64,000 nt of DNA, from positions 1 to 64,000 of the forward strand of contig NZ_LMUM01000011.1 in the NCBI RefSeq assembly GCF_009765985.1. Reading direction: 5' to 3'. The notes beneath the pieces are model-generated. The model was not told the origin of the DNA and did no database searches. It saw nothing but the letters and a program-made list of their open reading frames with translations. Positions 1 to 64,000 of this stretch are shown in pieces. A program made the position numbers and the translations under genes. Source of the DNA: Acidobacterium sp. S8 (GTDB lineage: Bacteria; Acidobacteriota; Terriglobia; Terriglobales; Acidobacteriaceae). Within the stretch, counting starts at the first letter, position 1; each line of letters opens with the position of its first letter.

Positions 1-382
1 AATGAGCCAGAAGCATCCGCATGGTCACGTGCTCTTTGCCGCTGCCGTGTTCGCTGCCGATGATAAAGCCGGGAAGAATTTCGCCGAGCGGCATATCGAG
101 ATCGAGGATGCCGCGATCAAAAAGCAGCATGGCAGCCGAGGTTGTGGCAAATACCTTGGTGACGCTTGCGAGGTCGAAGAGTGTTTCTGTTGCGACCGCG
201 GGCGAATCGTTTTCGTATGTGAAATGACCGACAGCATCGAGCGCTAAAACCTGACCCTGCATCAGAACGCCGTAAGCTGCACCGGGAAAGGCGTGATCGA
301 CAACTGCCTGCTTGAGAATGGCATGCGCCGCAGCAAAGCGGTCGCGTTGATTGGCGTTAGAGAGCTGCAAAGTCATAGCCAT
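1..382 (-). CDS. Serine hydrolase, class C beta-lactamase/DD-peptidase family (5' part, runs off the window)
   Basis: Read on the minus strand from an ATG at 382 (a second ATG lies at 376), the frame stays open to the window edge, giving about 126 residues. The visible part is the N-terminal half of a beta-lactamase-family domain: a run ending FDLASVTK carries the SxxK nucleophile motif, followed by a helix like FATTSAAMLLFDRGILDLD and then GKEHVTMRMLLAHS, the usual HLLTHTSG region. No signal peptide precedes it, so it may be a cytoplasmic esterase or peptidase rather than a secreted lactamase. It is divergent from the class A-like gene at 415, with only 32 bases between start codons. Substrate cannot be assigned without the C-terminal KTG-like motif. 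Confidence 0.8.
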   Translation of the reverse strand, partial: MAMTLQLSNANQRDRFAAAHAILKQAVVDHAFPGAAYGVLMQGQVLALDAVGHFTYENDSPAVATETLFDLASVTKVFATTSAAMLLFDRGILDLDMPLGEILPGFIIGSEHGSGKEHVTMRMLLAH

Positions 383-404
383 GCGGTCCGAGTGCAGTTA
401 TAGT
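376..404 (+). promoter_or_regulatory. Candidate sigma-70 promoter for the class A-like beta-lactamase gene
   Basis: TAGCCA (376-381, 4 of 6 matches to TTGACA), a 17-base spacer and TATAGT (399-404, 5 of 6) lie just before the ATG at 415. The expected start of transcription is within a few bases of the ATG and no Shine-Dalgarno sequence is visible, so the message may be leaderless or nearly so. The -35 box falls inside the first codons of the divergent gene. Confidence 0.45.
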
Positions 405-414
405 AAGCGAAATT

Positions 415-1347
415 ATGACAAGAATGCGGGCACTGACAGCAATCTTTGCGGCAATCATCTTTTCTCATATGCTGTATGCGCAGGAAGATACGACGCTCGA
501 AGCACAACTACAGGCAATCGCGCAGACACACCATGGACACGTGACGCTATTTGCGCACGACCTGAAAAGCGGGAAAACCGCTGCAATGAACGCCGATACG
601 CCGGCGCCCACGGCCTCCGTCATCAAGCTTACTGTGCTGTTTGAAGCGCTCAAGCAGATTCAGGAAGGTAAAGCCCACTTCGACGACAGGTTGACCTTGA
701 CGAAGGAGAACCAGGTGGAAGGCTCGGGAGTGTTTATGTTTTTTGATACTCCACAGACTTTCACTCTGAAAGATGTGCTGACCATGATGGTAATCGTGAG
801 CGACAACACCGCTACGAATCTGGCAATTGATCACCTGGGATTGAAAAATATCGACGACCGCATTCAATGGCTGGGCCTAAAAAATACGTGGCTATACAAG
901 AAAGTGTCGCTTCCCCCGGTCGGTCCTATGCCTGCTGATCAAAAACAGTTCGGCTTAGGAAAAACGACTGCGCGTGAAATGGCTGAGGTGATGGAACGGT
1001 TTGCGACCTGCAACCTGAATGCACCGGGAAACGTCGCGAAACCTACAGCGGACGACGAGAAGTTGTGCGATGCGGCCATGCATATGCTTAAGAATCAGTT
1101 CTATCGGAACAGCATTCCGAGATATCTGGAAACTCTGGACTCGACCGAAGGCGAATCGAAGATAGCCAACAAAACAGGCGCGTTGGATAAGGTTCGCAAT
1201 GATGTTGGCGTAGTTTTTGCAAAGAATGGTCCGGTCATTATCTCAATGTTCACCTATGAAAATGAGGATGAAAGCTGGACTCCGGATAATCAGGCCGAAG
1301 TATTGATGGCGAAGCTCGCTCACACGATTGTGGACCGTTGGGAATAA
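415..1347 (+). CDS. Secreted class A-like serine beta-lactamase family protein
   Basis: The 310-residue protein starts with a signal peptide (residues 1-22, ending MLYAQ). It has the penicillin-interacting motifs of class A enzymes in order: SVIK at 68-71 (nucleophile Ser68), SDN at 129-131 and KTG at 253-255. The omega-loop motif ExxLN that carries the deacylating Glu166 is not present; the stretch between SDN and KTG instead reads NTWLYKKV-SLPPVGP-MPADQ. Family knowledge says class A lactamases lacking Glu166 deacylate poorly, so this may be a penicillin-binding or peptidase-like relative acting in the periplasm rather than a resistance enzyme; that is inference. It is divergent from another lactamase-fold gene. 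Confidence 0.85.
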   Translation: MTRMRALTAIFAAIIFSHMLYAQEDTTLEAQLQAIAQTHHGHVTLFAHDLKSGKTAAMNADTPAPTASVIKLTVLFEALKQIQEGKAHFDDRLTLTKENQVEGSGVFMFFDTPQTFTLKDVLTMMVIVSDNTATNLAIDHLGLKNIDDRIQWLGLKNTWLYKKVSLPPVGPMPADQKQFGLGKTTAREMAEVMERFATCNLNAPGNVAKPTADDEKLCDAAMHMLKNQFYRNSIPRYLETLDSTEGESKIANKTGALDKVRNDVGVVFAKNGPVIISMFTYENEDESWTPDNQAEVLMAKLAHTIVDRWE

Positions 1348-1429
1348 CTCACCACTTGGCAGACGGTTACGTCTAAAATAATAAAAGGTTTTCCGGAAGA
1401 TCGTATCTTCGCGGAGCAATAGGCGGAGC

Positions 1430-2245
1430 ATGCTCAAATATAGGCATGGGTGGGTAATGGCGGCTGGACTGCTGGCTTGCACTGCGATTGCGCAGCAGCC
1501 GATTCAACCATCGAGTCAGCCAGCCAATGCAGCCACTTCGGCACCTTCCACGGCAAGTGCGGTAGAAGTTCCCGAAGGCACTAAAGTTCTTCTCGCGCTG
1601 AAATCGGGAGTCAATACCAAGACAGCGAATCCCGGAGACAGCGTCTATCTTTTATCGAGCTTCCCTGTGGTGGCCAATGGAAGGGTTGCAATCCCTGCCG
1701 GAGTTTACGTGCAGGGCGTCATCGATCAGGTGACGCGTCCCGGCCGCGTAAAGGGGCGTGCTTCCGTCCGTATGCATTTCACCTCCATGATCTTTCCTAA
1801 TGGGTCGGTGGTGGATATTCCTGGGATAGTGAACAGCGTACCCGGCTCGGATGGGGCGAAAGTCAAAGACGAAGGCGAGATTCAACAGCCATCCAATAAG
1901 GGCAAGGACCTGGGAACGGTGGCTGGCGGAGCTATCAGTGGCGCAACCATCGGTTCGGTTGCCGGAGGGGTTTCTGGTCATCCGGGTGCTGGTGCAGGAT
2001 ATGGCGCTCTTGCGGGAGGAGCGGCAGGGCTGATCTACACGCTTTTTACCCGTGGTGACGATGTGGTCCTGACCACTGGACAGACTGTAGAGATGGTATT
2101 GCAGCGACCCCTGACGCTTACGCAAGCGAACCTTGCAGGTCCGGATGTTGCTGGACAGACAGCTGTTGTACCATCGGCTCAACGGCCGATGGCCAAACCA
2201 AAGACGAACATTTTATGCCCGCTTGGCGGCCTGGGATGTTCATAA
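1430..2245 (+). CDS. Exported glycine-zipper protein of unknown function
   Basis: A 271-residue protein with an N-terminal signal segment (hydrophobic core AAGLLACTAIA, roughly residues 10-22) and a Gln/Ala/Ser-rich linker. Residues about 45-150 form a beta-rich region opening VPEGTKVLLALKSGVNTKTA and containing VAIPAGVYVQGVID, which resembles conjugation/pilus-type TrbI-like folds only vaguely. Residues about 158-205 are a glycine zipper (GGAISGATIGSVAGG, then GAGAGYGALAGGAAG) that could insert in or pack against the outer membrane. An upstream GGCGGAGC precedes the ATG. It sits 9 bases ahead of the signal peptidase start, so the two may be cotranscribed. No enzymatic motif is seen; an envelope structural or lipid-associated role is the most that can be inferred. 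Confidence 0.7.
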   Translation: MLKYRHGWVMAAGLLACTAIAQQPIQPSSQPANAATSAPSTASAVEVPEGTKVLLALKSGVNTKTANPGDSVYLLSSFPVVANGRVAIPAGVYVQGVIDQVTRPGRVKGRASVRMHFTSMIFPNGSVVDIPGIVNSVPGSDGAKVKDEGEIQQPSNKGKDLGTVAGGAISGATIGSVAGGVSGHPGAGAGYGALAGGAAGLIYTLFTRGDDVVLTTGQTVEMVLQRPLTLTQANLAGPDVAGQTAVVPSAQRPMAKPKTNILCPLGGLGCS

Positions 2246-2254
2246 AAAGTGTTG

Positions 2255-2806
2255 ATGAACGAAGATAGCAGTCAGACAGAGATAAAGAGCAATAAGCGCT
2301 CACATTTGCAGTTATGGATACGCGACTTCGTCATTTCCGTAGTGGCGTCGTTCTTCATTATTACCTTCCTCTATCAGCCGGTGAAGGTCGAAGGCACCAG
2401 CATGCAGCCGGAACTGCGCGACCAGGATCGTCTTTTCGTCAATAAATTCGCCTACAATTTCGAGAAAATCTCGCGCGACGATGTGGTTGTTTTTTACTAT
2501 CCGCGAGATACGACGAAGAGCTATATCAAACGCGTGATTGCGCTGCCGGGAGACAACATCCGCATTGAGGATGGCCGAGTGTATGTGAATAGCCATCGAG
2601 TGGATGAGGATTACGTGCCCAGTCAATTTCGCGATACCCGCTCCATGGCAGACATGGTCGTGCCGCAGGGCGAGTACTTTGTGATGGGAGATCACCGCTC
2701 TATTTCCAGCGACAGCCGTGACTTTGGACCGGTGACCCGGAAACTGATCTACGGCAAGGCGGCTTTTATATATTGGCCTGCGGACAATATGGGCGTGGTG
2801 CATTAG
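2255..2806 (+). CDS. lepB: Signal peptidase I
   Basis: The product (183 residues from the ATG at 2255; a GTG at 2249 is in frame but less likely) is a type I signal peptidase, which removes signal peptides from exported preproteins on the outer face of the inner membrane. One N-terminal membrane segment (around VISVVASFFIITFLY) is followed by box B, VEGTSMQPEL, with the nucleophile Ser49, then box D, YIKRVIALPGD, with the general base Lys92, and box E, GDHRSISSDSRDFGPV. The short length is typical of Gram-negative forms lacking the large beta-ribbon insertions. It follows the glycine-zipper gene closely and is convergent with the NlpE-like gene, ending 12 bases from it. Confidence 0.95.
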   Translation: MNEDSSQTEIKSNKRSHLQLWIRDFVISVVASFFIITFLYQPVKVEGTSMQPELRDQDRLFVNKFAYNFEKISRDDVVVFYYPRDTTKSYIKRVIALPGDNIRIEDGRVYVNSHRVDEDYVPSQFRDTRSMADMVVPQGEYFVMGDHRSISSDSRDFGPVTRKLIYGKAAFIYWPADNMGVVH

Positions 2807-2817
2807 CAAAACGAGCT

Positions 2818-3453
2818 TTATTTTGAAGCGCTGCATTCTTTGCGCATCAATGCCCATTCTTCGCACTGCTTGCCGTTGGGAAATGTGCAGATACCGATCT
2901 GGCCACCGCCGTCTTTTGCGGTTTCAATTTTGAGCGTTCCGCCTTGTTTTGTGCAATTCACCGATGCCGGATTTTGCAGGCCAGCTGTTGGCGGCGTGCC
3001 GATGAGCTTGAGCGTAAAATTCTGCTTCGAATCGATGGGCTTCATCTCATGATCGAGCTGTTGCAACGTATCGTCATCAACGCGCAGATAATATTGTGTG
3101 CTTTCGGGTTTGTCGGGATCGAGCTGATAGACGGTTGCATCCGGATGGTCCGGCCTCCCGCGCAGAACCGTCCATATTCCGTAGCTGGTAAAGCTTCCGC
3201 GATCAATATATTTCAAGTGCTGCCGATAAATCGCGTGGGTAAAGTCATTTGCCGATTTTTGATAAAGCGTGAGCGTGGTGATAATGCCGCTACAGTCGGC
3301 ACATGGGGTCGTACCCTGCCATGTTCCGAACACATGCATGGACTTTGTCTCAGCAGCATAGCGCGACTGTTGTGGATCTTTCGTTTGAGCTGGCGCGACA
3401 GACACAAACGCAAATATCATGCATGTGAAGAAGCTTTTCAGCCTGAACGGCAT
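2818..3453 (-). CDS. Exported NlpE-like/DUF333 two-domain protein
   Basis: Starting from the ATG at 3453 (an upstream in-frame ATG at 3471 would spoil the signal peptide), the protein has about 211 residues. A signal peptide (MPFRLKSFFTCMIFAFVSVA) is followed by an NlpE N-terminal type domain: GTWQGTTPCADCSGI-ITTLTLY, including the CxxC motif of NlpE. The C-terminal part, NPASVNCTKQGGTL through FPNGKQCEEWALMRKEC, is a DUF333 (hemolysin-type small lipoprotein) domain with its conserved Cys residues. NlpE in E. coli is an outer-membrane sensor of copper and lipoprotein-sorting stress; here there is no obvious lipobox, so only a periplasmic envelope role can be proposed. The combination of the two domains is notable. 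Confidence 0.8.
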   Translation of the reverse strand: MPFRLKSFFTCMIFAFVSVAPAQTKDPQQSRYAAETKSMHVFGTWQGTTPCADCSGIITTLTLYQKSANDFTHAIYRQHLKYIDRGSFTSYGIWTVLRGRPDHPDATVYQLDPDKPESTQYYLRVDDDTLQQLDHEMKPIDSKQNFTLKLIGTPPTAGLQNPASVNCTKQGGTLKIETAKDGGGQIGICTFPNGKQCEEWALMRKECSASK

Positions 3454-3545
3454 AAAATCTCCTGGCCGCAAGAATATCGCGGTATAGCCAGGAAAACCGC
3501 TTCAAAACCTGCTAAAATCTATTGAATCCACTCCATGGAGAAGCG

Positions 3546-4664
3546 ATGCAGGCGATCCTTGCGCTCGAAGACGGGCGCATCTTCCGCGGCGAGGGCTACG
3601 GCGCCAAAGGCGAATGCTACGGCGAAGTTGTTTTCAATACATCGTTAACTGGCTATCAGGAAATTTTCACCGATCCTTCCTATGCTGGCCAGATTGTCGT
3701 TTTAACGAATCCACAGATTGGTAACTACGGCACTAACGCCGCTGATAACGAAGCCAATAAACCCTATATCGAAGGCCTGGTTACACGCGAGTTTTCGCCC
3801 ATCAGCTCCAACTGGCGTTCGCAACTGGTAGCTGACGAATATCTTGAGCGCTTCAATATTCCGGTAATCTCGGAGATCGACACCCGCGCACTGGTACGGC
3901 ATTTACGTACGCATGGCGTGATGCGTGGCGTTATCTCGTCGATTGAGACAAATTCAGACCTGCTGGTGCAGAAGGCACGCTCGATTCGCAAGATGGATGG
4001 CACGGATCTTGCCAGTGTAGTCACTACCAAGACGCGCTACGAGTGGGAGCCGGAGATCGATCCGCTCAATCCGGAAGAAAAACCCGTACCTGCTGATCTG
4101 CATGTTGTTGCCTACGATTACGGAATCAAGAAAAATATTCTGCGCATGCTCTCGAAAGAGGGCTGCCGCGTGACCGTGGTTCCCGCGCAGACTTCCGCAG
4201 AAGACGTGCTTGCAATGAATCCCGACGGCATCTTTCTCTCAAACGGTCCCGGCGATCCTGAACCTCTGGGCTACGCGCAGGATACGATCAAGGAGTTAGC
4301 GGGGAAGAAGCCGATCTTCGGTATCTGCCTGGGCCATCAGCTAATTGGCCTGGCGCTTGGAGGCAAGACTTTCAAGCTGAAATTCGGGCATCACGGCGGC
4401 AATCATCCGGTGCAGCAGACCGAAAACGGCAAAGTAGAGATCACGAGCCAGAACCACAACTATGCCGTCGATGCAGCTTCCATCAATCAGGAAGAAGTAG
4501 AGCTGACGCACGTGAATCTGAACGACAATACCGTCGAAGGGCTGCGCCACAAGTCGCTGCCTCTTTTCAGCGTGCAGTATCACCCGGAAGCGAGTCCCGG
4601 TCCACACGATTCACACTATCTCTTTCGCGATTTCAGGAAGATGATGGAGGAATTTAAGAAGTGA
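3546..4664 (+). CDS. carA: Carbamoyl phosphate synthase small (glutaminase) subunit
   Basis: The ATG at 3546, preceded by ATGGAGAAG at 3534-3542 as ribosome binding site, gives the standard N-terminus [19 protein letters not shown] and 372 residues; an upstream in-frame ATG at 3522 adds eight unlikely residues. The N-terminal CPSase_sm domain covers about residues 1-150. The C-terminal class I glutamine amidotransferase has the triad Cys in GICLGHQ, and the His and Glu in QYHPEASPG. It hydrolyses glutamine and channels ammonia to CarB for arginine and pyrimidine synthesis. It overlaps the next small gene by four bases and lies about 450 bases upstream of carB in the same orientation. Confidence 0.97.
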
Positions 4665-5050
4665 AGCGGTGGGCTTTACTTCTTTTTTCCATAGCCTTTC
4701 TTTCTCGGGATGTTCTTTTTTCTGAAACGGTTTATCCGAAACCCCTTAAAGTAAGGCAGATTTGCGGGCAAGTCGTGGTTGCCAATCGACATCTTGAGCT
4801 TCGTAAAGAGCCACAGGGAACAGCTATTGCAGACGCAATATCCAGTAGCGATGGCTCATTTGCTTTCTGGAAAATTCAGGCCGGCAATTATTGGTTAGCG
4901 ATACCAGGCTTGACGACGCAGGATGTGTATCCACTTACCTTGATTAGGCCAGTTAAGACAACAGTTTGCGGACGTCGACTTTTCGTGAATATCACGAAAG
5001 GGATGGATTCATCTCTAATGGTCAGTTTTTCTGAACTAGGAAGACAATAG
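4661..5050 (+). CDS. Small exported transthyretin-like (carboxypeptidase regulatory-like) protein between carA and carB
   Basis: A GTG start at 4661 overlaps the carA stop codon (GTGA), suggesting translational coupling. The 129-residue product has a signal peptide ([19 protein letters not shown]) and a single beta-sandwich-like domain resembling the carboxypeptidase D regulatory/SpaA prealbumin fold: [15 protein letters not shown], then [20 protein letters not shown], and a second Cys in TVCGRRLF. The DNA is visibly AT-richer and T-rich compared with carA and carB, which suggests a separate origin. Nothing links it to carbamoyl phosphate synthesis; its position inside the carAB transcript is the odd feature. 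Function unknown. Confidence 0.7.
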
Positions 5051-5111
5051 GGATGTTTTGAAGGGCACGGCTTCAACCGCGCCGTAAGACAAAAGATTAG
5101 GAAATAAATAG

Positions 5112-8100
5112 ATGCCACGCAGGAATGACATCACCAAGATTCTCGTGATCGGCTCGGGGCCGATCGTCATCGGCCAGTCCGCCGAGTTCGACTACTCCGG
5201 CACGCAGGCGTGTAAGGCGCTAAAGCAGGAGGGTTATGAAGTGGTGCTGGTGAACTCGAACCCGGCCACCATCATGACCGATCCGGAACTCGCTGATCGC
5301 ACATACATCGAGCCGCTTACGAAAGAGTACATCGAAGAAATTATCCGCATTGAGCTTCAGATGCTCAAAGACGAGGGGCGCACCGGAAAGTTCGCTCTGC
5401 TGCCGACTGTAGGCGGACAGACGGCTCTCAATCTCGCTGTCGATCTCGCTGACGCGGGCATTCTTGATAAATACGGCGTCGAGCTGATCGGCGCGAAGCT
5501 GGAGGCCATTAAGAAGGCGGAAGATCGCCTTCTCTTCAAAGACGCGATGACGAGGATCGGGCTCGATCTGCCGAAGTCCGCACTGGTAAACAACATCCGC
5601 GATGGCCTGGAGTTTGCCACGAAGATCGGTTTCCCAGTTATTATCCGCCCTTCCTTCACGCTTGGCGGCTCAGGTGGCGGCATCGCCTACAACCGCGAAG
5701 AGTTGATGGAAATTCTTGCGCGAGGCCTTGATCTTTCTCCGGTCCATGAGTGCCTCATTGAAGAGTCAGTGCTTGGCTGGAAAGAGTACGAGCTTGAGGT
5801 CGTGCGCGACCTCGCAGATAACGTCATCATCATCTGCTCCATCGAAAACATGGACCCGATGGGTGTTCACACTGGCGATTCGATTACTGTGGCGCCTGCA
5901 CAGACGCTCACGGATCGCGAATACCAGAGGATGCGTACTGCGGCGATCGCCGTCATCCGCGAGATCGGCGTTGAAACAGGCGGCTCGAACGTACAGTTCG
6001 CTGTGCACCCTGCAACTGGTCGCATGACCGTGATCGAGATGAATCCGCGTGTCTCGCGGTCTTCAGCGCTTGCGTCCAAAGCGACCGGTTTTCCTATCGC
6101 GAAGATCGCGGCAAAGCTTGCGGTAGGCTACACGCTCGACGAAATTCCGAACGACATCACCAAGATGACCCCGGCATGCTTTGAGCCGACCATCGATTAC
6201 GTCGTCACCAAAATCCCGAAATGGCAGTTCGAAAAATTCGCGGGCGCCGACGAAAACCTTGGCCCTCAGATGAAGTCGGTCGGCGAGGTGATGGCAATCG
6301 GCCGTACCTTCAAGGAATCGCTGATGAAGGCGGTGCGTTCGCTCGAAACAGGTAAGAAAACTGGTTCTGAGGTTCTCGATCCGCGTCGTCTGACGCAGAT
6401 GCTTGTGACGCCGAAACCGGGCCGTCTCGATTACATCCGTTTTGCTTTTCGCCGCGGCATGAGCGTGCGCGAAGTAGCGCGTATGACATCGATGGATCCC
6501 TGGTTCCTCTACCACATTAAGGAAGTGACCGACACGATTGCCGCGCTGGCAGAGGTGAGCGCTGAAAATGTATCACCCGAGCAGCTGCGGAAGGCGAAGC
6601 GCCAGGGTGTTTCTGACGAACGCATCGCTGATGTGTGGGGCCTGCCGGGGCATGAAGGTATCGCGCAGGTTCGCGAGTTGCGGCATCGTCATGGAGTCAA
6701 ACCGATCTTCAAGCTCGTCGATACCTGTGCCGCAGAGTTCGAGAGCATGACGCCGTATCTCTACTCAAGTTACGACGAGGAAGATGAAGCCGCGCCTACT
6801 GCGAAGCGCAAAGTCATCATCCTTGGCAGCGGGCCCAACCGTATCGGGCAGGGTATTGAATTCGATTACTGCTGCTGCCATGCTGCCTTCGCACTGAAGG
6901 AAGACGATTACGAGACGATCATGGTGAACTGCAATCCCGAGACCGTCTCGACCGACTATGACACCAGCGATCGCCTTTACTTCGAGCCGTTAACGCTCGA
7001 AGATGTGCTTGCCATCTACGAGCATGAGTCTTCGGGCGGCGCGGAAGTAGGCATGATTGTCCAGTTTGGCGGCCAGACGCCGTTGAATCTTGCGCTGCGG
7101 TTGAAAGCCGCAGGTGTACCGATTCTCGGAACATCGCCGGAATCGATCGATCTGGCAGAAGATCGCAAGAGCTTCGGCAAGCTGCTTGAGGATCTCGATG
7201 TCCCACAGCCGCCGGGCGCCATGGCGACCAGCGTCGAGGAAGCGATTGCTGGTGCAGAGCGCATCGGCTATCCCGTACTTGTGCGGCCTTCGTATGTGCT
7301 CGGCGGACGTGCCATGGTGATTGCCTATGACAGCGCTGCCGTTTCTCACTACATGCACGAGGCGGTTGAGTATTCCCAGGAGCGTCCGGTACTGATCGAC
7401 CACTTCCTGGAAGATGCGGTCGAAGTGGATGTGGATGCGCTTTGCGACGGGGACGACGTGATCATCGCCGGCATCATGCAGCACATTGAAGAAGCCGGTA
7501 TCCACTCCGGCGATTCATCCTGCGTACTTCCTGCCGTCGATCTCTCTCCTGCTGTCCTCGACACTATCCGAACGTATACGCGGAAACTAGCACGGGCGCT
7601 GAACGTAATCGGACTCGTCAACCTGCAATTTGCTATCCAGCGCGATAAGGTTTTCGTTATCGAAGTCAATCCGCGTGCTTCACGCACTGTTCCTTATGTT
7701 TCAAAGGCGACAGGCGTACCGTTGGCAAAGATTGCGTCACGCTTGATGACTGGCCGCAAGCTGCGTGAACTGTTGCCGGAGCAGGTGAAGAGCGGGAAGG
7801 ATCTCGAAACCGGTACACATTACTTTGTGAAATCGCCGGTATTTCCCTGGAATAAGTTTCCTGGCGTCGATACCGTGCTTGGGCCGGAGATGAAATCGAC
7901 AGGCGAAGTGATGGGTGTGGCTGACAACTTCGGCGAAGCTTTCGCCAAGGCGCAACTTTCGGCAGGCCTGCATCTTCCGTTGAAGGGTACGGTCTTTCTC
8001 AGCGTCAATGACCGCGATAAGCAGGGCGTTGTCGAGCTGGCGCGCCAGTATGTCGAGTTGGGCTTTCATCTCGTCGCTACGGAAGGTACCGCCAACGTTA

Positions 8101-8402
8101 TTGAACAGGCAGGCATGATTGTCGATCGCGTCTATAAGGTGAAGGAAGGGCGTCCGAATGTCGTGGACTTCATCAAGGGGGAGCGCATTCAGCTGATCCT
8201 GAATACACCGCATGGACAGGATCCTTTCTTTGACGAAAAGGCGATCCGCCGCGCCGCCGTTCTGCAGCGCATCCCGACGATCACGACGATCGCCGCAGCC
8301 CGCGCGGCTGCGGAGGGTATCCAGGCATTGCAGAAGCACACTACTACGGTGAATGCTTTGCAGCATCTGCATGCTCAACAGGAAGCTGCAAACAGGCTAT
8401 AA
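5112..8402 (+). CDS. carB: Carbamoyl phosphate synthase large subunit
   Basis: At 1096 residues the protein has the full length of the family. It contains the two homologous ATP-grasp halves (residues about 1-400 and 560-940): the first opens [20 protein letters not shown], the second [20 protein letters not shown]. The metal-binding ATP-grasp ends read [20 protein letters not shown] and [20 protein letters not shown]. An oligomerisation region separates the halves and the C-terminal MGS-like allosteric domain starts near [14 protein letters not shown]. It makes carbamoyl phosphate from bicarbonate, two ATP and ammonia from CarA. The reading frame is intact and ends in front of a strong terminator. 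Confidence 0.98.
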
Positions 8403-8420
8403 GCCATCAGAACACTTCAA

Positions 8421-8448
8421 GCCCGGTCGCGCGACCGGGCTTTTCTTT
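8421..8448 (+). terminator. Rho-independent terminator of the carAB operon
   Basis: A perfect 10-base inverted repeat, GCCCGGTCGC/GCGACCGGGC (8421-8440), is followed directly by TTTTCTTTT. It lies 18 bases after the carB stop codon. Confidence 0.9.
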
Positions 8449-8490
8449 TATTCGTATGCTAAGGTGAGCATCGGGAGTCATAGCATTCGC

Positions 8491-9246
8491 ATGAAGTGGT
8501 ACGGTCTTGTCTTCGCTGCAGCAATTTGTTTTCCCACCTTCGCGCAGAACGCTGCAGCTCCGCCCGTTACGGCCGCGCAGGGATTGGAGCAATTAAAAAA
8601 TCGCCAGCCGCAGCAGGCATTGGCCACATTTCAGCAGCTTTTACAGGCGAATCCTAACGACGTAGCCCTGAACTTATATGCTGCCGGAGCCGCACTTGAT
8701 TTGTATCAGGGGCAACTGGCCGTGCAGTACGCGGAAAAGGCTCGCCAGCTCGACACGAATAACTGGAAGGTTCACACGACTCTGGTTGTTGCCTATGCGA
8801 TCGCAGGCCGCGTTTCCGAGCGCGATGCTGAACGCGAAGTGCTGCGCAAGTTTCACGCAGATCCGAAGGCGCAGGATGCCATGCAGTCGAACGGCTTCCT
8901 TATCGACATGTTTCCCGTGAAGCAATATCGTGTCGAAGCGGTTGAATACTTTCAGCCGATGGGGAAATTCCATATCTACTATCGATTCTTGATTCGCAAC
9001 CGGGATGGCAGGCGTGTATGGACCATCAGCGATGAGAGTAACGACTTCGATGAAAAATCATGGGAGCAGGCGCATGCTCAACAAGCGACTGCCGGTGAGC
9101 GGCAGTTTCAAATGGTCGGTGAAGGGACTGATGCGCATGTGGATTACCGCATGTTTTCCGGCAAGCCAGCCTATGATTCGGTGAAAGCACAGGTATTGCA
9201 AATTTTGAATGCCCAGACCGCGCCATTTCCAGGAGAGACACAATAA
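8491..9246 (+). CDS. Exported TPR-repeat protein
   Basis: I take the ATG at 8491 because it starts a clean signal peptide (KWYGLVFAAAICFPTFAQ); in-frame upstream ATGs would begin inside carB and cross its terminator. The 251-residue product has about three tetratricopeptide-like helical pairs at residues 30-130, for example GLEQLKNRQPQQALATFQQL followed by LQANPNDVALNLYAAGAALD. The C-terminal half (about 140-240) is a beta-rich region of unknown family with KFHIYYRFLIRNRDGRRVWT. A periplasmic scaffold or adaptor role is likely from the fold, but no partner is indicated. It stands alone between a terminator and the DapA-like gene. Confidence 0.8.
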   Translation: MKWYGLVFAAAICFPTFAQNAAAPPVTAAQGLEQLKNRQPQQALATFQQLLQANPNDVALNLYAAGAALDLYQGQLAVQYAEKARQLDTNNWKVHTTLVVAYAIAGRVSERDAEREVLRKFHADPKAQDAMQSNGFLIDMFPVKQYRVEAVEYFQPMGKFHIYYRFLIRNRDGRRVWTISDESNDFDEKSWEQAHAQQATAGERQFQMVGEGTDAHVDYRMFSGKPAYDSVKAQVLQILNAQTAPFPGETQ

Positions 9247-9369
9247 GGATCGGCTTTCGGCCACCGCGAACGTTTAGAAGACTCGGCGTTCTGCGCGGTC
9301 GGAATATCCGTCGTATTTCTGGAATTCAGATCTCCCGATCCACGATCTCGCATGCCTTAAAATAAACGT

Positions 9370-10428
9370 ATGCTGCTCGAAGGCATTTTCTCTGCTGTAA
9401 CCACACCGTTCTATCCGGATGGACGTCTCTATCTCCGTAAGCTTGAACATAATATTGGCCGTTATTCGCGTACTCCTATTGCGGGGCTTGTGGTGCTTGG
9501 GTCCACAGGCGAAGCAGTGATGCTCGGAGATGAAGAGACGCGTGAAGTGCTGCGCACGGCGCGAGAATCGGGATCCGCGGAGAAAGTTCTGCTCGCTGGA
9601 GTATCACGCGAAAGCGCGCTCGAAACGTTGAAGCTGGCCGAGTTTGCTGCAGAGCAGAACTACGATGCGGTGCTGGTGCGCACGCCGAACTACTATAGCC
9701 CGCAGATGCGCACGCTTGAAATGCTTACCTACTTCCGCGTCATCGCCGATCGCTCGCCGCTGCCGGTGGTTTTGTACAACATTCCGAAGTTCACGCACTA
9801 CGATTTGCAGATTGAAGTGATTGCCGAACTCGCGCAGCATCCGAACATTATTGGCCTCAAGGATTCAAGCGGCAACGTTGCGCATCTTGCGAAGATCGTC
9901 GAGGTCACACGCTCTGCGCCAAAGCGTACAACTGCCGTAACGAATGTCTTCACTGCATTTACAAGTCGCATGTTGCTCGACCAGCCATTGGAGGCATCTA
10001 CCTTTATCTCTGCAGATACTCTTGGCACAAGTGCCACGGCGGTTGCTGTTCCACCGCCCAGGCCGAAAATTGCCACCCGTACGAAAGAAGTCGGCTTCCA
10101 GGTGCTGAGCGGTGCTGCGAATCAGCTAAAAGAGTCGCTCGACTCCGGAGCTACCGGCGGAGTTCTTGCTTTCGCTGCATTTGCTCCCCAGGCGTGTCAG
10201 GAAATCTACACGGCCTGGAAGGAGAATGATCCTAAGCTGGCTGCGGATAAGCAGCAGCGCATTGTTGAAGCATCGCAGTCTGTGGTGAATCAATATGGCA
10301 TCTCGGGTGTGAAGTTCGCCTGCGATCTGAATGGTTATTACGGCGGTCGTCCGCGCATTCCATTACTTCCTCTCAGTGGGGAAGAGCAGATTTATGTCAC
10401 GCAATTATTAGCCGATGTGCGCCACTAG
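9370..10428 (+). CDS. DapA/dihydrodipicolinate synthase-family class I aldolase with an insertion
   Basis: The 352-residue protein has the TIM-barrel of the DHDPS/N-acetylneuraminate lyase family. Visible catalytic residues are the GSTGEAV loop (residues 44-50), Tyr136 in VLYNIP and the Schiff-base Lys164 in IGLKDSSGN. Family members are usually near 290-300 residues; here an extra stretch of roughly 45-50 residues, rich in Thr, Ala and Pro (about 187-240), sits between barrel strands. Because substrate-defining positions cannot be read with confidence, the product may be a keto-acid aldolase or DHDPS-like lyase rather than the lysine enzyme. No Shine-Dalgarno is visible: TAAAAT at 9358-9363 ends six bases before the ATG, so the message could be leaderless. 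Confidence 0.85.
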   Translation: MLLEGIFSAVTTPFYPDGRLYLRKLEHNIGRYSRTPIAGLVVLGSTGEAVMLGDEETREVLRTARESGSAEKVLLAGVSRESALETLKLAEFAAEQNYDAVLVRTPNYYSPQMRTLEMLTYFRVIADRSPLPVVLYNIPKFTHYDLQIEVIAELAQHPNIIGLKDSSGNVAHLAKIVEVTRSAPKRTTAVTNVFTAFTSRMLLDQPLEASTFISADTLGTSATAVAVPPPRPKIATRTKEVGFQVLSGAANQLKESLDSGATGGVLAFAAFAPQACQEIYTAWKENDPKLAADKQQRIVEASQSVVNQYGISGVKFACDLNGYYGGRPRIPLLPLSGEEQIYVTQLLADVRH

Positions 10429-10547
10429 AATTCGCTGATAACTTCTTTTTATTCCAGCGAGATACCATTCAAATGTGGATACTCGCCACTCAGTGGCGAT
10501 ATTTCCCATTGAGGTACGTGAGGCGCAGAATTCCGCTCCTGACTCGC

Positions 10548-10553
10548 TATAAT
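10548..10553 (+). promoter_or_regulatory. Likely -10 box of the korAB promoter
   Basis: A perfect TATAAT lies 52 bases before the korA ATG, in a 177-base gap. No good -35 box is found at 16-18 bases upstream, so an activator or another sigma factor may be needed. GAAGGGAAC upstream of the ATG can serve as ribosome binding site. Confidence 0.45.
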
Positions 10554-10605
10554 AAAGGGTGAAAGATCGCATCTTTCCACCTCCACTCGAAGGGAACATC
10601 GCCCA

Positions 10606-12456
10606 ATGGCGACAGGAGACGTTGCGCTAGGCCATCAGGCTGCAGGCGCAAGCGTACACGACGCTTCCAAACGTGTTGTTAATGATTTCAGCATCCAGGT
10701 AGCCACAGTCAACGGCTCAGGCTCGCAGTCCGCCAACATTATTCTGCTCAAGAGCATCTTTGGCATGGGAATTCCGGTCAGCGGTAAGAACCTCTTTCCG
10801 TCGAATATCGCCGGCCTGCCCACCTGGTACACCATTCGCGCCAGCAAAAATGGCTACGTTGCCCGTAAGAAAGAAATCGATGTTCTGATTGCGATGAATC
10901 CGGAGACAGCGAAGGACGATATCCTTTCGCTGCCCGCAGGCGCTGTCGCGATTTATGAAGACGCAGCGAACCTCGCACAGTATCGCAACGATGTCATCTG
11001 GTATCCAGTTCCTTTTGATAAGTTGACCGCCGCAGTCTGTCCGGAAGCGCGTCTGCGTAAGCTGGTCAAGAACATGATTTACGTCGGCGTCGCCGCCAGG
11101 CTGCTGTCGTTCGATATGACGGCAGTCGAAGCTGCCCTGCGTCGCCAGTTCGCCAAGAAGCAGAAGGCTGCTGATCTGAACTGGGCCGCCGTGCAGGCTG
11201 GCTACAACTATGCAAGCGAATCGCTGACGAAGCACGATCCTTACGTCCTCGAGCGCATGCATGCCACCGATGGCAAGATCATCATCGACGGCAACGCGGC
11301 TGCTGCTTTAGGCGCACTTTTCGCGGGCGTCACTGTCGTGACTTGGTATCCGATCACGCCGTCTTCGTCCGTCGTCGAACAGCTCATCGATTACTTGAAG
11401 AAATACCGTATCGAACCTGATGGCAAAGCCACCTTCGCCGTCGTGCAGGCGGAGGATGAACTCGCTGCCGTCGGTATGGTGCTTGGCGCTGGTTGGGCAG
11501 GCGCCCGTTCCATGACCGCAACCTCCGGTCCCGGAATTTCGCTCATGGCGGAATTCGCAGGTCTCGGCTATTTCACCGAGTTGCCTGGAGTCATCTTTGA
11601 CATTCAGCGTGTCGGCCCCTCCACAGGTCTACCTACGCGCACCGCGCAGGCCGATATACTCTCCATCGCCTATCTTTCGCACGGCGACACCAAGCACGTC
11701 ATGCTGCTTCCCGGCAACGTGAAGGAGTGCTTTGAATTCGGTACTGCAGCCTTCGATTTAGCAGAGCGCCTGCAGACTCCCGTCTTCGTTGTCAGCGATC
11801 TCGATCTCGGCATGAACAACTGGATGTCCGAACCATTCGACTATCCGGAGAAGCCGCTCGACCGCGGCAAGGTGCTCACCGCTGAAGATCTGAAGCGTCT
11901 CGGCGAGTTTGCCCGCTATAAGGATGTCGATGGCGATGCGATTCCGTATCGTACGCTCCCCGGCACCGACCACCCCAAGGCCGCCTACTTCACGCGTGGC
12001 AGCGGACACAATGAGAAGGCGCAGTACACCGAGCGTCCAGATGATTACCAGAACCTGATGGAGCGCCTGAACCGCAAGTTTGAGACAGCGCGCACGCTTG
12101 TTCCGCACCCCGTCGTTGTGCAAACAGGGAAGTCGAAGGTTGGCATCATTGCCTTCGGTACTTCCGACTTCGCAGTGCTCGAAAGCCGCGACCAGCTCAA
12201 GAAGGAATACGGCGTCGAGACGGATTACCTCCGCATCCGCGCCTTCCCCTTCACGAAGGAAGTGCATGAGTTCGTCACTTCGCACGATCGCATCTACATC
12301 GTCGAGCAGAACCGCGACGCACAGCTGCAGAGCCTGTTGAAGCTCGATCTGCCTGCGGAAGACGCGGTGAAGCTGCGTTCCATCCGTCACTTCAACGGCC
12401 TGCCAATCGACGCGCGTTCCGTCACCGATGAGTTCGTGCTGCAGGAGGGAATTTAA
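10606..12456 (+). CDS. korA: 2-oxoacid:ferredoxin oxidoreductase, fused gamma-alpha subunit
   Basis: The 616-residue protein joins a gamma domain (about residues 25-215, opening NDFSIQVATVNGSGSQSAN) to an alpha pyrimidine-binding domain (from about 225, GNAAAALGALFAGVTVVTWYP-ITPSSS). The conserved segment QAEDELAAVGMVLGAGWAGAR and the TSGPG loop are present. With KorB it would interconvert 2-oxoglutarate (or another 2-oxoacid) plus CoA with acyl-CoA, CO2 and reduced ferredoxin in the cytoplasm. The two-gene format with gamma fused to alpha is that of KorAB enzymes of aerobes and of reductive-TCA bacteria. Substrate preference for 2-oxoglutarate is inferred from the format, not from diagnostic residues. 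korB follows after two bases. Confidence 0.92.
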   Translation: MATGDVALGHQAAGASVHDASKRVVNDFSIQVATVNGSGSQSANIILLKSIFGMGIPVSGKNLFPSNIAGLPTWYTIRASKNGYVARKKEIDVLIAMNPETAKDDILSLPAGAVAIYEDAANLAQYRNDVIWYPVPFDKLTAAVCPEARLRKLVKNMIYVGVAARLLSFDMTAVEAALRRQFAKKQKAADLNWAAVQAGYNYASESLTKHDPYVLERMHATDGKIIIDGNAAAALGALFAGVTVVTWYPITPSSSVVEQLIDYLKKYRIEPDGKATFAVVQAEDELAAVGMVLGAGWAGARSMTATSGPGISLMAEFAGLGYFTELPGVIFDIQRVGPSTGLPTRTAQADILSIAYLSHGDTKHVMLLPGNVKECFEFGTAAFDLAERLQTPVFVVSDLDLGMNNWMSEPFDYPEKPLDRGKVLTAEDLKRLGEFARYKDVDGDAIPYRTLPGTDHPKAAYFTRGSGHNEKAQYTERPDDYQNLMERLNRKFETARTLVPHPVVVQTGKSKVGIIAFGTSDFAVLESRDQLKKEYGVETDYLRIRAFPFTKEVHEFVTSHDRIYIVEQNRDAQLQSLLKLDLPAEDAVKLRSIRHFNGLPIDARSVTDEFVLQEGI

Positions 12457-12458
12457 TC

Positions 12459-13514
12459 ATGGCAACAACGACAGCAACTCCCGCCCCGCCACCAGCACCG
12501 AAGGTGAACCGCCTCGGTTTGCCGATCCTCGATTATCGCGGCGGCAAGACCACGCTCTGCGCTGGCTGTGGACACAATGCCATCTCCGAGCGCATCATCG
12601 ACGCGCTTTATGAGATGGGCGTTCAGCCTGAACGCGTCATGAAGCTTTCCGGGATCGGTTGTTCTTCCAAGAGCCCGGCCTACTTCCTGTCGCGCGCCCA
12701 CAGCTTCAACAGCGTTCATGGCCGCATGCCCGCAGTCGCCACCGGCGCGCTGCTGGCCAACAAAACCATGACGGCGCTTGGCGTTTCTGGTGACGGTGAT
12801 ACGGCTTCGATCGGCATGGGGCAGTTCGTCCACCTCATGCGCCGCAACCTGCCGCTGATCTACATCATTGAAGACAATGGCGTGTACGGTTTGACCAAGG
12901 GCCAGTTCTCGGCTACCGCCGACATTGGCTCGAAGCTCAAGACCGGCGTCGTGAACGATCTTCCCGCCATCGATACCTGCACGCTCGCCATCCAGCTTGG
13001 CGCAACCTTTGTGGGTCGCTCCTTCTCCGGTGATAAGAAGCAGCTCCTCGCCATGTTGAAGGCAGCACTCGCGCACAAAGGCACGGTGATGCTCGATGTC
13101 ATCTCACCCTGCGTCACCTTCAACGACCACGAAGGCTCGACCAAGAGCTACAAGTACATGCAGGAACACGAAGAGGCCATCACCGAAGTTGGTTTTGTGC
13201 CGCACTTCGAAGACATTGCCATCGACTACGACGAAGGCTCGACCTACGACGTGAAAATGCACGATGGTTCGCACCTGCGTTTGCGTAAGCTGCAGGAAGA
13301 CTATGACCCGACCAGCCGCGTGACCGCAGTGAAGGCACTGATGGAAGCGCACGAGAAGGGCGAGGTTCTTACAGGTGTCTTCTACATCGACACCGAGAAG
13401 CCAAGCTTCACTAGCCTGCTCAATCTCGTCGATGAGCCACTTGCAACCCTTCCGCAGGAGCGCACGCGCCCCTCGAAGCAGGCGCTCGATGAGATCATGA
13501 ATCGCTTGAAATAG
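12459..13514 (+). CDS. korB: 2-oxoacid:ferredoxin oxidoreductase, beta subunit
   Basis: The 351-residue product is the thiamine diphosphate-binding subunit. Four Cys expected to hold the [4Fe-4S] cluster are visible: CAGCGHN near residues 28-34, GIGCSSKSP near 65-70, and SPCVTFNDH near 215. The ThDP motif runs from SGDGDTASIGMGQFVHLMRR to IEDNGVYGLTKGQFS. It is translated from the same message as korA, with a good ribosome binding site (GGAGG) inside the end of korA. No ferredoxin gene is present next to it. The gene ends in front of a terminator shared with the convergent SDR gene. Confidence 0.93.
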   Translation: MATTTATPAPPPAPKVNRLGLPILDYRGGKTTLCAGCGHNAISERIIDALYEMGVQPERVMKLSGIGCSSKSPAYFLSRAHSFNSVHGRMPAVATGALLANKTMTALGVSGDGDTASIGMGQFVHLMRRNLPLIYIIEDNGVYGLTKGQFSATADIGSKLKTGVVNDLPAIDTCTLAIQLGATFVGRSFSGDKKQLLAMLKAALAHKGTVMLDVISPCVTFNDHEGSTKSYKYMQEHEEAITEVGFVPHFEDIAIDYDEGSTYDVKMHDGSHLRLRKLQEDYDPTSRVTAVKALMEAHEKGEVLTGVFYIDTEKPSFTSLLNLVDEPLATLPQERTRPSKQALDEIMNRLK

Positions 13515-13532
13515 TTGTCATGTTAATCACGA

Positions 13533-13557
13533 AGCCCCGCAACTTGCGGGGCTTTTC
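13533..13557. terminator. Bidirectional terminator between korB and the SDR gene
   Basis: AGCCCCGCAA-C-TTGCGGGGCT (13533-13553) is followed by TTTT on the plus strand. It serves korB and may also stop transcription from the convergent minus-strand gene. Confidence 0.85.
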
Positions 13558-13578
13558 TATATGCGGATTGGCAACAAT

Positions 13579-14299
13579 TCAGCGGCTGCCATAAACAGGC
13601 ACGGCGGCACCGTGAACTGCCGAGCTGTCGTCACTGCAAAGAAAGAGAATGACGCGGGCGAGTTCTTCAGGCTTCGGCCAGGAGCTGAAGTCGGCATCCG
13701 GCATGGCTGCGCGGTTCGCTGGGGTATCGATAATGCTCGGAAGAATTGAATTGACGCGAACACCCGTTCCCATAAGATCAGCGGCCAGACAGTCCATGAG
13801 CGCCACAGCGGCTGCTTTCGATGACGCATAGGCCGATGCTCCTGCAGCGTGATCGATAGCCGCTTTCGCAGCGACATTCACGATAGCTCCCATGCCCTTG
13901 TTTCAGCATCGCCGGAACAACGGCACGCGAAAGTGCAAAGCCTGACCGTAGGTTCAGTTGCAACATCTGGTCGAAGACCTTTGCATCCATCTCCCAAAGC
14001 TTCAGACCGCCAGCGTAACCACCGACGGTATTCGCCAATGCATCCAGTTTGCCGTGTTTTTGCAGCGTATCATCCACCAACGCGCTAACTGCCACTTCGT
14101 CGGTCACGTCTACCTTGTGCCCATCAAGCCTGGAAGAATGTTCTTGTGCAGCGTCTTTCAGTGCATCGAGCTCGCTCTGCTTTTGATAAGTAACAACGAC
14201 GTCGGCACCTTCCTTCAAAAATGCCAAAGTGACAGCACGTCCCAGACCGCCCGTTCCACCGCTGACGAGAACCACTTTGCCCGCAAATCTCTGGCTCAT
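13579..14299 (-). pseudogene. Short-chain dehydrogenase/reductase gene broken by a +1 frameshift
   Basis: Two minus-strand frames together make one SDR of normal length (about 240 residues). The upstream part (start ATG at 14299) has the Rossmann motif VSGGTGGLGRA and the NTVGG (NNAG-like) motif, and loses the frame after PAMLKQG. The downstream part picks up with MGAIVNVAAKAA and has YASSK as the catalytic Tyr/Lys motif and the usual NSILPSIIDTPANRAAM. On the coding strand AAACAAGGGCATGGGA has one base too many (AAACAGGGC or similar expected), near forward position 13895. The position of the catalytic Ser (NISS in most SDRs) reads NVAA. Either a decaying gene or a one-base sequencing error. 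Confidence 0.85.
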
Positions 14300-14391
14300 C
14301 TTTCCTCCAAAATAAACTGCTCAATGTCTGCTCGTGCTCTCACTGTAAAGCTTCGCTGGCAGAAAGTCTTTAAGCAGCTCTCGGAGTGATC

Positions 14392-15837
14392 TCAGAAGCC
14401 CTTACGGATGAAAAACTCTCCGAAAAGATTCAACAGGCCATCGGCGCCTAGATTGAAGCCGATGGTTTTCGCCATGACGTCGTTACGCTCCAGTTCCGGT
14501 ACGCCGAGTTTGGGATAGTACATTTCCTTGGCCATAAAAGCTGCGCCCACGGTTCCCGCCAGCAGCGGAATATTGACAAACTTACGCCCTGAGTCCGTGT
14601 GGCCCACTACGAGACTGGTAAAGGCGTTCCCCATGCGGGTGCTACCTGAATGTCCGGAACCAAGCGGTATATAGCGTGGATCCATTCCGAAGGTTGCAGG
14701 AAGCGCGAAATTGGCGAGAAACTGCTGCGTCTCAGATTCGCTGAAACCGCCAATAAATCTGCGCTCGTGGTAGCGGACATCGCCTTCCAGATTGTCACGC
14801 CATGCCTGGACATCTTTTCCATACTGTACAAAGATCGCGTCGAAGGCCAACGCCTCTTCTTCGGTCGTGATGTTTGGCACAGGCGGCTGGGCGGGCTGAT
14901 CGGGAATGTCGGGCATGCCTGCGATCAGGGCGCCCTGAATAAAGTTGCGCAATCCCCATGTGCTGCGAACCCAATAGAAAAATTTGCCGCCAACCGAGAG
15001 TGGATAATAAGAATCTTCGGTTGCCTCGCCCTGAGAGGTGTACATCTCGATATCGGGCTTGATGGCTGAACGGACGAGCTCCCGGCCTACATTCGTCGCC
15101 AGGTCTCCGGCGAGGCTGTAGCCGGTATAGCGCCAGACAAATTGCCCGGTCTGCAATTGGGGCACGTCAAATTCTTTTGCGTAAACAGATTTGCCGAGAT
15201 AGGCCGCAGCGATTGTGCCGCCAATCTTGGAGTAATTGGGAGCCAGTCTGCCGTTGTCGCTGCGGGTCACGACGATTGCGCTTACCGCATGCCACATTCT
15301 CTGGCTGAAGCTGCCGTCTATGTAGGCGGAAACGTAGCGAGGATCCTGTCGCAGCGCTACAGGAAGGACAAAATTGCTGAGCAACTGGCGGGTTTCTGCC
15401 GTCGTCAATCCCACCGCAAAGCGGCGTCCGCGATAGCGTAACTCGTCTTCGCTGGAGCGCCGCCATGTGTCCATGGCATCCCCGTAAGCATCCATCGCAT
15501 TGGCATAATTCTGCACGCCATCGATGGTGATAGTCGCCGGTGGCTGGGGCTGCTCCGGCGCAGAAGGCAGATTGGGAATCCCAGCAACAAACCCGGCCTC
15601 CAGAAAATTGCGGAAGGAGCCGGTGCTGCGTACGGCGTATCTGAGCTTCATACCCCAGGTAATGGTCGTGACCGGCATCGCCGGACGGTAATTGTGCGGA
15701 ACGGGCTTGTTTGGTGTATTTTCGGCCACGTTTGGCGACGGAGCAGACGGCAGGTTGTCATCTTCTGCTTGTGCAGATCGGCAACTTGCTCCGCAACATA
15801 CACATAGCAGGATGATGAACGGCAATAAGCACTTCAT
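14392..15837 (-). CDS. Exported protein with two tandem copies of an unknown domain
   Basis: The 481-residue protein has a signal peptide (hydrophobic core FIILLCVCCGASC). Residues about 64-258 and 285-475 are diverged copies of one unit. Shared landmarks are VRSTGSFRNF / VRSTWGLRNF, GIPNLPSAP / GMPDIPDQP, LRYRGRRF / VRYHERRF, ETRQLLSNF / ETQQFLANF and QDPRYV / MDPRYI. Each copy ends in small-residue-rich segments (IGGTIAAAYLGKSVY, LLAGTVGAAFMAKEMYY) that could be membrane-facing. I do not recognise the family. The duplicate architecture and export suggest an envelope structural protein or outer-membrane-associated protein. It is preceded by about 180 bases without a gene. Confidence 0.75.
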   Translation of the reverse strand: MKCLLPFIILLCVCCGASCRSAQAEDDNLPSAPSPNVAENTPNKPVPHNYRPAMPVTTITWGMKLRYAVRSTGSFRNFLEAGFVAGIPNLPSAPEQPQPPATITIDGVQNYANAMDAYGDAMDTWRRSSEDELRYRGRRFAVGLTTAETRQLLSNFVLPVALRQDPRYVSAYIDGSFSQRMWHAVSAIVVTRSDNGRLAPNYSKIGGTIAAAYLGKSVYAKEFDVPQLQTGQFVWRYTGYSLAGDLATNVGRELVRSAIKPDIEMYTSQGEATEDSYYPLSVGGKFFYWVRSTWGLRNFIQGALIAGMPDIPDQPAQPPVPNITTEEEALAFDAIFVQYGKDVQAWRDNLEGDVRYHERRFIGGFSESETQQFLANFALPATFGMDPRYIPLGSGHSGSTRMGNAFTSLVVGHTDSGRKFVNIPLLAGTVGAAFMAKEMYYPKLGVPELERNDVMAKTIGFNLGADGLLNLFGEFFIRKGF

Positions 15838-16017
15838 CCTGGTACCTCAACGCTTTAAGGGAGATATCGGTGTGGTTCGGATTTAAGAATAGCCGAAACT
15901 AACCAGACGGGTAACAAAATCCTGGTTACTTTTGGGGATTACCTAACATTCTGTCGATCTGATGGATTTTTATTTATGGGAAGAAAAAGAAGGTAAAGTT
16001 CGCTGCGGGATAAAAAA

Positions 16018-16692
16018 TCACCTGAAATATTCGGTTTTCAAGTCAGTTTTTTCTTTGCGTACTTCTTCGATGGCGTTGTTCAGATCGGTTTCGATCATCG
16101 TTTCTGCAGACGGAAAGTTATCGGCCTTCAAGTTGGCTTGGTTAATTGCGGAGGCAAGCTCCCCGAGAGGTTTATCGACCGCCTGCCATGCCCGGGGAGA
16201 GATATGTGAATCTGCTTTCATAGCGAGGATTGTGCCTTCGCTCACTCCCAGACCCTGTAACTCTGCCTTTAGATTGCCTGGAGTAGTGTGATAGCTCTGT
16301 GAAATTTGTATCAGCTGGGCGACGCCTTTTAGCTGCATCAGAAGCTGACTAAGTCGTTGATCCAGCTGGTCATAAGCGCTCAGTGTGTCCTTCAATTCGG
16401 CTTGTCGCGTCGCTAAGTCTGCCTTTTTCATCTCCAGATCACCGTTTGCCTTGATGGTGAAATAGGCTGTACCAAAGGCTGTCCCCGCAGCGATCAGAGC
16501 CGATACAAGGGAACTGCCGAGCAACATGCCGACCATGGATGGGCGATCCGATTTGACGGCATCTTTGATCTCATCCAGCCATGTTGCTGGAATGTTGGAC
16601 GGCAGGGAGACAGGCGACACAGTGACGGTGCCAGTAGGAGGCGGCGATCCTGCAGGCGGGGTGCCCATACCGCCTCCGGAGGTGGTGTTCAT
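16018..16692 (-). CDS. Membrane-anchored coiled-coil protein of unknown function
   Basis: The 224-residue product begins with a Gly/Pro/Thr-rich tail (residues 1-35), then one clear membrane segment around residues 54-80 (MLLGSSLVSALIAAGTAFGT). A charged heptad-like region follows (NGDLEMKKADLATRQAELKD and QLDQRLSQLLMQL), suggesting a coiled coil, and a C-terminal helical part. No enzymatic motif is visible. Its start lies three bases after the stop of the upstream 153-residue gene, so the two form a unit. A cell-envelope partner or stress-related role is only a guess. Confidence 0.65.
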   Translation of the reverse strand: MNTTSGGGMGTPPAGSPPPTGTVTVSPVSLPSNIPATWLDEIKDAVKSDRPSMVGMLLGSSLVSALIAAGTAFGTAYFTIKANGDLEMKKADLATRQAELKDTLSAYDQLDQRLSQLLMQLKGVAQLIQISQSYHTTPGNLKAELQGLGVSEGTILAMKADSHISPRAWQAVDKPLGELASAINQANLKADNFPSAETMIETDLNNAIEEVRKEKTDLKTEYFR

Positions 16693-16695
16693 TCG

Positions 16696-17157
16696 TTAGT
16701 CCTGTGGATGAACTGCCTGTGGATGCTGTTCATCCATCGTGACTCTCATGCCGAATTTAGCGTTCGAGCAGAGAATAGTGCCGTCTTTGCAAACCACGCA
16801 TGATGGAGGCGGTTCGAGCGCTTTGGGATCTTTGCAGGAGGCAATTGGTTTTGCAACAGCGGTAGCTTCGTTTGTGTCGTTCGTTTTTTTCATCGCGTCC
16901 TGCGCGGATGCGAGGTAGTCCTCGAGCGAATGAAATCGAATTTTTTCTGTAGTATTTATAGGGATCGCTGCTGTTTTCTCTCCAGTATCGGTGAAGGCGA
17001 ACAGGGAGCCAGTGCCGGACTCCTTCAACTGACTGGCGATTTTAGTCTTTACGGTGGGAGACAGTGTCGCCTTCTCGGTCGACTGGGACCATCCGCTGGA
17101 GAGAGAGAGCGTCAGCAGGAAGGAAATACAAAAGAGAGCTTTTGCCGACATGCGCAT
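16696..17157 (-). CDS. Small exported Cys-containing protein of unknown function
   Basis: The 153-residue product has a signal peptide (ALFCISFLLTLSLSSGWSQS). The mature part is about 130 residues with Lys/Thr-rich sequence and a cluster of four Cys near the C-terminus (CKDPKALEPPPSCVVCKDG, then ILCSNAK), which could form disulfides or bind a metal. The start could also be the Met two codons in. It is followed after three bases by the membrane coiled-coil gene, implying cotranscription. No family was recognised. Confidence 0.65.
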   Translation of the reverse strand: MRMSAKALFCISFLLTLSLSSGWSQSTEKATLSPTVKTKIASQLKESGTGSLFAFTDTGEKTAAIPINTTEKIRFHSLEDYLASAQDAMKKTNDTNEATAVAKPIASCKDPKALEPPPSCVVCKDGTILCSNAKFGMRVTMDEQHPQAVHPQD

Positions 17158-17273
17158 GCGTCCTCAACAATCAGAGCCCTTTGAGCTAGAAGGCTGATCT
17201 TACCTCGAGGCAACTCTAAATCCAAGCCGGATCTCACAGAAATTAGTTCCCATCCGCTTCTTTCCTCAAACGA

Positions 17274-17303
17274 GGAAGGCCCCGCATTTTTGCGGGGCCT
17301 TCC
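17274..17303. terminator. Strong hairpin terminator downstream of groEL
   Basis: A 13-base perfect stem, GGAAGGCCCCGCA/TGCGGGGCCTTCC, closes a four-T loop. It lies 37 bases past the groEL stop codon. The T tract after it on the minus strand is poor (TCGTTT), but the stem is very stable. Confidence 0.75.
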
Positions 17304-17340
17304 TGCGCCGTAACAGCGCCTTTCCTTGGACAGCAAGTTC

Positions 17341-19020
<1,680 letters not shown>

Positions 19021-19100
19021 TTACATCGCGGAGCCTGTGGCTCCGTATGAAATTCACGAATCCGGGTATCCCAGGTTCGCGAATCTAACCTGGGTGGAAG

Positions 19101-19412
19101 TTACTTCTTCAAGATGCCGAGGACTTCTTCCTCACGCATGATGAGGAATTCTTCGCCATCGATCTTGATTTCGGTGCCGGAATACTTGCCGAAGAGGACG
19201 CGGTCGCCAGACTTTACATCGAGCGGGAAAACCTTGCCTTCGTCGTTGGACTTACCCTTGCCGACGGCGATCACTTCGCCTTCCTGCGGCTTTTCTTTGG
19301 CAGTGTCCGGAATGATGATTCCGCCACGAACGGTCTCGCCCTCGTCCACTCGGCGAACCAAGATGCGGTCGTGCAGCGGAGTAAAGGTAGTGGCTACAGT
19401 TGCAGTTGCCAT
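19101..19412 (-). CDS. groES: Co-chaperonin GroES (Hsp10)
   Basis: The correct start is the ATG at 19412, preceded by GAAGGAGAAACACCGCA; an open extension to 19538 runs through the promoter region and is rejected. The 103-residue product has the GroES fold landmarks [15 protein letters not shown], the mobile loop [18 protein letters not shown] and the C-terminal EVLGILKK. It caps GroEL. Its 5' leader of about 130 bases contains the CIRCE operator. Confidence 0.97.
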
Positions 19413-19525
19413 TGCGGTGTTTCTCCTTCGCGCGAGAATCTCTCGCGGTTTTTGAATGCTGAAATCAGGATGTTTTACTGCGAAATTGAGGAGCTTTAAG
19501 TGCCAAAACGACTCATTTCGGGGCT

Positions 19526-19552
19526 TTAGCACTTTCACTCTTTGATTGCTAA
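19526..19552. promoter_or_regulatory. CIRCE operator (HrcA-binding site) of groESL
   Basis: TTAGCACTT-N9-GATTGCTAA differs from the consensus CIRCE inverted repeat (TTAGCACTC-N9-GAGTGCTAA) at one base in each arm and keeps the exact 9-9-9 spacing. It abuts the -10 box of the groES promoter, the usual position for repression by HrcA. No hrcA gene is in the window. Confidence 0.9.
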
Positions 19553-19580
19553 TGTAGGGAAGTCAGGAGACGTTTGTCAA
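19551..19580 (-). promoter_or_regulatory. Sigma-70 promoter of groES-groEL
   Basis: On the minus strand a perfect TTGACA (forward 19575-19580) is separated by 18 bases from TACATT (forward 19551-19556). Transcription would start inside the CIRCE element. No heat-shock sigma-32 box is seen. Confidence 0.8.
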
Positions 19581-19892
19581 GTCGCCTCTATGAAATATGA
19601 GTCAATCACGCTCATATGTTAAGGCAATATTACATAAAGTACGAAACCTTACTGGTCATCACCCCATCTAATGATTGTGTAGACAGGTAATCTGCCGAAA
19701 ATCCATTCAAAGATAGTGGTTTTAGAGGCTATTTCGTTTCGTAATAGCGCTATTTTTCTATTGATTTTTGGAGAAAATATACCTAAAATAAAAGAGTTTG
19801 TGACTTCTCGGCGAGTCTGCAGGTTGCTGGTATCCCCGTCTTCGCCGGAGTTTCTGTACGTCACCTAACTTGCTAGGGGTAATCAAAAAAAT
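19581..19892. other. AT-rich gap without a confident gene
   Basis: This 312-base stretch is distinctly richer in A and T than its surroundings. The only frame is a minus-strand 71-codon ORF (19649-19864) with no ribosome binding site and no recognisable motif; its composition follows the AT-rich DNA rather than the coding bias of neighbours. I see no RNA gene here. It may hold upstream control sequence for the small gene at 19893. Confidence 0.5.
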
Positions 19893-20120
19893 ATGGCAAA
19901 ACGTCGTGGCAATCCCAATTGGGGTAAACCGGAGCCTATAGGTCCGGTCGTACCCACTGTAACTTCCTTCGAACAGGTCGTGAAGGAATATAAGCTGACC
20001 CCGGATCAGTATGTGCGCTCCACCCGGCTGCGTGAATGGGCGCGGCGTAATCGCAACTCGAAATATATTCCTGAGGCGCTGCTGGAAGCATGGGGCTTTG
20101 AGATCGAATCGACCTTGTAA
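19893..20120 (+). CDS. Small basic conserved-looking protein
   Basis: A 75-residue, Arg/Lys-rich product (MAKRRGNPNWGKP at the start; STRLREWARRNRNSKYIPE in the middle). It looks like a real gene because codon use is normal, a compact basic-then-helical layout is visible and a terminator follows at once. The C-terminal helix-like part could bind nucleic acid, but no known fold was recognised. It stands alone, on the plus strand. Confidence 0.6.
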   Translation: MAKRRGNPNWGKPEPIGPVVPTVTSFEQVVKEYKLTPDQYVRSTRLREWARRNRNSKYIPEALLEAWGFEIESTL

Positions 20121-20144
20121 GCCAGGCTTGAATGAGTAAACAGA

Positions 20145-20168
20145 AACGCCGCCCGAATGGGCGGCGTT
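20145..20168 (+). terminator. Hairpin terminator after the small basic protein gene
   Basis: AACGCCGCCC-GAAT-GGGCGGCGTT forms a perfect 10-base stem, 24 bases past the stop codon. The T tract is short (TTCC). Confidence 0.75.
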
Positions 20169-20321
20169 CCTGCGTTCAGGAGATTTTTCAGCCAGTTTTT
20201 CAGTATGAGTTGGCCGATTTGCGTGGAATTCGCTGCGCTTCTAAAAAAATACGCCGGCTGTCCAAATCCCCAATCTCCGCGCGTCATGGTAGTAGCTACA
20301 ATTCAACGCGGAGGTTTCTCC

Positions 20322-20682
20322 ATGCAATATCTGTTACTCCTCTACTCAAACGAAGCCGGAAGCACTGACCCCAGCCCAACAGCAGCAGGGGTACGCGGCT
20401 TATATGTCGTATACCGAAGCCCTGAAGAGCGCAGGTGCTTATATTGGCAGTAATCGCCTGCAACCGGTCTCAACAGCAACCACCGTCCGAACCGGGGACG
20501 GGAAATCACAGGTGCTCGACGGGCCCTATGTGGATTCGAAAGAGCAACTTGGCGGCTACTATCTGATCCAAGCAGCGGATCTCGACGCAGCGCTCGCCTG
20601 GGCAGCCCGTTGCCCCGGTGCAGGCCATGGCACGATTGAAGTTCGGCCGGTATGGGAAATGTCGGCCGCGCAGTACGTCTAA
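20322..20682 (+). pseudogene. YCII/DGPF-family protein gene with a one-base frameshift
   Basis: A good ribosome binding site (GGAGGTTTCTCC) precedes ATG at 20322, which begins MQYLLLLYSNEAG. At 20361 one extra A shifts the frame; reading on from 20362 continues ALTPAQQQQGYAAYMSYTEA, then SAGAYIGSNRLQPV and the signature DGPYVDSKEQLGGYYLI. Joined, the product is a standard YCII-domain protein of about 119 residues. YCII/DGPF proteins are the regular genomic partners of ECF42-type sigma factors, and one follows at 20810. The frameshift either kills the gene or is a sequencing error; a start at the internal ATG (20404) would give only 92 residues lacking the first strand of the fold. Confidence 0.85.
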
Positions 20683-20809
20683 CGCACTCTTGCGGCAAAA
20701 GGGGGCACGGTATTAGAAATGCCGGGCCCTGATTTGCCATATTTCAAATTAGGCTGCACGAAAGAGAATTGGGACAGCGTGCCGTCATCGCTCTCTGGGA
20801 AAATTGCGA

Positions 20810-22078
20810 ATGTTTCGTACCGATGAGCCTCAAATCCGGCAAGAGCCTGCCAACGCCCATAGCACCGCAGAAGCAGTTGCGCGCCGGAGTTATGGCAAGC
20901 TGGTCGCTTTTCTGGCGGCACGCACGCACGATGTAGCGGCTGCGGAGGATGCGCTCTCGGAAGCTTTTGCATCAGCCCTGGCCGATTGGTCGCGGAACGG
21001 CTGTCCGGCAAACCCGGAAGCATGGCTTCTGACGGTGGCCCGCCGCAAATTCATCGACATGACGCGGCGGCAGCACAGCAAGGATGCAGTCGATCTTTAC
21101 CTCCAACAGATTGGCGAGATACTCGCAGACATCCCCGCAGACAGCGAAATCCCCGACCGCCGTCTCGCGCTGATCTTCGCATGCGCGCACCCTGCCATTG
21201 ACGCCGCCGTTCGCGCGCCACTCATCCTGCAGGTTCTGCTCGGACTCGACGCCGCAGCCATTGCCTCCGCTTTTCTCATGTCGCCTACGGCCATGAGTAA
21301 ACGGCTCGTCCGCGCCAAGAGTAAAATCCGCGAAGCCGGAATCCCATTTCGCATTCCTGAAAGGGAAGAGCTTCCTGATCGTTTGGATACCGTGCTCGAA
21401 GCCATCTATGCCGCTTTCGCCGAAGGATGGAGCGACGCTGCGGGTACCGATGCCGCGCGCCGCGATCTTGCGGAAGAAGCTATCTTCCTCTGCCGCATGG
21501 TCATCGAGCTACTGCCATCCGAGCCGGAAGCGCTGGGCCTGCTCGCTCTTATGCTTTATGCCCAGGCCCGCCGCCTGGCACGGCGCAGCGGGTGCGATGA
21601 ATACATTCCGCTCACCGCGCAGGACCCGATTCTCTGGGACCTCGAGATGATTGGCGAAGCCGAGGAGATGCTTATGCGCGCCAGCACTATGGGCGTCATC
21701 GGGCGCTATCAGCTGGAAGCCGCCATCCAGTCAGCCCATGTCGAGCGGCGTGCGATGGGCGGTACGAACTGGGAAGCGATCCTGCAGCTGTACGATACGC
21801 TCTTTTCGCTCATGCACTCTCCCGTCGTCGCCATCAATCGTGCTCTTGCGATCGCGGAAGCACAAGGAGCGGAAGCTGGCCTCAAAGCTCTGCAGGATGT
21901 GGCTGAGGATGAGCGCCTCGCTGAATATCAGCCATACTGGGCGGCGCGCGCCGAACTGCTGGCTAGAACTGGCGCGCATTGCGACGCCCATCACGCCTAC
22001 GAGGTCGCCATCGGCCTCGAACGCGATCCTTCCATCCGCCGTTTCCTAACGCGCCGCCAGTCAAAACTTCAGTTTTGA
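20810..22078 (+). CDS. ECF42-like RNA polymerase sigma factor with C-terminal TPR-like extension
   Basis: From the ATG at 20810 (a TTG two codons earlier is also possible) the protein has 422 residues, much longer than a simple ECF sigma factor. Region 2 is at about residues 20-85 (FLAARTHDVAAAEDALSEAF, then PEAWLLTVARRKFID). Region 4 is at about 125-175, including LGLDAAAIASAFLMSPTAMS with the helix-turn-helix. The remaining 230 residues are helical with TPR-like pairs (LLALMLYAQARRLARR), as known for the ECF42 group, in which the extension is needed for activity. It would direct RNA polymerase to its own YCII target promoter; no anti-sigma factor is seen nearby. Confidence 0.88.
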   Translation: MFRTDEPQIRQEPANAHSTAEAVARRSYGKLVAFLAARTHDVAAAEDALSEAFASALADWSRNGCPANPEAWLLTVARRKFIDMTRRQHSKDAVDLYLQQIGEILADIPADSEIPDRRLALIFACAHPAIDAAVRAPLILQVLLGLDAAAIASAFLMSPTAMSKRLVRAKSKIREAGIPFRIPEREELPDRLDTVLEAIYAAFAEGWSDAAGTDAARRDLAEEAIFLCRMVIELLPSEPEALGLLALMLYAQARRLARRSGCDEYIPLTAQDPILWDLEMIGEAEEMLMRASTMGVIGRYQLEAAIQSAHVERRAMGGTNWEAILQLYDTLFSLMHSPVVAINRALAIAEAQGAEAGLKALQDVAEDERLAEYQPYWAARAELLARTGAHCDAHHAYEVAIGLERDPSIRRFLTRRQSKLQF

Positions 22079-22114
22079 AATCAATCCTCCGTAGCATTTT
22101 TCAATAACAAACCT

Positions 22115-22195
22115 CCGTCATTCCGACAACCGCAGGAAGTAGGAATCCCAAGCCACGCTGGTTAGAGATTCGTCGCCTTCGGTTCAGAATGACGG
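22115..22195. repeat. Palindromic intergenic repeat (REP-like)
   Basis: CCGTCATTC at 22115-22123 and GAATGACGG at 22187-22195 form perfect terminal inverted repeats around an 81-base element containing GGAAGTAGGAATCCC. Elements of this shape (CGTCATTC ... GAATGACG) are common dispersed repeats in bacterial genomes. It lies between the ends of the convergent sigma factor and GH18 genes. Confidence 0.55.
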
Positions 22196-22228
22196 CTTTT
22201 GGTCTGGATTACCTCAGAGGAATTCGCT

Positions 22229-24346
22229 CTATTTCTGTGGCGCAGCCGCGTAACGATGCAACTGCGGACCGACAACGTTGGAGAATCTATAGTTCTCCCT
22301 GCGGTCGTCATCAATGGTCCAGAACATGGCTCCGATCATGCCGGGATAGCCTTTCGGCTGCAGGAGTTTGTATCTGGTTCCGGCAGGAGCTTTGCCGGTA
22401 ATGATGTAGTCCATTGCCTGGCTGACGGTGGCCGGCATGACGTCACCGGTGAGAAATCCCACAGCTACTTTGTTGGCTGGCAGCGGAGGAAAGACTTGGT
22501 TTGGATCGCCTCCTGCGGGGAATCCGTGCAGGAGAAGCTCAGTCATGGCGGCGTGGTAATCGACGGACCCCGGCTGGTAGATTTCGCCATCGAGACCCTG
22601 GAGTGGCGGGGTGTTGTAGTCCTGCACGTCTACAAAGGAAAGAATGTCATGAAGAGCGTAGACGATCGGCAGATAAGAGCCGAACTGACCGCCGTAGCTA
22701 GGATAGCCGGATGGAATCTGCGTGCCTTCGGGGACGAGACTGATCATGAAACCGGGACCGAAGTGATCGTGCAGCTGACGCAGTGCCGAGATCAGGTTGA
22801 CGATGGAAGGGGTGGTGGGATGGCGAAAGTCGGCGTCTCCGGGTGCGATGGAAAGCGAAGGGCTTTCAAAGTCGATATCGATGCCGTCGAAGCCGTACTC
22901 GCTGACGATGCTGGTGACAGAAGAGACGAAGTTGGGAACACGCGCTGGATCGGCAAGAGTAAAGTTCTGACCGCCGCCGCCGAGCGAGATGATGACTTTT
23001 CTGCCCTGGCTCTTGAGGCTCGCGATGTCGGCCTTGAACTCAGCTGGCTCGAGGCCGGCGGGGGTGTGGAATTGCAGAGTGCCTTCGGGAGCGTTGTGAT
23101 CCGGCGTTGCGAAGGCGACGATAACGACATCCCATTGCGGGGAGATCTCGCGAGGCGGAAAATCAGCTCGACCGTAGCCCTCCCAGTATCCGATGAGCTC
23201 ATGACCGTTTGGAGAGCCCTTGGATGGAATGGCCGAGACTGAAGGCGTAAAGGGCGCGGACTCTTCAGAGCGTGGACGGCGTGCGGGACAGGGTTGCGCA
23301 GCCGCAGTGAGTGCATGCGGGTCGGGGAAACTATATGTGTTGCCCAGGTTTGATCCGTTGCCAAGATACCAGGGGAGCAGAGCGACATTCTGCAGGTGGT
23401 AGCTCATTTTTCCGGCACTGATTGCGAACGGTTTCGATGAGGGAAAATTGTTTTTCAGATTTGTGTTGGTTGGTTCCAGTAGAAAGTATCTGGAAGCGAC
23501 GCTGGTGCCGCCGCAACTCCCGCCATCTCCCGGATGCATCGAGGCGGGACGCAGCCAGCGTGGAAAAATATTCCCTTGCGATTTTGCGTCGTGACCTTCG
23601 CTCTCAATGAACGGGTCGTACAGCGGATCATGAATAAACTCGGCAAGCTGTTGCGTGAGCGGCTGCACATCTCTGTCCGTGACAACAGCAGGCGCGTCGT
23701 GAATATAAGAGCTAAGAACAAACGAATTTCCAGTAGCCGGGTCGACACCATGGGTTCCCCACGAGCAGCAGACGGTGGCATCTCCTAAGGCGTAGTAGGT
23801 GGTGTTATGCGTTACTGCTATGACGAGCTTGCCGTCCTGCTTTGGAATCTGTTTGAAGAGCTCGCGCTGAAGGAACTCCAGGTCGACGACAGCGACGTGC
23901 GTGCCGGTCTTCTTCGAAGAGAGAATGTAGCCGTAGCCGGTAGGGATGGTGATTTCGACGGCTTTTACTTCGGGCTTGCCGAGGAGGGTATGCCAGTTTT
24001 TGGCAGCTGGGAAGGTGGTGCGCAGTATGGCATCGGCATATTGCGTTTTGCCCGCGGCGGCGAAAGGAAAGTCAGAGTAAATCGGCGAATGGAGGATGCT
24101 GGCTACGTCTGACGTCGCGTCCATGGTGAAAGGCTTGCCGTCGATTTTTCTTGATTCGAAGGCGAGCTTGACCGGAACAAGCACGGTGGGGACGGTAGTA
24201 CTTTTTCCGGCTGACGGGTCCTGGCCGAAAAGCGTATAGGAATTTCCGCTGCCAGTGTATTGGAAGAACGGCACGGTGCCCTGCGCGTGAGTGGTAGCAC
24301 TGAAAAGAACGATGAGAAAGAGCAGGCAGATGAACTTGGCTCGCAT
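22229..24346 (-). CDS. Exported glycoside hydrolase family 18 protein with a large unknown N-terminal region
   Basis: The 705-residue protein has a signal peptide ([19 protein letters not shown]). The C-terminal part (about residues 380-700) is a GH18 TIM barrel: strand 3 reads [13 protein letters not shown] and strand 4 has the catalytic signature FDGIDIDFE, whose final Glu is the acid. The family includes chitinases and endo-beta-N-acetylglucosaminidases. Residues about 25-350 match no family I know; they contain [20 protein letters not shown], the run [15 protein letters not shown] and several Cys. The joint lies near the Pro/Ser-rich [12 protein letters not shown]. It is divergent from ribBA with 123 bases between the starts. 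Substrate is likely chitin, peptidoglycan-like or glycoprotein glycans, undecided. Confidence 0.85.
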
Positions 24347-24469
24347 AACCAGCTTCGCAACCTCTGTGATGGGGTAATAAGTATGCAGCCAGCATCTTTC
24401 ATACGGGCCGGAAGAGCAAGTAGGCAGTTACCACTGGCGAATAAGAGCAGGGTGGCGGACAATAGATGT

Positions 24470-25645
24470 ATGGCTGCAAAAGCTCTTTTTACCGATGTTC
24501 CGGGCGCGATTGAAGAGATCAAGGCTGGCCGCATGATCGTGGTTGTCGATGATGAGGACCGCGAGAATGAAGGTGATCTGACTCTCGCCGCCGAGTTCGT
24601 TACGCCGGAAGCGATTAACTTCATGGCGAAGCATGGTCGAGGCCTGATTTGCCTGACACTGACCGAGGATCGCGCCGATTATCTGCGCCTGGGGCCGATG
24701 ACGCAGCAGAACTCATCGCGCTTTGGTACGGCGTTTACCGAGACGATCGAGGCACGGGAAGGTGTCACCACCGGCATCTCGGCTCATGACCGGGCGCATA
24801 CGATTAAGGTTGCGATCAATCCGGCTTCGACGGCGAATGATCTTGCACGGCCTGGACATATCTTTCCATTGCGCGCGCGGAAAGGCGGCGTGCTGGTGCG
24901 CGCCGGGCAGACGGAGGCTTCAGTCGATCTTGCTCGCATGGCCGGGCTTATTCCTGCGGGCGTGATATGCGAAATCATGAAAGATGATGGCACGATGGCA
25001 CGTGTGCCGGATCTGGTCGACTTCTGCGAGCAGCACGGAATGAAAATACTGACGGTTGCGGAATTGATTCGCTACCGGTTGCAGAATGAGCGATACATTG
25101 TTCGCGTTGCTGAGAGCGAAATGCCGACGCCTTATGGCGACTTCCGCATGATTGCGTATGAGAGCGAAGTGAATGGCGGCGAGAGTCACATCGCGTTGGT
25201 GAAGGGTGATGTGAGCAGAGGCGATAAACCGGTATTGGTGCGCGTACATTCGCACTGCCTTGCGGGAGATGTTTTCGGGGCCACATCGTGCGACTGTCAC
25301 GGCATTATGCAGCGCTCGCTCAAAGCGATAGCAGATGCGGGACGCGGTGCGCTGATCTATTTGCACAACACCAGCCGCGGCTTTGATATCGATCGCTCCA
25401 TCGCGCCGCATCGCATCATCCTGCACCGGGAATCTCGATCGCGTGAAGGGCACGATGATCGCCATCAACGGACGCTTCGCCAGGTTGGACTCGGAGGCCA
25501 GATTCTGGCTGACCTCGGCATTCACAAGGTGAGGTTACTGTCGAATACGCCGACGCATGTTCCTGCGTTGCAGGGTTTCGATGTGGAGATCGTGGAACAG
25601 GTGGCGATTCCCGAAGCTGAAATCGCAGCGCTGGAAAGCAACTAA
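24470..25645 (+). CDS. ribBA: RibBA-type: 3,4-dihydroxy-2-butanone-4-phosphate synthase fused to a divergent GTP cyclohydrolase II domain
   Basis: The start is the ATG at 24470 ([20 protein letters not shown]); longer frames run into the upstream gap and give no domain. Residues about 5-205 are a DHBP synthase: [14 protein letters not shown] metal/substrate motif, then [15 protein letters not shown], and [14 protein letters not shown]. Residues about 210-391 are a GTP cyclohydrolase II domain with its three zinc Cys ([16 protein letters not shown]). But the active-site stretch RQEGRGIGL of the family reads HNTSRGFDI here and the next motif is replaced by [16 protein letters not shown], so GTP cyclohydrolase II activity is doubtful. 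It would supply the four-carbon precursor of riboflavin. Confidence 0.9.
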
Positions 25646-25649
25646 GAGA

Positions 25650-28365
25650 TTATTCCGCTCGCAGCGATTGCATAGGATCGACCGATGCGGCACGCAGCGC
25701 AGGCCAGAAGCTGGCGAGCGCTGCTGTCGCGCTGAGAACGGCAATTGCGGTAAGCATTGAGAAGACATCTGTGCCGCGTACACCGAAGAGCAGAGTTCGG
25801 ATCATGCGACCAGCGATCATAGAGAGCGCGATCCCGGGAATTCCACCGAAAAGAAGTACGCGCACCGCCTGTGCCATAACCATGCGAATAATGTTTGTGC
25901 GGGTAGCGCCCAGAGCCATGCGGACGCCGATCTCGCTGGTGCTGCGTGTTACGCGGAAGGACAGGACACCGTAGATTCCGACAGCAGCCAGCGCCAATGC
26001 GAGAGCGCCGAAGATGGATGTCAGCCTGACGAGAAGATGCTCGGTGGTGACGGTTCTGTCATAAGCGGTCGCGAGCGAGTGGATTTCCGTTATAGGCATT
26101 TGCGGATCGATTGCGAGGAGCGCGCGGTGCACCGAGCTTGCTACTGGAAGCGGTTCCCCGCTGGTTCGGATTGCAATACTGTTTACGTTGTAATCGGTCT
26201 GAGCTATGGGCTGATAGAAAATCGGCGGTGGCGTAGAGCGGAGATCATCGACGCGGGCATCGCTCACAACTCCGATGATGGTGAATTGCGCGTCTGCTGG
26301 AGGCGGTCCAAAGCCGACTTTCTGCCCCAGTGGATTCGTGTCTCCGAAGAGTTTCTTCGCCAGTGATTGATTCACGAGCGCAACGGATAGCGAACTGGCT
26401 CGATCGCCATTATCAAACTCCCGACCCTTCACAACTGGAATGCCAAGCGTACGAAAATATCCACTGCCTACGTTGTCCTGATGAGACTGCATGGCGCTTT
26501 CGCTTAGTTCGGGATGCCCGGCGACGTGGATGACGCTGTTCCAGAGGCACCCAGGCGGAAGACACATATCGAGCGCGGCTGACCGCACGCCAGGAATCGA
26601 TTGCACGCTCTCAAGTATTTGTGGCGAGGGCACGCACACGCGGTTGTGTGTATCCAGCGCGATGGAAGGCGAATCGCACCGTGAGAATGTGCTGGCGGTC
26701 AAAACCGGTATCTACGTGATTAAGGTTGACCAGTGTTCGAGCAAACATGGAGGCGAGCGCAAGCAGAAGCAACGACAACGCAACCTGAGAAGAAAGCAGG
26801 ATGTTCGAGAATGCTCCGCTTGGAGATTGCGTCAGTGTTCGATGGCTTCGTGCGGCGCTCGCGAGGTCCATACGCGTGATTGCAAAAGACGGGATAAACG
26901 CGAAGGCGAAGAATGTAAGAGCCAGCAGCGCAGCGATGAAGCTGTAGACATCGGCTGAAAGATTCAGGTCCAGCGGAATCGGCTCGGCTCCCGGCGACGC
27001 CCAGCGCAGCAGAATGGGTCCTGTTATGACGGCTATGATCACCGCCGTCACACCGCCGATGAAGGTGAGCAGCCCGCTTTCCACCAGAAGTTGTTGTAGG
27101 ATTCGGCCGCGACCTGCACCGAGCGATGCTCGCACTCCGAATTCATGTGTATGTGCGATGAGCCGCGAGCGCTGCAGATTTGCAAGATTGATGCAGGCGA
27201 TGAGCAATACAGCGGCAACCATCATCATAAGAACGGTGACAGGCTGTGAATAACGATCGAACACTACGCTCTCACTTTGAGCGAGCGGATGCAGCGTGAA
27301 GGGAACTGCCTTGTTAGCTGCGCGCTTTTCTTCGGGCGCGAAGCGAGCGGCGAGATCAAGATCAGGCTGGAAGGCATGCGTCCACGCCGCTATTGCCGAC
27401 GATTCCAAGCCACGAGGTACTCGCGCAATGAGCGTGAGCCAGAAAAGTGCTTCCTGGTGCCGATAAGGCGCGGACAGGCTTACACCGCTGCCGTAGCCAA
27501 GCGAATCGAAGGGTGCGGCATAGCGCACGTCCTTTTGTGCTTCGAGCGGCAGCCAGAGATCAGGCACTTCACCGGGGATCACGCCGCTGAATTGCTTTGG
27601 CGCGACGCCGATGATCACGACGGGTGCTCCATTGATAAGCAGGGACTTGCCGATGATCGCAGGATCAGAGGCGAAATGCTGTTGCCAGAATCCAAAGCGC
27701 AGAACCGCGTGCCATGCGCCGCCAGTTGGAGCTGAGTCGCTGTTCAGGAGAAATCGTCCGCGAGTGGGGAGAACTTCAAGCGTAGAAAAGAAATTGGTTG
27801 AGACCAACTGCATCCTCGCCGTATCGATCCCGCTGCTGCCGTTCGAAAAGACATTACACTCCGCTACGGAGGTGTGCGCAGCGATGTCGGCTTGTCTGAT
27901 GGATGCGGATCTCAGGCGGTCAAAAGCTGGGCCGGAGTAGAGCCATGCTGCATCGTTGGGTGTGCTGATCGAGCGCAGCTGGTACATCTCTTTGGCATTT
28001 GGAACGGACAGTGTTGGGAAGACCACGGCCCGCATGAGGTTAAAGATCGCAGCATTGGCTCCGATGCCGAGAGCAATCGTAATGATTACGGTGACCGAAA
28101 AGCCGGGAGCTTTTGCGAGTTGCCGCAGCCCGTATTTCAAGTCGGCCCAAAAAGATTCCAGCCGCCGCCATTGCCACAGCTCGTGGCTGCGCTCTTCGAT
28201 CAGGGTTGCATTGCCGAACTTCTTTTTCGCCGCGTGCTCCGCGTCTTTGCGATTCATGCCTTCATGAATGAGCGCTTCCACTGTTTCATCGAGGTGATGA
28301 CGAATTTCTTCTGAAAGATCGGCATAGATGTGCCGGCGCGAGAATAGTTGTCGCAGCCACCCCAT
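25650..28365 (-). pseudogene. Second orphan FtsX/MacB-type permease, frameshifted
   Basis: Two overlapping minus-strand frames make one permease of about 890 residues like its neighbour. The first (28365 down to about 26690) has the N-terminal prefix domain DLSEEIRHHLDETVEALIHE, the first membrane helix and the MacB-like periplasmic region, then loses frame after HILTVRF. The second frame resumes DSPSIALDTHNRV and runs to the C-terminal FtsX helices, with GVYGILSFRVTRSTSEIG-type motifs. At the break (about 26670-26675) the coding strand reads GTGCGATTCGCC, where GTGCGATTCGATTCGCC would restore the frame, i.e. a five-base repeat unit lost. Its start overlaps the stop of the first permease (TAATG). 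Confidence 0.85.
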
Positions 28366-30995
28366 TATTCGCCTCTCAAGGTGAGCATGGGATCAATGGA
28401 GGCAGCTCGCCGGGCAGGAGCCCAGGCGGCGATGAGTGCAAGGATGATCATCAGCAGCGGAACCGCGCAAAATGTAAGTGGATCGAAGGGGCTTACCTGG
28501 AAGAGGAAATTCCGCAGAAGGCTGGCCGACACGATTGCTCCGGCGAGGCCGGTGATGGATCCGGCAATGGAGAGTAGCAGGCTCTGTTTCACTACAGCTT
28601 GCACGATTTGCCAGCGCGGCGCGCCAAGCGCAATGCGTATGCCGATCTCACGACGACGCCAGCTGACTACGTAGGCGATGAGACTGTAGACGCCGACTGA
28701 TCCTACGCCTACAGCCAGCGCGCCGAAGCCGAGAAGAAGAATGGCGAGAGAGCGAGGAGTTGAAGCAGAGGCAGCGACGACTTCGCCCAGCGAACGGACA
28801 TGAGTAACCGGCACGAGAGGATCCAACTCTGCGGCAGCTCTGCGTAATCCACTGGTCAATTGTGTTGCTGGAAGATGAGAGCGCAGCAGGATCGTCATCT
28901 GTGGTTGCTCATTGCTTCTCGTCATAGGCAGATAAACTTCTTCATCGAAATTGCTGGCCAGGCTATCGTGATGCGTGTTGCTGACGACGCCGACGACGAT
29001 AGAAGCGGCGTTGAGATCGAGTGTCGCCGGTGTTGGTTCATCGGCGACCTCGATAATGTGCTTTCCGATGGGATCCTGATTTGGCCAGAGAGACCGAGCC
29101 ATTTTTTGATTAATGACTATAGCGCGGCTTGCCCCGGACTGATCGGAATCTGTCAGCAGGCGACCGCGAAGAAGCCGGAGACCGATCGTCTGAAAATAAT
29201 TCGTCGAAATGATACGGCCTGCAGCTTGTCCGGCAATCTGCCTGGGGCTACGCGGATTGCCTTCGGAGTCGTAGACATAATTCAGGTCTGAGCCTGTCAT
29301 AGGCAATTTGTCTACAAGGGCGACATCTTCTGTTCTAGCGATGGTGTGCGCCTTCTGCTCAAGTTGCTGGAAGAAGCTGTGACAATAGCCTGACTGTTTG
29401 CAGGCGGAGGAATCGAGCGATACCTCCGCGGTGAGAATCTGCTCTGTGCGAAAGCCAGGATTTACACGCGACAGGCTGTAGAGACTGTGAAGCATCAATC
29501 CGGCTGCGGTGATGACGACAACGGATAAGCCAATCTGTCCAACAACCAGCAACATGGAGAGCTTGTACTGCGATCCTTTACCTGCCACGCTGATGCCGCC
29601 AGAACGCAGTGCGCTTTGCAGATGCGGAGACGCCATCTTGATTGCCGGGACGAGGCCGAAGATGACACCTGTCAATACAGATGCAATTGCGGCAAACAGA
29701 AAGACGTCCCAGTGCATAGCGATATCGGCGACGCGGGGCGTGTCGGCGGGAAGAAGCCTGGTGAGCACTCGAAGGCTCAAGGATGCTGCGGAAAGACCTG
29801 CGATGCCAGCGAGGATACCGAGGAGAATGCTTTCCACTAAAAGCTGTCGAACAATGCGCCATCCGGAGGCGCCCAGTGCGCCGCGAATTGCCATCTCGCG
29901 CTCGCGCGACACGGCGCGGGCCAGCATAAGGTTGGCGACGTTCGCACAGGCAATGAGCAGGATGAGTCCGACAGCGCCGAACAAGAGTAAAAGTCGCGGA
30001 CCTGTATCGCCGATGACGGAATCAAGCAAAGGAGTTACGGTGGTGTCTGCTTCCCAGCTGTCGGGCATGACCCACGGAAAGAGCGGCAACAAATGAGGAT
30101 GGAGGCGACGAAGTTCGGCCTGAGCCGCTGCGGGAGTAACTCCATCTCTGAGACGGCCAATTGAGCGGTTGCCGAAATCCTTCCACGGATCAAAGGTGTC
30201 TCCACCCTTGAAGGAAATAGGGATGACAAACTGTGTATCTGTGTATGGAAAATTGATTCCGGCTGGCATAACGCCGATGATCTTTCGCGAGATGCCATCG
30301 ATACGGATAGTTTGGCCGATCACCTGTGGATTACCTGCGAAACGCTGCTGCCAGTATCCGTAATTCAGGACAGTTACCAGATTCTGGCCGGCGATTGCGT
30401 TGTCAGGAGAAAAAAAGCTGCCGAGTGCGGGATGAATATCCAGCGTGTCAAACGCATTGACCATGACAGACGATCCAAAAACGCGTTCTGCCGCATCTTT
30501 GTCTTCGATATTGGATTCTGCATGCGGTCCGTATCCGGTGATAGAAGTGAAGGACTCAGCGCGGTTCTGCAACTCACGAATCCATCCCTTAGGAAAGACG
30601 CCGGAGATGCGCATCAAGCGCTCCTGCTGCGGGAAGGGCAATGGCCGCAGCATGATCGAATCTATGAGCGTAAAGATGGCGGTGTTGGCGCCGATGCCAA
30701 GAGCCAAAGTGGTGACTGCCATGATCGTAAATGCGCGATAGCGTCCGATCTGACGCAGGCCGAACCTGACGTCTGCCCACAGGGAGTTCATGGCTGGCCA
30801 CTGCCACGCTTCGCGTCCGTGCTCTTCGAGAAGCGTTACGTTACCAAATTCTCTTCGTGCCTGGTGTTCTGCGTCCGAGCGACTCATTCCTTCGGCGACG
30901 AGGAACTCTACTTTTTCATCTAGATGCTGACGAATTTCTTCCGACAGATCGTTGTAAATACGGCGACGGGAAAAGAGTTTTTGGAACCAAGGCAT
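28365..30995 (-). CDS. Orphan FtsX/MacB-type permease (acidobacterial duplicated orphan permease)
   Basis: The ATG at 30995 follows GAAGGAGAGCTGAC, a strong ribosome binding site; a frame start at 31016 is less good. The 876-residue product has an N-terminal prefix domain (DLSEEIRQHLDEKVEFLVAE), then a MacB-type periplasmic core between helices near residues 80 and 380, and a second copy of the FtsX unit at the C-terminus (SRREREMAIRGALGASG-like region, RRREIGIRIALGAPRW). No ATPase gene is in the operon, as is typical of this group. Function of the group is unknown, probably export or envelope stress sensing. It is cotranscribed with the upstream padR. Confidence 0.9.
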   Translation of the reverse strand: MPWFQKLFSRRRIYNDLSEEIRQHLDEKVEFLVAEGMSRSDAEHQARREFGNVTLLEEHGREAWQWPAMNSLWADVRFGLRQIGRYRAFTIMAVTTLALGIGANTAIFTLIDSIMLRPLPFPQQERLMRISGVFPKGWIRELQNRAESFTSITGYGPHAESNIEDKDAAERVFGSSVMVNAFDTLDIHPALGSFFSPDNAIAGQNLVTVLNYGYWQQRFAGNPQVIGQTIRIDGISRKIIGVMPAGINFPYTDTQFVIPISFKGGDTFDPWKDFGNRSIGRLRDGVTPAAAQAELRRLHPHLLPLFPWVMPDSWEADTTVTPLLDSVIGDTGPRLLLLFGAVGLILLIACANVANLMLARAVSREREMAIRGALGASGWRIVRQLLVESILLGILAGIAGLSAASLSLRVLTRLLPADTPRVADIAMHWDVFLFAAIASVLTGVIFGLVPAIKMASPHLQSALRSGGISVAGKGSQYKLSMLLVVGQIGLSVVVITAAGLMLHSLYSLSRVNPGFRTEQILTAEVSLDSSACKQSGYCHSFFQQLEQKAHTIARTEDVALVDKLPMTGSDLNYVYDSEGNPRSPRQIAGQAAGRIISTNYFQTIGLRLLRGRLLTDSDQSGASRAIVINQKMARSLWPNQDPIGKHIIEVADEPTPATLDLNAASIVVGVVSNTHHDSLASNFDEEVYLPMTRSNEQPQMTILLRSHLPATQLTSGLRRAAAELDPLVPVTHVRSLGEVVAASASTPRSLAILLLGFGALAVGVGSVGVYSLIAYVVSWRRREIGIRIALGAPRWQIVQAVVKQSLLLSIAGSITGLAGAIVSASLLRNFLFQVSPFDPLTFCAVPLLMIILALIAAWAPARRAASIDPMLTLRGE

Positions 30996-31015
30996 GTCAG
31001 CTCTCCTTCTCTGCA

Positions 31016-31366
31016 TTATGACTCGGCCGGCGTCAGAACAAGACTGATGCCTTCGAGCATCTGCTCAAATCTTGAAACTTCGTGTTCCAGGTGCTTTACT
31101 CCGGCTGGCGTGATCTTGTAGACCCGCACGCGGCGATTCGTAGCGGACGTTTGCCAGTCCGCTTTTAGCAGGCCGGCTTTCAAAAGACGCTGTAATGCCG
31201 GATAGAGCGAGCCTTCTTCGACTTGTAGCAGGTCATTCGAGCGCTGTTTGATGTGCTGTACGAGCGCGTAGCCATGCATAGGCTGGCGGCGCACGGATTG
31301 GAGAATCATCATCTCCAGCGCACCGGGGAAGAGATCACGAGGGTCGGAAGTTTTTCGTGGAGTCAT
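31016..31366 (-). CDS. PadR-family transcriptional regulator
   Basis: The 116-residue product has the PadR winged helix: ILQSVRRQPMHGYALVQHIK, then VEEGSLYPALQRLLKAGLL and the wing around NRRVRVYKITPAGVKHLE. Its stop codon overlaps an ATG of the permease frame (TAATG). PadR genes regularly head orphan-permease operons in acidobacteria, so it most likely represses its own operon in response to an unknown ligand. Confidence 0.93.
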   Translation of the reverse strand: MTPRKTSDPRDLFPGALEMMILQSVRRQPMHGYALVQHIKQRSNDLLQVEEGSLYPALQRLLKAGLLKADWQTSATNRRVRVYKITPAGVKHLEHEVSRFEQMLEGISLVLTPAES

Positions 31367-31450
31367 AGACTATGCTCGAACAGGCATAGAGTAAAACAGT
31401 ATCAATCGCGAAGTCAACCTTTCTTCGAAAATTGCAAACTCATATGAAAA

Positions 31451-32104
31451 TTAGACGTTCGCGGTGTCTTTTGATCCGGGCATGGGAAACCCATTCAGCA
31501 GCTTGGTGGAGGAGAGCTCGGATTGTAACTGTTGAATGTTTTGGAATTGGATGGCGTTAAGACCCACCTGGCGTGCGCCCTCAATGTTCTCGAGCTTGTC
31601 ATCGAGGAAAAGAGCTTCCGCCGGAGGGATGCCGAGTTTCTCGCAAGTGTAGAGATAAATGGCGGGGTCGGGCTTGGCGATGCCCAGCTCGCAGGACCAC
31701 GTGTGATGATGGAAATCGCCGAGCCAGGCGAACTCCTGCCGCATGTAGCTGAGAGTTTCTTCGCCCATATTAGAGAGGATGCCGATCCGCATTCCTGATT
31801 CGGCGAGTGCTTTGGCCCACGCGAGCATAGGCTCGTTGATGGTGCACCACATGAGGACATCATTTTCAATGAGGCGTTCGATATCTGTGGCTGTCAATTC
31901 AACGGCGGCGTCAGAACCAAATTGCTGCCAGTACGTGCGGCCATTGAGCTTGCCCATGTCGTAGGCATGCCGGTGGGTCCAGTAATGGCTGTCGAATGTG
32001 CTGCGGTCGAGTCCGGTGATGGTGAGTAGGTTGTTAAGCGCGGTTGGATCCTGTGGATGGCTTAACACCATTCCGTAATCGAAAATGACAGCACGAATCT
32101 GCAT
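31451..32104 (-). CDS. HAD-superfamily hydrolase
   Basis: The ATG at 32104, preceded by GGAAAGGAGTGTGC, gives the standard HAD start MQIRAVIFDYGMVLSHPQDP. Motif I is FDYGM, lacking the second Asp of the usual DxDGT; motif II is ILSNMG, and motif III/IV is KPDPAIYLY followed by ALFLDDKLENIEGA. The 217-residue size and the cap (residues 15-80) suggest a subfamily I phosphatase such as a YihX-like enzyme. It acts in the cytoplasm, probably on sugar or nucleotide phosphates; substrate unknown. It lies divergent from the aminotransferase, 67 bases away. Confidence 0.85.
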   Translation of the reverse strand: MQIRAVIFDYGMVLSHPQDPTALNNLLTITGLDRSTFDSHYWTHRHAYDMGKLNGRTYWQQFGSDAAVELTATDIERLIENDVLMWCTINEPMLAWAKALAESGMRIGILSNMGEETLSYMRQEFAWLGDFHHHTWSCELGIAKPDPAIYLYTCEKLGIPPAEALFLDDKLENIEGARQVGLNAIQFQNIQQLQSELSSTKLLNGFPMPGSKDTANV

Positions 32105-32171
32105 GCACACTCCTTTCCATTCATTATGAGGGAATGGCCCGTAAGTGTGCTCACGATGCCTGTGAAAAGAT

Positions 32172-33365
32172 ATGGGCATGAGTGCTCGACAGCGTTTTTC
32201 CACGCGTACAGGATGGGAGACAGCCGAGACGGAATTGTCACGCGCATTACGGGAGCGTAGAGAAGCGGGACTGCCGATTTCCGATCTCACCGCTTCAAAT
32301 CCGACGCGCTGTGGCTTTGCCTATGATACAGAAGCGATACTGTCGCCCCTGGTTACTGGTGGGACTCTAGGCTATGATCCGAATCCGCAGGGCATCTTAA
32401 GCGCGCGTGAGGCTGTGTGCGGCTACTACCGCGATCACGGCGCTATTGTCGATCCTGCGCAGCTCTTTCTCACCACCAGCACGAGTGAGGCGTACAGCTT
32501 TCTTTTTCGCCTGCTTTGCGATGCCGGCGATGAAGTACTGATCGCGCAGCCGAGTTATCCTCTCTTCGACTTTCTGGCTGTGCTCGACGATGTGAAACTC
32601 GCGCCGTATTCACTTTTTTACGATCACGGCTGGCACCTTGATTTAGAGGCAGTACGGCAGCGCATTACTTCGCGGACGCGAGCCATTGCTCTCGTGCATC
32701 CAAACAATCCCACCGGGCATTTCACAAAATTGTCTGAGCGTCGTCATTTAGAAGAGCTATGCCGTGAGCATGGGCTGGCGCTGATTGTCGATGAGGTTTT
32801 TCTCGATTATCCGCTGATGGAAAGTGAGCGGAGTTTTGCCAGAGGTCCGCACCCGGTGCTCACATTCGTGTTGAGCGGAATGAGCAAGATTGCCGGACTG
32901 CCACAGATGAAGGCGGCTTGGATTGCTGCCCTCGGCCCTGATTCTGAATTGAGAGAAGCATCGGCCCGGTTGGAATTAATCGCAGACACGTTTCTCTCTA
33001 TGAATGCTCCGGTGCAGAGCGCACTGCCTTATTGGCTTCAGCATCGCGGCTCCATACAGCAGCAGATTCAGAAGCGAGTTGCTGGGAATCTAACATTGCT
33101 TGATGAATTGCTCTCGGGGCAGAGTATGGTGACCCGCCTGGTGACAGAAGCCGGATGGTATGCCGTGCTGCGGGTTCCAGCGGTGCAAAGTGATGAAGAA
33201 CTGGCCATTGAATTAATTCGTAAACATGGCGTTTCCGTGCAGCCGGGATACTTCTTCGGATTCTCCGGAGAAGTATGGCTGGTAGTAAGTTTGCTTCCGC
33301 CTGAGCAGGAATTTCAGGATGGCATGGAGGCAATTCTTCGCGTTAGCAATGGCGTTGAGATCTAA
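32172..33365 (+). CDS. Class I/II PLP-dependent aminotransferase
   Basis: The 397-residue protein (a second possible ATG is at 32178) is a fold-type I aminotransferase. Visible landmarks are TASNPTRCGF near the start, LIAQPSYPLFDFLAVLDDV, the PLP-contacting HPNNPTGHF and the Asp of VDEVFLDY, with the Schiff-base Lys in SGMSKIAGLPQMK and the C-terminal Arg in the VSLLPPEQ neighbourhood not confidently placed. The exact acceptor (alanine, aspartate or aromatic) cannot be chosen from the motifs. Its neighbours are unrelated hydrolases. Confidence 0.88.
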   Translation: MGMSARQRFSTRTGWETAETELSRALRERREAGLPISDLTASNPTRCGFAYDTEAILSPLVTGGTLGYDPNPQGILSAREAVCGYYRDHGAIVDPAQLFLTTSTSEAYSFLFRLLCDAGDEVLIAQPSYPLFDFLAVLDDVKLAPYSLFYDHGWHLDLEAVRQRITSRTRAIALVHPNNPTGHFTKLSERRHLEELCREHGLALIVDEVFLDYPLMESERSFARGPHPVLTFVLSGMSKIAGLPQMKAAWIAALGPDSELREASARLELIADTFLSMNAPVQSALPYWLQHRGSIQQQIQKRVAGNLTLLDELLSGQSMVTRLVTEAGWYAVLRVPAVQSDEELAIELIRKHGVSVQPGYFFGFSGEVWLVVSLLPPEQEFQDGMEAILRVSNGVEI

Positions 33366-33398
33366 ATGATTGGAAATTGAGCGCAAAGAAAACGGCTA

Positions 33399-34028
33399 TT
33401 AATTTTGCAGGAAGGGATTGGATTCGCGCTCCTCGCCGATAGTTGTAGTTGCACCGTGGCCGGGAATGACGTGCGTCTCATCTGGCAGCGTGAGTACTCG
33501 GTCGTGGAGTGACCGGATGATTTGCTTGAAGTCTCCGCCGGGAAGATCGGTGCGACCTATGGAGCCGGCAAAAAGTGTGTCCCCGGCGATGAGCAGATTC
33601 AGCGGAGCGAAATGCAGACAGATACTTCCGGGTGTGTGGCCGGGGGTGTGTAAAACCTGCGCAGGATAGTTTTCAAGACCGATGATGAGCTGGTCTTCGG
33701 CGCTGGCATCGGGTGGGGCAACTTCAGGCGTCTCGATACCAAGCCATCCTGCCTGCATCTCCATCATCTGCAGCAAAGGCAAATCGTTCTGGTTGAGCAG
33801 AATAGGTGCTCCGGTCTGTTGCTTGAGCTTGAGAGCACCGCCCACATGGTCGATGTGTGCGTGCGTGACCACGATCTGTTTCAGTTTTAGTCCATGCTTA
33901 TTCAGACGGGCGCTGATCTGTGGAATATTGTCGCCGGGATCGATGACCATGGCTTCGTGGGTTGTCTCGTCCGCCAGAATGGTGCAGTTGCATTGGAGCG
34001 GCCCGACGGGAAATGTTTCGAGGATCAT
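33399..34028 (-). CDS. Metallo-beta-lactamase-fold hydrolase, glyoxalase II-like
   Basis: The ATG at 34028 gives MILETFPVGPLQCNCTILAD, the common start of this family; a frame extended to 34064 is not needed. The 209-residue product has the zinc motif THAHIDHVGG, a second His in HTPGHTPGSI and the Asp in AGDTLFAGSIGRTD plus the final HVIPGHG. It resembles YcbL-type hydroxyacylglutathione hydrolases, which act on thioesters such as S-lactoylglutathione in the cytoplasm. Its start faces the small gene at 34086 across a 57-base gap. Confidence 0.9.
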   Translation of the reverse strand: MILETFPVGPLQCNCTILADETTHEAMVIDPGDNIPQISARLNKHGLKLKQIVVTHAHIDHVGGALKLKQQTGAPILLNQNDLPLLQMMEMQAGWLGIETPEVAPPDASAEDQLIIGLENYPAQVLHTPGHTPGSICLHFAPLNLLIAGDTLFAGSIGRTDLPGGDFKQIIRSLHDRVLTLPDETHVIPGHGATTTIGEERESNPFLQN

Positions 34029-34085
34029 AAATTGATTGTCAGCGAAGCTGCCCAAAAAGCGCAAAATGCGTCACAATAAGTCGCT

Positions 34086-34343
34086 ATGGCAATTCGCAAA
34101 GAATGGACGGAATGGCATTTGACGCCACGCGGCTGGGAGCGCGGCGCCTCGCGGGTACACGGAGAGGGCAACACATGGGTCGAGGAGCCGACCGACCGGG
34201 TGGTGAGCTTTGTGTATCAGGAACTGCAAGCGGAAGATTCACCGGAAATGAAGCGATGGTGCGAGGAGACATGGCGGTCAAAGAAGGCCGACAATGCCGA
34301 TCAGCTTCTGAAACAGTATGGGCCTGCGCCGGAAAAGCTATAG
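34086..34343 (+). CDS. Small conserved hypothetical protein
   Basis: An 85-residue acidic/tryptophan-rich product, MAIRKEWTEWHLTPRGWE at the start and FVYQELQAEDSPEMKRWCEE later. No motif for a known family was seen. The frame is short but has normal codon use and is neatly bracketed: divergent from the glyoxalase II-like gene and convergent with the carbonic anhydrase gene, one base apart. I judge it likely real. Confidence 0.6.
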   Translation: MAIRKEWTEWHLTPRGWERGASRVHGEGNTWVEEPTDRVVSFVYQELQAEDSPEMKRWCEETWRSKKADNADQLLKQYGPAPEKL

Positions 34344-34344
34344 G

Positions 34345-35067
34345 CTATGCGAGGGTGACTTTACCGGTTGTAATGTCATAAACTCCAGCGACTACTTTCA
34401 ATTTATTTTCTTTCACCAACGGCGCGATGACGGGTGAGGCTTCCCTCAGAAGCCTCGCCTGAATTTCGGCGTTGGCCCTTGTCACCGCAGCCAGGTCCGG
34501 GCCTGCCTGGTCGATTGCGGGCTGAATATGAGGAAACAGGCCGCTAATCTGGCCCGGAACGTCCTTGCCTTGAATGGCAGCCTTTACTGCGCCGCAGCCT
34601 GAATGTCCCAAAACGAGGATCACCTCGGTTCCCAATACAGCCGCGCCATATTCGAGGCTGGCGATAATTTCTGGTGTGATGACGTTGCCAGCGACGCGAG
34701 CCACAAAGATGTGGCCGATGGTCTGATCGAAAATCAGTTCGACGGGCACGCGGGAATCGGCGCAAGCAAGAACGGCGGCGAAGGGCTCTTGCTTTTCCGC
34801 ATTGTGTTCTTTGAGGATTTTGAGGTCGTTTTCAAAGCTGGTCATCCGCCCGGCGACGAAGCGTTCGTTGCCGTCCATCAATGCTTTCAGCGCTTCGTCT
34901 GGAGTGAGCGCGCTTTGTGCGTAGAGCGCAGGGGCTGGCAAGAAATTGAATGAGGCGGCAGCAACCAGACTCGCTGCTGCTGTTCCGAGGAACCTACGAC
35001 GGGAAATTGCAGCTGGAGTTGTGGCTGATGCTTGAGTGATGTGCTTCTGCGGATGCAAGGAATCCAT
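34345..35067 (-). CDS. Exported beta-carbonic anhydrase
   Basis: The 240-residue protein begins with a Tat-type signal (SRRRFLGTAAASLVAAA, then an Ala-rich cleavage region). The catalytic domain has the zinc ligands of beta-class enzymes: CADSRVPVELIFDQ (Cys, and the Asp/Arg dyad) and, further on, GHSGCGAV (His and Cys). It converts CO2 and bicarbonate, here outside the cytoplasm, which is less common for beta-class enzymes. Twin Arg (SRRRFLG) suggests folding with metal before export. A single gene, convergent with the small gene at 34086. Confidence 0.92.
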   Translation of the reverse strand: MDSLHPQKHITQASATTPAAISRRRFLGTAAASLVAAASFNFLPAPALYAQSALTPDEALKALMDGNERFVAGRMTSFENDLKILKEHNAEKQEPFAAVLACADSRVPVELIFDQTIGHIFVARVAGNVITPEIIASLEYGAAVLGTEVILVLGHSGCGAVKAAIQGKDVPGQISGLFPHIQPAIDQAGPDLAAVTRANAEIQARLLREASPVIAPLVKENKLKVVAGVYDITTGKVTLA

Positions 35068-35123
35068 GTTCGCTCCTGACGCTGCATTGGAACAACAGGA
35101 TACACCGGCAAACTACACACTTT

Positions 35124-36422
35124 TTATTTTGCAAGAGGCTTTACGACTGTGCCCCCTTTCATTACCCAGGAGACATGCTCCATGACGGTGATGTCAGAAA
35201 GCGGATCACCGGAGACAGCGACCAGGTCGGCATACTTACCCGGCTCGATTGTGCCCATGTCCTTGTCGAGTGAAAGCAGCGTGGCGCTATTGATTGTGGC
35301 CGCCTGCAACGCTTCGAGCGGCGTCATGCCGCCACGGACAAGTGCACCAAACTCCTTTGATACCGACTCGTCTACGTCGGCGTCATCCACGCCGTATGCG
35401 ATCTTCAGGTGATACTTGAGCGCCAGTTTGAAGGCTGGTCCTTGTTGTTTCACGATTTCGATGCCTTTGTCCATGCTTCGCGGATCGCGTCCTTTGGAAA
35501 GACCGGTTTCAATATCGTGCTGAAAACAGTAAAGCGTGGGTACAAGCCATGTTCCGCGCTGAGACATCATCTGAGCACCCTCGTCGTCGAGAAGCGTGCC
35601 GTGTTCGATCGAGTCGACTCCGGCACGTACTGCGGCCTTGATGCCGACTGTACCTTCAGCGTGCGCCATAACCTTTCGTCCGGCGCGATGGGCTACTTCG
35701 ACAGCTCGAGCCATCTGGTCCTCGCTCAGCTCCTGCACGCGATAGTCGCTGATCGGGTCCATCACGCCACCGGTGGCCATGAGCTTGATCCAGTCGGCGC
35801 CATATTTGATATCGCGGCGCACGATGCGGCTTACATCGTCGACGGTGTCGACAGTGTTGGGCTGCCCGAGGCCTGGTTTATCGGGCGAGAGCAGGTCGGC
35901 GTCTCCGTGGCCGCCGGTGACGGAAACAAAGCTACCCGCTGCGACGATGCGGGGTCCGGTGATCAGACCCTTCGCCACTCCCTCACGAAGCGCGAACTGC
36001 GGGTAGGAGGGGTATTCTTCGCCTGCATCGCGGACGGCAGTGAATCCATGCGAAAGCCAGATCTGCAGATTAGCTACGCCGCGCACTGTGGCTTGGGGTG
36101 CCGAGGTCATTAGATATGAGCCTGCGGCTTGCGTCGTGGGATTGGAGAGGATATGGGCGTGGCAATCGATCAGGCCGGGGACAATCGTGTATTGGCTCAT
36201 GTCGATGACTGCGTCACCTTTAGGCGCGCTGGTCACGACGGCTTTGATGCGCTCGCCTTCGATCACGACGTAAGCGTCTTTGGTTACCTGGCCGCTGCGT
36301 ACATCAATGAGGCGGCCTGCGTGTACGGCGATCTCCTTTGACGAATTTGGTTGCGCCTGCGCAGTAAGACAGGCAAAGAGACAAAGAACAGGCAGACGAC
36401 GCAGACGAGGATCAAAGCGCAC
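35124..36422 (-). CDS. Exported amidohydrolase-family protein (imidazolonepropionase-like)
   Basis: The 432-residue protein has a signal peptide (LPVLCLFACLTAQAQ). It is a metal-dependent amidohydrolase: motif I GLIDCHAHI (HxH), a second metal His region KVMAHAEGTVGIKAA, then SIEHGTLLDDEG, and a final YGVDDADVDE segment with the catalytic Asp. The C-terminal beta domain, GTIEPGKYADLVAVSGDPLS, is characteristic of the Xaa-Pro dipeptidase/imidazolonepropionase-related branch, whose exported members are peptidases of cyclic or Pro-containing dipeptides. Its role is probably periplasmic scavenging; substrate not assignable. A terminator lies upstream. Confidence 0.88.
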   Translation of the reverse strand: MRFDPRLRRLPVLCLFACLTAQAQPNSSKEIAVHAGRLIDVRSGQVTKDAYVVIEGERIKAVVTSAPKGDAVIDMSQYTIVPGLIDCHAHILSNPTTQAAGSYLMTSAPQATVRGVANLQIWLSHGFTAVRDAGEEYPSYPQFALREGVAKGLITGPRIVAAGSFVSVTGGHGDADLLSPDKPGLGQPNTVDTVDDVSRIVRRDIKYGADWIKLMATGGVMDPISDYRVQELSEDQMARAVEVAHRAGRKVMAHAEGTVGIKAAVRAGVDSIEHGTLLDDEGAQMMSQRGTWLVPTLYCFQHDIETGLSKGRDPRSMDKGIEIVKQQGPAFKLALKYHLKIAYGVDDADVDESVSKEFGALVRGGMTPLEALQAATINSATLLSLDKDMGTIEPGKYADLVAVSGDPLSDITVMEHVSWVMKGGTVVKPLAK

Positions 36423-36481
36423 GGAAAAGTCCTTGAATGAATATTTGATCGGATGGTAACAGAGCGGGTGGGAGGAAATAG

Positions 36482-36510
36482 AAAAGGCAGGCTCGAGGCC
36501 TGCCTTTTTT
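36482..36510. terminator. Terminator of secG (bidirectional hairpin)
   Basis: AAAAGGCAGGC-TCGAG-GCCTGCCTTTTTT forms a stem of eight perfect G/C-rich pairs with A tract and T tract on the two sides, so it can act in either direction. It lies 16 bases beyond the secG stop codon. Confidence 0.88.
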
Positions 36511-36525
36511 CAACACAAGATGAAA

Positions 36526-36819
36526 CTATTTCTTTGCTGGAACGGATTGCGTCGCGGGAGTGCCTTCAAGGACGGAGTGACCGCCACTGCGCTTCTGCAT
36601 AAGGATGGTGAGGCCGATGGAGGTAAGCATGAAGAGGATTGCGCACCACGTTGTGAGCCGCGTCAGCAAATTGGCTGCTCCCCGCGGTCCGAAGGCTGTC
36701 TGCGAACCCTGCCCGCCGAATGCTCCAGCAAGATCGGCGCTTTTGCCCTGCTGCAGGAGTACGACGATGACGAGGAAGACACAGACGATGACGTGGAGAA
36801 CTAGAATTAGATAAAACAT
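36526..36819 (-). CDS. secG: Protein translocase subunit SecG
   Basis: The 97-residue product has the two membrane helices of SecG (MFYLILVLHVIVCVFLVIVV and, after the loop, LTTWCAILFMLTSIGL), with the conserved loop motif LLQQGKSADLAGAFGGQG-SQTAFGPRG between them. It is the small subunit of the SecYEG channel in the inner membrane. It lies 45 bases after the tRNA-Leu gene on the same strand, so may be read from the same promoter, and is followed by a terminator. Confidence 0.96.
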   Translation of the reverse strand: MFYLILVLHVIVCVFLVIVVLLQQGKSADLAGAFGGQGSQTAFGPRGAANLLTRLTTWCAILFMLTSIGLTILMQKRSGGHSVLEGTPATQSVPAKK

Positions 36820-36864
36820 GGGCGGCTTTCTTCAGAAACCTCACAAATAGGTAGGATGTTTTTT

Positions 36865-36949
36865 TGGTGCGGAAGGGGGGACTTGAACCCCCATGCCTCT
36901 CGGCGCCACCCCCTCAAGATGGTGTGTCTGCCAATTTCACCACTTCCGC
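36865..36949 (-). tRNA. tRNA-Leu, anticodon GAG
   Basis: The minus strand begins GCGGAAG and ends CTTCCGC A CCA, so the acceptor stem is perfect and the CCA end is encoded (forward 36865-36868). The anticodon loop reads UU-GAG-GG, stem CCAUC/GGUGG, and the long variable arm expected for Leu is present. The T arm has GGGGGTTCAAGTCCCCC. It reads CUC and CUU codons. Promoter at 36976-37004. Confidence 0.95.
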
Positions 36950-36975
36950 ACTCGATGAAACGATGTCCTCTTAAA

Positions 36976-37004
36976 AGTATAGCAAAGCGGACGGGTTATG
37001 AAAA
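36976..37004 (-). promoter_or_regulatory. Sigma-70 promoter of tRNA-Leu (and probably secG)
   Basis: On the minus strand TTTTCA (forward 36999-37004, 4 of 6), a 17-base spacer and TATACT (forward 36976-36981) lead to a start about 20 bases before the mature tRNA. Confidence 0.6.
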
Positions 37005-37011
37005 ACCGCGT

Positions 37012-37719
37012 CTAGAAGTGAACTTGCAGTTCTGCAAAAGTCGTCAGTTCAAGAAAATGTTGTCCGTATTTCGCTTCATCTACGGTTTCGTGTTCGAGTA
37101 CCCAGGTGTGGGGGTGGCGGATGTAGATGGCATGCAAACCAGCTGCGAGGGCGGGATTAATGTCCGATTTTGGGCTATTGCCAATCATCCAGGTGGAGTG
37201 CGGCTGCAGTTCGTATTTACGGCACACGGAATAATAGGCGTCGGGATTTTTCTCCCTAGGAATTTCGACGGAGGTGAAGTGCTGCGCAAGGCCGGAACGC
37301 GCGAACTTGTCAGCCTGTTCAAGCTCATTGCCTTTTGTCATCAGGATCAACCGATGGCGTGAGGCCAGCAAAGGCAATATGGCAGCGACGCCGGGAAGTA
37401 GTTCAATTTCCTGCTCGCGGATGGACTGAGAAAAACTCACGATGCGCTGATGTTTTTCAGGCGTAATCGGTTCGGTGCTTAACCGTTCAAAACATGTCAC
37501 CAGCGAGTGCTGGAAGCTCGATACGCCATAGCCCCGTTCCCGGACTGTTTCACGCTCTACTTCATTCAGCATGGCGCGGACTTCTTCGCGCGTGTAAGCG
37601 TGATGATCGAGATAGGAGATGAAAGACGCTATGGCACGTTCAAAGTAGACGTTGTTTTCCCATAAGGTGTCATCCGCATCAAGGAGCAGCGTCTGGCCAG
37701 GATTGAAGCGTAAACTCAT
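37012..37719 (-). CDS. HAD-superfamily hydrolase
   Basis: The 235-residue product has the HAD nucleophile motif LLLDADDTLWENN, motif II ILMTKGNELEQ, and the late motif IGNSPKSDINPALAAG. The cap region has YLDHHAYTREEVRAMLNEVE. The layout resembles subfamily I phosphatases of unknown substrate, different from the HAD protein at 31451 (less than obvious identity). It is a cytoplasmic phosphatase by fold. It runs opposite to the SGNH gene only in neighbourhood terms: both are on the minus strand, separated by 64 bases. Confidence 0.85.
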   Translation of the reverse strand: MSLRFNPGQTLLLDADDTLWENNVYFERAIASFISYLDHHAYTREEVRAMLNEVERETVRERGYGVSSFQHSLVTCFERLSTEPITPEKHQRIVSFSQSIREQEIELLPGVAAILPLLASRHRLILMTKGNELEQADKFARSGLAQHFTSVEIPREKNPDAYYSVCRKYELQPHSTWMIGNSPKSDINPALAAGLHAIYIRHPHTWVLEHETVDEAKYGQHFLELTTFAELQVHF

Positions 37720-37783
37720 GGTACTTTCAGGGTAACAAATCGCGGCGTTGCGGCATGAATTGACGTTCTTTCCGCGCCGTATG

Positions 37784-38572
37784 CTATTGTGCCAGCGCTT
37801 TTGCGATTGCTTTCTCCGCGAGGGGCGCCATCACGTGATAGCCAGAATCGTTCGGATGCAGGCCGTCGTCGGCCAGTTCCTGTTTCATCATGCCGTGGTC
37901 ATCTACCATGGCGCCGAAATAGTCCAGGTAGACGAGGTTGTTCTGTGCACAATAGTTCTGCATCCACTGATTGACTTGGCGAATCTTTTCCGGAGACCGT
38001 TGCAGGAACATATTCAACCGCTCGGGAAAATAATTGTGAATCGGCGTGACGGAAGCCAAGACAACCCGAATGGAGTGGGCGCGGGCCAGCTCCGCCAGTG
38101 AGGTCAAATTCGCTTCCGTCTCCTCTACAGTCATCGGTCCTGTGTTACCGGCGATGTCGTTAGTGCCAGCAAGAATGACAACGACTTTCGGCGCAAGGTC
38201 AATCACATCCTGCCGGAATCGAATCAGCATCTGCGGGGTGGTTTGGCCACCAATGCCGCGGTTGATGTAGCCCTTGTCAGGAAAATAGCGATCCAGCTTC
38301 CAGGCGTCTGTGATGGAGTCGCCGAAAAAGATTACGCGATTTGCTTGCGGAGCCGCGGACTTGAGTTGATCGTTCGCTGCGCGGTAACGATTCAACTCCC
38401 CGAAGTCACTCATGAATGTCGGAATGCGGCTTTCGCGCCAGTGTTCAAGGCTGAGAACAGCTTGAGCCGCGGGATCGTCAGAGGATGCGGAGTTGGTTTG
38501 CTGCGTTTGCGCGGAGCAAATTGTGCCAGAGGAGAGAATTCCCATCAGAAAGAAGCAGGCCGATTTACGCAT
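37784..38572 (-). CDS. Exported SGNH/GDSL-family lipase or acyl hydrolase
   Basis: I take the ATG at 38572, which starts the signal peptide RKSACFFLMGILSSGTICSAQ; an open extension to 38620 adds only non-signal sequence. The 262-residue product has block I FFGDSITDAW, block II NRGIGGQTT, block III LAGTNDIAGN and block V DDGLHPNDSGY, giving the Ser, Gly, Asn and Asp/His residues of SGNH hydrolases. It would act on acetyl or acyl esters, for example of polysaccharides, in the periplasm or outside. It is followed upstream by the phosphatase gene on the same strand. Confidence 0.9.
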   Translation of the reverse strand: MRKSACFFLMGILSSGTICSAQTQQTNSASSDDPAAQAVLSLEHWRESRIPTFMSDFGELNRYRAANDQLKSAAPQANRVIFFGDSITDAWKLDRYFPDKGYINRGIGGQTTPQMLIRFRQDVIDLAPKVVVILAGTNDIAGNTGPMTVEETEANLTSLAELARAHSIRVVLASVTPIHNYFPERLNMFLQRSPEKIRQVNQWMQNYCAQNNLVYLDYFGAMVDDHGMMKQELADDGLHPNDSGYHVMAPLAEKAIAKALAQ

Positions 38573-38589
38573 GAACACCAAATTATCAC

Positions 38590-40194
38590 TCAGCGGAAAA
38601 GTACTTCCAGCATCGTGCAATCATCGTTTGCCGGTGTTGATCCGCAGAAGGTCTGCAGGGACTGGACAACACCTTCGAGGTTGCGTTTCGTCTCGAATGC
38701 TTTCTCCAGTCGCGCCTCACCAAAAAATTCGCCTGTCGCATCTTCCGCTTCGGTCACTCCATCCGTCACGAGAAAGATGCGCATGCCTCGTTCCACCTGG
38801 GCTGTGCCCGCATGAAAGGTCGCCCAGTCGATCAGGCCCACCGGCATGTCTGATTCCGGCAATTGCTCGACAGTGTTTCCGCATAGCAGGGGACGGGGAT
38901 GCCCACAATTGATGTAGTCCAGCCTGCCCGTTTCGCTCAGTTTCACGATACACATCGTCGCGTATTTGCCGACGCTCTTGGCGCAAAGGTATTGATTCAC
39001 AGCAAATGCGACAGACTCCAGAGACTGCCCCGCCTTGAGCTGAGAATAAATGAGTCCCTGAAGAGTGGAGGCCAGAATGGCAGCTGAAACACCTTTTCCG
39101 GAAACGTCAGCGATGACAAAGTACGTATGCCCCTCATCGACGATCACATCGTAGAAATCGCCCCCGATCTCTTTGCAGGGAACCGACTGCGCTGAAATAC
39201 TGAGGTAAGGAAGATCGGGCATCTGAACTGCCATCAGGCTCTGCTGGATGCTCCCGGCGATATTCAGTTCCTCACGGTACCGCCTCGCATGTTCCTCCGC
39301 AATCGCCAACTGGGCGTTGTCAATCAGCGCCGCTGCTTCCGACGCTATCGTTCGCAGAAGCTCATTATCCACCTGAGTCAGGCTGCCTGCCTGAATCCGG
39401 CTGTCGAGATAGAGCACGCCTAGGATGTCATTTTTTGCCTGTTCTGTGCCTGGTTGTTTGCGACGGCTACGCAGGGGAATGCAGACGATAGATCGAATGT
39501 TCTGCGCGATCATGCTCTTCGAGCGGGCTGCGATATCCGCCTTTAGCGTGTCGGTAATGATGAACTCGCCGGTGGCCTGCAATGCCTGTTGAATGGCGCT
39601 ATGGGAAAGCGTTGAATCATCGGTTAACGGCTCACCCTTGTTGCTGCGCCCGGTTGTAAGCTTTAATTTCCCCTCTGAGTCGCCGAGGAAAAAATATCCG
39701 CGCTCCGCCTTCGTAAGATCGAGTGTCGTCTCAACCAGGCAGGCAAGAATTTCGTCGACCGCGCCTACTGTGTTTAATCGGCGTGCTGCCTCCAGAAACC
39801 AGCGCAGCTTCTCCAGATCGCTTCCGGCGGCCGATGGCGACGGAAGATGTACCAGAAGCTGGCGAATGGTCGAGGTAGAGACTTTATCTTTCGGGTCAAA
39901 CTGCAATTTTGGGCCTTCGAGCGAGCCAAAATGCACCACATCCTGCGGTGCCAGACGGTGCCGTTGTACCCGCATCCCGTTCACAAAGGTGCCATGCCGA
40001 CTGCCTTTGTCGAGAACGAAATACTCTCCATTTTCATGAAGAATTTCCGCATGCTGACGGGAAACGAAGACATTCTCAAGCACGAGGTCTCGATCAGGCA
40101 GCCGTCCAATCGTAAAGGGCGAGTGATGAATGGCGCCGCTCGTCTGTTGGGTGCCGTCCGTTAGGACGTATGAAGTAAAAGAATTTGATTCCAT
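38590..40194 (-). CDS. FHA-GAF-PP2C (RsbU/SpoIIE-type) serine phosphatase
   Basis: The 534-residue protein has three domains. An FHA domain (about residues 20-100) carries IGRLPDRDLVLENVFVSRQH and the usual Asn-Gly pair NGMRV. A GAF domain follows (about 130-295, including GYFFLGDSEGKL and SIVCIPLRS). The C-terminal PP2C-type phosphatase (about 315-530) has GGDFYDVIVDEG, ADVSGKGVSAA, LVTDGVTEAED and DDCTMLEVLF, the metal-binding Asp residues. It would dephosphorylate an anti-sigma antagonist or similar regulator in partner-switching, with FHA binding to phosphothreonine proteins. No STAS or kinase partner is in the window. Confidence 0.92.
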   Translation of the reverse strand: MESNSFTSYVLTDGTQQTSGAIHHSPFTIGRLPDRDLVLENVFVSRQHAEILHENGEYFVLDKGSRHGTFVNGMRVQRHRLAPQDVVHFGSLEGPKLQFDPKDKVSTSTIRQLLVHLPSPSAAGSDLEKLRWFLEAARRLNTVGAVDEILACLVETTLDLTKAERGYFFLGDSEGKLKLTTGRSNKGEPLTDDSTLSHSAIQQALQATGEFIITDTLKADIAARSKSMIAQNIRSIVCIPLRSRRKQPGTEQAKNDILGVLYLDSRIQAGSLTQVDNELLRTIASEAAALIDNAQLAIAEEHARRYREELNIAGSIQQSLMAVQMPDLPYLSISAQSVPCKEIGGDFYDVIVDEGHTYFVIADVSGKGVSAAILASTLQGLIYSQLKAGQSLESVAFAVNQYLCAKSVGKYATMCIVKLSETGRLDYINCGHPRPLLCGNTVEQLPESDMPVGLIDWATFHAGTAQVERGMRIFLVTDGVTEAEDATGEFFGEARLEKAFETKRNLEGVVQSLQTFCGSTPANDDCTMLEVLFR

Positions 40195-40449
40195 GTCCCG
40201 CTATCCGGTCCTGTGCAGCGGAGCGAGGGACAATGAGACCAACAGGGACGCTCCATCTGTTCTGCAGCCGATTATACAAATATCTGAAAGCTCTTATTCA
40301 TAGTGCTCCGAACGCCGATTCCGTCACTCCGTGGACGAGGGGACACTGCTCCACTGGCGCACCGTAGCAAAATTTGTAACAGAAAGGTTGACAAACCCTA
40401 TAGAGCACGCGCATCCTGACTCGTTTTCTCAATAGTTGTATGCCTCCCT
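40195..40449. other. Non-coding part of the kynA upstream gap
   Basis: This is most of a 324-base gap between the divergent phosphatase and kynA genes. A perfect TTGACA occurs at 40388-40393, but no matching -10 box is seen at 16-18 bases from it. No convincing ORF exists here. Because a terminator (40450) follows with no gene before it, a short untranslated transcript from this stretch is possible. Confidence 0.4.
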
Positions 40450-40485
40450 GGCCTGGTAGCTCCGTGCTGCCAGGCCCTCTTTTTA
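40450..40485 (+). terminator. Orphan rho-independent terminator upstream of kynA
   Basis: GGCCTGGTAGC-TCCGT-GCTGCCAGGCC gives an 11-base stem with one G-T pair, followed by CTCTTTTTA. No gene on the plus strand ends just before it. Its T tract overlaps the kynA -35 box. Confidence 0.75.
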
Positions 40486-40510
40486 CCTGCGGGCGCCAGA
40501 CTCCTATAAT
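40482..40510 (+). promoter_or_regulatory. Promoter of kynA-kynU, giving a leaderless message
   Basis: TTTACC (40482-40487, 4 of 6), a 17-base spacer and a perfect TATAAT (40505-40510) end eight bases before the ATG at 40519. Transcription should start within a base or two of the GTG/ATG codons at 40516-40519, and no Shine-Dalgarno exists. Confidence 0.7.
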
Positions 40511-40518
40511 TTCGAGTG

Positions 40519-41379
40519 ATGGCATCGAGCGAAAAGAACCAAAGGCCGCTGGAAGCAGGTATTGTCACGGACTTCCATGATCGCATGAGCTACGCGGGAT
40601 ATTTATGCCTGGATGGCCTGCTCGCCCAACAAAAGCCATTATCCAATCCTCAACATCATGACGAAATGCTGTTCATTATTCAGCATCAGGTTTCGGAGCT
40701 TTGGATCAAACAGCTCATTCATGAGCTGACTGCGGCTATCCACCACGTGCAGCATGACCAGCTCGATCCCTGCTTCAAAATATTGTCGCGCGCGAAGCTG
40801 ATTCAGATGCAGCTATTCGACCAATGGGCGGTGCTTGAGACGCTCACGCCTTCTGAATATATGGAGTTTCGCAGCGTGCTGGGCCACGCTTCCGGGTTCC
40901 AGTCATATCAGTACCGCAAGCTGGAATTCCTGCTGGGGAATAAGAACCGTGATGCGATTAAGGTTTTCGCGGATTTTCCGGCGATACACGACGATTTACT
41001 CGCAGTGCTGGAGGTGCCGAGTCTTTACGACGAGTTCCTTCGGCATCTGAAGCGGCGGGGCCTCGCTGTGCCAAATGAGTGCGTTGAAAGGGACTGGGCT
41101 GAGCCCTACCAGAAGAACGAAGCGCTGGTTAGCGTGTTGCGAGAGATCTACGAGCGACCGCGCGAGCAATGGGATGCCTACGAAATGTGTGAAAAGCTGG
41201 TGGATGTGGAGGAGTATTTCCAGCTCTGGCGGTTTCGTCACATGAAGACGGTTGAGCGAATCATCGGCTTTCGCACTGGAACGGGGGGCTCTTCAGGCGT
41301 GGGATTTTTGAGGCAGGCGCTGGAGCTGACATTTTTCCCGGAGCTGTTTGCCGTGCGTACGGGGCTGAAGCAGCGGTGA
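40519..41379 (+). CDS. kynA: Tryptophan 2,3-dioxygenase
   Basis: The product (286 residues from the ATG at 40519, with a GTG one codon before) has the TDO landmarks [19 protein letters not shown] at the start and [17 protein letters not shown] in the heme-pocket helix. Later come [22 protein letters not shown] and [20 protein letters not shown], the conserved substrate and heme contacting regions. It opens the indole ring of L-tryptophan with O2 to N-formylkynurenine in the cytoplasm. The stop overlaps the kynU start by four bases (GTGA), so the two are coupled. Confidence 0.97.
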
Positions 41380-42623
41380 ACACATCGATCGAGGAAGCCA
41401 TCCACAAGCTTGCTGGGACGCCGCTCGACGAGCAAAACGTGCAGCAACACATCGCGCCGCTCTTTTCCCGCGTGCGGGCAAAAGACCGAATTTACCTGGC
41501 GAACCACTCGCTTGGAAGGCCGCTCGATCAAATGGCGGACGATGTTCGCGAGGCGACGGCTCTGTGGGAATCGAAACTTGGGGATGCCTGGGACGAATGG
41601 CTGGCTGAACAGGAAGCATTTCGGGCGCGTCTGGCAACACTTATAAGAGCTCCGCGCGTCGATTGCATTGTTCCGAAAACTTCTGCCGGCCAGGGGTTGC
41701 GTACCGTCCTAAATGCGCTTCCGGGACGACCCCGCGTCTTGAGCACACGGGGCGAGTTCGACTCCATTGATCTGCTTTTAAAGCACTATGCTTCGCTTGG
41801 GCGGATCGAGATGCGGTGGGTTGAGGCAGATGCGACCGGCACATTTCATGTAGGTCAGCTCATCGAGCAGTTGCGAACGGGTATTGATCTGGTTGTGATT
41901 TCGCAGGTGATGTTTATGGACGGCCAGATCATTCATCATCTCGCAACTCTCGCGGATGCTTGCCACGCAGCCGGCGCTAAGCTCTTGGTCGATGCATATC
42001 ATGCCATCGGTGTAATCCCGGTCGATGTGGCGGAGATGCGCGCTGATTTCGTGATTGGAGGCAGCTATAAATACCTGCGCGGTGGTCCGGGGGCTTGCTT
42101 CCTGTATCTTTCGCCGGATGTCCTGAACAGTGATCTGAGGCCGCTTGATACCGGATGGTTTGCCCGCGAGAATACCTTTGGCTACGAACGGCATGATCCG
42201 CCGCTGCTACGTGCAGGGGGAGATGCATTTCTGGAAGCAACGCCGCCCGTGCTGACCTATTACCAGGCGAGAAGCGGCCAGCAATTTACGTTATCCGTCG
42301 GCGTAGATCGATTGCGCGTGTATGGGCGTGAGCTGCTATCGAGACTGAAAGAGTATCTGCGGGATGCAGGAGTAAAAGCGATCGGTGGCGATGACGATCA
42401 CGGCGCGTTTCTTGCAATTCCTCTGGAGGGCGCTGCAGATATTGCTGCAAAACTCGCCGAGCGCGGCGTTATTGCCGACGCTCGCGGGGATTGGCTGCGC
42501 CTTTGTCCCGATTGTCTGACGCGAGACGAGGAGCTTCGAGCCGCTTCGTCTGCGCTCGGCGAACTTCTGAAGCGTCAAGGTGCAAATCGTCTGCAATCGG
42601 AAGCAGTGGCGGATGAAAAATAG
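41376..42623 (+). CDS. kynU: Kynureninase-like PLP enzyme
   Basis: The GTG start at 41376 overlaps the kynA stop. The 415-residue protein has the kynureninase start-like [10 protein letters not shown], the PLP lysine in [15 protein letters not shown], and the Asp-containing [11 protein letters not shown] (PLP ring contact). Kynureninase turns kynurenine into anthranilate and alanine. Assignment rests on kynA coupling plus these motifs; a related class V aminotransferase is the alternative. The formamidase step (kynB) between the two is missing in the window. Its 3' end overlaps the convergent glycosylase frame by 155 bases. Confidence 0.88.
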
Positions 42624-43278
42624 AGGCCGATAAGGGGCAGGTTTCGCAGCGAGCTTTCCCTTTGCAGTGGCGCTTGCCGAGTTCAACGATCAGCGCGTGG
42701 AATTCGTTGTAATGTTGTGCGCGGGTATTGGCGTCGTCTTCGACAAATGCGTTCAATGCGATCTGCTGTATTTCTGCGTAGCGCGCCTTTTCATGGAGCA
42801 ACCCATGGCGAGTGACCAATCGGCGCAAATACTCGTCTACGACCATCACTGGATGATCGAGCGCATAGAGCAAAATGGCGTCAGCAGTCTCCGGGCCGAC
42901 ACCTGGCAAAGCAAGTAGCTGGTTGCGGACTGACTCTGTGGGATTTGCGGCGAGCTGCGCGAGCGATCCATCGTGTTCCCGGTCAAGAAAAGCGATGAAG
43001 GTTTTGATGGCTGCGGCTTTACGCAGCATAAATCCTGAGGGCCGGATCAGAATCCGCAGCTCTTCTTCGGAAACACCCCGCAGGCCTTCGAGGTGAAGAA
43101 GGTTTTCAGCCTTTAGATTTTTGATAGACAGCTCCACCCCTCGCCAGGAGGTGTTCTGAGTGAGATACGCGCCGACCACGACTTCGAGTGGAGTTTCGCC
43201 GGGCCACCAATGCTGAGGGCCATATGTGTCGGCAAGGGTCGCGTACATCTGGCCGAGCAGGGAAGAGGAGCGACTCAT
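42469..43278 (-). CDS. HhH-GPD DNA glycosylase (endonuclease III/MagIII-like)
   Basis: The 269-residue protein is a helix-hairpin-helix base-excision glycosylase: LPGVGPETADAILLYALDHP is the HhH hairpin plus following helix, and MVVDEYLRRLVTR holds the catalytic Asp. The Lys of bifunctional endonuclease III (GRKTA) is replaced by PETA, so it should be a monofunctional glycosylase such as the 3-methyladenine type. Near the C-terminus CKGKARCETCPL gives three Cys; the fourth of a usual [4Fe-4S] loop (six residues after CPL) is Ile, so the cluster may be incomplete. The last 50 or so residues overlap kynU on the opposite strand. Confidence 0.82.
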   Translation of the reverse strand: MSRSSSLLGQMYATLADTYGPQHWWPGETPLEVVVGAYLTQNTSWRGVELSIKNLKAENLLHLEGLRGVSEEELRILIRPSGFMLRKAAAIKTFIAFLDREHDGSLAQLAANPTESVRNQLLALPGVGPETADAILLYALDHPVMVVDEYLRRLVTRHGLLHEKARYAEIQQIALNAFVEDDANTRAQHYNEFHALIVELGKRHCKGKARCETCPLSASIFHPPLLPIADDLHLDASEVRRAQTKRLEAPRLASDNRDKGAANPRERRQ

Positions 43279-43631
43279 TCTGGGCCTGGATTTTGTAGCT
43301 GGAGCTTCCAGCCAAGCAATTTGGCCTTCAGTGCCTCCCCTTCTGCTTCAGGAATCATGCCCTTATTCTGATAAAGGATGGAGAGACTGGTGTGCGCCAG
43401 CACATCTTCGGGATCGATCTCAGACAAGCGGTGCGCGACACGAATCGCCTCGTCCAGTTCGCCGGCATCCTTGAGTGCGCGGATTAAGCCATGCATGGCG
43501 TCAAGCATGGAGGGATCGTCAGCGAGGCACGAACGAAAAGCAGCAATGGCGCCGTTCAAATCACCATCGGCAACTTTCTCAATCGCATCGTAATACTTGT
43601 CTTCGGCAGAGAGCATGATTGCTATATCCAT
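43275..43631 (-). CDS. Small TPR-repeat protein
   Basis: I take the ATG at 43631, which has GAGAGATATC ahead of it; an ATG at 43643 is four codons upstream. The 118-residue product has two or three tetratricopeptide-like helical pairs (VADGDLNGAIAAFRSCLADD, AGELDEAIRVAHRLSEIDPE, and HTSLSILYQNKGMIPEAEGE). It shares ATGA with the glycosylase start, so both are coupled in one transcript. It is probably cytoplasmic and serves as a protein-binding scaffold; partner unknown. Confidence 0.78.
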   Translation of the reverse strand: MDIAIMLSAEDKYYDAIEKVADGDLNGAIAAFRSCLADDPSMLDAMHGLIRALKDAGELDEAIRVAHRLSEIDPEDVLAHTSLSILYQNKGMIPEAEGEALKAKLLGWKLQLQNPGPE

Positions 43632-43663
43632 GATATCTCTCATTCAGAGCGCAAGGAGCAAAG

Positions 43664-44101
43664 ATGACAGGCATTACAGGGATAGCCAAAGCACATACGG
43701 AATATCTCTTCTTTCATACGAAAAAGCGCCGGGAGATTGTCCCTATCACGGCACAACTCGAAGAAATCGTTGGGCGCAGCGGTATTCGCGATGGCTTCTG
43801 TTTTGTCTCAGCCATGCACATTACGGCAGCTATCTACGTCAATGATCTGGAGAATGGCCTGATTGCGGACATCGAAGAGTGGCTGGAGAAGCTGGCGCCT
43901 GCACGACCTGATTATCGGCATCACCGGACAGGAGAAGATAACGCCGACGCTCACCTCAAGGCATTGCTGCTGCATCACGAGGTCACGCTGCCCGTTACCG
44001 AGGGTCGTCTCGATCTCGGCACGTGGCAGCAAATCTTTTATGCCGAGTTCGATGGTCAGCGCCGCAAGCGGGTTATCGTGAAACTGCTGGGGGTGGCGTA
44101 G
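43664..44101 (+). CDS. YjbQ/UPF0047-family protein (secondary thiamine-phosphate synthase type)
   Basis: The 145-residue product matches the UPF0047 fold: [20 protein letters not shown], then [19 protein letters not shown] and [20 protein letters not shown], ending [16 protein letters not shown]. Members have a conserved His/Asp/Glu cluster ([17 protein letters not shown]), and E. coli YjbQ has weak thiamine-phosphate synthase activity, though its true role is unresolved. It sits alone on the plus strand and overlaps the 3' end of motB by 29 bases. Confidence 0.9.
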
Positions 44102-44966
44102 CCGCTGCGCGTTCCGCCATGGCTGCGGCGGGAATCGCCGCGGTGACGGCTTCAGGACGGGCTGCCGGAAGATGGATAACCGGGCGCGGAGTGGTTGTGA
44201 CATGCGGTAGAACAATGATGTCAACCCGGCGGTTTTGCGCGCGGCCATCGGCTGTCGAGTTAGTCGTTGTTGGATGAAACTCAGCATAGCCGGAGGCGGA
44301 AAGCCGCCCGGGCGAGAAGCGATGCCCGATGATAAAAAGCTTTGCCATGTGCGTGGCCCGCGAAGTCGAAAGCTCCCAGTTGGAATCGAATTGCTCGGTG
44401 TGAATGGGAACGTTGTCTGTGTGTCCTTCAATCCTTATGTCGTAAGGCGTGGCGCGTAAAGCCTCGGCAATCTCACCTAAAGTCGCGATCGAACCCGGAT
44501 GCGGTGTATCAGAGCCGCTCTCGTAAAAGCCTGCTTCTCTCAGGGAGATGATGAGGCCATCACGGCCAATCCGCAGCGCGACCGTATGTCGGGCGATCTG
44601 ATTCGAAAGCAAGCCCTCCAGGTGTTTCTTGATCTTCTCGAAATCCTGCTGCACTTCCGGGGATGCGAGCATCTGGTCGCCAAGTACGACATTGAGCGGA
44701 GTTGCGACGGTATCCTCTGATGACGCCGGCGAGCCCGTATCATTCTGCGACGGCTTGCTTTCCTTTATCGTGCTTGGAGACTGAAACAATCCCAGCGCCT
44801 TGAATGCGGAATTGATTGAAGCAGCTGCCTGGGCCTGTTTTTTCTGGTCGGCCTTTGACGTGGCATACATCACAACGAAAAAAGCAAAGAGCAACGTAAT
44901 GAAGTCGGCATAGGATACGAGCCAGCGCTCATGGTTTGCATGTTGTTTCTCCTTGCGCCGTCTCAT
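44073..44966 (-). CDS. motB: Flagellar motor stator protein MotB
   Basis: The 297-residue protein begins [20 protein letters not shown], with the single membrane helix in [16 protein letters not shown] and the proton-binding Asp in YADFITLL. A plug-like segment and linker follow, and an OmpA-like peptidoglycan-binding domain (about residues 150-270) with [20 protein letters not shown] and [13 protein letters not shown]. It anchors the stator to peptidoglycan. The start overlaps motA by four bases. The C-terminal 30 residues are Ala-rich and extend beyond the usual OmpA domain. Confidence 0.96.
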
Positions 44967-45748
44967 GCCGTCTGTCCTTCAGCCTTCTTCGGTTGTTGCT
45001 GCTGCGATGCTTCGAGAAAGCTCTGCAGCTTGACTTCGATCATGCGGGGATTCATTCCTTCGAGGATGGAGACGACGCCTTCGAGCGTCATCTCTTTAAT
45101 GCGCTGCTCTTCGTTCAGACGGAAGCGCAGCTTGCCTGCAGAAGGAAGGAACAGGATGTTCGCCGTGCCAACCCCGTAGATAGTGGCGACAAAGGCTACC
45201 GCGATGCCGCGTCCTACTTCGTCGATATGATCAAGGTGCTGCATGACCTGGATCAGTCCGAGGACTGCGCCGATGATGCCGATCGTCGGAGCGAAGCCAC
45301 CGGCCGATTCGAAGACCGATGGAATTGCCTCTTCGCGCTGCGCATGGTTATCAATCTGCAGTTCCATGATCTTGCGCAGCTCAGCCGGTTCGGTGCCGTC
45401 TACGGCGAGCGTGAGCGCTTGTTTCAGAAAAGGATCGGATATGGTCGGCAGGTCCTGGTCGAGAGAAACGATACCGCTGCGACGCGCCTTATTGGCGAAG
45501 CTCAACAGCAGTTTGATGGTCGCGTCGCTGTCGATTTTCTTCGAAAAAAATACGCTCGCCAGCCGCTTGAATGCGGCTCCCACCGTTGCCAGTGGAAACT
45601 GCAGCATCACCGCTCCCAGCGTTCCGCCAAGAACGATCATCGCTGCCGTAGGCTGCAGAACCTGCCCTACATGCCCGCCTTCGATCAAAAGGCCGGCCAA
45701 AATTCCAGCCAGCGTAACAATCACTCCACCAAAGCTGCTTTTGTCCAT
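44963..45748 (-). CDS. motA: Flagellar motor stator protein MotA
   Basis: The 261-residue protein has the four membrane helices of MotA (VIVTLAGILAGLLIEGG and PTAAMIVLGGTLGAVML early; a second pair around GFAPTIGIIGAVLGLIQVMQ). The cytoplasmic domain between them carries SGIVSLDQDLPTISDPFLK. It forms the proton channel with MotB and drives the rotor. It belongs to flbD-motA-motB, 35 bases after flbD, read from the sigma-28 promoter at 46150. Confidence 0.96.
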   Translation of the reverse strand: MDKSSFGGVIVTLAGILAGLLIEGGHVGQVLQPTAAMIVLGGTLGAVMLQFPLATVGAAFKRLASVFFSKKIDSDATIKLLLSFANKARRSGIVSLDQDLPTISDPFLKQALTLAVDGTEPAELRKIMELQIDNHAQREEAIPSVFESAGGFAPTIGIIGAVLGLIQVMQHLDHIDEVGRGIAVAFVATIYGVGTANILFLPSAGKLRFRLNEEQRIKEMTLEGVVSILEGMNPRMIEVKLQSFLEASQQQQPKKAEGQTA

Positions 45749-45783
45749 GATGTCTCTTCCGTTCTGAGAACTTATCCTGCTTT

Positions 45784-46119
45784 TTACGACTCGCTCCTGC
45801 GCCTGCGCAGCTGCAGCGCTTCTGCGGATCCATCGGGCAATTCTGCCTGCTCGGCAACAAAGGCACGTAGAGCGGAGGCCCCGGAGGCGATGCTTCCGAG
45901 CTCGGTCAGACTGCTATCTGCGGCCTGTCTCATCACGTGCACAAGAAGAGCGGCGCGATACGAGGAGACCCGGCGCACCACCTCCTCGCATGGTTCCAGC
46001 ACAACAATCTTTTCTCCGTGAATCAGCGTCAGTGTCGTATCCGGGGACGATTCCACATATTTGATGAGGTCGGAATTAACGACCATCCTTTGTCCATTCA
46101 GCCGCGTAAGTTCAATCAT
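45784..46119 (-). CDS. flbD: FlbD-family flagellar protein
   Basis: The 111-residue product starts MIELTRLNGQRMVVNSDLIK and continues YVESSPDTTLTLIHGEKIVV, the signature of the FlbD family (Firmicutes/acidobacterial flagellar operons). The last 45 residues (Ala/Ser and an Arg-rich tail) are an extension of unclear use. The family is a small protein linked to flagellum assembly or motor genes; its mechanism is not firmly known. It is the first gene after the minus-strand sigma-28 promoter, with a short leader. Confidence 0.9.
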   Translation of the reverse strand: MIELTRLNGQRMVVNSDLIKYVESSPDTTLTLIHGEKIVVLEPCEEVVRRVSSYRAALLVHVMRQAADSSLTELGSIASGASALRAFVAEQAELPDGSAEALQLRRRRSES

Positions 46120-46149
46120 GGCCGCAAAGCCTCCAGCAATCTGGTGAAC

Positions 46150-46176
46150 TTATCGGCAGAACACCGGAAACATTGA
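46150..46176 (-). promoter_or_regulatory. Sigma-28 (FliA) promoter of flbD-motA-motB
   Basis: On the minus strand TCAATGTT (forward 46169-46176), exactly 11 bases, then a perfect GCCGATAA (forward 46150-46157). The consensus is TAAAGTTT-N11-GCCGATAA. The start would lie about 22 bases before the flbD ATG. Confidence 0.8.
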
Positions 46177-46247
46177 CTTGGGCTGCACGGTCCCGGCGAA
46201 TGTACGCACGTTGCATGCCAAATCCCTCGATCAACCGGCTGCTTGCG

Positions 46248-46274
46248 TAAAGTGCATTTTCCCCGCGCCGATGA
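46248..46274 (+). promoter_or_regulatory. Sigma-28 (FliA) promoter of flagellin
   Basis: TAAAGTGC (46248-46255), 11 bases, then GCCGATGA (46267-46274), one base off the GCCGATAA consensus in the -10. The 5' leader of the fliC message would be about 110 bases with AGGAG before the ATG. Confidence 0.88.
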
Positions 46275-46394
46275 AGGCTGTGGGTAACGTGGTTCCTGTG
46301 GAAACGGTGACCCGGTTCTGAACATCGCGTTCTTCTAACCGATCAGGCACCCGAAACGGGCAACCCATTTCAATGCACAGAGGAGCACAACGAT

Positions 46395-47615
46395 ATGTCA
46401 CTGGGTGTCCTGAATAACATCTCCGCCATCTACGCGGAGAATAACCTGAACCAGACGCAGTCAAGCTTGCAGAATGTGTTGACGCAGCTTTCGTCCGGTT
46501 CGCGCATCAACTCCGGCGCAGATGATGCCGACGGTCTCTCGCTTGCGAACGGCTTGCAGGCAAACTCCACAGCGCTCGCGCAGTCTGCTACAAATGCCAG
46601 TGAAGGCGTAGGCCTGCTGCAGGTTGCTGACGGCGCGCTTTCCCAGGTGACCAGCCTGCTCAACCGTGCTGTGACACTGGCAACGGAATCGTCAAACGGC
46701 ACGTTGAACTCGGCGCAGCTGCAGGCTGCAAACCAGGAATATGACTCCATCCTGGCCGAAATTAACAGCATCGGCGCAACGACCACATACAACGGCCAAC
46801 AGGTCTTTGGCGGTGGCGGAGTGCAGATCTTCACCGGCGACTCCACAACGAACGGTTCTTCGACGGATACCCTGAACGTCGCTGCATTGTCGAGCAACTC
46901 GGTGGGAGATACCGGCGGTACCGTTCAATATACCGCCGCTGGCGGCAACGTGTATAAGAGTGCAGCGCAGGATCCGACAGGTACTTATACCGGCTCTCTT
47001 GTCTTCCAGGAAGGCGCGACGGGCACACCAGTAACGGTGAGCCTCGATACGGCTGGAGACACGATTTCTCAGATTGCCACGAAAATTAACCAGGCCAATA
47101 TCAGTGGAGTCTCGGCCAGCGTGGTCAGCGATGGCTCGAGCGATGGCAAATATTATCTTGAAGTCAAAGAAAACGGGGCCAATCTGCAGAGCTTCACCGC
47201 TGCCGGTGCCAACGATGCTGCGGTAGCTGCGGGTACTGCAACGGCGCTGGCATTCGCTGCCCCAACTGCGGGGACCAGCGGTATCACCTATACAGCCGGC
47301 ACCTCGGTGAACCTGTCAACCACCAATCTGACAACCGGTGCTCAGGCGGCCTTGACCAGCATCAACAGTGCGACCTCGGCCGTGGCTGCACAGCGCGGTT
47401 ACATCGGTTCGCAGATCAACACGCTGAATGCAATCTCCAATGTGGAAACCACCCAGCAGGAGAACGTAACCTCAGCACAAAACGCCGTTCAGGCAACGGA
47501 CTACGCTTCGGCAACCTCGGATATGTCTAAGTACGAGATCCTGAGCCAGACCGGCATCAGCGCGCTCGCACAGGCGAATAGCACGGAGCAGTTGGTAACC
47601 AAGCTGCTTCAGTAG
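46395..47615 (+). CDS. fliC: Flagellin
   Basis: The 406-residue protein has the conserved D0/D1 N-terminal helices (NISAIYAENNLNQTQSSLQ, LTQLSSGSRINSGADDADGL) and the matching C-terminal helix (SQTGISALAQANSTEQLVTK). The middle is a variable Ser/Thr/Gly-rich outer domain (about residues 145-300, e.g. FTAAGANDAAVAAGTATAL). It is the filament subunit, exported by the flagellar type III system. RBS AGGAG lies eight bases before the ATG. It is transcribed alone from its sigma-28 promoter and ends in a strong terminator. Confidence 0.97.
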   Translation: MSLGVLNNISAIYAENNLNQTQSSLQNVLTQLSSGSRINSGADDADGLSLANGLQANSTALAQSATNASEGVGLLQVADGALSQVTSLLNRAVTLATESSNGTLNSAQLQAANQEYDSILAEINSIGATTTYNGQQVFGGGGVQIFTGDSTTNGSSTDTLNVAALSSNSVGDTGGTVQYTAAGGNVYKSAAQDPTGTYTGSLVFQEGATGTPVTVSLDTAGDTISQIATKINQANISGVSASVVSDGSSDGKYYLEVKENGANLQSFTAAGANDAAVAAGTATALAFAAPTAGTSGITYTAGTSVNLSTTNLTTGAQAALTSINSATSAVAAQRGYIGSQINTLNAISNVETTQQENVTSAQNAVQATDYASATSDMSKYEILSQTGISALAQANSTEQLVTKLLQ

Positions 47616-47633
47616 TACCGAAAAGCGAATTAG

Positions 47634-47670
47634 AAAACAACAGGGAGCCTCTCAGGCTCCCTGTTGTTTT
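47634..47670. terminator. Terminator after flagellin (long perfect hairpin)
   Basis: AAAACAACAGGGAGCCT-CTC-AGGCTCCCTGTTGTTTT is a 17-base perfect stem, so it acts in both directions. It lies 18 bases past the fliC stop. Confidence 0.93.
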
Positions 47671-47745
47671 CTGAGAGCAGATTAATGCGTCAGCCGGCAA
47701 AGGGCCTGTCGATTGCACGCTGATGATGACATTGCTCTAGTAAGT

Positions 47746-47772
47746 TCAAGTTTAGCCAGGAAGGGACGATAA
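47746..47772 (+). promoter_or_regulatory. Sigma-28 (FliA) promoter directly at the fliD start
   Basis: TCAAGTTT (47746-47753), 11 bases, then GACGATAA (47765-47772), one base off in each half. The -10 box ends seven bases before the ATG at 47780, so transcription would begin at or near the start codon. Confidence 0.75.
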
Positions 47773-47779
47773 CGGCATT

Positions 47780-49453
47780 ATGGGAACGGTAGGACTTTCA
47801 TTTGGATCGCCGACAGGTGGCGCAGGCTTCGATGTGACTTCGACGGTCAATCAGATCGTATCGAACATGCAAGCCATAGAAACTCCATGGAAGAGTCAGC
47901 TCACCACACTGCAATCGCAGGATTCGGCACTGACCGGTATCGGCACAGACCTCAGTTCGCTTTCGACAGCGATGCAATCGCTGACCAATTTCGAAGGTGT
48001 TTTGGCGGAAAAGCAAGGTTCAAGTTCCGATACCAGCCTCCTGCAGCTGACCTCCGCATCTACATCGGCGATTGCCGGAACTCATACCGTGGTGGTGCAG
48101 TCACTGGCGACAACGTCCTCTTATGTAAGCGGCACGATTGCCAATGCGGGCGATACACTTAGTGGCAACCTGGAGATCAATGGAAAGACCATTACCATCG
48201 ACTCCTCGAACAACACGTTTTCTTCCTTGGCCAGCACGATCAATTCCGGCAGCTATGGCCTGACGGCAAACGTTATCACCGATTCGTCCGGTACGCGGCT
48301 CTCTCTGGTGAGCCAAACCAGCGGCGCAAGCGGAGCCATCTCCGTCACCAGCAATCTGAGCGACACCAGCACATCATCCTCGGTTAATTTTTCGCAGACG
48401 CAACCAGGTGCGGACGCACAACTGACAGTCGATGGCGTCTTGGTCGCGAGCTCCTCCAATACGGTGACGAATGCGATTCAGGGGGTGACTTTTCAGCTGC
48501 TCAGCGCAAATAAGGATGAAAGCATTCAGGTGGAAATCACAAACGACAACACCGACGTAGAAACCGCGCTGAATACTTTTGTCACCGACTACAACAAAGT
48601 CCTGCAGGACCTGAACACGCAGGAAGGGAGCGATTCGAATGGTAATCCGGAGCCATTGTTCGGAAACCCGACGATCGCGCTGTTGCAGCAATCTCTCCAG
48701 TCGGCTTTGACGTTTGTGCAGCCCTCCAACACAGTAGCTTCCAGTTCCTCAGTCGGCTCATCGGATGCATTGTCTGGCAAGATACTCATCGGTGTGGGAG
48801 GCGGCTCGCAGGAGGAGATTGACATTCCTGATAACTCGAGCATGGCTGATGTGGCCGCCGCCATCAACAGCGCCAATATCGGCGTGACCGCTGCAATTAT
48901 CACATCGGGTAATAACGCAATTTTGAGCCTGACAAATGCAACGAGCGGTTCTTCCGGCGCGATCAGCGTGGACGCGAGTGGTTTGACGGATACTTCTACC
49001 GGCAACGCTGTCACGTTTGGGTCGGCGCAGTCGAATACCGTCACATCCATCACGCAACTTGGAGTATCGGTGAACAATGACGGCACGCTTACGCTTGACA
49101 CCGATGCGCTGGACAGTCTGCTGAACAGCAATTATCAGGGTGTGGTCAATTTTCTCCAGCCCAGCGGAAACTACACATCGTTTGGCGGAAACTTTACCAA
49201 TATTCTGGACAATCTTGGCAGCAGCGCTCCCAGCGGGGCCATTTATCTTGCCCTCCAGGAAGATTCCCAGGTAGAGACGCAGCTCAACACAAATATCAGC
49301 AATGAAGAAACCATTATCACCGCGCAGAAAGCGCAGTTGACGACTGAGCTTACCCAGGCCAATTACACACTGACTGAGATTCCTCAGCAGCTGGAGCAGA
49401 TCAACGAGATGTACAGTGCCATTACCGGCTACAACGAAGGTCAAAACGGCTAG
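47780..49453 (+). CDS. fliD: Flagellar filament cap protein FliD (HAP2)
   Basis: The 557-residue protein starts with the FliD coiled-coil N-terminus (GFDVTSTVNQIVSNMQAIE, then LSSLSTAMQSLTNFEGVLAE) and ends with a matching C-terminal coil (ETIITAQKAQLTTELTQANY, then QQLEQINEMYSAI). The middle holds two FliD-type repeats (GNLEINGKTITIDSSNNTFS and GKILIGVGGGSQEEIDIPDN). It caps the filament and guides flagellin insertion. fliS follows after three bases. The ribosome binding site is not separate from the promoter, see the leaderless promoter. Confidence 0.95.
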   Translation: MGTVGLSFGSPTGGAGFDVTSTVNQIVSNMQAIETPWKSQLTTLQSQDSALTGIGTDLSSLSTAMQSLTNFEGVLAEKQGSSSDTSLLQLTSASTSAIAGTHTVVVQSLATTSSYVSGTIANAGDTLSGNLEINGKTITIDSSNNTFSSLASTINSGSYGLTANVITDSSGTRLSLVSQTSGASGAISVTSNLSDTSTSSSVNFSQTQPGADAQLTVDGVLVASSSNTVTNAIQGVTFQLLSANKDESIQVEITNDNTDVETALNTFVTDYNKVLQDLNTQEGSDSNGNPEPLFGNPTIALLQQSLQSALTFVQPSNTVASSSSVGSSDALSGKILIGVGGGSQEEIDIPDNSSMADVAAAINSANIGVTAAIITSGNNAILSLTNATSGSSGAISVDASGLTDTSTGNAVTFGSAQSNTVTSITQLGVSVNNDGTLTLDTDALDSLLNSNYQGVVNFLQPSGNYTSFGGNFTNILDNLGSSAPSGAIYLALQEDSQVETQLNTNISNEETIITAQKAQLTTELTQANYTLTEIPQQLEQINEMYSAITGYNEGQNG

Positions 49454-49456
49454 CGC

Positions 49457-49903
49457 ATGCAGAATAAAAATTACCAGCAGCAATCGATAGCCGGGAAAAA
49501 CAGCGTGGAACTAATCGTGGCTCTTTACGATGGCATGGTACGTTTTCTGAACCGCGCCATCGAAGCTACAGAGGCTGGCGATGTGCATGAGCGTCGTATT
49601 GCCGTGAAGCGCGTGCTCGATATTCTGATGCACCTGCAGTCGCGGCTGCGAATGGATGTGGGGGGCCCGGCGAAGACTCTGGCGGAGTTCTATGCCGCAG
49701 TATTCGCCTTGTGCCTGGAGGGATCGCGGCTTGCTTCAGCCGACCGGTTCCGCGAGGCTATCCGATGCATCTTGAACGTACGTGAAGCATGGCAACAGGT
49801 GGCGCGGGAGTCTGAACTGACGGTGCAGCCAGTGCTTCCCCCGGCTCCAAAGCAGGCTGCGCGTGGGATTGTAGCAACGGAATCGTCCACCTGGACGGCT
49901 TAG
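49457..49903 (+). CDS. fliS: Flagellin export chaperone FliS
   Basis: The 148-residue product is the four-helix FliS chaperone: VELIVALYDGMVRFLNRAIE, ERRIAVKRVLDILMHLQSRL and DVGGPAKTLAEFYAAVFALC in order. It binds flagellin in the cytoplasm to stop premature assembly. It is cotranscribed with fliD. Its last four bases overlap the stop of the convergent ABC gene. Confidence 0.94.
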   Translation: MQNKNYQQQSIAGKNSVELIVALYDGMVRFLNRAIEATEAGDVHERRIAVKRVLDILMHLQSRLRMDVGGPAKTLAEFYAAVFALCLEGSRLASADRFREAIRCILNVREAWQQVARESELTVQPVLPPAPKQAARGIVATESSTWTA

Positions 49904-51651
49904 CCCGCTACAGAGAGCTCTTCTTCAAGCAGTTGTTTCTGGAAGAGGTTGGCATAGTGGCCATTGCGCTCGAGTAATTCGTCGTGCGTACCCAGTTCGG
50001 AGATACGGCCATCAATCAACACCGCAATTTGATCAGCATGTCGCACAGTCGAAATACGGTGTGAGATGAGGATCGTGGTGCGTCCCTGCATGACATTCTG
50101 CAACTCTTCGAGAATGCGCTCCTCCGTGTAGGTATCCACGCTGGCGAGCGAATCATCGAGAATAAGAATACGAGGATCGCGAAGCACCGCTCTGGCCAAT
50201 GCCGAGCGCTGCTTCTGCCCTCCGGATAGCGTCAAACCGCGTTCACCCACAACTGTTTCGAAGCCGTGAGGGAATTCTTCAAATTCCTTACGGATATGCG
50301 CAATCTCCGCAGCGCGTTTTACCTCGTCTTCCGTAGCGTTCCGGCAGCCGAAGGCGATGTTACCGCGGATAGTTTCGCTGAAGAGAAATGTTTCCTGCGG
50401 CACGAAGCCGATGTTGGCGCGAAGCACATCGAGCGGATAGTCGGGAAGAGGACGGCAATCGAGCAGGATGCTTCCCGACGGCGCATCGTAGATGCGAGCT
50501 ATGAGACTAACCAGCGTCGATTTGCCGGAGCCGGTCGGACCTACGACCGCGAGGCTGCTGCCTGCTGGAATCTTCAACGAGACATGATGCAGAACTTCAT
50601 GCTGCTCATAAGCAAAGTTGAGATTACGAAATTCGATTTCTCCGCGCAGTTTGATATCCGCAGGGATGGATGAATCGGCATCCCGATCGTCGATGGACGG
50701 CTCAGCCTTCAGTAATTCGTCGATGCGCGTTACGGACGCAGTTCCGCGCTGGAAGATATTTACGACCCATCCCAACGCGATCACCGGCCAGGTAAGCATC
50801 ATCATGTAGGTGCTGAAGGCGACGAAATCGCCCACGCTGATACGATGCGAAAGCACCTCATGACCGCCCACGAGCAACGTGATGGCCATCGCCAACCCAA
50901 GAATAAATTCGAGCGTCGGCCACAACATGCCCATCAGCTGGACCAGACGCAAGGCTCGGCGAATATATTCCTTGTTCGACTTTTCAAATGCTGCGATCTG
51001 GGCTTCTTCCTGCGCAAAGGCACGTACCAGGCGCGCTCCGGAAAAGTTTTCCTGCGCCTGCGCCGAGATATCAGAAAACATCGCCTGGATGCGCTCGAAG
51101 CGCTCATGAATCTTGCGCCCCATAGCCTGCACCAGAACGCTCGCAAGCGGGAGAGGCACAAGCGCCACTAATGTCAGGAAAGGGCTGATCTTCAACAGAA
51201 AGAACAGCGCACCAACAGAGAAAAGAATCGTGTTGGCGCTATACATAATCGCCGGACCCAGCAGCATCCGAACGGCATTGAGGTCGTTCGTCATGCGAGC
51301 CATAATGTCGCCGGTGCGATGCTGCTGATAGTACGCAGCAGCCTGCTTTTCGAGCTGCAGAAAGAGGTCATTGCGAAGATCGAATTCAATCTCGCGGGAA
51401 ATGCCGATGATGATCCAGCGCGTGAGAAAGAGAAAAACGCCTTTGGCCAGAGAGACGATGACAAGTAGACCTGCATACATCCAGATCTTTCGTTCCGTGA
51501 CACCCTGGTTCAGGTCGTCGATGGCGATACGAATCACCTGCGGAAAAAAGATCCAGATCAGGTTACTGAGGACAACCGACACGCCTCCCCAGAAAAAGCT
51601 GCGCCGATAGCGGCGCATGTAGGGGTAGAGTGGCTGCAGTCGTTTGAACAT
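49900..51651 (-). CDS. ABC exporter half with a degenerate ATPase site
   Basis: The ATG at 51651 starts MFKRLQPLYPYMRRYRRSFF; an extension to 51681 is not needed. The 583-residue protein is a type I exporter: six-helix membrane domain (about residues 1-300, including FFWGGVSVVLSNLIWIFFPQ), then an ATPase domain with VGPTGSGKSTLV (Walker A, near 370), LSGGQKQRSALARA (signature) and ILILDDSLASVD (Walker B). The catalytic Glu is Asp, as in the degenerate halves of heterodimeric exporters (BmrC/TM287 type). It would export drugs, lipids or peptides. No partner half lies next to it; lptFG follows upstream. Confidence 0.9.
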   Translation of the reverse strand: MFKRLQPLYPYMRRYRRSFFWGGVSVVLSNLIWIFFPQVIRIAIDDLNQGVTERKIWMYAGLLVIVSLAKGVFLFLTRWIIIGISREIEFDLRNDLFLQLEKQAAAYYQQHRTGDIMARMTNDLNAVRMLLGPAIMYSANTILFSVGALFFLLKISPFLTLVALVPLPLASVLVQAMGRKIHERFERIQAMFSDISAQAQENFSGARLVRAFAQEEAQIAAFEKSNKEYIRRALRLVQLMGMLWPTLEFILGLAMAITLLVGGHEVLSHRISVGDFVAFSTYMMMLTWPVIALGWVVNIFQRGTASVTRIDELLKAEPSIDDRDADSSIPADIKLRGEIEFRNLNFAYEQHEVLHHVSLKIPAGSSLAVVGPTGSGKSTLVSLIARIYDAPSGSILLDCRPLPDYPLDVLRANIGFVPQETFLFSETIRGNIAFGCRNATEDEVKRAAEIAHIRKEFEEFPHGFETVVGERGLTLSGGQKQRSALARAVLRDPRILILDDSLASVDTYTEERILEELQNVMQGRTTILISHRISTVRHADQIAVLIDGRISELGTHDELLERNGHYANLFQKQLLEEELSVAG

Positions 51652-51696
51652 GTGTTTATCTCTTCTATCTGATTCCTTCACGCATCGAAAGTCGCA

Positions 51697-54018
51697 TCAA
51701 GTTGGAGTGCGCAGCAGCAGATAACTGCCCGCAAGTCCGAAAAGCACATCCGGCGACCAGGCTGCAAGAAATGCGGGGAGCATGTTCACGTTTCCCATTG
51801 CTTCGAACATGCCATCCACAAACAGGTACGCAATCGCCATCCCGATAGCGATGGCAATGCCGGTCAGCGACCCGCGCCTGCCCATGGAAAGAGCGAAGGG
51901 AACCGCCAACACCGCCATGACGAGCGTGATGAGTGGATATGCAATTTTGCGATTAAGTTGAACACGCAAGCCCATGGTATCGAAGCCGCTCTGCCGCATA
52001 TCGCGGATATACCGCTGCAGTTCATTGAAGCTCATTTCCTGGGACGGGCGTATCTCCTTCTTGAAATACTGCGGCGCTTCTACGATCTCGGGAAAGGTGC
52101 TGACTTCAAAATTTCGGTAACTTGTAATCTCGGTTCCGCTGAAGGTTCGCTCCCATCCATGATCGAATATCCAGCGATGAATCTGAGGATCCCAATGCGC
52201 TCCGGCGGCGAAGATACGTTTTGAGAGTGAAAAGGTTACCGGATCAAATTCGAAGACAGTGATGTTGGCGAAGCGATCATTGTCCGGATCGAAAAATTCG
52301 TAATAAAAGATGCGTCCGGGCTTGCCCTGCTGCTGCATCCCGAACATCCATTTCCGATCCGGCCGCAGATAAGTCTGCGCTGGCCTTCCCTTAATGACGT
52401 TATGCAGCGCTTCCTGTTTGCGATTTGCGGAAGGTAGATAAATCTCGTCGAAGACGAAGAGAGAAACGGAAAGAACAGACGCAATCACAAAAATTGGGAC
52501 GATGATGCGATAAAGGCTGATGCCGGTAGCCTTCATCGCGGTCAGCTCGTTCGTGCGGTTCAACCCGCCAAATACGACCAAAACCGCAATCAATACGCCT
52601 AGCGGCGTAATCGCATAGATCATGCCTGGTGTAAGGTTAAAAAGATATTCGCCGACGACGGTGAGCGGAGTCTGATTGCGGATGATGTCGCCCAGAAGCT
52701 CAAAAAACGTGAAGACGAGCATGAGCATGACAAATGCCGTCAGCACAAGAACCAGAGTCGAAAGAAATTGGCGAATGACATACTCATCAAGGATGAGCGG
52801 AAACCTGCTGCGAACGTATCTCTTGGAGACGTTACGTTCCACCGTTGCAGCAGTCTCCAATGTGCTGGAACTTTTCTTCCACCGAAACCACGAGCTCACC
52901 GAAGTAACAGCAGCCAGGGCCGCGCCGCCTGTGGACATTTGACGGAGAAAAAAGACGCCGCAGATGCTGAAGAGAATGTTCGCCATCCATACACCGGCAA
53001 ACACGGGCAGCTTATCCTGCCGGGCGAGCGCCACACCCATGTTGGAAATGAAGTAGTAGAGGAAGACGAGCAGAATGGTAAGGACAAAACCCGCGCCCTT
53101 GCCGCCGCGCTTGGATGATATCCCTAGCGGGACGCCTACCAGCATGAGCACGACGCATGCAGCCGGATACGCATAGCGGCGGTGTAGCTCGATTAGAAAC
53201 CATCTGCCGCCTGGTCCGTGCGCGCGCCCCAGAAGCTCTTTATTCGACATCGCCTGGATAGGCGCATCGCTGTGGCCCAAACGTGTATCAGACGTAGATG
53301 TCGTCTCCAGCGGGAGATCCGTCTGTGCAAAGGTTGATACATCGTACTGGTCCGGCTGATCAGAAGCAGTCTGGTGCTGCGTCCCATTTCGCAGCCGCAT
53401 GATGAGCGTCTGGTTATCTGTGCTGGCGACGGTAGCTCCTTCAGCTGTCGTCACCTTTGGCGATACTGGATCGGTCAGGTCGGCCAGGAAAACATCCTGC
53501 CAGCGCGCCGCGCCCGTTCCGGCACGAACGTTCTCCACATAGAGCACGACGTTCTTCAGGTCTTCGTAGAAGACGCGCGGCTGTATTTCATAAGTTGCCT
53601 GCGTATTCTGAAGCTGGTCTTTAATTCTGAGAAGTTCAGCAGACGCCCTGGGCGCAAAATACAGGGTATTCGCAATGCCGGCACTCAGAGCCATGATTAC
53701 GAAAATCGACACAATCCCAACAAACCGCCAGACACCCATTCCAGAGGCGCGCATGGCCGTAATTTCGCTGTCCGCCGCCAGCCGGCTCAATCCAAGCAGA
53801 ATCCCGACGAGCACAGCCATCGGTATGACGACGGTGAACATGTTCGGCAACATCAGCAGAAAAATTTCTGCTACAGCGCTGCTTGACGTGCTGTTCCGAA
53901 CCGCAATCTCCAACAGCGGTCCCAGTTCTTTCATGAAAAGGACAAAGGTAAAGAGCGCGCCGCCCAATAGTGCGTGCGTGAGCACTTCTTTCAGAATGTA
54001 GCGGGTCAAAATGCGCAC
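51697..54018 (-). CDS. lptFG: Fused LptF-LptG lipopolysaccharide export permease
   Basis: The 773-residue protein holds two LptF/G permease units in one chain. The first (about residues 1-370) opens MRILTRYILKEVLTHALLGG and has LPNMFTVVIPMAVLVGILLG. The second (from about 405, LDEYVIRQFLSTLVLVLTAF) has YAITPLGVLIAVLVVFGGLN and ends in FVDGMFEAMGNVNMLPAFLA. Each has the beta-jellyroll between helices 3 and 4. The LptB2FG complex moves lipopolysaccharide out of the inner membrane. In most bacteria LptF and LptG are separate proteins of about 360 residues. No lptB lies nearby. Confidence 0.92.
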   Translation of the reverse strand: MRILTRYILKEVLTHALLGGALFTFVLFMKELGPLLEIAVRNSTSSSAVAEIFLLMLPNMFTVVIPMAVLVGILLGLSRLAADSEITAMRASGMGVWRFVGIVSIFVIMALSAGIANTLYFAPRASAELLRIKDQLQNTQATYEIQPRVFYEDLKNVVLYVENVRAGTGAARWQDVFLADLTDPVSPKVTTAEGATVASTDNQTLIMRLRNGTQHQTASDQPDQYDVSTFAQTDLPLETTSTSDTRLGHSDAPIQAMSNKELLGRAHGPGGRWFLIELHRRYAYPAACVVLMLVGVPLGISSKRGGKGAGFVLTILLVFLYYFISNMGVALARQDKLPVFAGVWMANILFSICGVFFLRQMSTGGAALAAVTSVSSWFRWKKSSSTLETAATVERNVSKRYVRSRFPLILDEYVIRQFLSTLVLVLTAFVMLMLVFTFFELLGDIIRNQTPLTVVGEYLFNLTPGMIYAITPLGVLIAVLVVFGGLNRTNELTAMKATGISLYRIIVPIFVIASVLSVSLFVFDEIYLPSANRKQEALHNVIKGRPAQTYLRPDRKWMFGMQQQGKPGRIFYYEFFDPDNDRFANITVFEFDPVTFSLSKRIFAAGAHWDPQIHRWIFDHGWERTFSGTEITSYRNFEVSTFPEIVEAPQYFKKEIRPSQEMSFNELQRYIRDMRQSGFDTMGLRVQLNRKIAYPLITLVMAVLAVPFALSMGRRGSLTGIAIAIGMAIAYLFVDGMFEAMGNVNMLPAFLAAWSPDVLFGLAGSYLLLRTPT

Positions 54019-54048
54019 AAATAACGTCCCGCTACCAGTTTACAGGCT

Positions 54049-54384
54049 CTAGCGGGAATGCTTGTAAACAAGATCGAGCAGTTCGTCGTACATAGCCTCG
54101 GCGCTCTCGGAGCCCTTCTTGATGGCATCGGTGGCACAGTGCTGCAGATGATTGCGCATCAGGTGGCGGCTGGTGCCTCGCAGAGCTTCCTGCACCGAGG
54201 AAATCTGGACCAGGATGTCGGCACAATAGCGCTCCTGCTCTACCATTTTCTCCAGCCCGCGAATCTGCCCGGCAATCCGCGCCAGCCGCCGCAGCGTGGC
54301 CGCTTTGATCTCCGGATCGACACTGGCAGCCTTGCGTTCATCTCCGCAGGCACAGTTCACCGCTGTCATTTTTTTTGCGCTCAT
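54049..54384 (-). CDS. csoR: CsoR/RcnR-family copper-sensing repressor
   Basis: The 111-residue product has the all-helical CsoR fold with the Cu(I) ligands in place: Cys in [13 protein letters not shown], His in [11 protein letters not shown] and the Cys at its end. Helix [20 protein letters not shown] is the DNA-contacting face. In the absence of copper it should repress its operon by binding a G/C-tract operator; copper releases it. The start shares ATGA with the copA stop. Confidence 0.94.
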
Positions 54385-56645
54385 ATTTTCGAACTCCGCA
54401 GTCTCAGGCTATTACTCAGCACGCTAACTGAACTTAAGGCCATCGCGGCGCTGGCGATCACCGGACTCAAGAAGATTCCAAGCACCGGATATAAGGCTCC
54501 CGCAGCTACAGGAATCCCGACAACGTTATAGCCGAGTGCCCAGCCCAGATTTTGACGCATCACGTGCACCGTCTGACGCGCAAGCCGAATCGCGTCCACG
54601 ATTTGCTGCGGCTCGCCGCGCAGCAGGATCGCGTCACCAGCTTCCCGTGCGAGATCCGTGCCTGTGCCGATAGCCAGTCCCGCATCGGCCTGCGCAAGCG
54701 CCGCCGCATCGTTGATGCCGTCCCCGACCATTGCCACCTTCCGGCCTTCCGACTGCAACTCACGAATTGCAGCAAGCTTTGCTTCGGGTAGCAATTCCGC
54801 TTTCACTTGATCGATTCCCGCTGCCTGAGCAATGTGTTGTGCAGCCTGCATATTGTCGCCGGTAAGTATCATCGTCTTCACGCCAAGAGCGTGAAGCTCA
54901 TGCATCGCTTCTTTTGCGCCGGAACGTAGAGCATCCTCGGCTTCCAGATGGCCGCAATATTTACCGTCCACGGCAATATGCAGAATTGTGGCCGTCGCAT
55001 TTGAATTGATCGTAGAAGGCAGCGCGATGCCCAAATCGAGCATCAAGGCCGCATTTCCAGCTGCAACCGAATGCCGATCGACCACACCGGTAATGCCTTT
55101 GCCGGGTATCGCACGCAGTTCGCTTGCCGTGGAGAGAGCGATGCCATCACTCAGTGCCTTCTGCAACACGGCATGAGCCAAAGGGTGTTCCGACTGGCGC
55201 TCCAGAGATGCGGCGATGGAAAGCACCTCTGTGGCACTCCACTCGCTGGCGGGCACTACGGTCGTAATCTGAGGCTTGCCGGTAGTGAGCGTACCTGTTT
55301 TGTCCAGAACGACTGTATCCACATGCGCTAAACACTCAACACTTTCGCCGCCTTTGAAGAGAATGCCCATCCGCGCTCCGCGTCCGATGGCGACAGTGAG
55401 AGCCGCCGGGACAGCGAGTCCCATTGCGCATGGGCACGCAATGACCAGCACGGTGACAGCCACGGCAAAAGCTCGACTGACGCCCTCTGCCGGATCGAGC
55501 CATACCCACAAAACAAATGTCAGCACTGCCAGCGCTAGTACGATCGGCACGAAAATGGCGCTCACTCGATCCGCCAATTGCTGCATCGGAGCCTTCGCAC
55601 TCTGTGCGTCTTCCATAAGGCGCAGCATCTGTCCTAATACACTGTCCGCGCCAATGGATGTTGCCCGGTACGTGAGCGCGCCATCGTAATTCACCGATCC
55701 GCCAATGAGTCTGTCACCTGGATTTCTCGGCACCGGCCTCGCTTCCCCCGTCACCAGAGATTCATCGACGCTGCTTGTGCCCGTTACGACCACGCCGTCT
55801 ACGGGAATACGCTCGCCGGGACGCACCAGAACGGTATCGCCCGACTGGACGGAGGCGAGCGGAATCTCGACTTCGCTGCTATCTCGCAGAACACGCGCAG
55901 TCTCCGGCTGCATCTTTGCAAAAGCCTCAAGCGCATCGAGCGTCCTGTGTTTTGCGCGCGCCTCCAGCCATTTGCCCAGGAGCAGGAAGCCGAGAATCAG
56001 CAAAATCGATTCGTAGTAGAGCTCTGGCCGCAGACCATGCCGTGTGAACACCTGCGGATCGATCGTCGCGGCGGCGGAATAGAGAAAAGCCGAGATCGTA
56101 CCCAGGGAAACCAGCGTGTTCATGTTGCTTGTTCCATGCCTTGCTGCTTTAAACGCACCACGGTAGATCGGCCACCCCGCCCAGAACATGCCGATGAGCG
56201 TCATCAAAAGCAGCGTGTAAGCAAGTACGAAGTGTGGAATCTGGTAGAGCCACGGAAAAATGCTCATCATCACGCGGTCGAACGCGCTGCCGCGGCCATG
56301 CATAAGGGGCATCGATAAAAGCATTGCCACCCCTCCGCCAGCGACAGTCGCAAAGGCCCTTGTCTTCAACGTGCCTGCATCGCTGGCATCGTTGTGATCA
56401 TGCATGGGAGCGGCATCTTCGGCTGGCAAAGCAGCGTCATATCCCGCTTCTCGCACCGCGTCAATGAGCTCTTCAGGCTGCGCGATTGCGGGATCGAACG
56501 TAATGCGCGCCCGGTGATTCATGAGATTTACTTGAGCAGCGCTTACACCCGGAGTTTCTCGTAATGCACGCTCCACATGGACCTGGCACGCGGCACAACT
56601 CATCCCCGTTACCGGCAGCGTGATTGTTTTGGAGTCGTTGGCCAT
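54381..56645 (-). CDS. copA: Copper-exporting P1B-type ATPase
   Basis: The 754-residue protein has one N-terminal heavy-metal-associated domain ([17 protein letters not shown], residues about 8-75). The eight-helix membrane domain contains [20 protein letters not shown] with the CPC metal site. The P domain has the phosphorylated Asp in [13 protein letters not shown], the N domain SEHPLAHAV, and the hinge [15 protein letters not shown]. It exports Cu(I) across the inner membrane at the cost of ATP. The copZ stop directly precedes its ATG and csoR overlaps its stop. Confidence 0.97.
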
Positions 56646-56852
56646 TTATTCCTCCACGTGTGCGGAGAAGCCAGCTTTGGCGATCGAAACAAGGAGCGCT
56701 GGCGTGGATCCGGCATCGAGAACTTCCATGCGCGCCGCGCCGATACGGACTTCCTGTACCTCGGCACCCTCTACTCTCTGCAGCGCCTGCGTGACACGGC
56801 GCACGCACGCTCCACAGTGCATCCCATCAATTCTCAGCGTAATTGCGCTCAT
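56646..56852 (-). CDS. copZ: Small copper chaperone, HMA domain
   Basis: The 68-residue product is a single heavy-metal-associated domain: ITLRIDGMHCGACVRRVTQA with the GMHCxxC metal site and LLVSIAKAGFSAHVEE at the end. It would pass Cu(I) to CopA. First gene of copZ-copA-csoR, with the promoter directly upstream. Confidence 0.93.
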   Translation of the reverse strand: MSAITLRIDGMHCGACVRRVTQALQRVEGAEVQEVRIGAARMEVLDAGSTPALLVSIAKAGFSAHVEE

Positions 56853-56855
56853 GGA

Positions 56856-56901
56856 TATACCCCCTACCCCTATTATGCGCCTACTGCAATAAAAGATGCA
56901 A
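56856..56901 (-). promoter_or_regulatory. Promoter of the copper operon with candidate CsoR operator
   Basis: On the minus strand TTGCAT (forward 56896-56901), 18 bases, then CATAAT (forward 56872-56877). Just downstream, between the -10 and the ATG, is TAGGGGTAGGGGGTATA (forward 56856-56872), G-tracts in the style of CsoR sites but as a direct repeat, not the usual inverted pair. Confidence 0.6.
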
Positions 56902-56922
56902 TTTTGCGGGGCAGATTATGAT

Positions 56923-57648
56923 CTACGGGACAAAACGGTAACCCACGCCGCGAACAGTCTTCAGATACGTAGGGTTGGTAGGATCATCTTCAATATAGCG
57001 CCGCAGCCGGACGACGAAGTTGTCGATTGCGCGGGTATCCGTGTCCTCGCGTACGCGCCAAACCTGCTCCAACAGCTCTTTGCGGGAGATGATGCGCCCC
57101 TGGTTTCGTACCAGGTAACGAAGAAAGTCAGCCTCCATCAGCGTGAGGTGCACGCGTTTTTCCGGCCCAGTCAATTCGAGCGATTCGAAATCAATACAGC
57201 GCCCGCCAAATTCAAATTTCGAAACCTCATCAGGTCTCTGCTCAGTTGGCGCGACAGGCGCGTGCCATGCCATCCGTCGCAGCAATCCATGCAGCCTCGC
57301 CATAAGAATAGAGAGATCGAAGGGCTTCGCCAGATAGTCATCCGCGCCCGCAGCAAAGCCTTTCAGTACATCTTCAGGTCGCCCACGCGCCGTCAACATG
57401 AGAATCGGAACAAAATTTTGCTGTTCACGTAACTCAGTTGCAACCGCAAAGCCGTCTTTTCCCGGAAGCATCACATCCAGCAATACAGCGTCAAACGCTG
57501 CCCCATTTGCCGATAAAGCAGAAAGAGCGCTCTCTCCGTCGCCTGCAATCTCAACATCAAAGCCTTCGGCCTGCAGATTGAAAAATAGTCCCTGCGCTAG
57601 ATGAGTCTCATCTTCGACTATAAGAATGCGGGTTGACTTTGATGACAT
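56923..57648 (-). CDS. OmpR-family response regulator
   Basis: The 241-residue protein has a receiver domain with DE of VEDETHLAQGL, the phosphorylated Asp58 in AVLLDVMLPGKDG and the Lys in LAKPFDL. A winged-helix C-terminal domain (about 135-241) carries VRDTDTRAIDNFVVRLRRYIE-type DNA-binding helices and ends RGVGYRFVP. It lies seven bases after the kinase gene and is the likely partner. Target genes unknown; the nearby copper operon is possible but not shown. Confidence 0.93.
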   Translation of the reverse strand: MSSKSTRILIVEDETHLAQGLFFNLQAEGFDVEIAGDGESALSALSANGAAFDAVLLDVMLPGKDGFAVATELREQQNFVPILMLTARGRPEDVLKGFAAGADDYLAKPFDLSILMARLHGLLRRMAWHAPVAPTEQRPDEVSKFEFGGRCIDFESLELTGPEKRVHLTLMEADFLRYLVRNQGRIISRKELLEQVWRVREDTDTRAIDNFVVRLRRYIEDDPTNPTYLKTVRGVGYRFVP

Positions 57649-57654
57649 GGATCC

Positions 57655-58584
57655 TCAGTTCAGCTGTGTCTGCGCTGTTTTCGTAAGAAGGCGCGGCAAC
57701 TGTAAGCGAATCGTAGTGCCCCGGCCTTCTCCGGCGCTCTGTGCAATGGCGTCGCCACCATGTTGGCGCGCAATGGTGCGAACAAGAAAGAGCCCCAGGC
57801 CTGTTCCCTTGGTCTTCAGCACGTTGCGGTGCGGTACGCGATAAAAGCGTTTGAAGATTCGCTTCAAGTGTGCGGGAGGTATCCCGATGCCTTCGTCGGA
57901 AACACTCAACACAATCCACGCATCGCTGTCGATCTTAAGAGAAATACGCACTTGCAGGCCGTCTGGAGAATACTTCACGGCATTGCCCAGAATATTTTCT
58001 ATCGCTGTCTGCAAATCATCAGGATTACCACGCACCAGCAGCGGTGCCGCACCGGAATCGTCCTCAAGTTGAATGGTCTCCGGCGCCAGATGGTGTCGCA
58101 GCCGGGTCGTTTCGATACATTGCCGCACCAGCAGGCGCATGTCGACTTCAGTCTGGATTCGGTTGCGCGCGCTTTGGCCAACCTCACCTGCCTTCAGCAC
58201 CTGTTCGACAGTCGCGATCAGCCGGTCACTATCGGCCAGCATAATTTCATAAAACTGCTGCCGCTGTTCTTCGCTTAGGGCTCGACGCTGAAGTGTTTCT
58301 AGGTAAAGGCGGATCGAGGCAATCGGCGTCTTCAGTTCGTGTGTAACGGCATTCAGAAAACTGTCGTGACGCTCGTTGCGGCGCACCTCGCGCACCAGAA
58401 AGATCGTGTTCAGCACCAGCCCCGCGATCAGCAGCATGAAGAAGGGAATGCCGACCACCATCGGCCACACACGCCGCCAGTTCAGAATGATCCACCCAAC
58501 GTTGAGCGTAATGGCAACACCCACCATGCACACGCCAAGTGTGACGAAGAGGATCATGGCCGGTCTGCGTTGCGTAATGCGCAT
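57655..58584 (-). CDS. Sensor histidine kinase with two membrane helices and almost no periplasmic loop
   Basis: The 309-residue protein has two membrane segments (MILFVTLGVCMVGVAI and WPMVVGIPFFMLLIAGLVL) separated by about ten residues, so there is no room for a normal periplasmic sensor domain. The HisKA domain has the phospho-acceptor His82 in FLNAVTHELKTPIAS; the ATPase domain has the N-box IENILGNAVKYSPDG, the G1 box SDEGIGIPP and G2 box GTGLGLFLVR. It should phosphorylate the OmpR-type regulator. Sensing may occur in the membrane or through a partner protein. Confidence 0.92.
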   Translation of the reverse strand: MRITQRRPAMILFVTLGVCMVGVAITLNVGWIILNWRRVWPMVVGIPFFMLLIAGLVLNTIFLVREVRRNERHDSFLNAVTHELKTPIASIRLYLETLQRRALSEEQRQQFYEIMLADSDRLIATVEQVLKAGEVGQSARNRIQTEVDMRLLVRQCIETTRLRHHLAPETIQLEDDSGAAPLLVRGNPDDLQTAIENILGNAVKYSPDGLQVRISLKIDSDAWIVLSVSDEGIGIPPAHLKRIFKRFYRVPHRNVLKTKGTGLGLFLVRTIARQHGGDAIAQSAGEGRGTTIRLQLPRLLTKTAQTQLN

Positions 58585-58600
58585 GACGATAAAGTGAAAT

Positions 58601-58626
58601 GCCCGCTCAGACTATTGAGAGCGGGC
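58601..58626. terminator. Hairpin terminator at the 3' end of the desaturase gene
   Basis: GCCCGCTC-AGACTATTGA-GAGCGGGC is a perfect eight-base stem, 23 bases past the minus-strand desaturase stop codon. Confidence 0.65.
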
Positions 58627-58649
58627 AAATTTCAGGTTTGAACTCTATT

Positions 58650-59582
58650 TTATGCTGCGCCGGCAGGCCGGGGATCCTGGGGATCGTACTGGGCGATCTT
58701 GATGTCGCGCGCAAGGCCAAGCTGTTTCAATACCCAGATACCGTAGTAGTTGGGATCGAACTCATACCACTTCAGTCCATGCCGCGCCGATACCGGATGC
58801 GCGTGATGGTTATTGTGCCAGCCTTCTCCGCCGGTCAATAGCGCTACCCACCAGTTGTTGCGCGACTCATCGCGGGTAGGAAAGCGTCGCGATCCCCACA
58901 TGTGCGTCGCTGAGTTTACCAGCCAGGTGGAATGTAACCCGAGCGTAACGCGCAGGAAGATGCCCCATAAAACCCACTTCCAACCGCCTATTGCGAGCAA
59001 CCCGAGACCCACCAGAGTCAGTGGAACCCAGTGGTATTTGCTAAGCCAGACATGGAAACGATCTTTCGTAAGATCAGGAGCATAACGCCCCAACATCACC
59101 GTCTGCGCATGCAGCGATTCGCCGCTAAGAATCCAACCCAGATGTGCCCACCATCCGCCTTCAGTCGGAGTGTGCGGGTCGCCAGTCTTGTCGCTGAGTT
59201 GATGATGAACACGGTGCGTTGCCACCCAGAATATCGGGCCGCCCTCAAGCGAAAGCGTGCCGCATACGGCCAGAAAATACTCGATCCATTTCGGCGTTTT
59301 GTAGCCGCGATGCGTCAGCAGCCGGTGGTATCCCATGCCAATGCCCATGTTGATGGCGAAGATGTAGAGAACCACGGCAGTCAGAAAAGCGCCCCATGAG
59401 AAAAAGAAGAGCGCGGCTATCGCGCCGATGTGGAAGGCCACCATGAAGACGGCGGTAATCCAGCTCGTCTTGCCGCCCTGCGCTGCACGGCCTAGTGTAG
59501 GGACGTCGGGCTTCGGGACATAACGCTGAGGGGCTTTCCCGGCCTCGGCTTGGAGCGGTTCTTCCAGCAATTCAACGGGCAT
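58650..59582 (-). CDS. Acyl-CoA/acyl-lipid delta-9-type fatty acid desaturase
   Basis: The 310-residue protein has the three histidine boxes of membrane fatty-acid desaturases: HRLLTHRGY, HRVHHQLSD and HNNHHAHPV, which hold the di-iron centre. Four membrane helices are visible around them (for example FMVAFHIGAIAALFFFSWGA). It inserts a double bond into fatty acyl chains, giving membrane fluidity control. It lies alone on the minus strand, diverging from the phosphoesterase gene. Confidence 0.93.
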   Translation of the reverse strand: MPVELLEEPLQAEAGKAPQRYVPKPDVPTLGRAAQGGKTSWITAVFMVAFHIGAIAALFFFSWGAFLTAVVLYIFAINMGIGMGYHRLLTHRGYKTPKWIEYFLAVCGTLSLEGGPIFWVATHRVHHQLSDKTGDPHTPTEGGWWAHLGWILSGESLHAQTVMLGRYAPDLTKDRFHVWLSKYHWVPLTLVGLGLLAIGGWKWVLWGIFLRVTLGLHSTWLVNSATHMWGSRRFPTRDESRNNWWVALLTGGEGWHNNHHAHPVSARHGLKWYEFDPNYYGIWVLKQLGLARDIKIAQYDPQDPRPAGAA

Positions 59583-59696
59583 TGGGATGGAGTATCCTTC
59601 TCGGAAAAATGTTCCTGTTTCAACCGTACCAGTGCCCTGAATGGCCGCCTGTAAGACTTTTGTAATGTTGAAATGATAAAGTTTCGGCTTATCGAC

Positions 59697-62513
59697 ATGA
59701 ACCGCATATTCGCTCTCACTCCTTTGGTCATCTCGATCTTTTCCTCGGGCGCCACGGCCGTTTCGCAGACCCTCCCGCTGCCGACCAGTAAAAAAATCAT
59801 TGAGCCTGTACCTGGTTCGCCGCAGCGATTAAACAGCCTGCCCATGGCGATGGCCTGGTCGCCGGATCATCGCTATTTGGCGCTCGTAAATGCCGGTTTC
59901 GGCACGGTCGAGTCGAAGTACCAGCAATCCCTCGCCATTCTCGATACGCAGACGGGAAACCTTGCCGATTTTCCCGACGCGCGAACCGATGTAGGCGCGC
60001 CCCAGACGCTCTACAACGGAGTGGCCTTCAGTTCTGACGGGTCCCATGTGTATGCCAGCATGGATTCGCTTTCGCAGCCGGAAGGCGGCGATGAGCGACA
60101 TACCGGCAATGCCATTGTCGTTTATCGATTCACTGGCAGCGCGCTTTCGCCCGAGCGCCTTATCCCCATCCCGCTGCAAAAGCTCGCGGCTGGCCATACG
60201 CAGAACCATCTCAACAAGGCCGTCCCTGACGGCATGGCGATTACGGCACCGGCCGGGCTGGCCATCATTGCTGGTAAAGGCGGTAACGATCAGATATTGG
60301 TCGCTGATGAATTCTCCGACGATGTGTTGCTGATCGATGCTTCCACCGGCAAGACAATCACGCGTTTCGATCTGGCTACAAATCCCACAGTGCCCTCGCA
60401 GTATCCAATCGCCGTAACCGTCAGTCGCGACAATCGCCGCGCCTTCGTTGCACTGTGGAATGGCTCAGCCGTAGCCGAGCTCGATCTCTCATCAGGCAAA
60501 GTCGCGCAGACCTTACCACTTTTGCCGCCCGACCTTCCAACCTCGCCAGGCTCGCATCCAACAGCGTTCGTCTTCAGCCATGATGAGAAGATGCTTTACG
60601 TCCCGCTGGCGAATCGCGATGCCGTCGCTGCTGTCCATCTGAATGGTGCGCGCATGCAGTTGGCTGGAATCTTCAACGCCCAGCTGCCCGGCCAGCGCTA
60701 CTTTGGCGCCATGCCGGATGCGGTTGCGCTCTCAGCAGATGACAGCACTCTTTATGCCGCCAACTCCGGTTCCGATGCGGTCGCTGTCTTTTCGACACAC
60801 AACCTAAAGCCCAAATCCGCAGCGCAGCCCACCGGCTTCATTCCCACCGAGTGGTATCCGACAGCGCTGGCAATGAAGGGAAACACCCTTTACGTAGCTA
60901 CTGCTAAAGGCAAGGGCACCGGCCCCAATGCCGATCCGCAACCGCAACCCGCAAATCCTTCGGCGAACCAATCGCAGCGCATGCGTCGTCCGCACACTTA
61001 TATAGGCACGCTGTTGCATGGCTCGCTGGCCACTGTTGATCTGGCAACAGCGCAGCGTGAGCTGCCGCAACTCACTTCAGAAGTAGTGGCAAGCAACATG
61101 ATGCAGGCCGCGGCTCAGCATATCCAGTTTCAGAGCGGTGCGAACCCCATCCATCATGTGATCTACATCATCAAAGAGAATCGCACCTACGATCAGATAT
61201 TTGGTGACCTCGGCGCTGGTAACGGCGATCCGTCCCTCACCATGTATGGGCGCAGCATTACGCCAAACCTGCATAAACTGGCGCTGCAATTCGGAGTGCT
61301 CGATAACTTTTATGACTCGGGCGAGGTTTCAGGTGACGGTCATGTCTGGTCGAATGCCGCCATCAGCAGCGATTACACAGAAAAGACCTGGCAGCAATCG
61401 TATCGGGGAAATGCGCGCGTCTACGATTTTGAAGGTGTCGTCGAGCACGGATATCCGCTGACGGAAGGCATTCCCGACATCAACGAGCCAGCCAGCAGTT
61501 ACATCTGGACAAATCTCGCACGTCACGGCAAGACCCTCTACCACTTTGGCGAGTACATAGCGACCACGTTTTGTGGCGAAGCCGCTGAAGCTCCGATCGA
61601 AAAGTCACCTCTTGCAGGCACTCCTGAGCCAGCGCCGAAGCATTGCAAAGTAGCTGCCATCCAAAAAGGACAGCCGATTCCCACCAATTACGGCGGCGGA
61701 GTCAGCCCCTATCCCTGGGCAATTCCTCTCATCTCCGAAAATGTAGCGACCAAGCCTGAATTGAAAGGGCACTTCGATCCGTTGTTCCCGGACTTCAACC
61801 TGAAATTCCCCGACCAGCTTCGAGTGGAGGAATTCCTTACGCATTTTCGCAGTTGGGAGGCTGATCGCCAGCAAGGCCACGACACCATGCCGCAGTTCGT
61901 TATGCTGCGATTAGCAAACGACCACACAGCCGGCACCACACCCGGCTCCCCAACCCCGCAGGCTTCCGTCTCGGATAATGATCTCGCCGTAGGTCGAGCA
62001 GTCGAAGCCATCTCGCATAGTAAATTCTGGGATGACACTGCCTTCTTTATTCTTGAAGATGACGCGCAGGACGGCGCCGATCACGTGGATGCGCATCGCA
62101 GCATCGCTCTGGTCGTCAGCAAGTATTCGCCGAAGTCAGCCCAGCCGACAGTGGACTCGACCTTCTGTACGACCGTTAGCTTTCTGCACACCATGGAAGA
62201 CCTGCTCGGCCTTCCTCCGATGAATAACAATGACGCTTTCTCTCCACTCATCGCTTCGCTTTTCGCCGGAAGTGGCGATCAGCCGGTGTATGACGCGGAC
62301 TACACCAATCGAGACAACGGGTTAATTTATACCGCCAATACGCCGAAATCTCCGGGCGCAAAGGAATCGAGCAAGATGGATTTCACGCACGAAGATCGCG
62401 CCGATGCGCGTAAGCTGAACGTCATTTTATGGCGCGAAGCCATGGGCGATAAGCCCGTTCCCTGGATGGTGTTGCATCCTCATGGGTCGCACAAAGATGA
62501 TGACGACGACTAA
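59697..62513 (+). CDS. Exported beta-propeller plus phosphoesterase (PF04185-type) protein
   Basis: From the ATG at 59697 (an in-frame ATG at 59673 also exists) the protein has 938 residues and a signal peptide (RIFALTPLVISIFSSGATAV). Residues about 40-470 are a YVTN-type beta-propeller, with repeated blades such as VAFSSDGSHVYASMDSL and YPIAVTVSRDNRRAFVALWN. The rest is a phosphoesterase of the phospholipase C/acid phosphatase family: HHVIYIIKENRTYDQIFGDL, the metal/His region FYDSGEVSGDGHVWS, and FFILEDDAQDGADHVDAHRS. The C-terminus is SHKDDDDD. It is periplasmic or secreted and probably hydrolyses phosphate mono- or diesters. Confidence 0.9.
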   Translation: MNRIFALTPLVISIFSSGATAVSQTLPLPTSKKIIEPVPGSPQRLNSLPMAMAWSPDHRYLALVNAGFGTVESKYQQSLAILDTQTGNLADFPDARTDVGAPQTLYNGVAFSSDGSHVYASMDSLSQPEGGDERHTGNAIVVYRFTGSALSPERLIPIPLQKLAAGHTQNHLNKAVPDGMAITAPAGLAIIAGKGGNDQILVADEFSDDVLLIDASTGKTITRFDLATNPTVPSQYPIAVTVSRDNRRAFVALWNGSAVAELDLSSGKVAQTLPLLPPDLPTSPGSHPTAFVFSHDEKMLYVPLANRDAVAAVHLNGARMQLAGIFNAQLPGQRYFGAMPDAVALSADDSTLYAANSGSDAVAVFSTHNLKPKSAAQPTGFIPTEWYPTALAMKGNTLYVATAKGKGTGPNADPQPQPANPSANQSQRMRRPHTYIGTLLHGSLATVDLATAQRELPQLTSEVVASNMMQAAAQHIQFQSGANPIHHVIYIIKENRTYDQIFGDLGAGNGDPSLTMYGRSITPNLHKLALQFGVLDNFYDSGEVSGDGHVWSNAAISSDYTEKTWQQSYRGNARVYDFEGVVEHGYPLTEGIPDINEPASSYIWTNLARHGKTLYHFGEYIATTFCGEAAEAPIEKSPLAGTPEPAPKHCKVAAIQKGQPIPTNYGGGVSPYPWAIPLISENVATKPELKGHFDPLFPDFNLKFPDQLRVEEFLTHFRSWEADRQQGHDTMPQFVMLRLANDHTAGTTPGSPTPQASVSDNDLAVGRAVEAISHSKFWDDTAFFILEDDAQDGADHVDAHRSIALVVSKYSPKSAQPTVDSTFCTTVSFLHTMEDLLGLPPMNNNDAFSPLIASLFAGSGDQPVYDADYTNRDNGLIYTANTPKSPGAKESSKMDFTHEDRADARKLNVILWREAMGDKPVPWMVLHPHGSHKDDDDD

Positions 62514-62607
62514 GGCTTAACGGTGCACGGAGACAGGACTGCGGGCGAAGTGGATAAATTCAGGGATTAGACAACTGATTGGTGAGCCTGGGGTAGTGAC
62601 AGGAGCC

Positions 62608-63594
62608 TCAGGCCATTCCGGTGTAATCGGTGTCGGATGACCCGTCAGATACGGAGGGGATAGGTTGCCGGGAGTTGAAAATGTGAGCGCAGTTGCGTCC
62701 GGCGACCTTGGCATTGGCTAATGCGCGTTCAGCCTCGCGAAGGACGATCAATGGCGAACGTCCTCGGCTGCTGGCGATGCCGATACTTGCGGTCACACTG
62801 AAAACATCACGGTGAATGTGGTACGGCTTTTCCAGAATCCAGCCCTGCAGCCTCTCTGCCATGGCTTCCGCCTGTTCAGCTGTGCAACCTGGTAATCCGA
62901 TGAGAAATTCGTCCTCGCCGCACCGTCCCAGAATGTCGTAACTCCGCAAATATCGCTTTAGCCGTTGGGAAAATTCACGCAAAACGGCATCTCCCGTACC
63001 GTAGCCGAATTCGATATTGATCTCAGAGAACTTATCGAGATCGATCATCATCAGCGTCAGCGGTGTGCGCATACGCTGGACACGGTCCGTTTCCTGGAAA
63101 AGAAGGCGCATCATCGCTTCCCGGTTCAGCAAGCCGGTCAGAGTGTCATGGGAAGCATAAAAGCGCACCGCGTCCATTTGCGACTGGAGTTCGTGGTAAA
63201 GATGACGGACTCTTTCTGCGGCACGCAGGCGAATCAGCAGCTCTGTTTCGTTGATAGGTTTCAGCAGAAAGTCATCCACCCCGGCGCCGGTCGCCATCTC
63301 GATCTTGTCCGGGTCGGGAGTGCCGCTCATCAGCATCAGCCAAAGCGCATCCTGCCGTGCCCGTCGCCGCGTCTCGGAGATGACCTCGAAGCCCTTCATC
63401 GACGGCAAATCATAGTCAAGAATCGCCATCGCCGGGGCATCCGGGCCGTTCAGACGTTTGAATGCGGCCACGCCATCGCCTAACACTTCTACCTTGTAAT
63501 TCCACCGCTCCAGCAGGACGCGCAAGGACGAGGCCGTCGCCGGGTGAGCGTCTGCCAGCAGAATAGTTATGGGTTTTTCCAGCAACACGGGCAT
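62608..63594 (-). CDS. Response regulator with a variant GGDEF domain
   Basis: The ATG at 63594, after GAGGGAGCG, is the better start than one at 63612. The 328-residue product has a receiver domain (LLADAHPATASSLRV, phospho-Asp60 in ILDYDLPSMKG, Lys in LLKPINE), then a GGDEF domain (about 150-310). The inhibitory I-site RSYD is intact, but the active-site loop reads GRC-GEDEF, i.e. GEDEF rather than GGDEF, a Glu in place of the second Gly. Diguanylate cyclase activity is therefore uncertain. No sensor kinase lies beside it. Confidence 0.9.
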   Translation of the reverse strand: MPVLLEKPITILLADAHPATASSLRVLLERWNYKVEVLGDGVAAFKRLNGPDAPAMAILDYDLPSMKGFEVISETRRRARQDALWLMLMSGTPDPDKIEMATGAGVDDFLLKPINETELLIRLRAAERVRHLYHELQSQMDAVRFYASHDTLTGLLNREAMMRLLFQETDRVQRMRTPLTLMMIDLDKFSEINIEFGYGTGDAVLREFSQRLKRYLRSYDILGRCGEDEFLIGLPGCTAEQAEAMAERLQGWILEKPYHIHRDVFSVTASIGIASSRGRSPLIVLREAERALANAKVAGRNCAHIFNSRQPIPSVSDGSSDTDYTGMA

Positions 63595-63876
63595 TGAAAG
63601 ACGCTCCCTCATACGTTATCGGGGATTCGCGGAATTTATTTAGGGTGAGGATCGGATCAAATTCGCAAAAATTTTCTCGAAATCAAAAAAAGTTGTTGCA
63701 ATTTTCCCAAAACAGGTAAAAACTACGCGCATACGTACAATCGGAAAAGCCTAACGGGCGTATACTAAAAACAATCAATAGCAAGGCGTAATCCAGAGAG
63801 CCACGTGAGAATTACGGAACTCGCGGGTATCTTAGGAAAATGCTCCCAGTAAACCCTCTAGACACTGGAGTGAGCT

Positions 63877-64000
63877 ATGGCTTTCGCAGTAACGACCACG
63901 CACGCTATACCGCAGAAGTTACTTCCTGCCCGGATTCAGATCTCGCGTAACCGGTTGACGATTTGCGTCCATTGCTTCCAGGTTATCGGACGCGCAAAGA
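63877..64000 (+). CDS. Start of an unknown protein, cut by the window edge
   Basis: ATG at 63877 follows ACTGGAGTGAGCT, a workable ribosome binding site, and the frame is open for 41 codons (MAFAVTTTHAIPQKLLPARI, then SRNRLTICVHCFQVIGRAK). The CVHC motif is visible but is too little to name a family. The 264 bases before it contain a TATACT at 63761-63766 and no other gene. Confidence 0.5.
   Translation, partial: MAFAVTTTHAIPQKLLPARIQISRNRLTICVHCFQVIGRAK

Follow-up and report, generated by a model that had tools for sequence, protein, structure and literature searches.

Late flagellar genes and sigma-28-type promoters in the window

The window (the whole 64-kb stretch of DNA that was analysed) contains two divergent groups of late flagellar genes. 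The minus strand carries flbD (45784..46119; Pfam PF06289, 87.9 bits), motA (44963..45748; PF01618 and PF20560, with NCBIfam NF006583 above its cut-off) and motB (44073..44966; PF13677 and PF00691). On the plus strand lie fliC, which encodes a flagellin of 406 aa (46395..47615; PF00669 and PF00700), fliD, which encodes the 557-aa filament cap protein (47780..49453; PF02465 and PF07195), and the flagellin chaperone gene fliS (49457..49903; PF02561, with NCBIfam TIGR00208 under its cut-off). The first-pass annotation had placed the expected late genes behind three promoter motifs, and the Pfam matches bear this out by naming the products FlbD, MotA, MotB, flagellin, FliD and FliS.

The three motifs, for which spacers of 11 bases had been claimed, were found letter for letter. 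They were scored at 16 positions against the sigma-28 consensus, TAAAGTTT-N11-GCCGATAA, with an 11-base spacer and a threshold of at least 13 of 16 matches. The putative promoter of flbD-motA-motB is located on the minus strand at 46150..46176 (TCAATGTT-N11-GCCGATAA), and its -10 box ends 30 nt upstream of the flbD start. On the plus strand, the candidate fliC promoter at 46248..46274 (TAAAGTGC-N11-GCCGATGA) has a -10 box that ends 120 nt upstream of the start, and that of fliD at 47746..47772 (TCAAGTTT-N11-GACGATAA) comes within 7 nt of the ATG. The sites match at 13, 13 and 14 of the 16 positions; with a 10-base spacer the flbD site scores 14, as compared to 13 with 11 bases. Assuming that transcription starts 7 nt past each -10 box, the two divergent start sites would be separated by 138 bases, close to the 140 or so predicted earlier.

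Exactly these three sites reach 13 of 16 matches in the window, against a chance mean of 0.215 and a maximum of 2 in 200 first-order Markov sequences. A looser sigma-28-like match (12 of 16) at 3203-3229, within an ORF ahead of carA, is probably due to chance.

The genome to which the window belongs (G000) is a draft of 5.44 Mb in 38 contigs with an estimated completeness of 99.99%. A scan of this genome for the motif, which had been proposed as a check, shows no enrichment: 46 sites have at least 13 of 16 matches, compared to 48 in a reversed control. The corresponding numbers for the genus mate G001 are 37 and 54, and the motif on its own was not accepted as defining a regulon. Of the additional sites, C14:34407 and C17:69847 were inspected; each falls within an ORF that runs in the opposite direction and was considered a chance match. 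As the motif is not enriched genome-wide, the case for promoters is carried by position and conservation, and not by the motif alone. By descent, the three sites are very probably promoters of the sigma-28 type, as indicated by their position, the chance control for the window and their recurrence across the family.

The class 3 promoters of Escherichia coli and Salmonella, whose FliA targets include fliC, fliD, motAB and flgM, share the consensus, the 11-base spacer and these targets with the present system. They differ from it in three respects: here FliA is missing, flbD-motAB and fliC form a divergent pair, and the fliD promoter abuts the start codon.

An intrinsic terminator is found between fliC and fliD on the plus strand at 47636..47668. 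It consists of a 15-bp stem followed by a T run, has a folding energy of -26.1 kcal/mol, and was found again in a second scan. No clear pairing of such a terminator with a separate fliD promoter emerged from the loci compared: hairpins occur both where the promoter is present and where it is absent, and in several loci the gene ahead of fliD is not reliably identified.

Recurrence of the sites in relatives

The named relatives identified by FliD belong to the Acidobacteriaceae/Acidobacteriales and include Paracidobacterium, Silvibacterium and Edaphobacter (8 loci, some of them unnamed); on this basis the window is assigned to the Acidobacteriaceae. The arrangement of motB-motA-flbD facing fliC-fliD-fliS, with all six genes, is present in 24 of 27 loci (L065-L091); within this set, L084 and L086 apparently duplicate L066 and L079.

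The sites of the relatives were sought with spacers of 10, 11 or 12 bases, and the best-site counts are raw counts. Ahead of fliC, 24 of the 25 loci have a best site whose -10 box lies 68-153 nt upstream; these sites match at 10 to 15 positions out of 16. A site is found within 19-41 nt of flbD in 21 of 23 loci, in two of them only as the second-best site. For fliD, a site scoring at least 11 is located within 20 nt of the start in 15 of the 40 distinct loci listed, which are those with a -10 box of at least 6/8. In random 160-nt stretches searched with an 11-base spacer, a score of 11 was reached in 6 of 300 cases and a score of 10 in 45 of 300. Thus, the weakest single sites in the relatives could be chance matches, but the pattern as a whole is not.

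The fliD start and a possible leaderless mRNA

Among the 15 loci that have a site close to fliD, 12 place the end of the -10 box exactly 7 nt from the ATG; in the others the distance is 8, 9 and 19 nt. The seven letters themselves vary among the loci. In the window, the Shine-Dalgarno-like sequence nearest to the fliD start, GGAAGG, ends about 15 nt ahead of the ATG, inside the promoter. The window fliC is different in this respect, having GAGGAG at a normal distance from its start.

Transcription from sigma-28 promoters starts a few bases past the -10 box. With the box 7 nt from the ATG, transcription of fliD would therefore begin at or beside the start codon. This suggests that the predicted fliD mRNA may be leaderless, transcribed from the start codon itself. 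Leaderless genes have been predicted in all three of three acidobacterial genomes, at 13.3% on average (PMC3160421). The word stem 'flagell' is absent from the available text of that paper, and the start-abutting box described here is of the sigma-28 type. No leaderless fliD appears among the matches listed in a search of titles and abstract openings of the open-licence literature. The position of the fliD box against the start codon offers a way to test, in this family, whether a flagellar gene is translated without a leader.

Absence of FliA and FlhA from the assembled genome

The first-pass annotation had described a coherent late regulon and had taken the absence of FliA from the genome as an observation that would speak against it. 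As far as the assembly shows, FliA is absent. The FliA/WhiG model TIGR02479 gives 9 matches at E<=0.001 in G000 with all 28 candidates scored, none of them above the cut-off; the best of these, with 112 bits (cut-off 189.6), is RpoD. The genus mates G001 and G003 contain FliA at 255 and 253 bits, and as a positive control every one of the 14 genomes in this search that have a full FlhA also has FliA above the cut-off. FlhA, which is present in G001 and G003, was likewise not found in G000. A third genome, G002, is 59% complete and has no FlhA match. The sole match of the Flg_bb_rod model in G000 is a gene named FlgK by NCBIfam, but this model also failed to detect flgB, which G000 does have, and is hence a weak indicator on its own.

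The anti-sigma factor FlgM is present in G000 (TIGR03824 above the cut-off, PF04316). Its intact gene, L031:9020-9298 on contig C3, has directly ahead of it a fourth sigma-28 site with 15 of 16 matches (C3:148971-148997), on a different contig from the window and in a genome that does not have FliA. Taken against what a working FliA-FlgM regulon comprises, G000 has FlgM, shows no FliA over the cut-off and no FlhA, and has a 20.8-kb deletion that would include other export and hook-basal body genes. Thus, the part of the earlier claim that identifies the sites as late-gene sigma-28 promoters is supported by where they lie, by the low chance expectation for the window and by the recurrence in the family. 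The part that implies present-day control falls away, with no FliA over the cut-off and flhA deleted.

The two deletions that interrupt the main cluster

Contig C3 of G000 is colinear with the flagellar cluster of G001 and its flanks apart from two gaps. In the first, about codon 18 of flgC is joined to codon 361 of fliF, and about 1.8 kb is gone. The second truncates fliG after codon 305 (of 360 in total) and fuses it to a flgJ-like gene, with the loss of about 20.8 kb. The two junctions are at C3:147265-147272 and C3:148728/148729. The G001 equivalent of the larger deletion holds fliA (C1:2399528-2400190) and flhA, and, by our reading of the sequences, fliHI, flgDE, fliQR, flhB, fliMN and flgFGAHI would have been removed with them. 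Both deletions are read from one draft assembly (38 contigs) of one strain; each junction lies inside the single contig C3, with colinear flanks on each side.

The remnants in G000 are flgB, a fragment of fliF, the truncated fliG, flgM, flgK and flgL. The fliF fragment scores under its family cut-off, and FlgL slightly under its own. A gene for a sigma-54-type activator is still present.

Survey of 150 genomes of the family

FlhA is found in 68 of 150 genomes, FliD_N in 73 (72 above the cut-off) and FliA in 89 (88 above the cut-off), with 18 candidates scored in many genomes in the family-wide FliA search. FliA accompanies FlhA in 65 of the 68 genomes, and the exceptions are G074, which has a fragment of FlhA, and the incomplete G109 and G146.

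A FliD match without FliA occurs in 11 genomes, G000 included, at a FliA threshold of E<=1e-40; in 10 of them FliD is above its cut-off. G032, in which FliD is below the cut-off, and the fragmented or incomplete G054, G066, G081, G088, G101, G106 and G109 were set aside, and the reading rests on G000, G074 (five contigs) and G097 (one contig). Both G097 and G074 retain fliC and fliD without FliA. G097 does not contain FlhA either, keeps FlgK, and in the stretch from the activator gene to flgK-flgL shows no match to the named proteins of the G001 cluster. In G074, flhA runs at about codon 134 into a fliN-like gene; the genome contains no fliA, and that stretch gave no fliM match. The flagellar genes of G074 sit in two places (L121 and L122). 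The breakpoints of the three genomes differ, and the losses in G000, G097 and G074 are taken as separate events.

In this family, FliA is not strictly coupled to flagella, because a FliA-family sigma factor is present without FlhA in 24 of 150 genomes (one below the cut-off). G014, which has FliA and FliD without FlhA, runs counter to a simple rule. A FliA-family sigma factor gene of this genome (C3:47186-47839) is located near trx and lexA.

Age of the loss and selection on the late genes

All nine late genes of G000 have open frames. Relaxed selection on them, which was looked for in the rate of protein change, was not seen. The ratio of branch dN in G000 to that in the mates G001 and G003 is 1.36 (95% interval 1.18-1.53) for the nine late genes, no higher than the 1.50 (1.20-1.85) of the only three controls, which include a CheY-like gene next to the cluster, with synonymous sites near saturation. 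Single-gene ratios range from 0.66 (FliD) to 3.00 (FliS), with alignment columns of FliC and FliD under 50% local identity left out of the count.

The start-less fragment of fliF retains 178 open codons. In simulations of neutral substitution, this frame stayed open in 19% of the runs at 0.1 substitutions per site and in 3% at 0.2 per site. The dS between G000 and G001 at the fragment is about 2.3. As this dead fragment is still open, the loss of the flagellum in G000 looks recent on the scale of the divergence between G000 and G001.

Origin and present state of the regulon

By combining these observations, it is possible to outline how the locus might have reached its present state. In all likelihood, the sites are ancestral late promoters that were orphaned when fliA and most of the flagellum were lost. 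The divergent pair of ancestral sigma-28 promoters would have served flbD-motA-motB and fliC, and another would have served fliD-fliS, set apart from fliC by the terminator. The release of FliA from FlgM upon completion of the hook is established flagellar biology, and in the flagellated relatives the freed FliA would then read the late promoters. In G000, the two deletions in the main cluster would have taken fliA, the export gate, the rod, the hook and most of the switch, while the unlinked late cluster and the flgM-flgK-flgL remnant would have survived them. No flagellum would be possible, and the orphan regulon is probably silent or weakly read by other sigma factors.

The sites might also be read by a different sigma factor, which counts against this explanation. 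In one alternative, selection retains the late cluster for a new, non-flagellar role, with a different sigma factor reading it. Such a role would fit the lack of excess protein change in G000, as well as the 10 of 72 FliD-positive genomes (G000, G097 and G074 among them) without FliA at E<=1e-40. The export of FliC and FliD is known to need the export gate, however, and without it both proteins should remain in the cytoplasm. Moreover, the open but dead fliF fragment indicates a recent loss, which explains the intactness of the genes without selection, and 72 of the 82 family genomes that do not have FlhA have no FliD match either. We consider the new role unlikely. Its fuller form, in which several non-flagellated Acidobacteriaceae keep the FliC, FliD, FliS, MotAB and FlbD cluster and express it via another sigma factor, with FlgM, where kept, binding a new partner, appears very doubtful.

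A flagellated genome with a working FliA-controlled regulon, its missing genes being an assembly error or gap, would be in keeping with the intact late genes and promoters, with the FliA and FlhA of G001 and G003, and with a 38-contig assembly in which a misassembly or an unassembled second cluster is conceivable, but it is very improbable given that the flgC-fliF and fliG-flgJ-like junctions both lie within contig C3 between colinear flanks, that no FlhA and no FliA above the cut-off occur elsewhere at 99.99% estimated completeness, and that the single-contig G097 is without FlhA and FliA yet keeps FliD and FlgK.

Comparison with other flagellar remnants

If the late promoters of G000 were indeed orphaned by the loss of fliA, this genome would represent a flagellar regulon apparently caught just after the loss of its sigma factor, with promoters, anti-sigma factor and structural genes intact and no protein to read them. 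It also serves as a warning: the presence of late genes and their promoter motifs in a single window does not prove that the organism swims. Among the matches listed (titles and abstract openings of the open-licence literature), none describes the loss of FliA with retention of late genes in Acidobacteria.

A close parallel is Legionella oakridgensis, which is non-flagellated and has likewise retained part of the late regulatory circuit, as described in the available text of PMC5655016. It is the reverse remnant: there fliA and flgM are kept and the flagellar genes are gone, whereas G000 keeps flgM and late genes and has no fliA. A filament protein without a rotor protein is reported in fewer than 0.3% of species (34 of 11365; PMC12199754, main text), and in those remnants, as here, filament genes outlast the rest. 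G000 differs from them in keeping a truncated FliG, and the stem 'acidobacteri' is absent from that main text. Some Acidobacteriota, for example Koromonas and Oryzophilus, seem to be non-motile despite their flagellar genes; in the available text of PMC13362970, Koromonas is described as still flagellated and the loss of FliA is not mentioned, unlike the situation in G000. Motility also varies within Edaphobacter, according to the available text of PMC11354219. The genus mates that keep FliA and FlhA, together with the other losses in the family, form a natural series from which the rate and order of regulon decay might be read.
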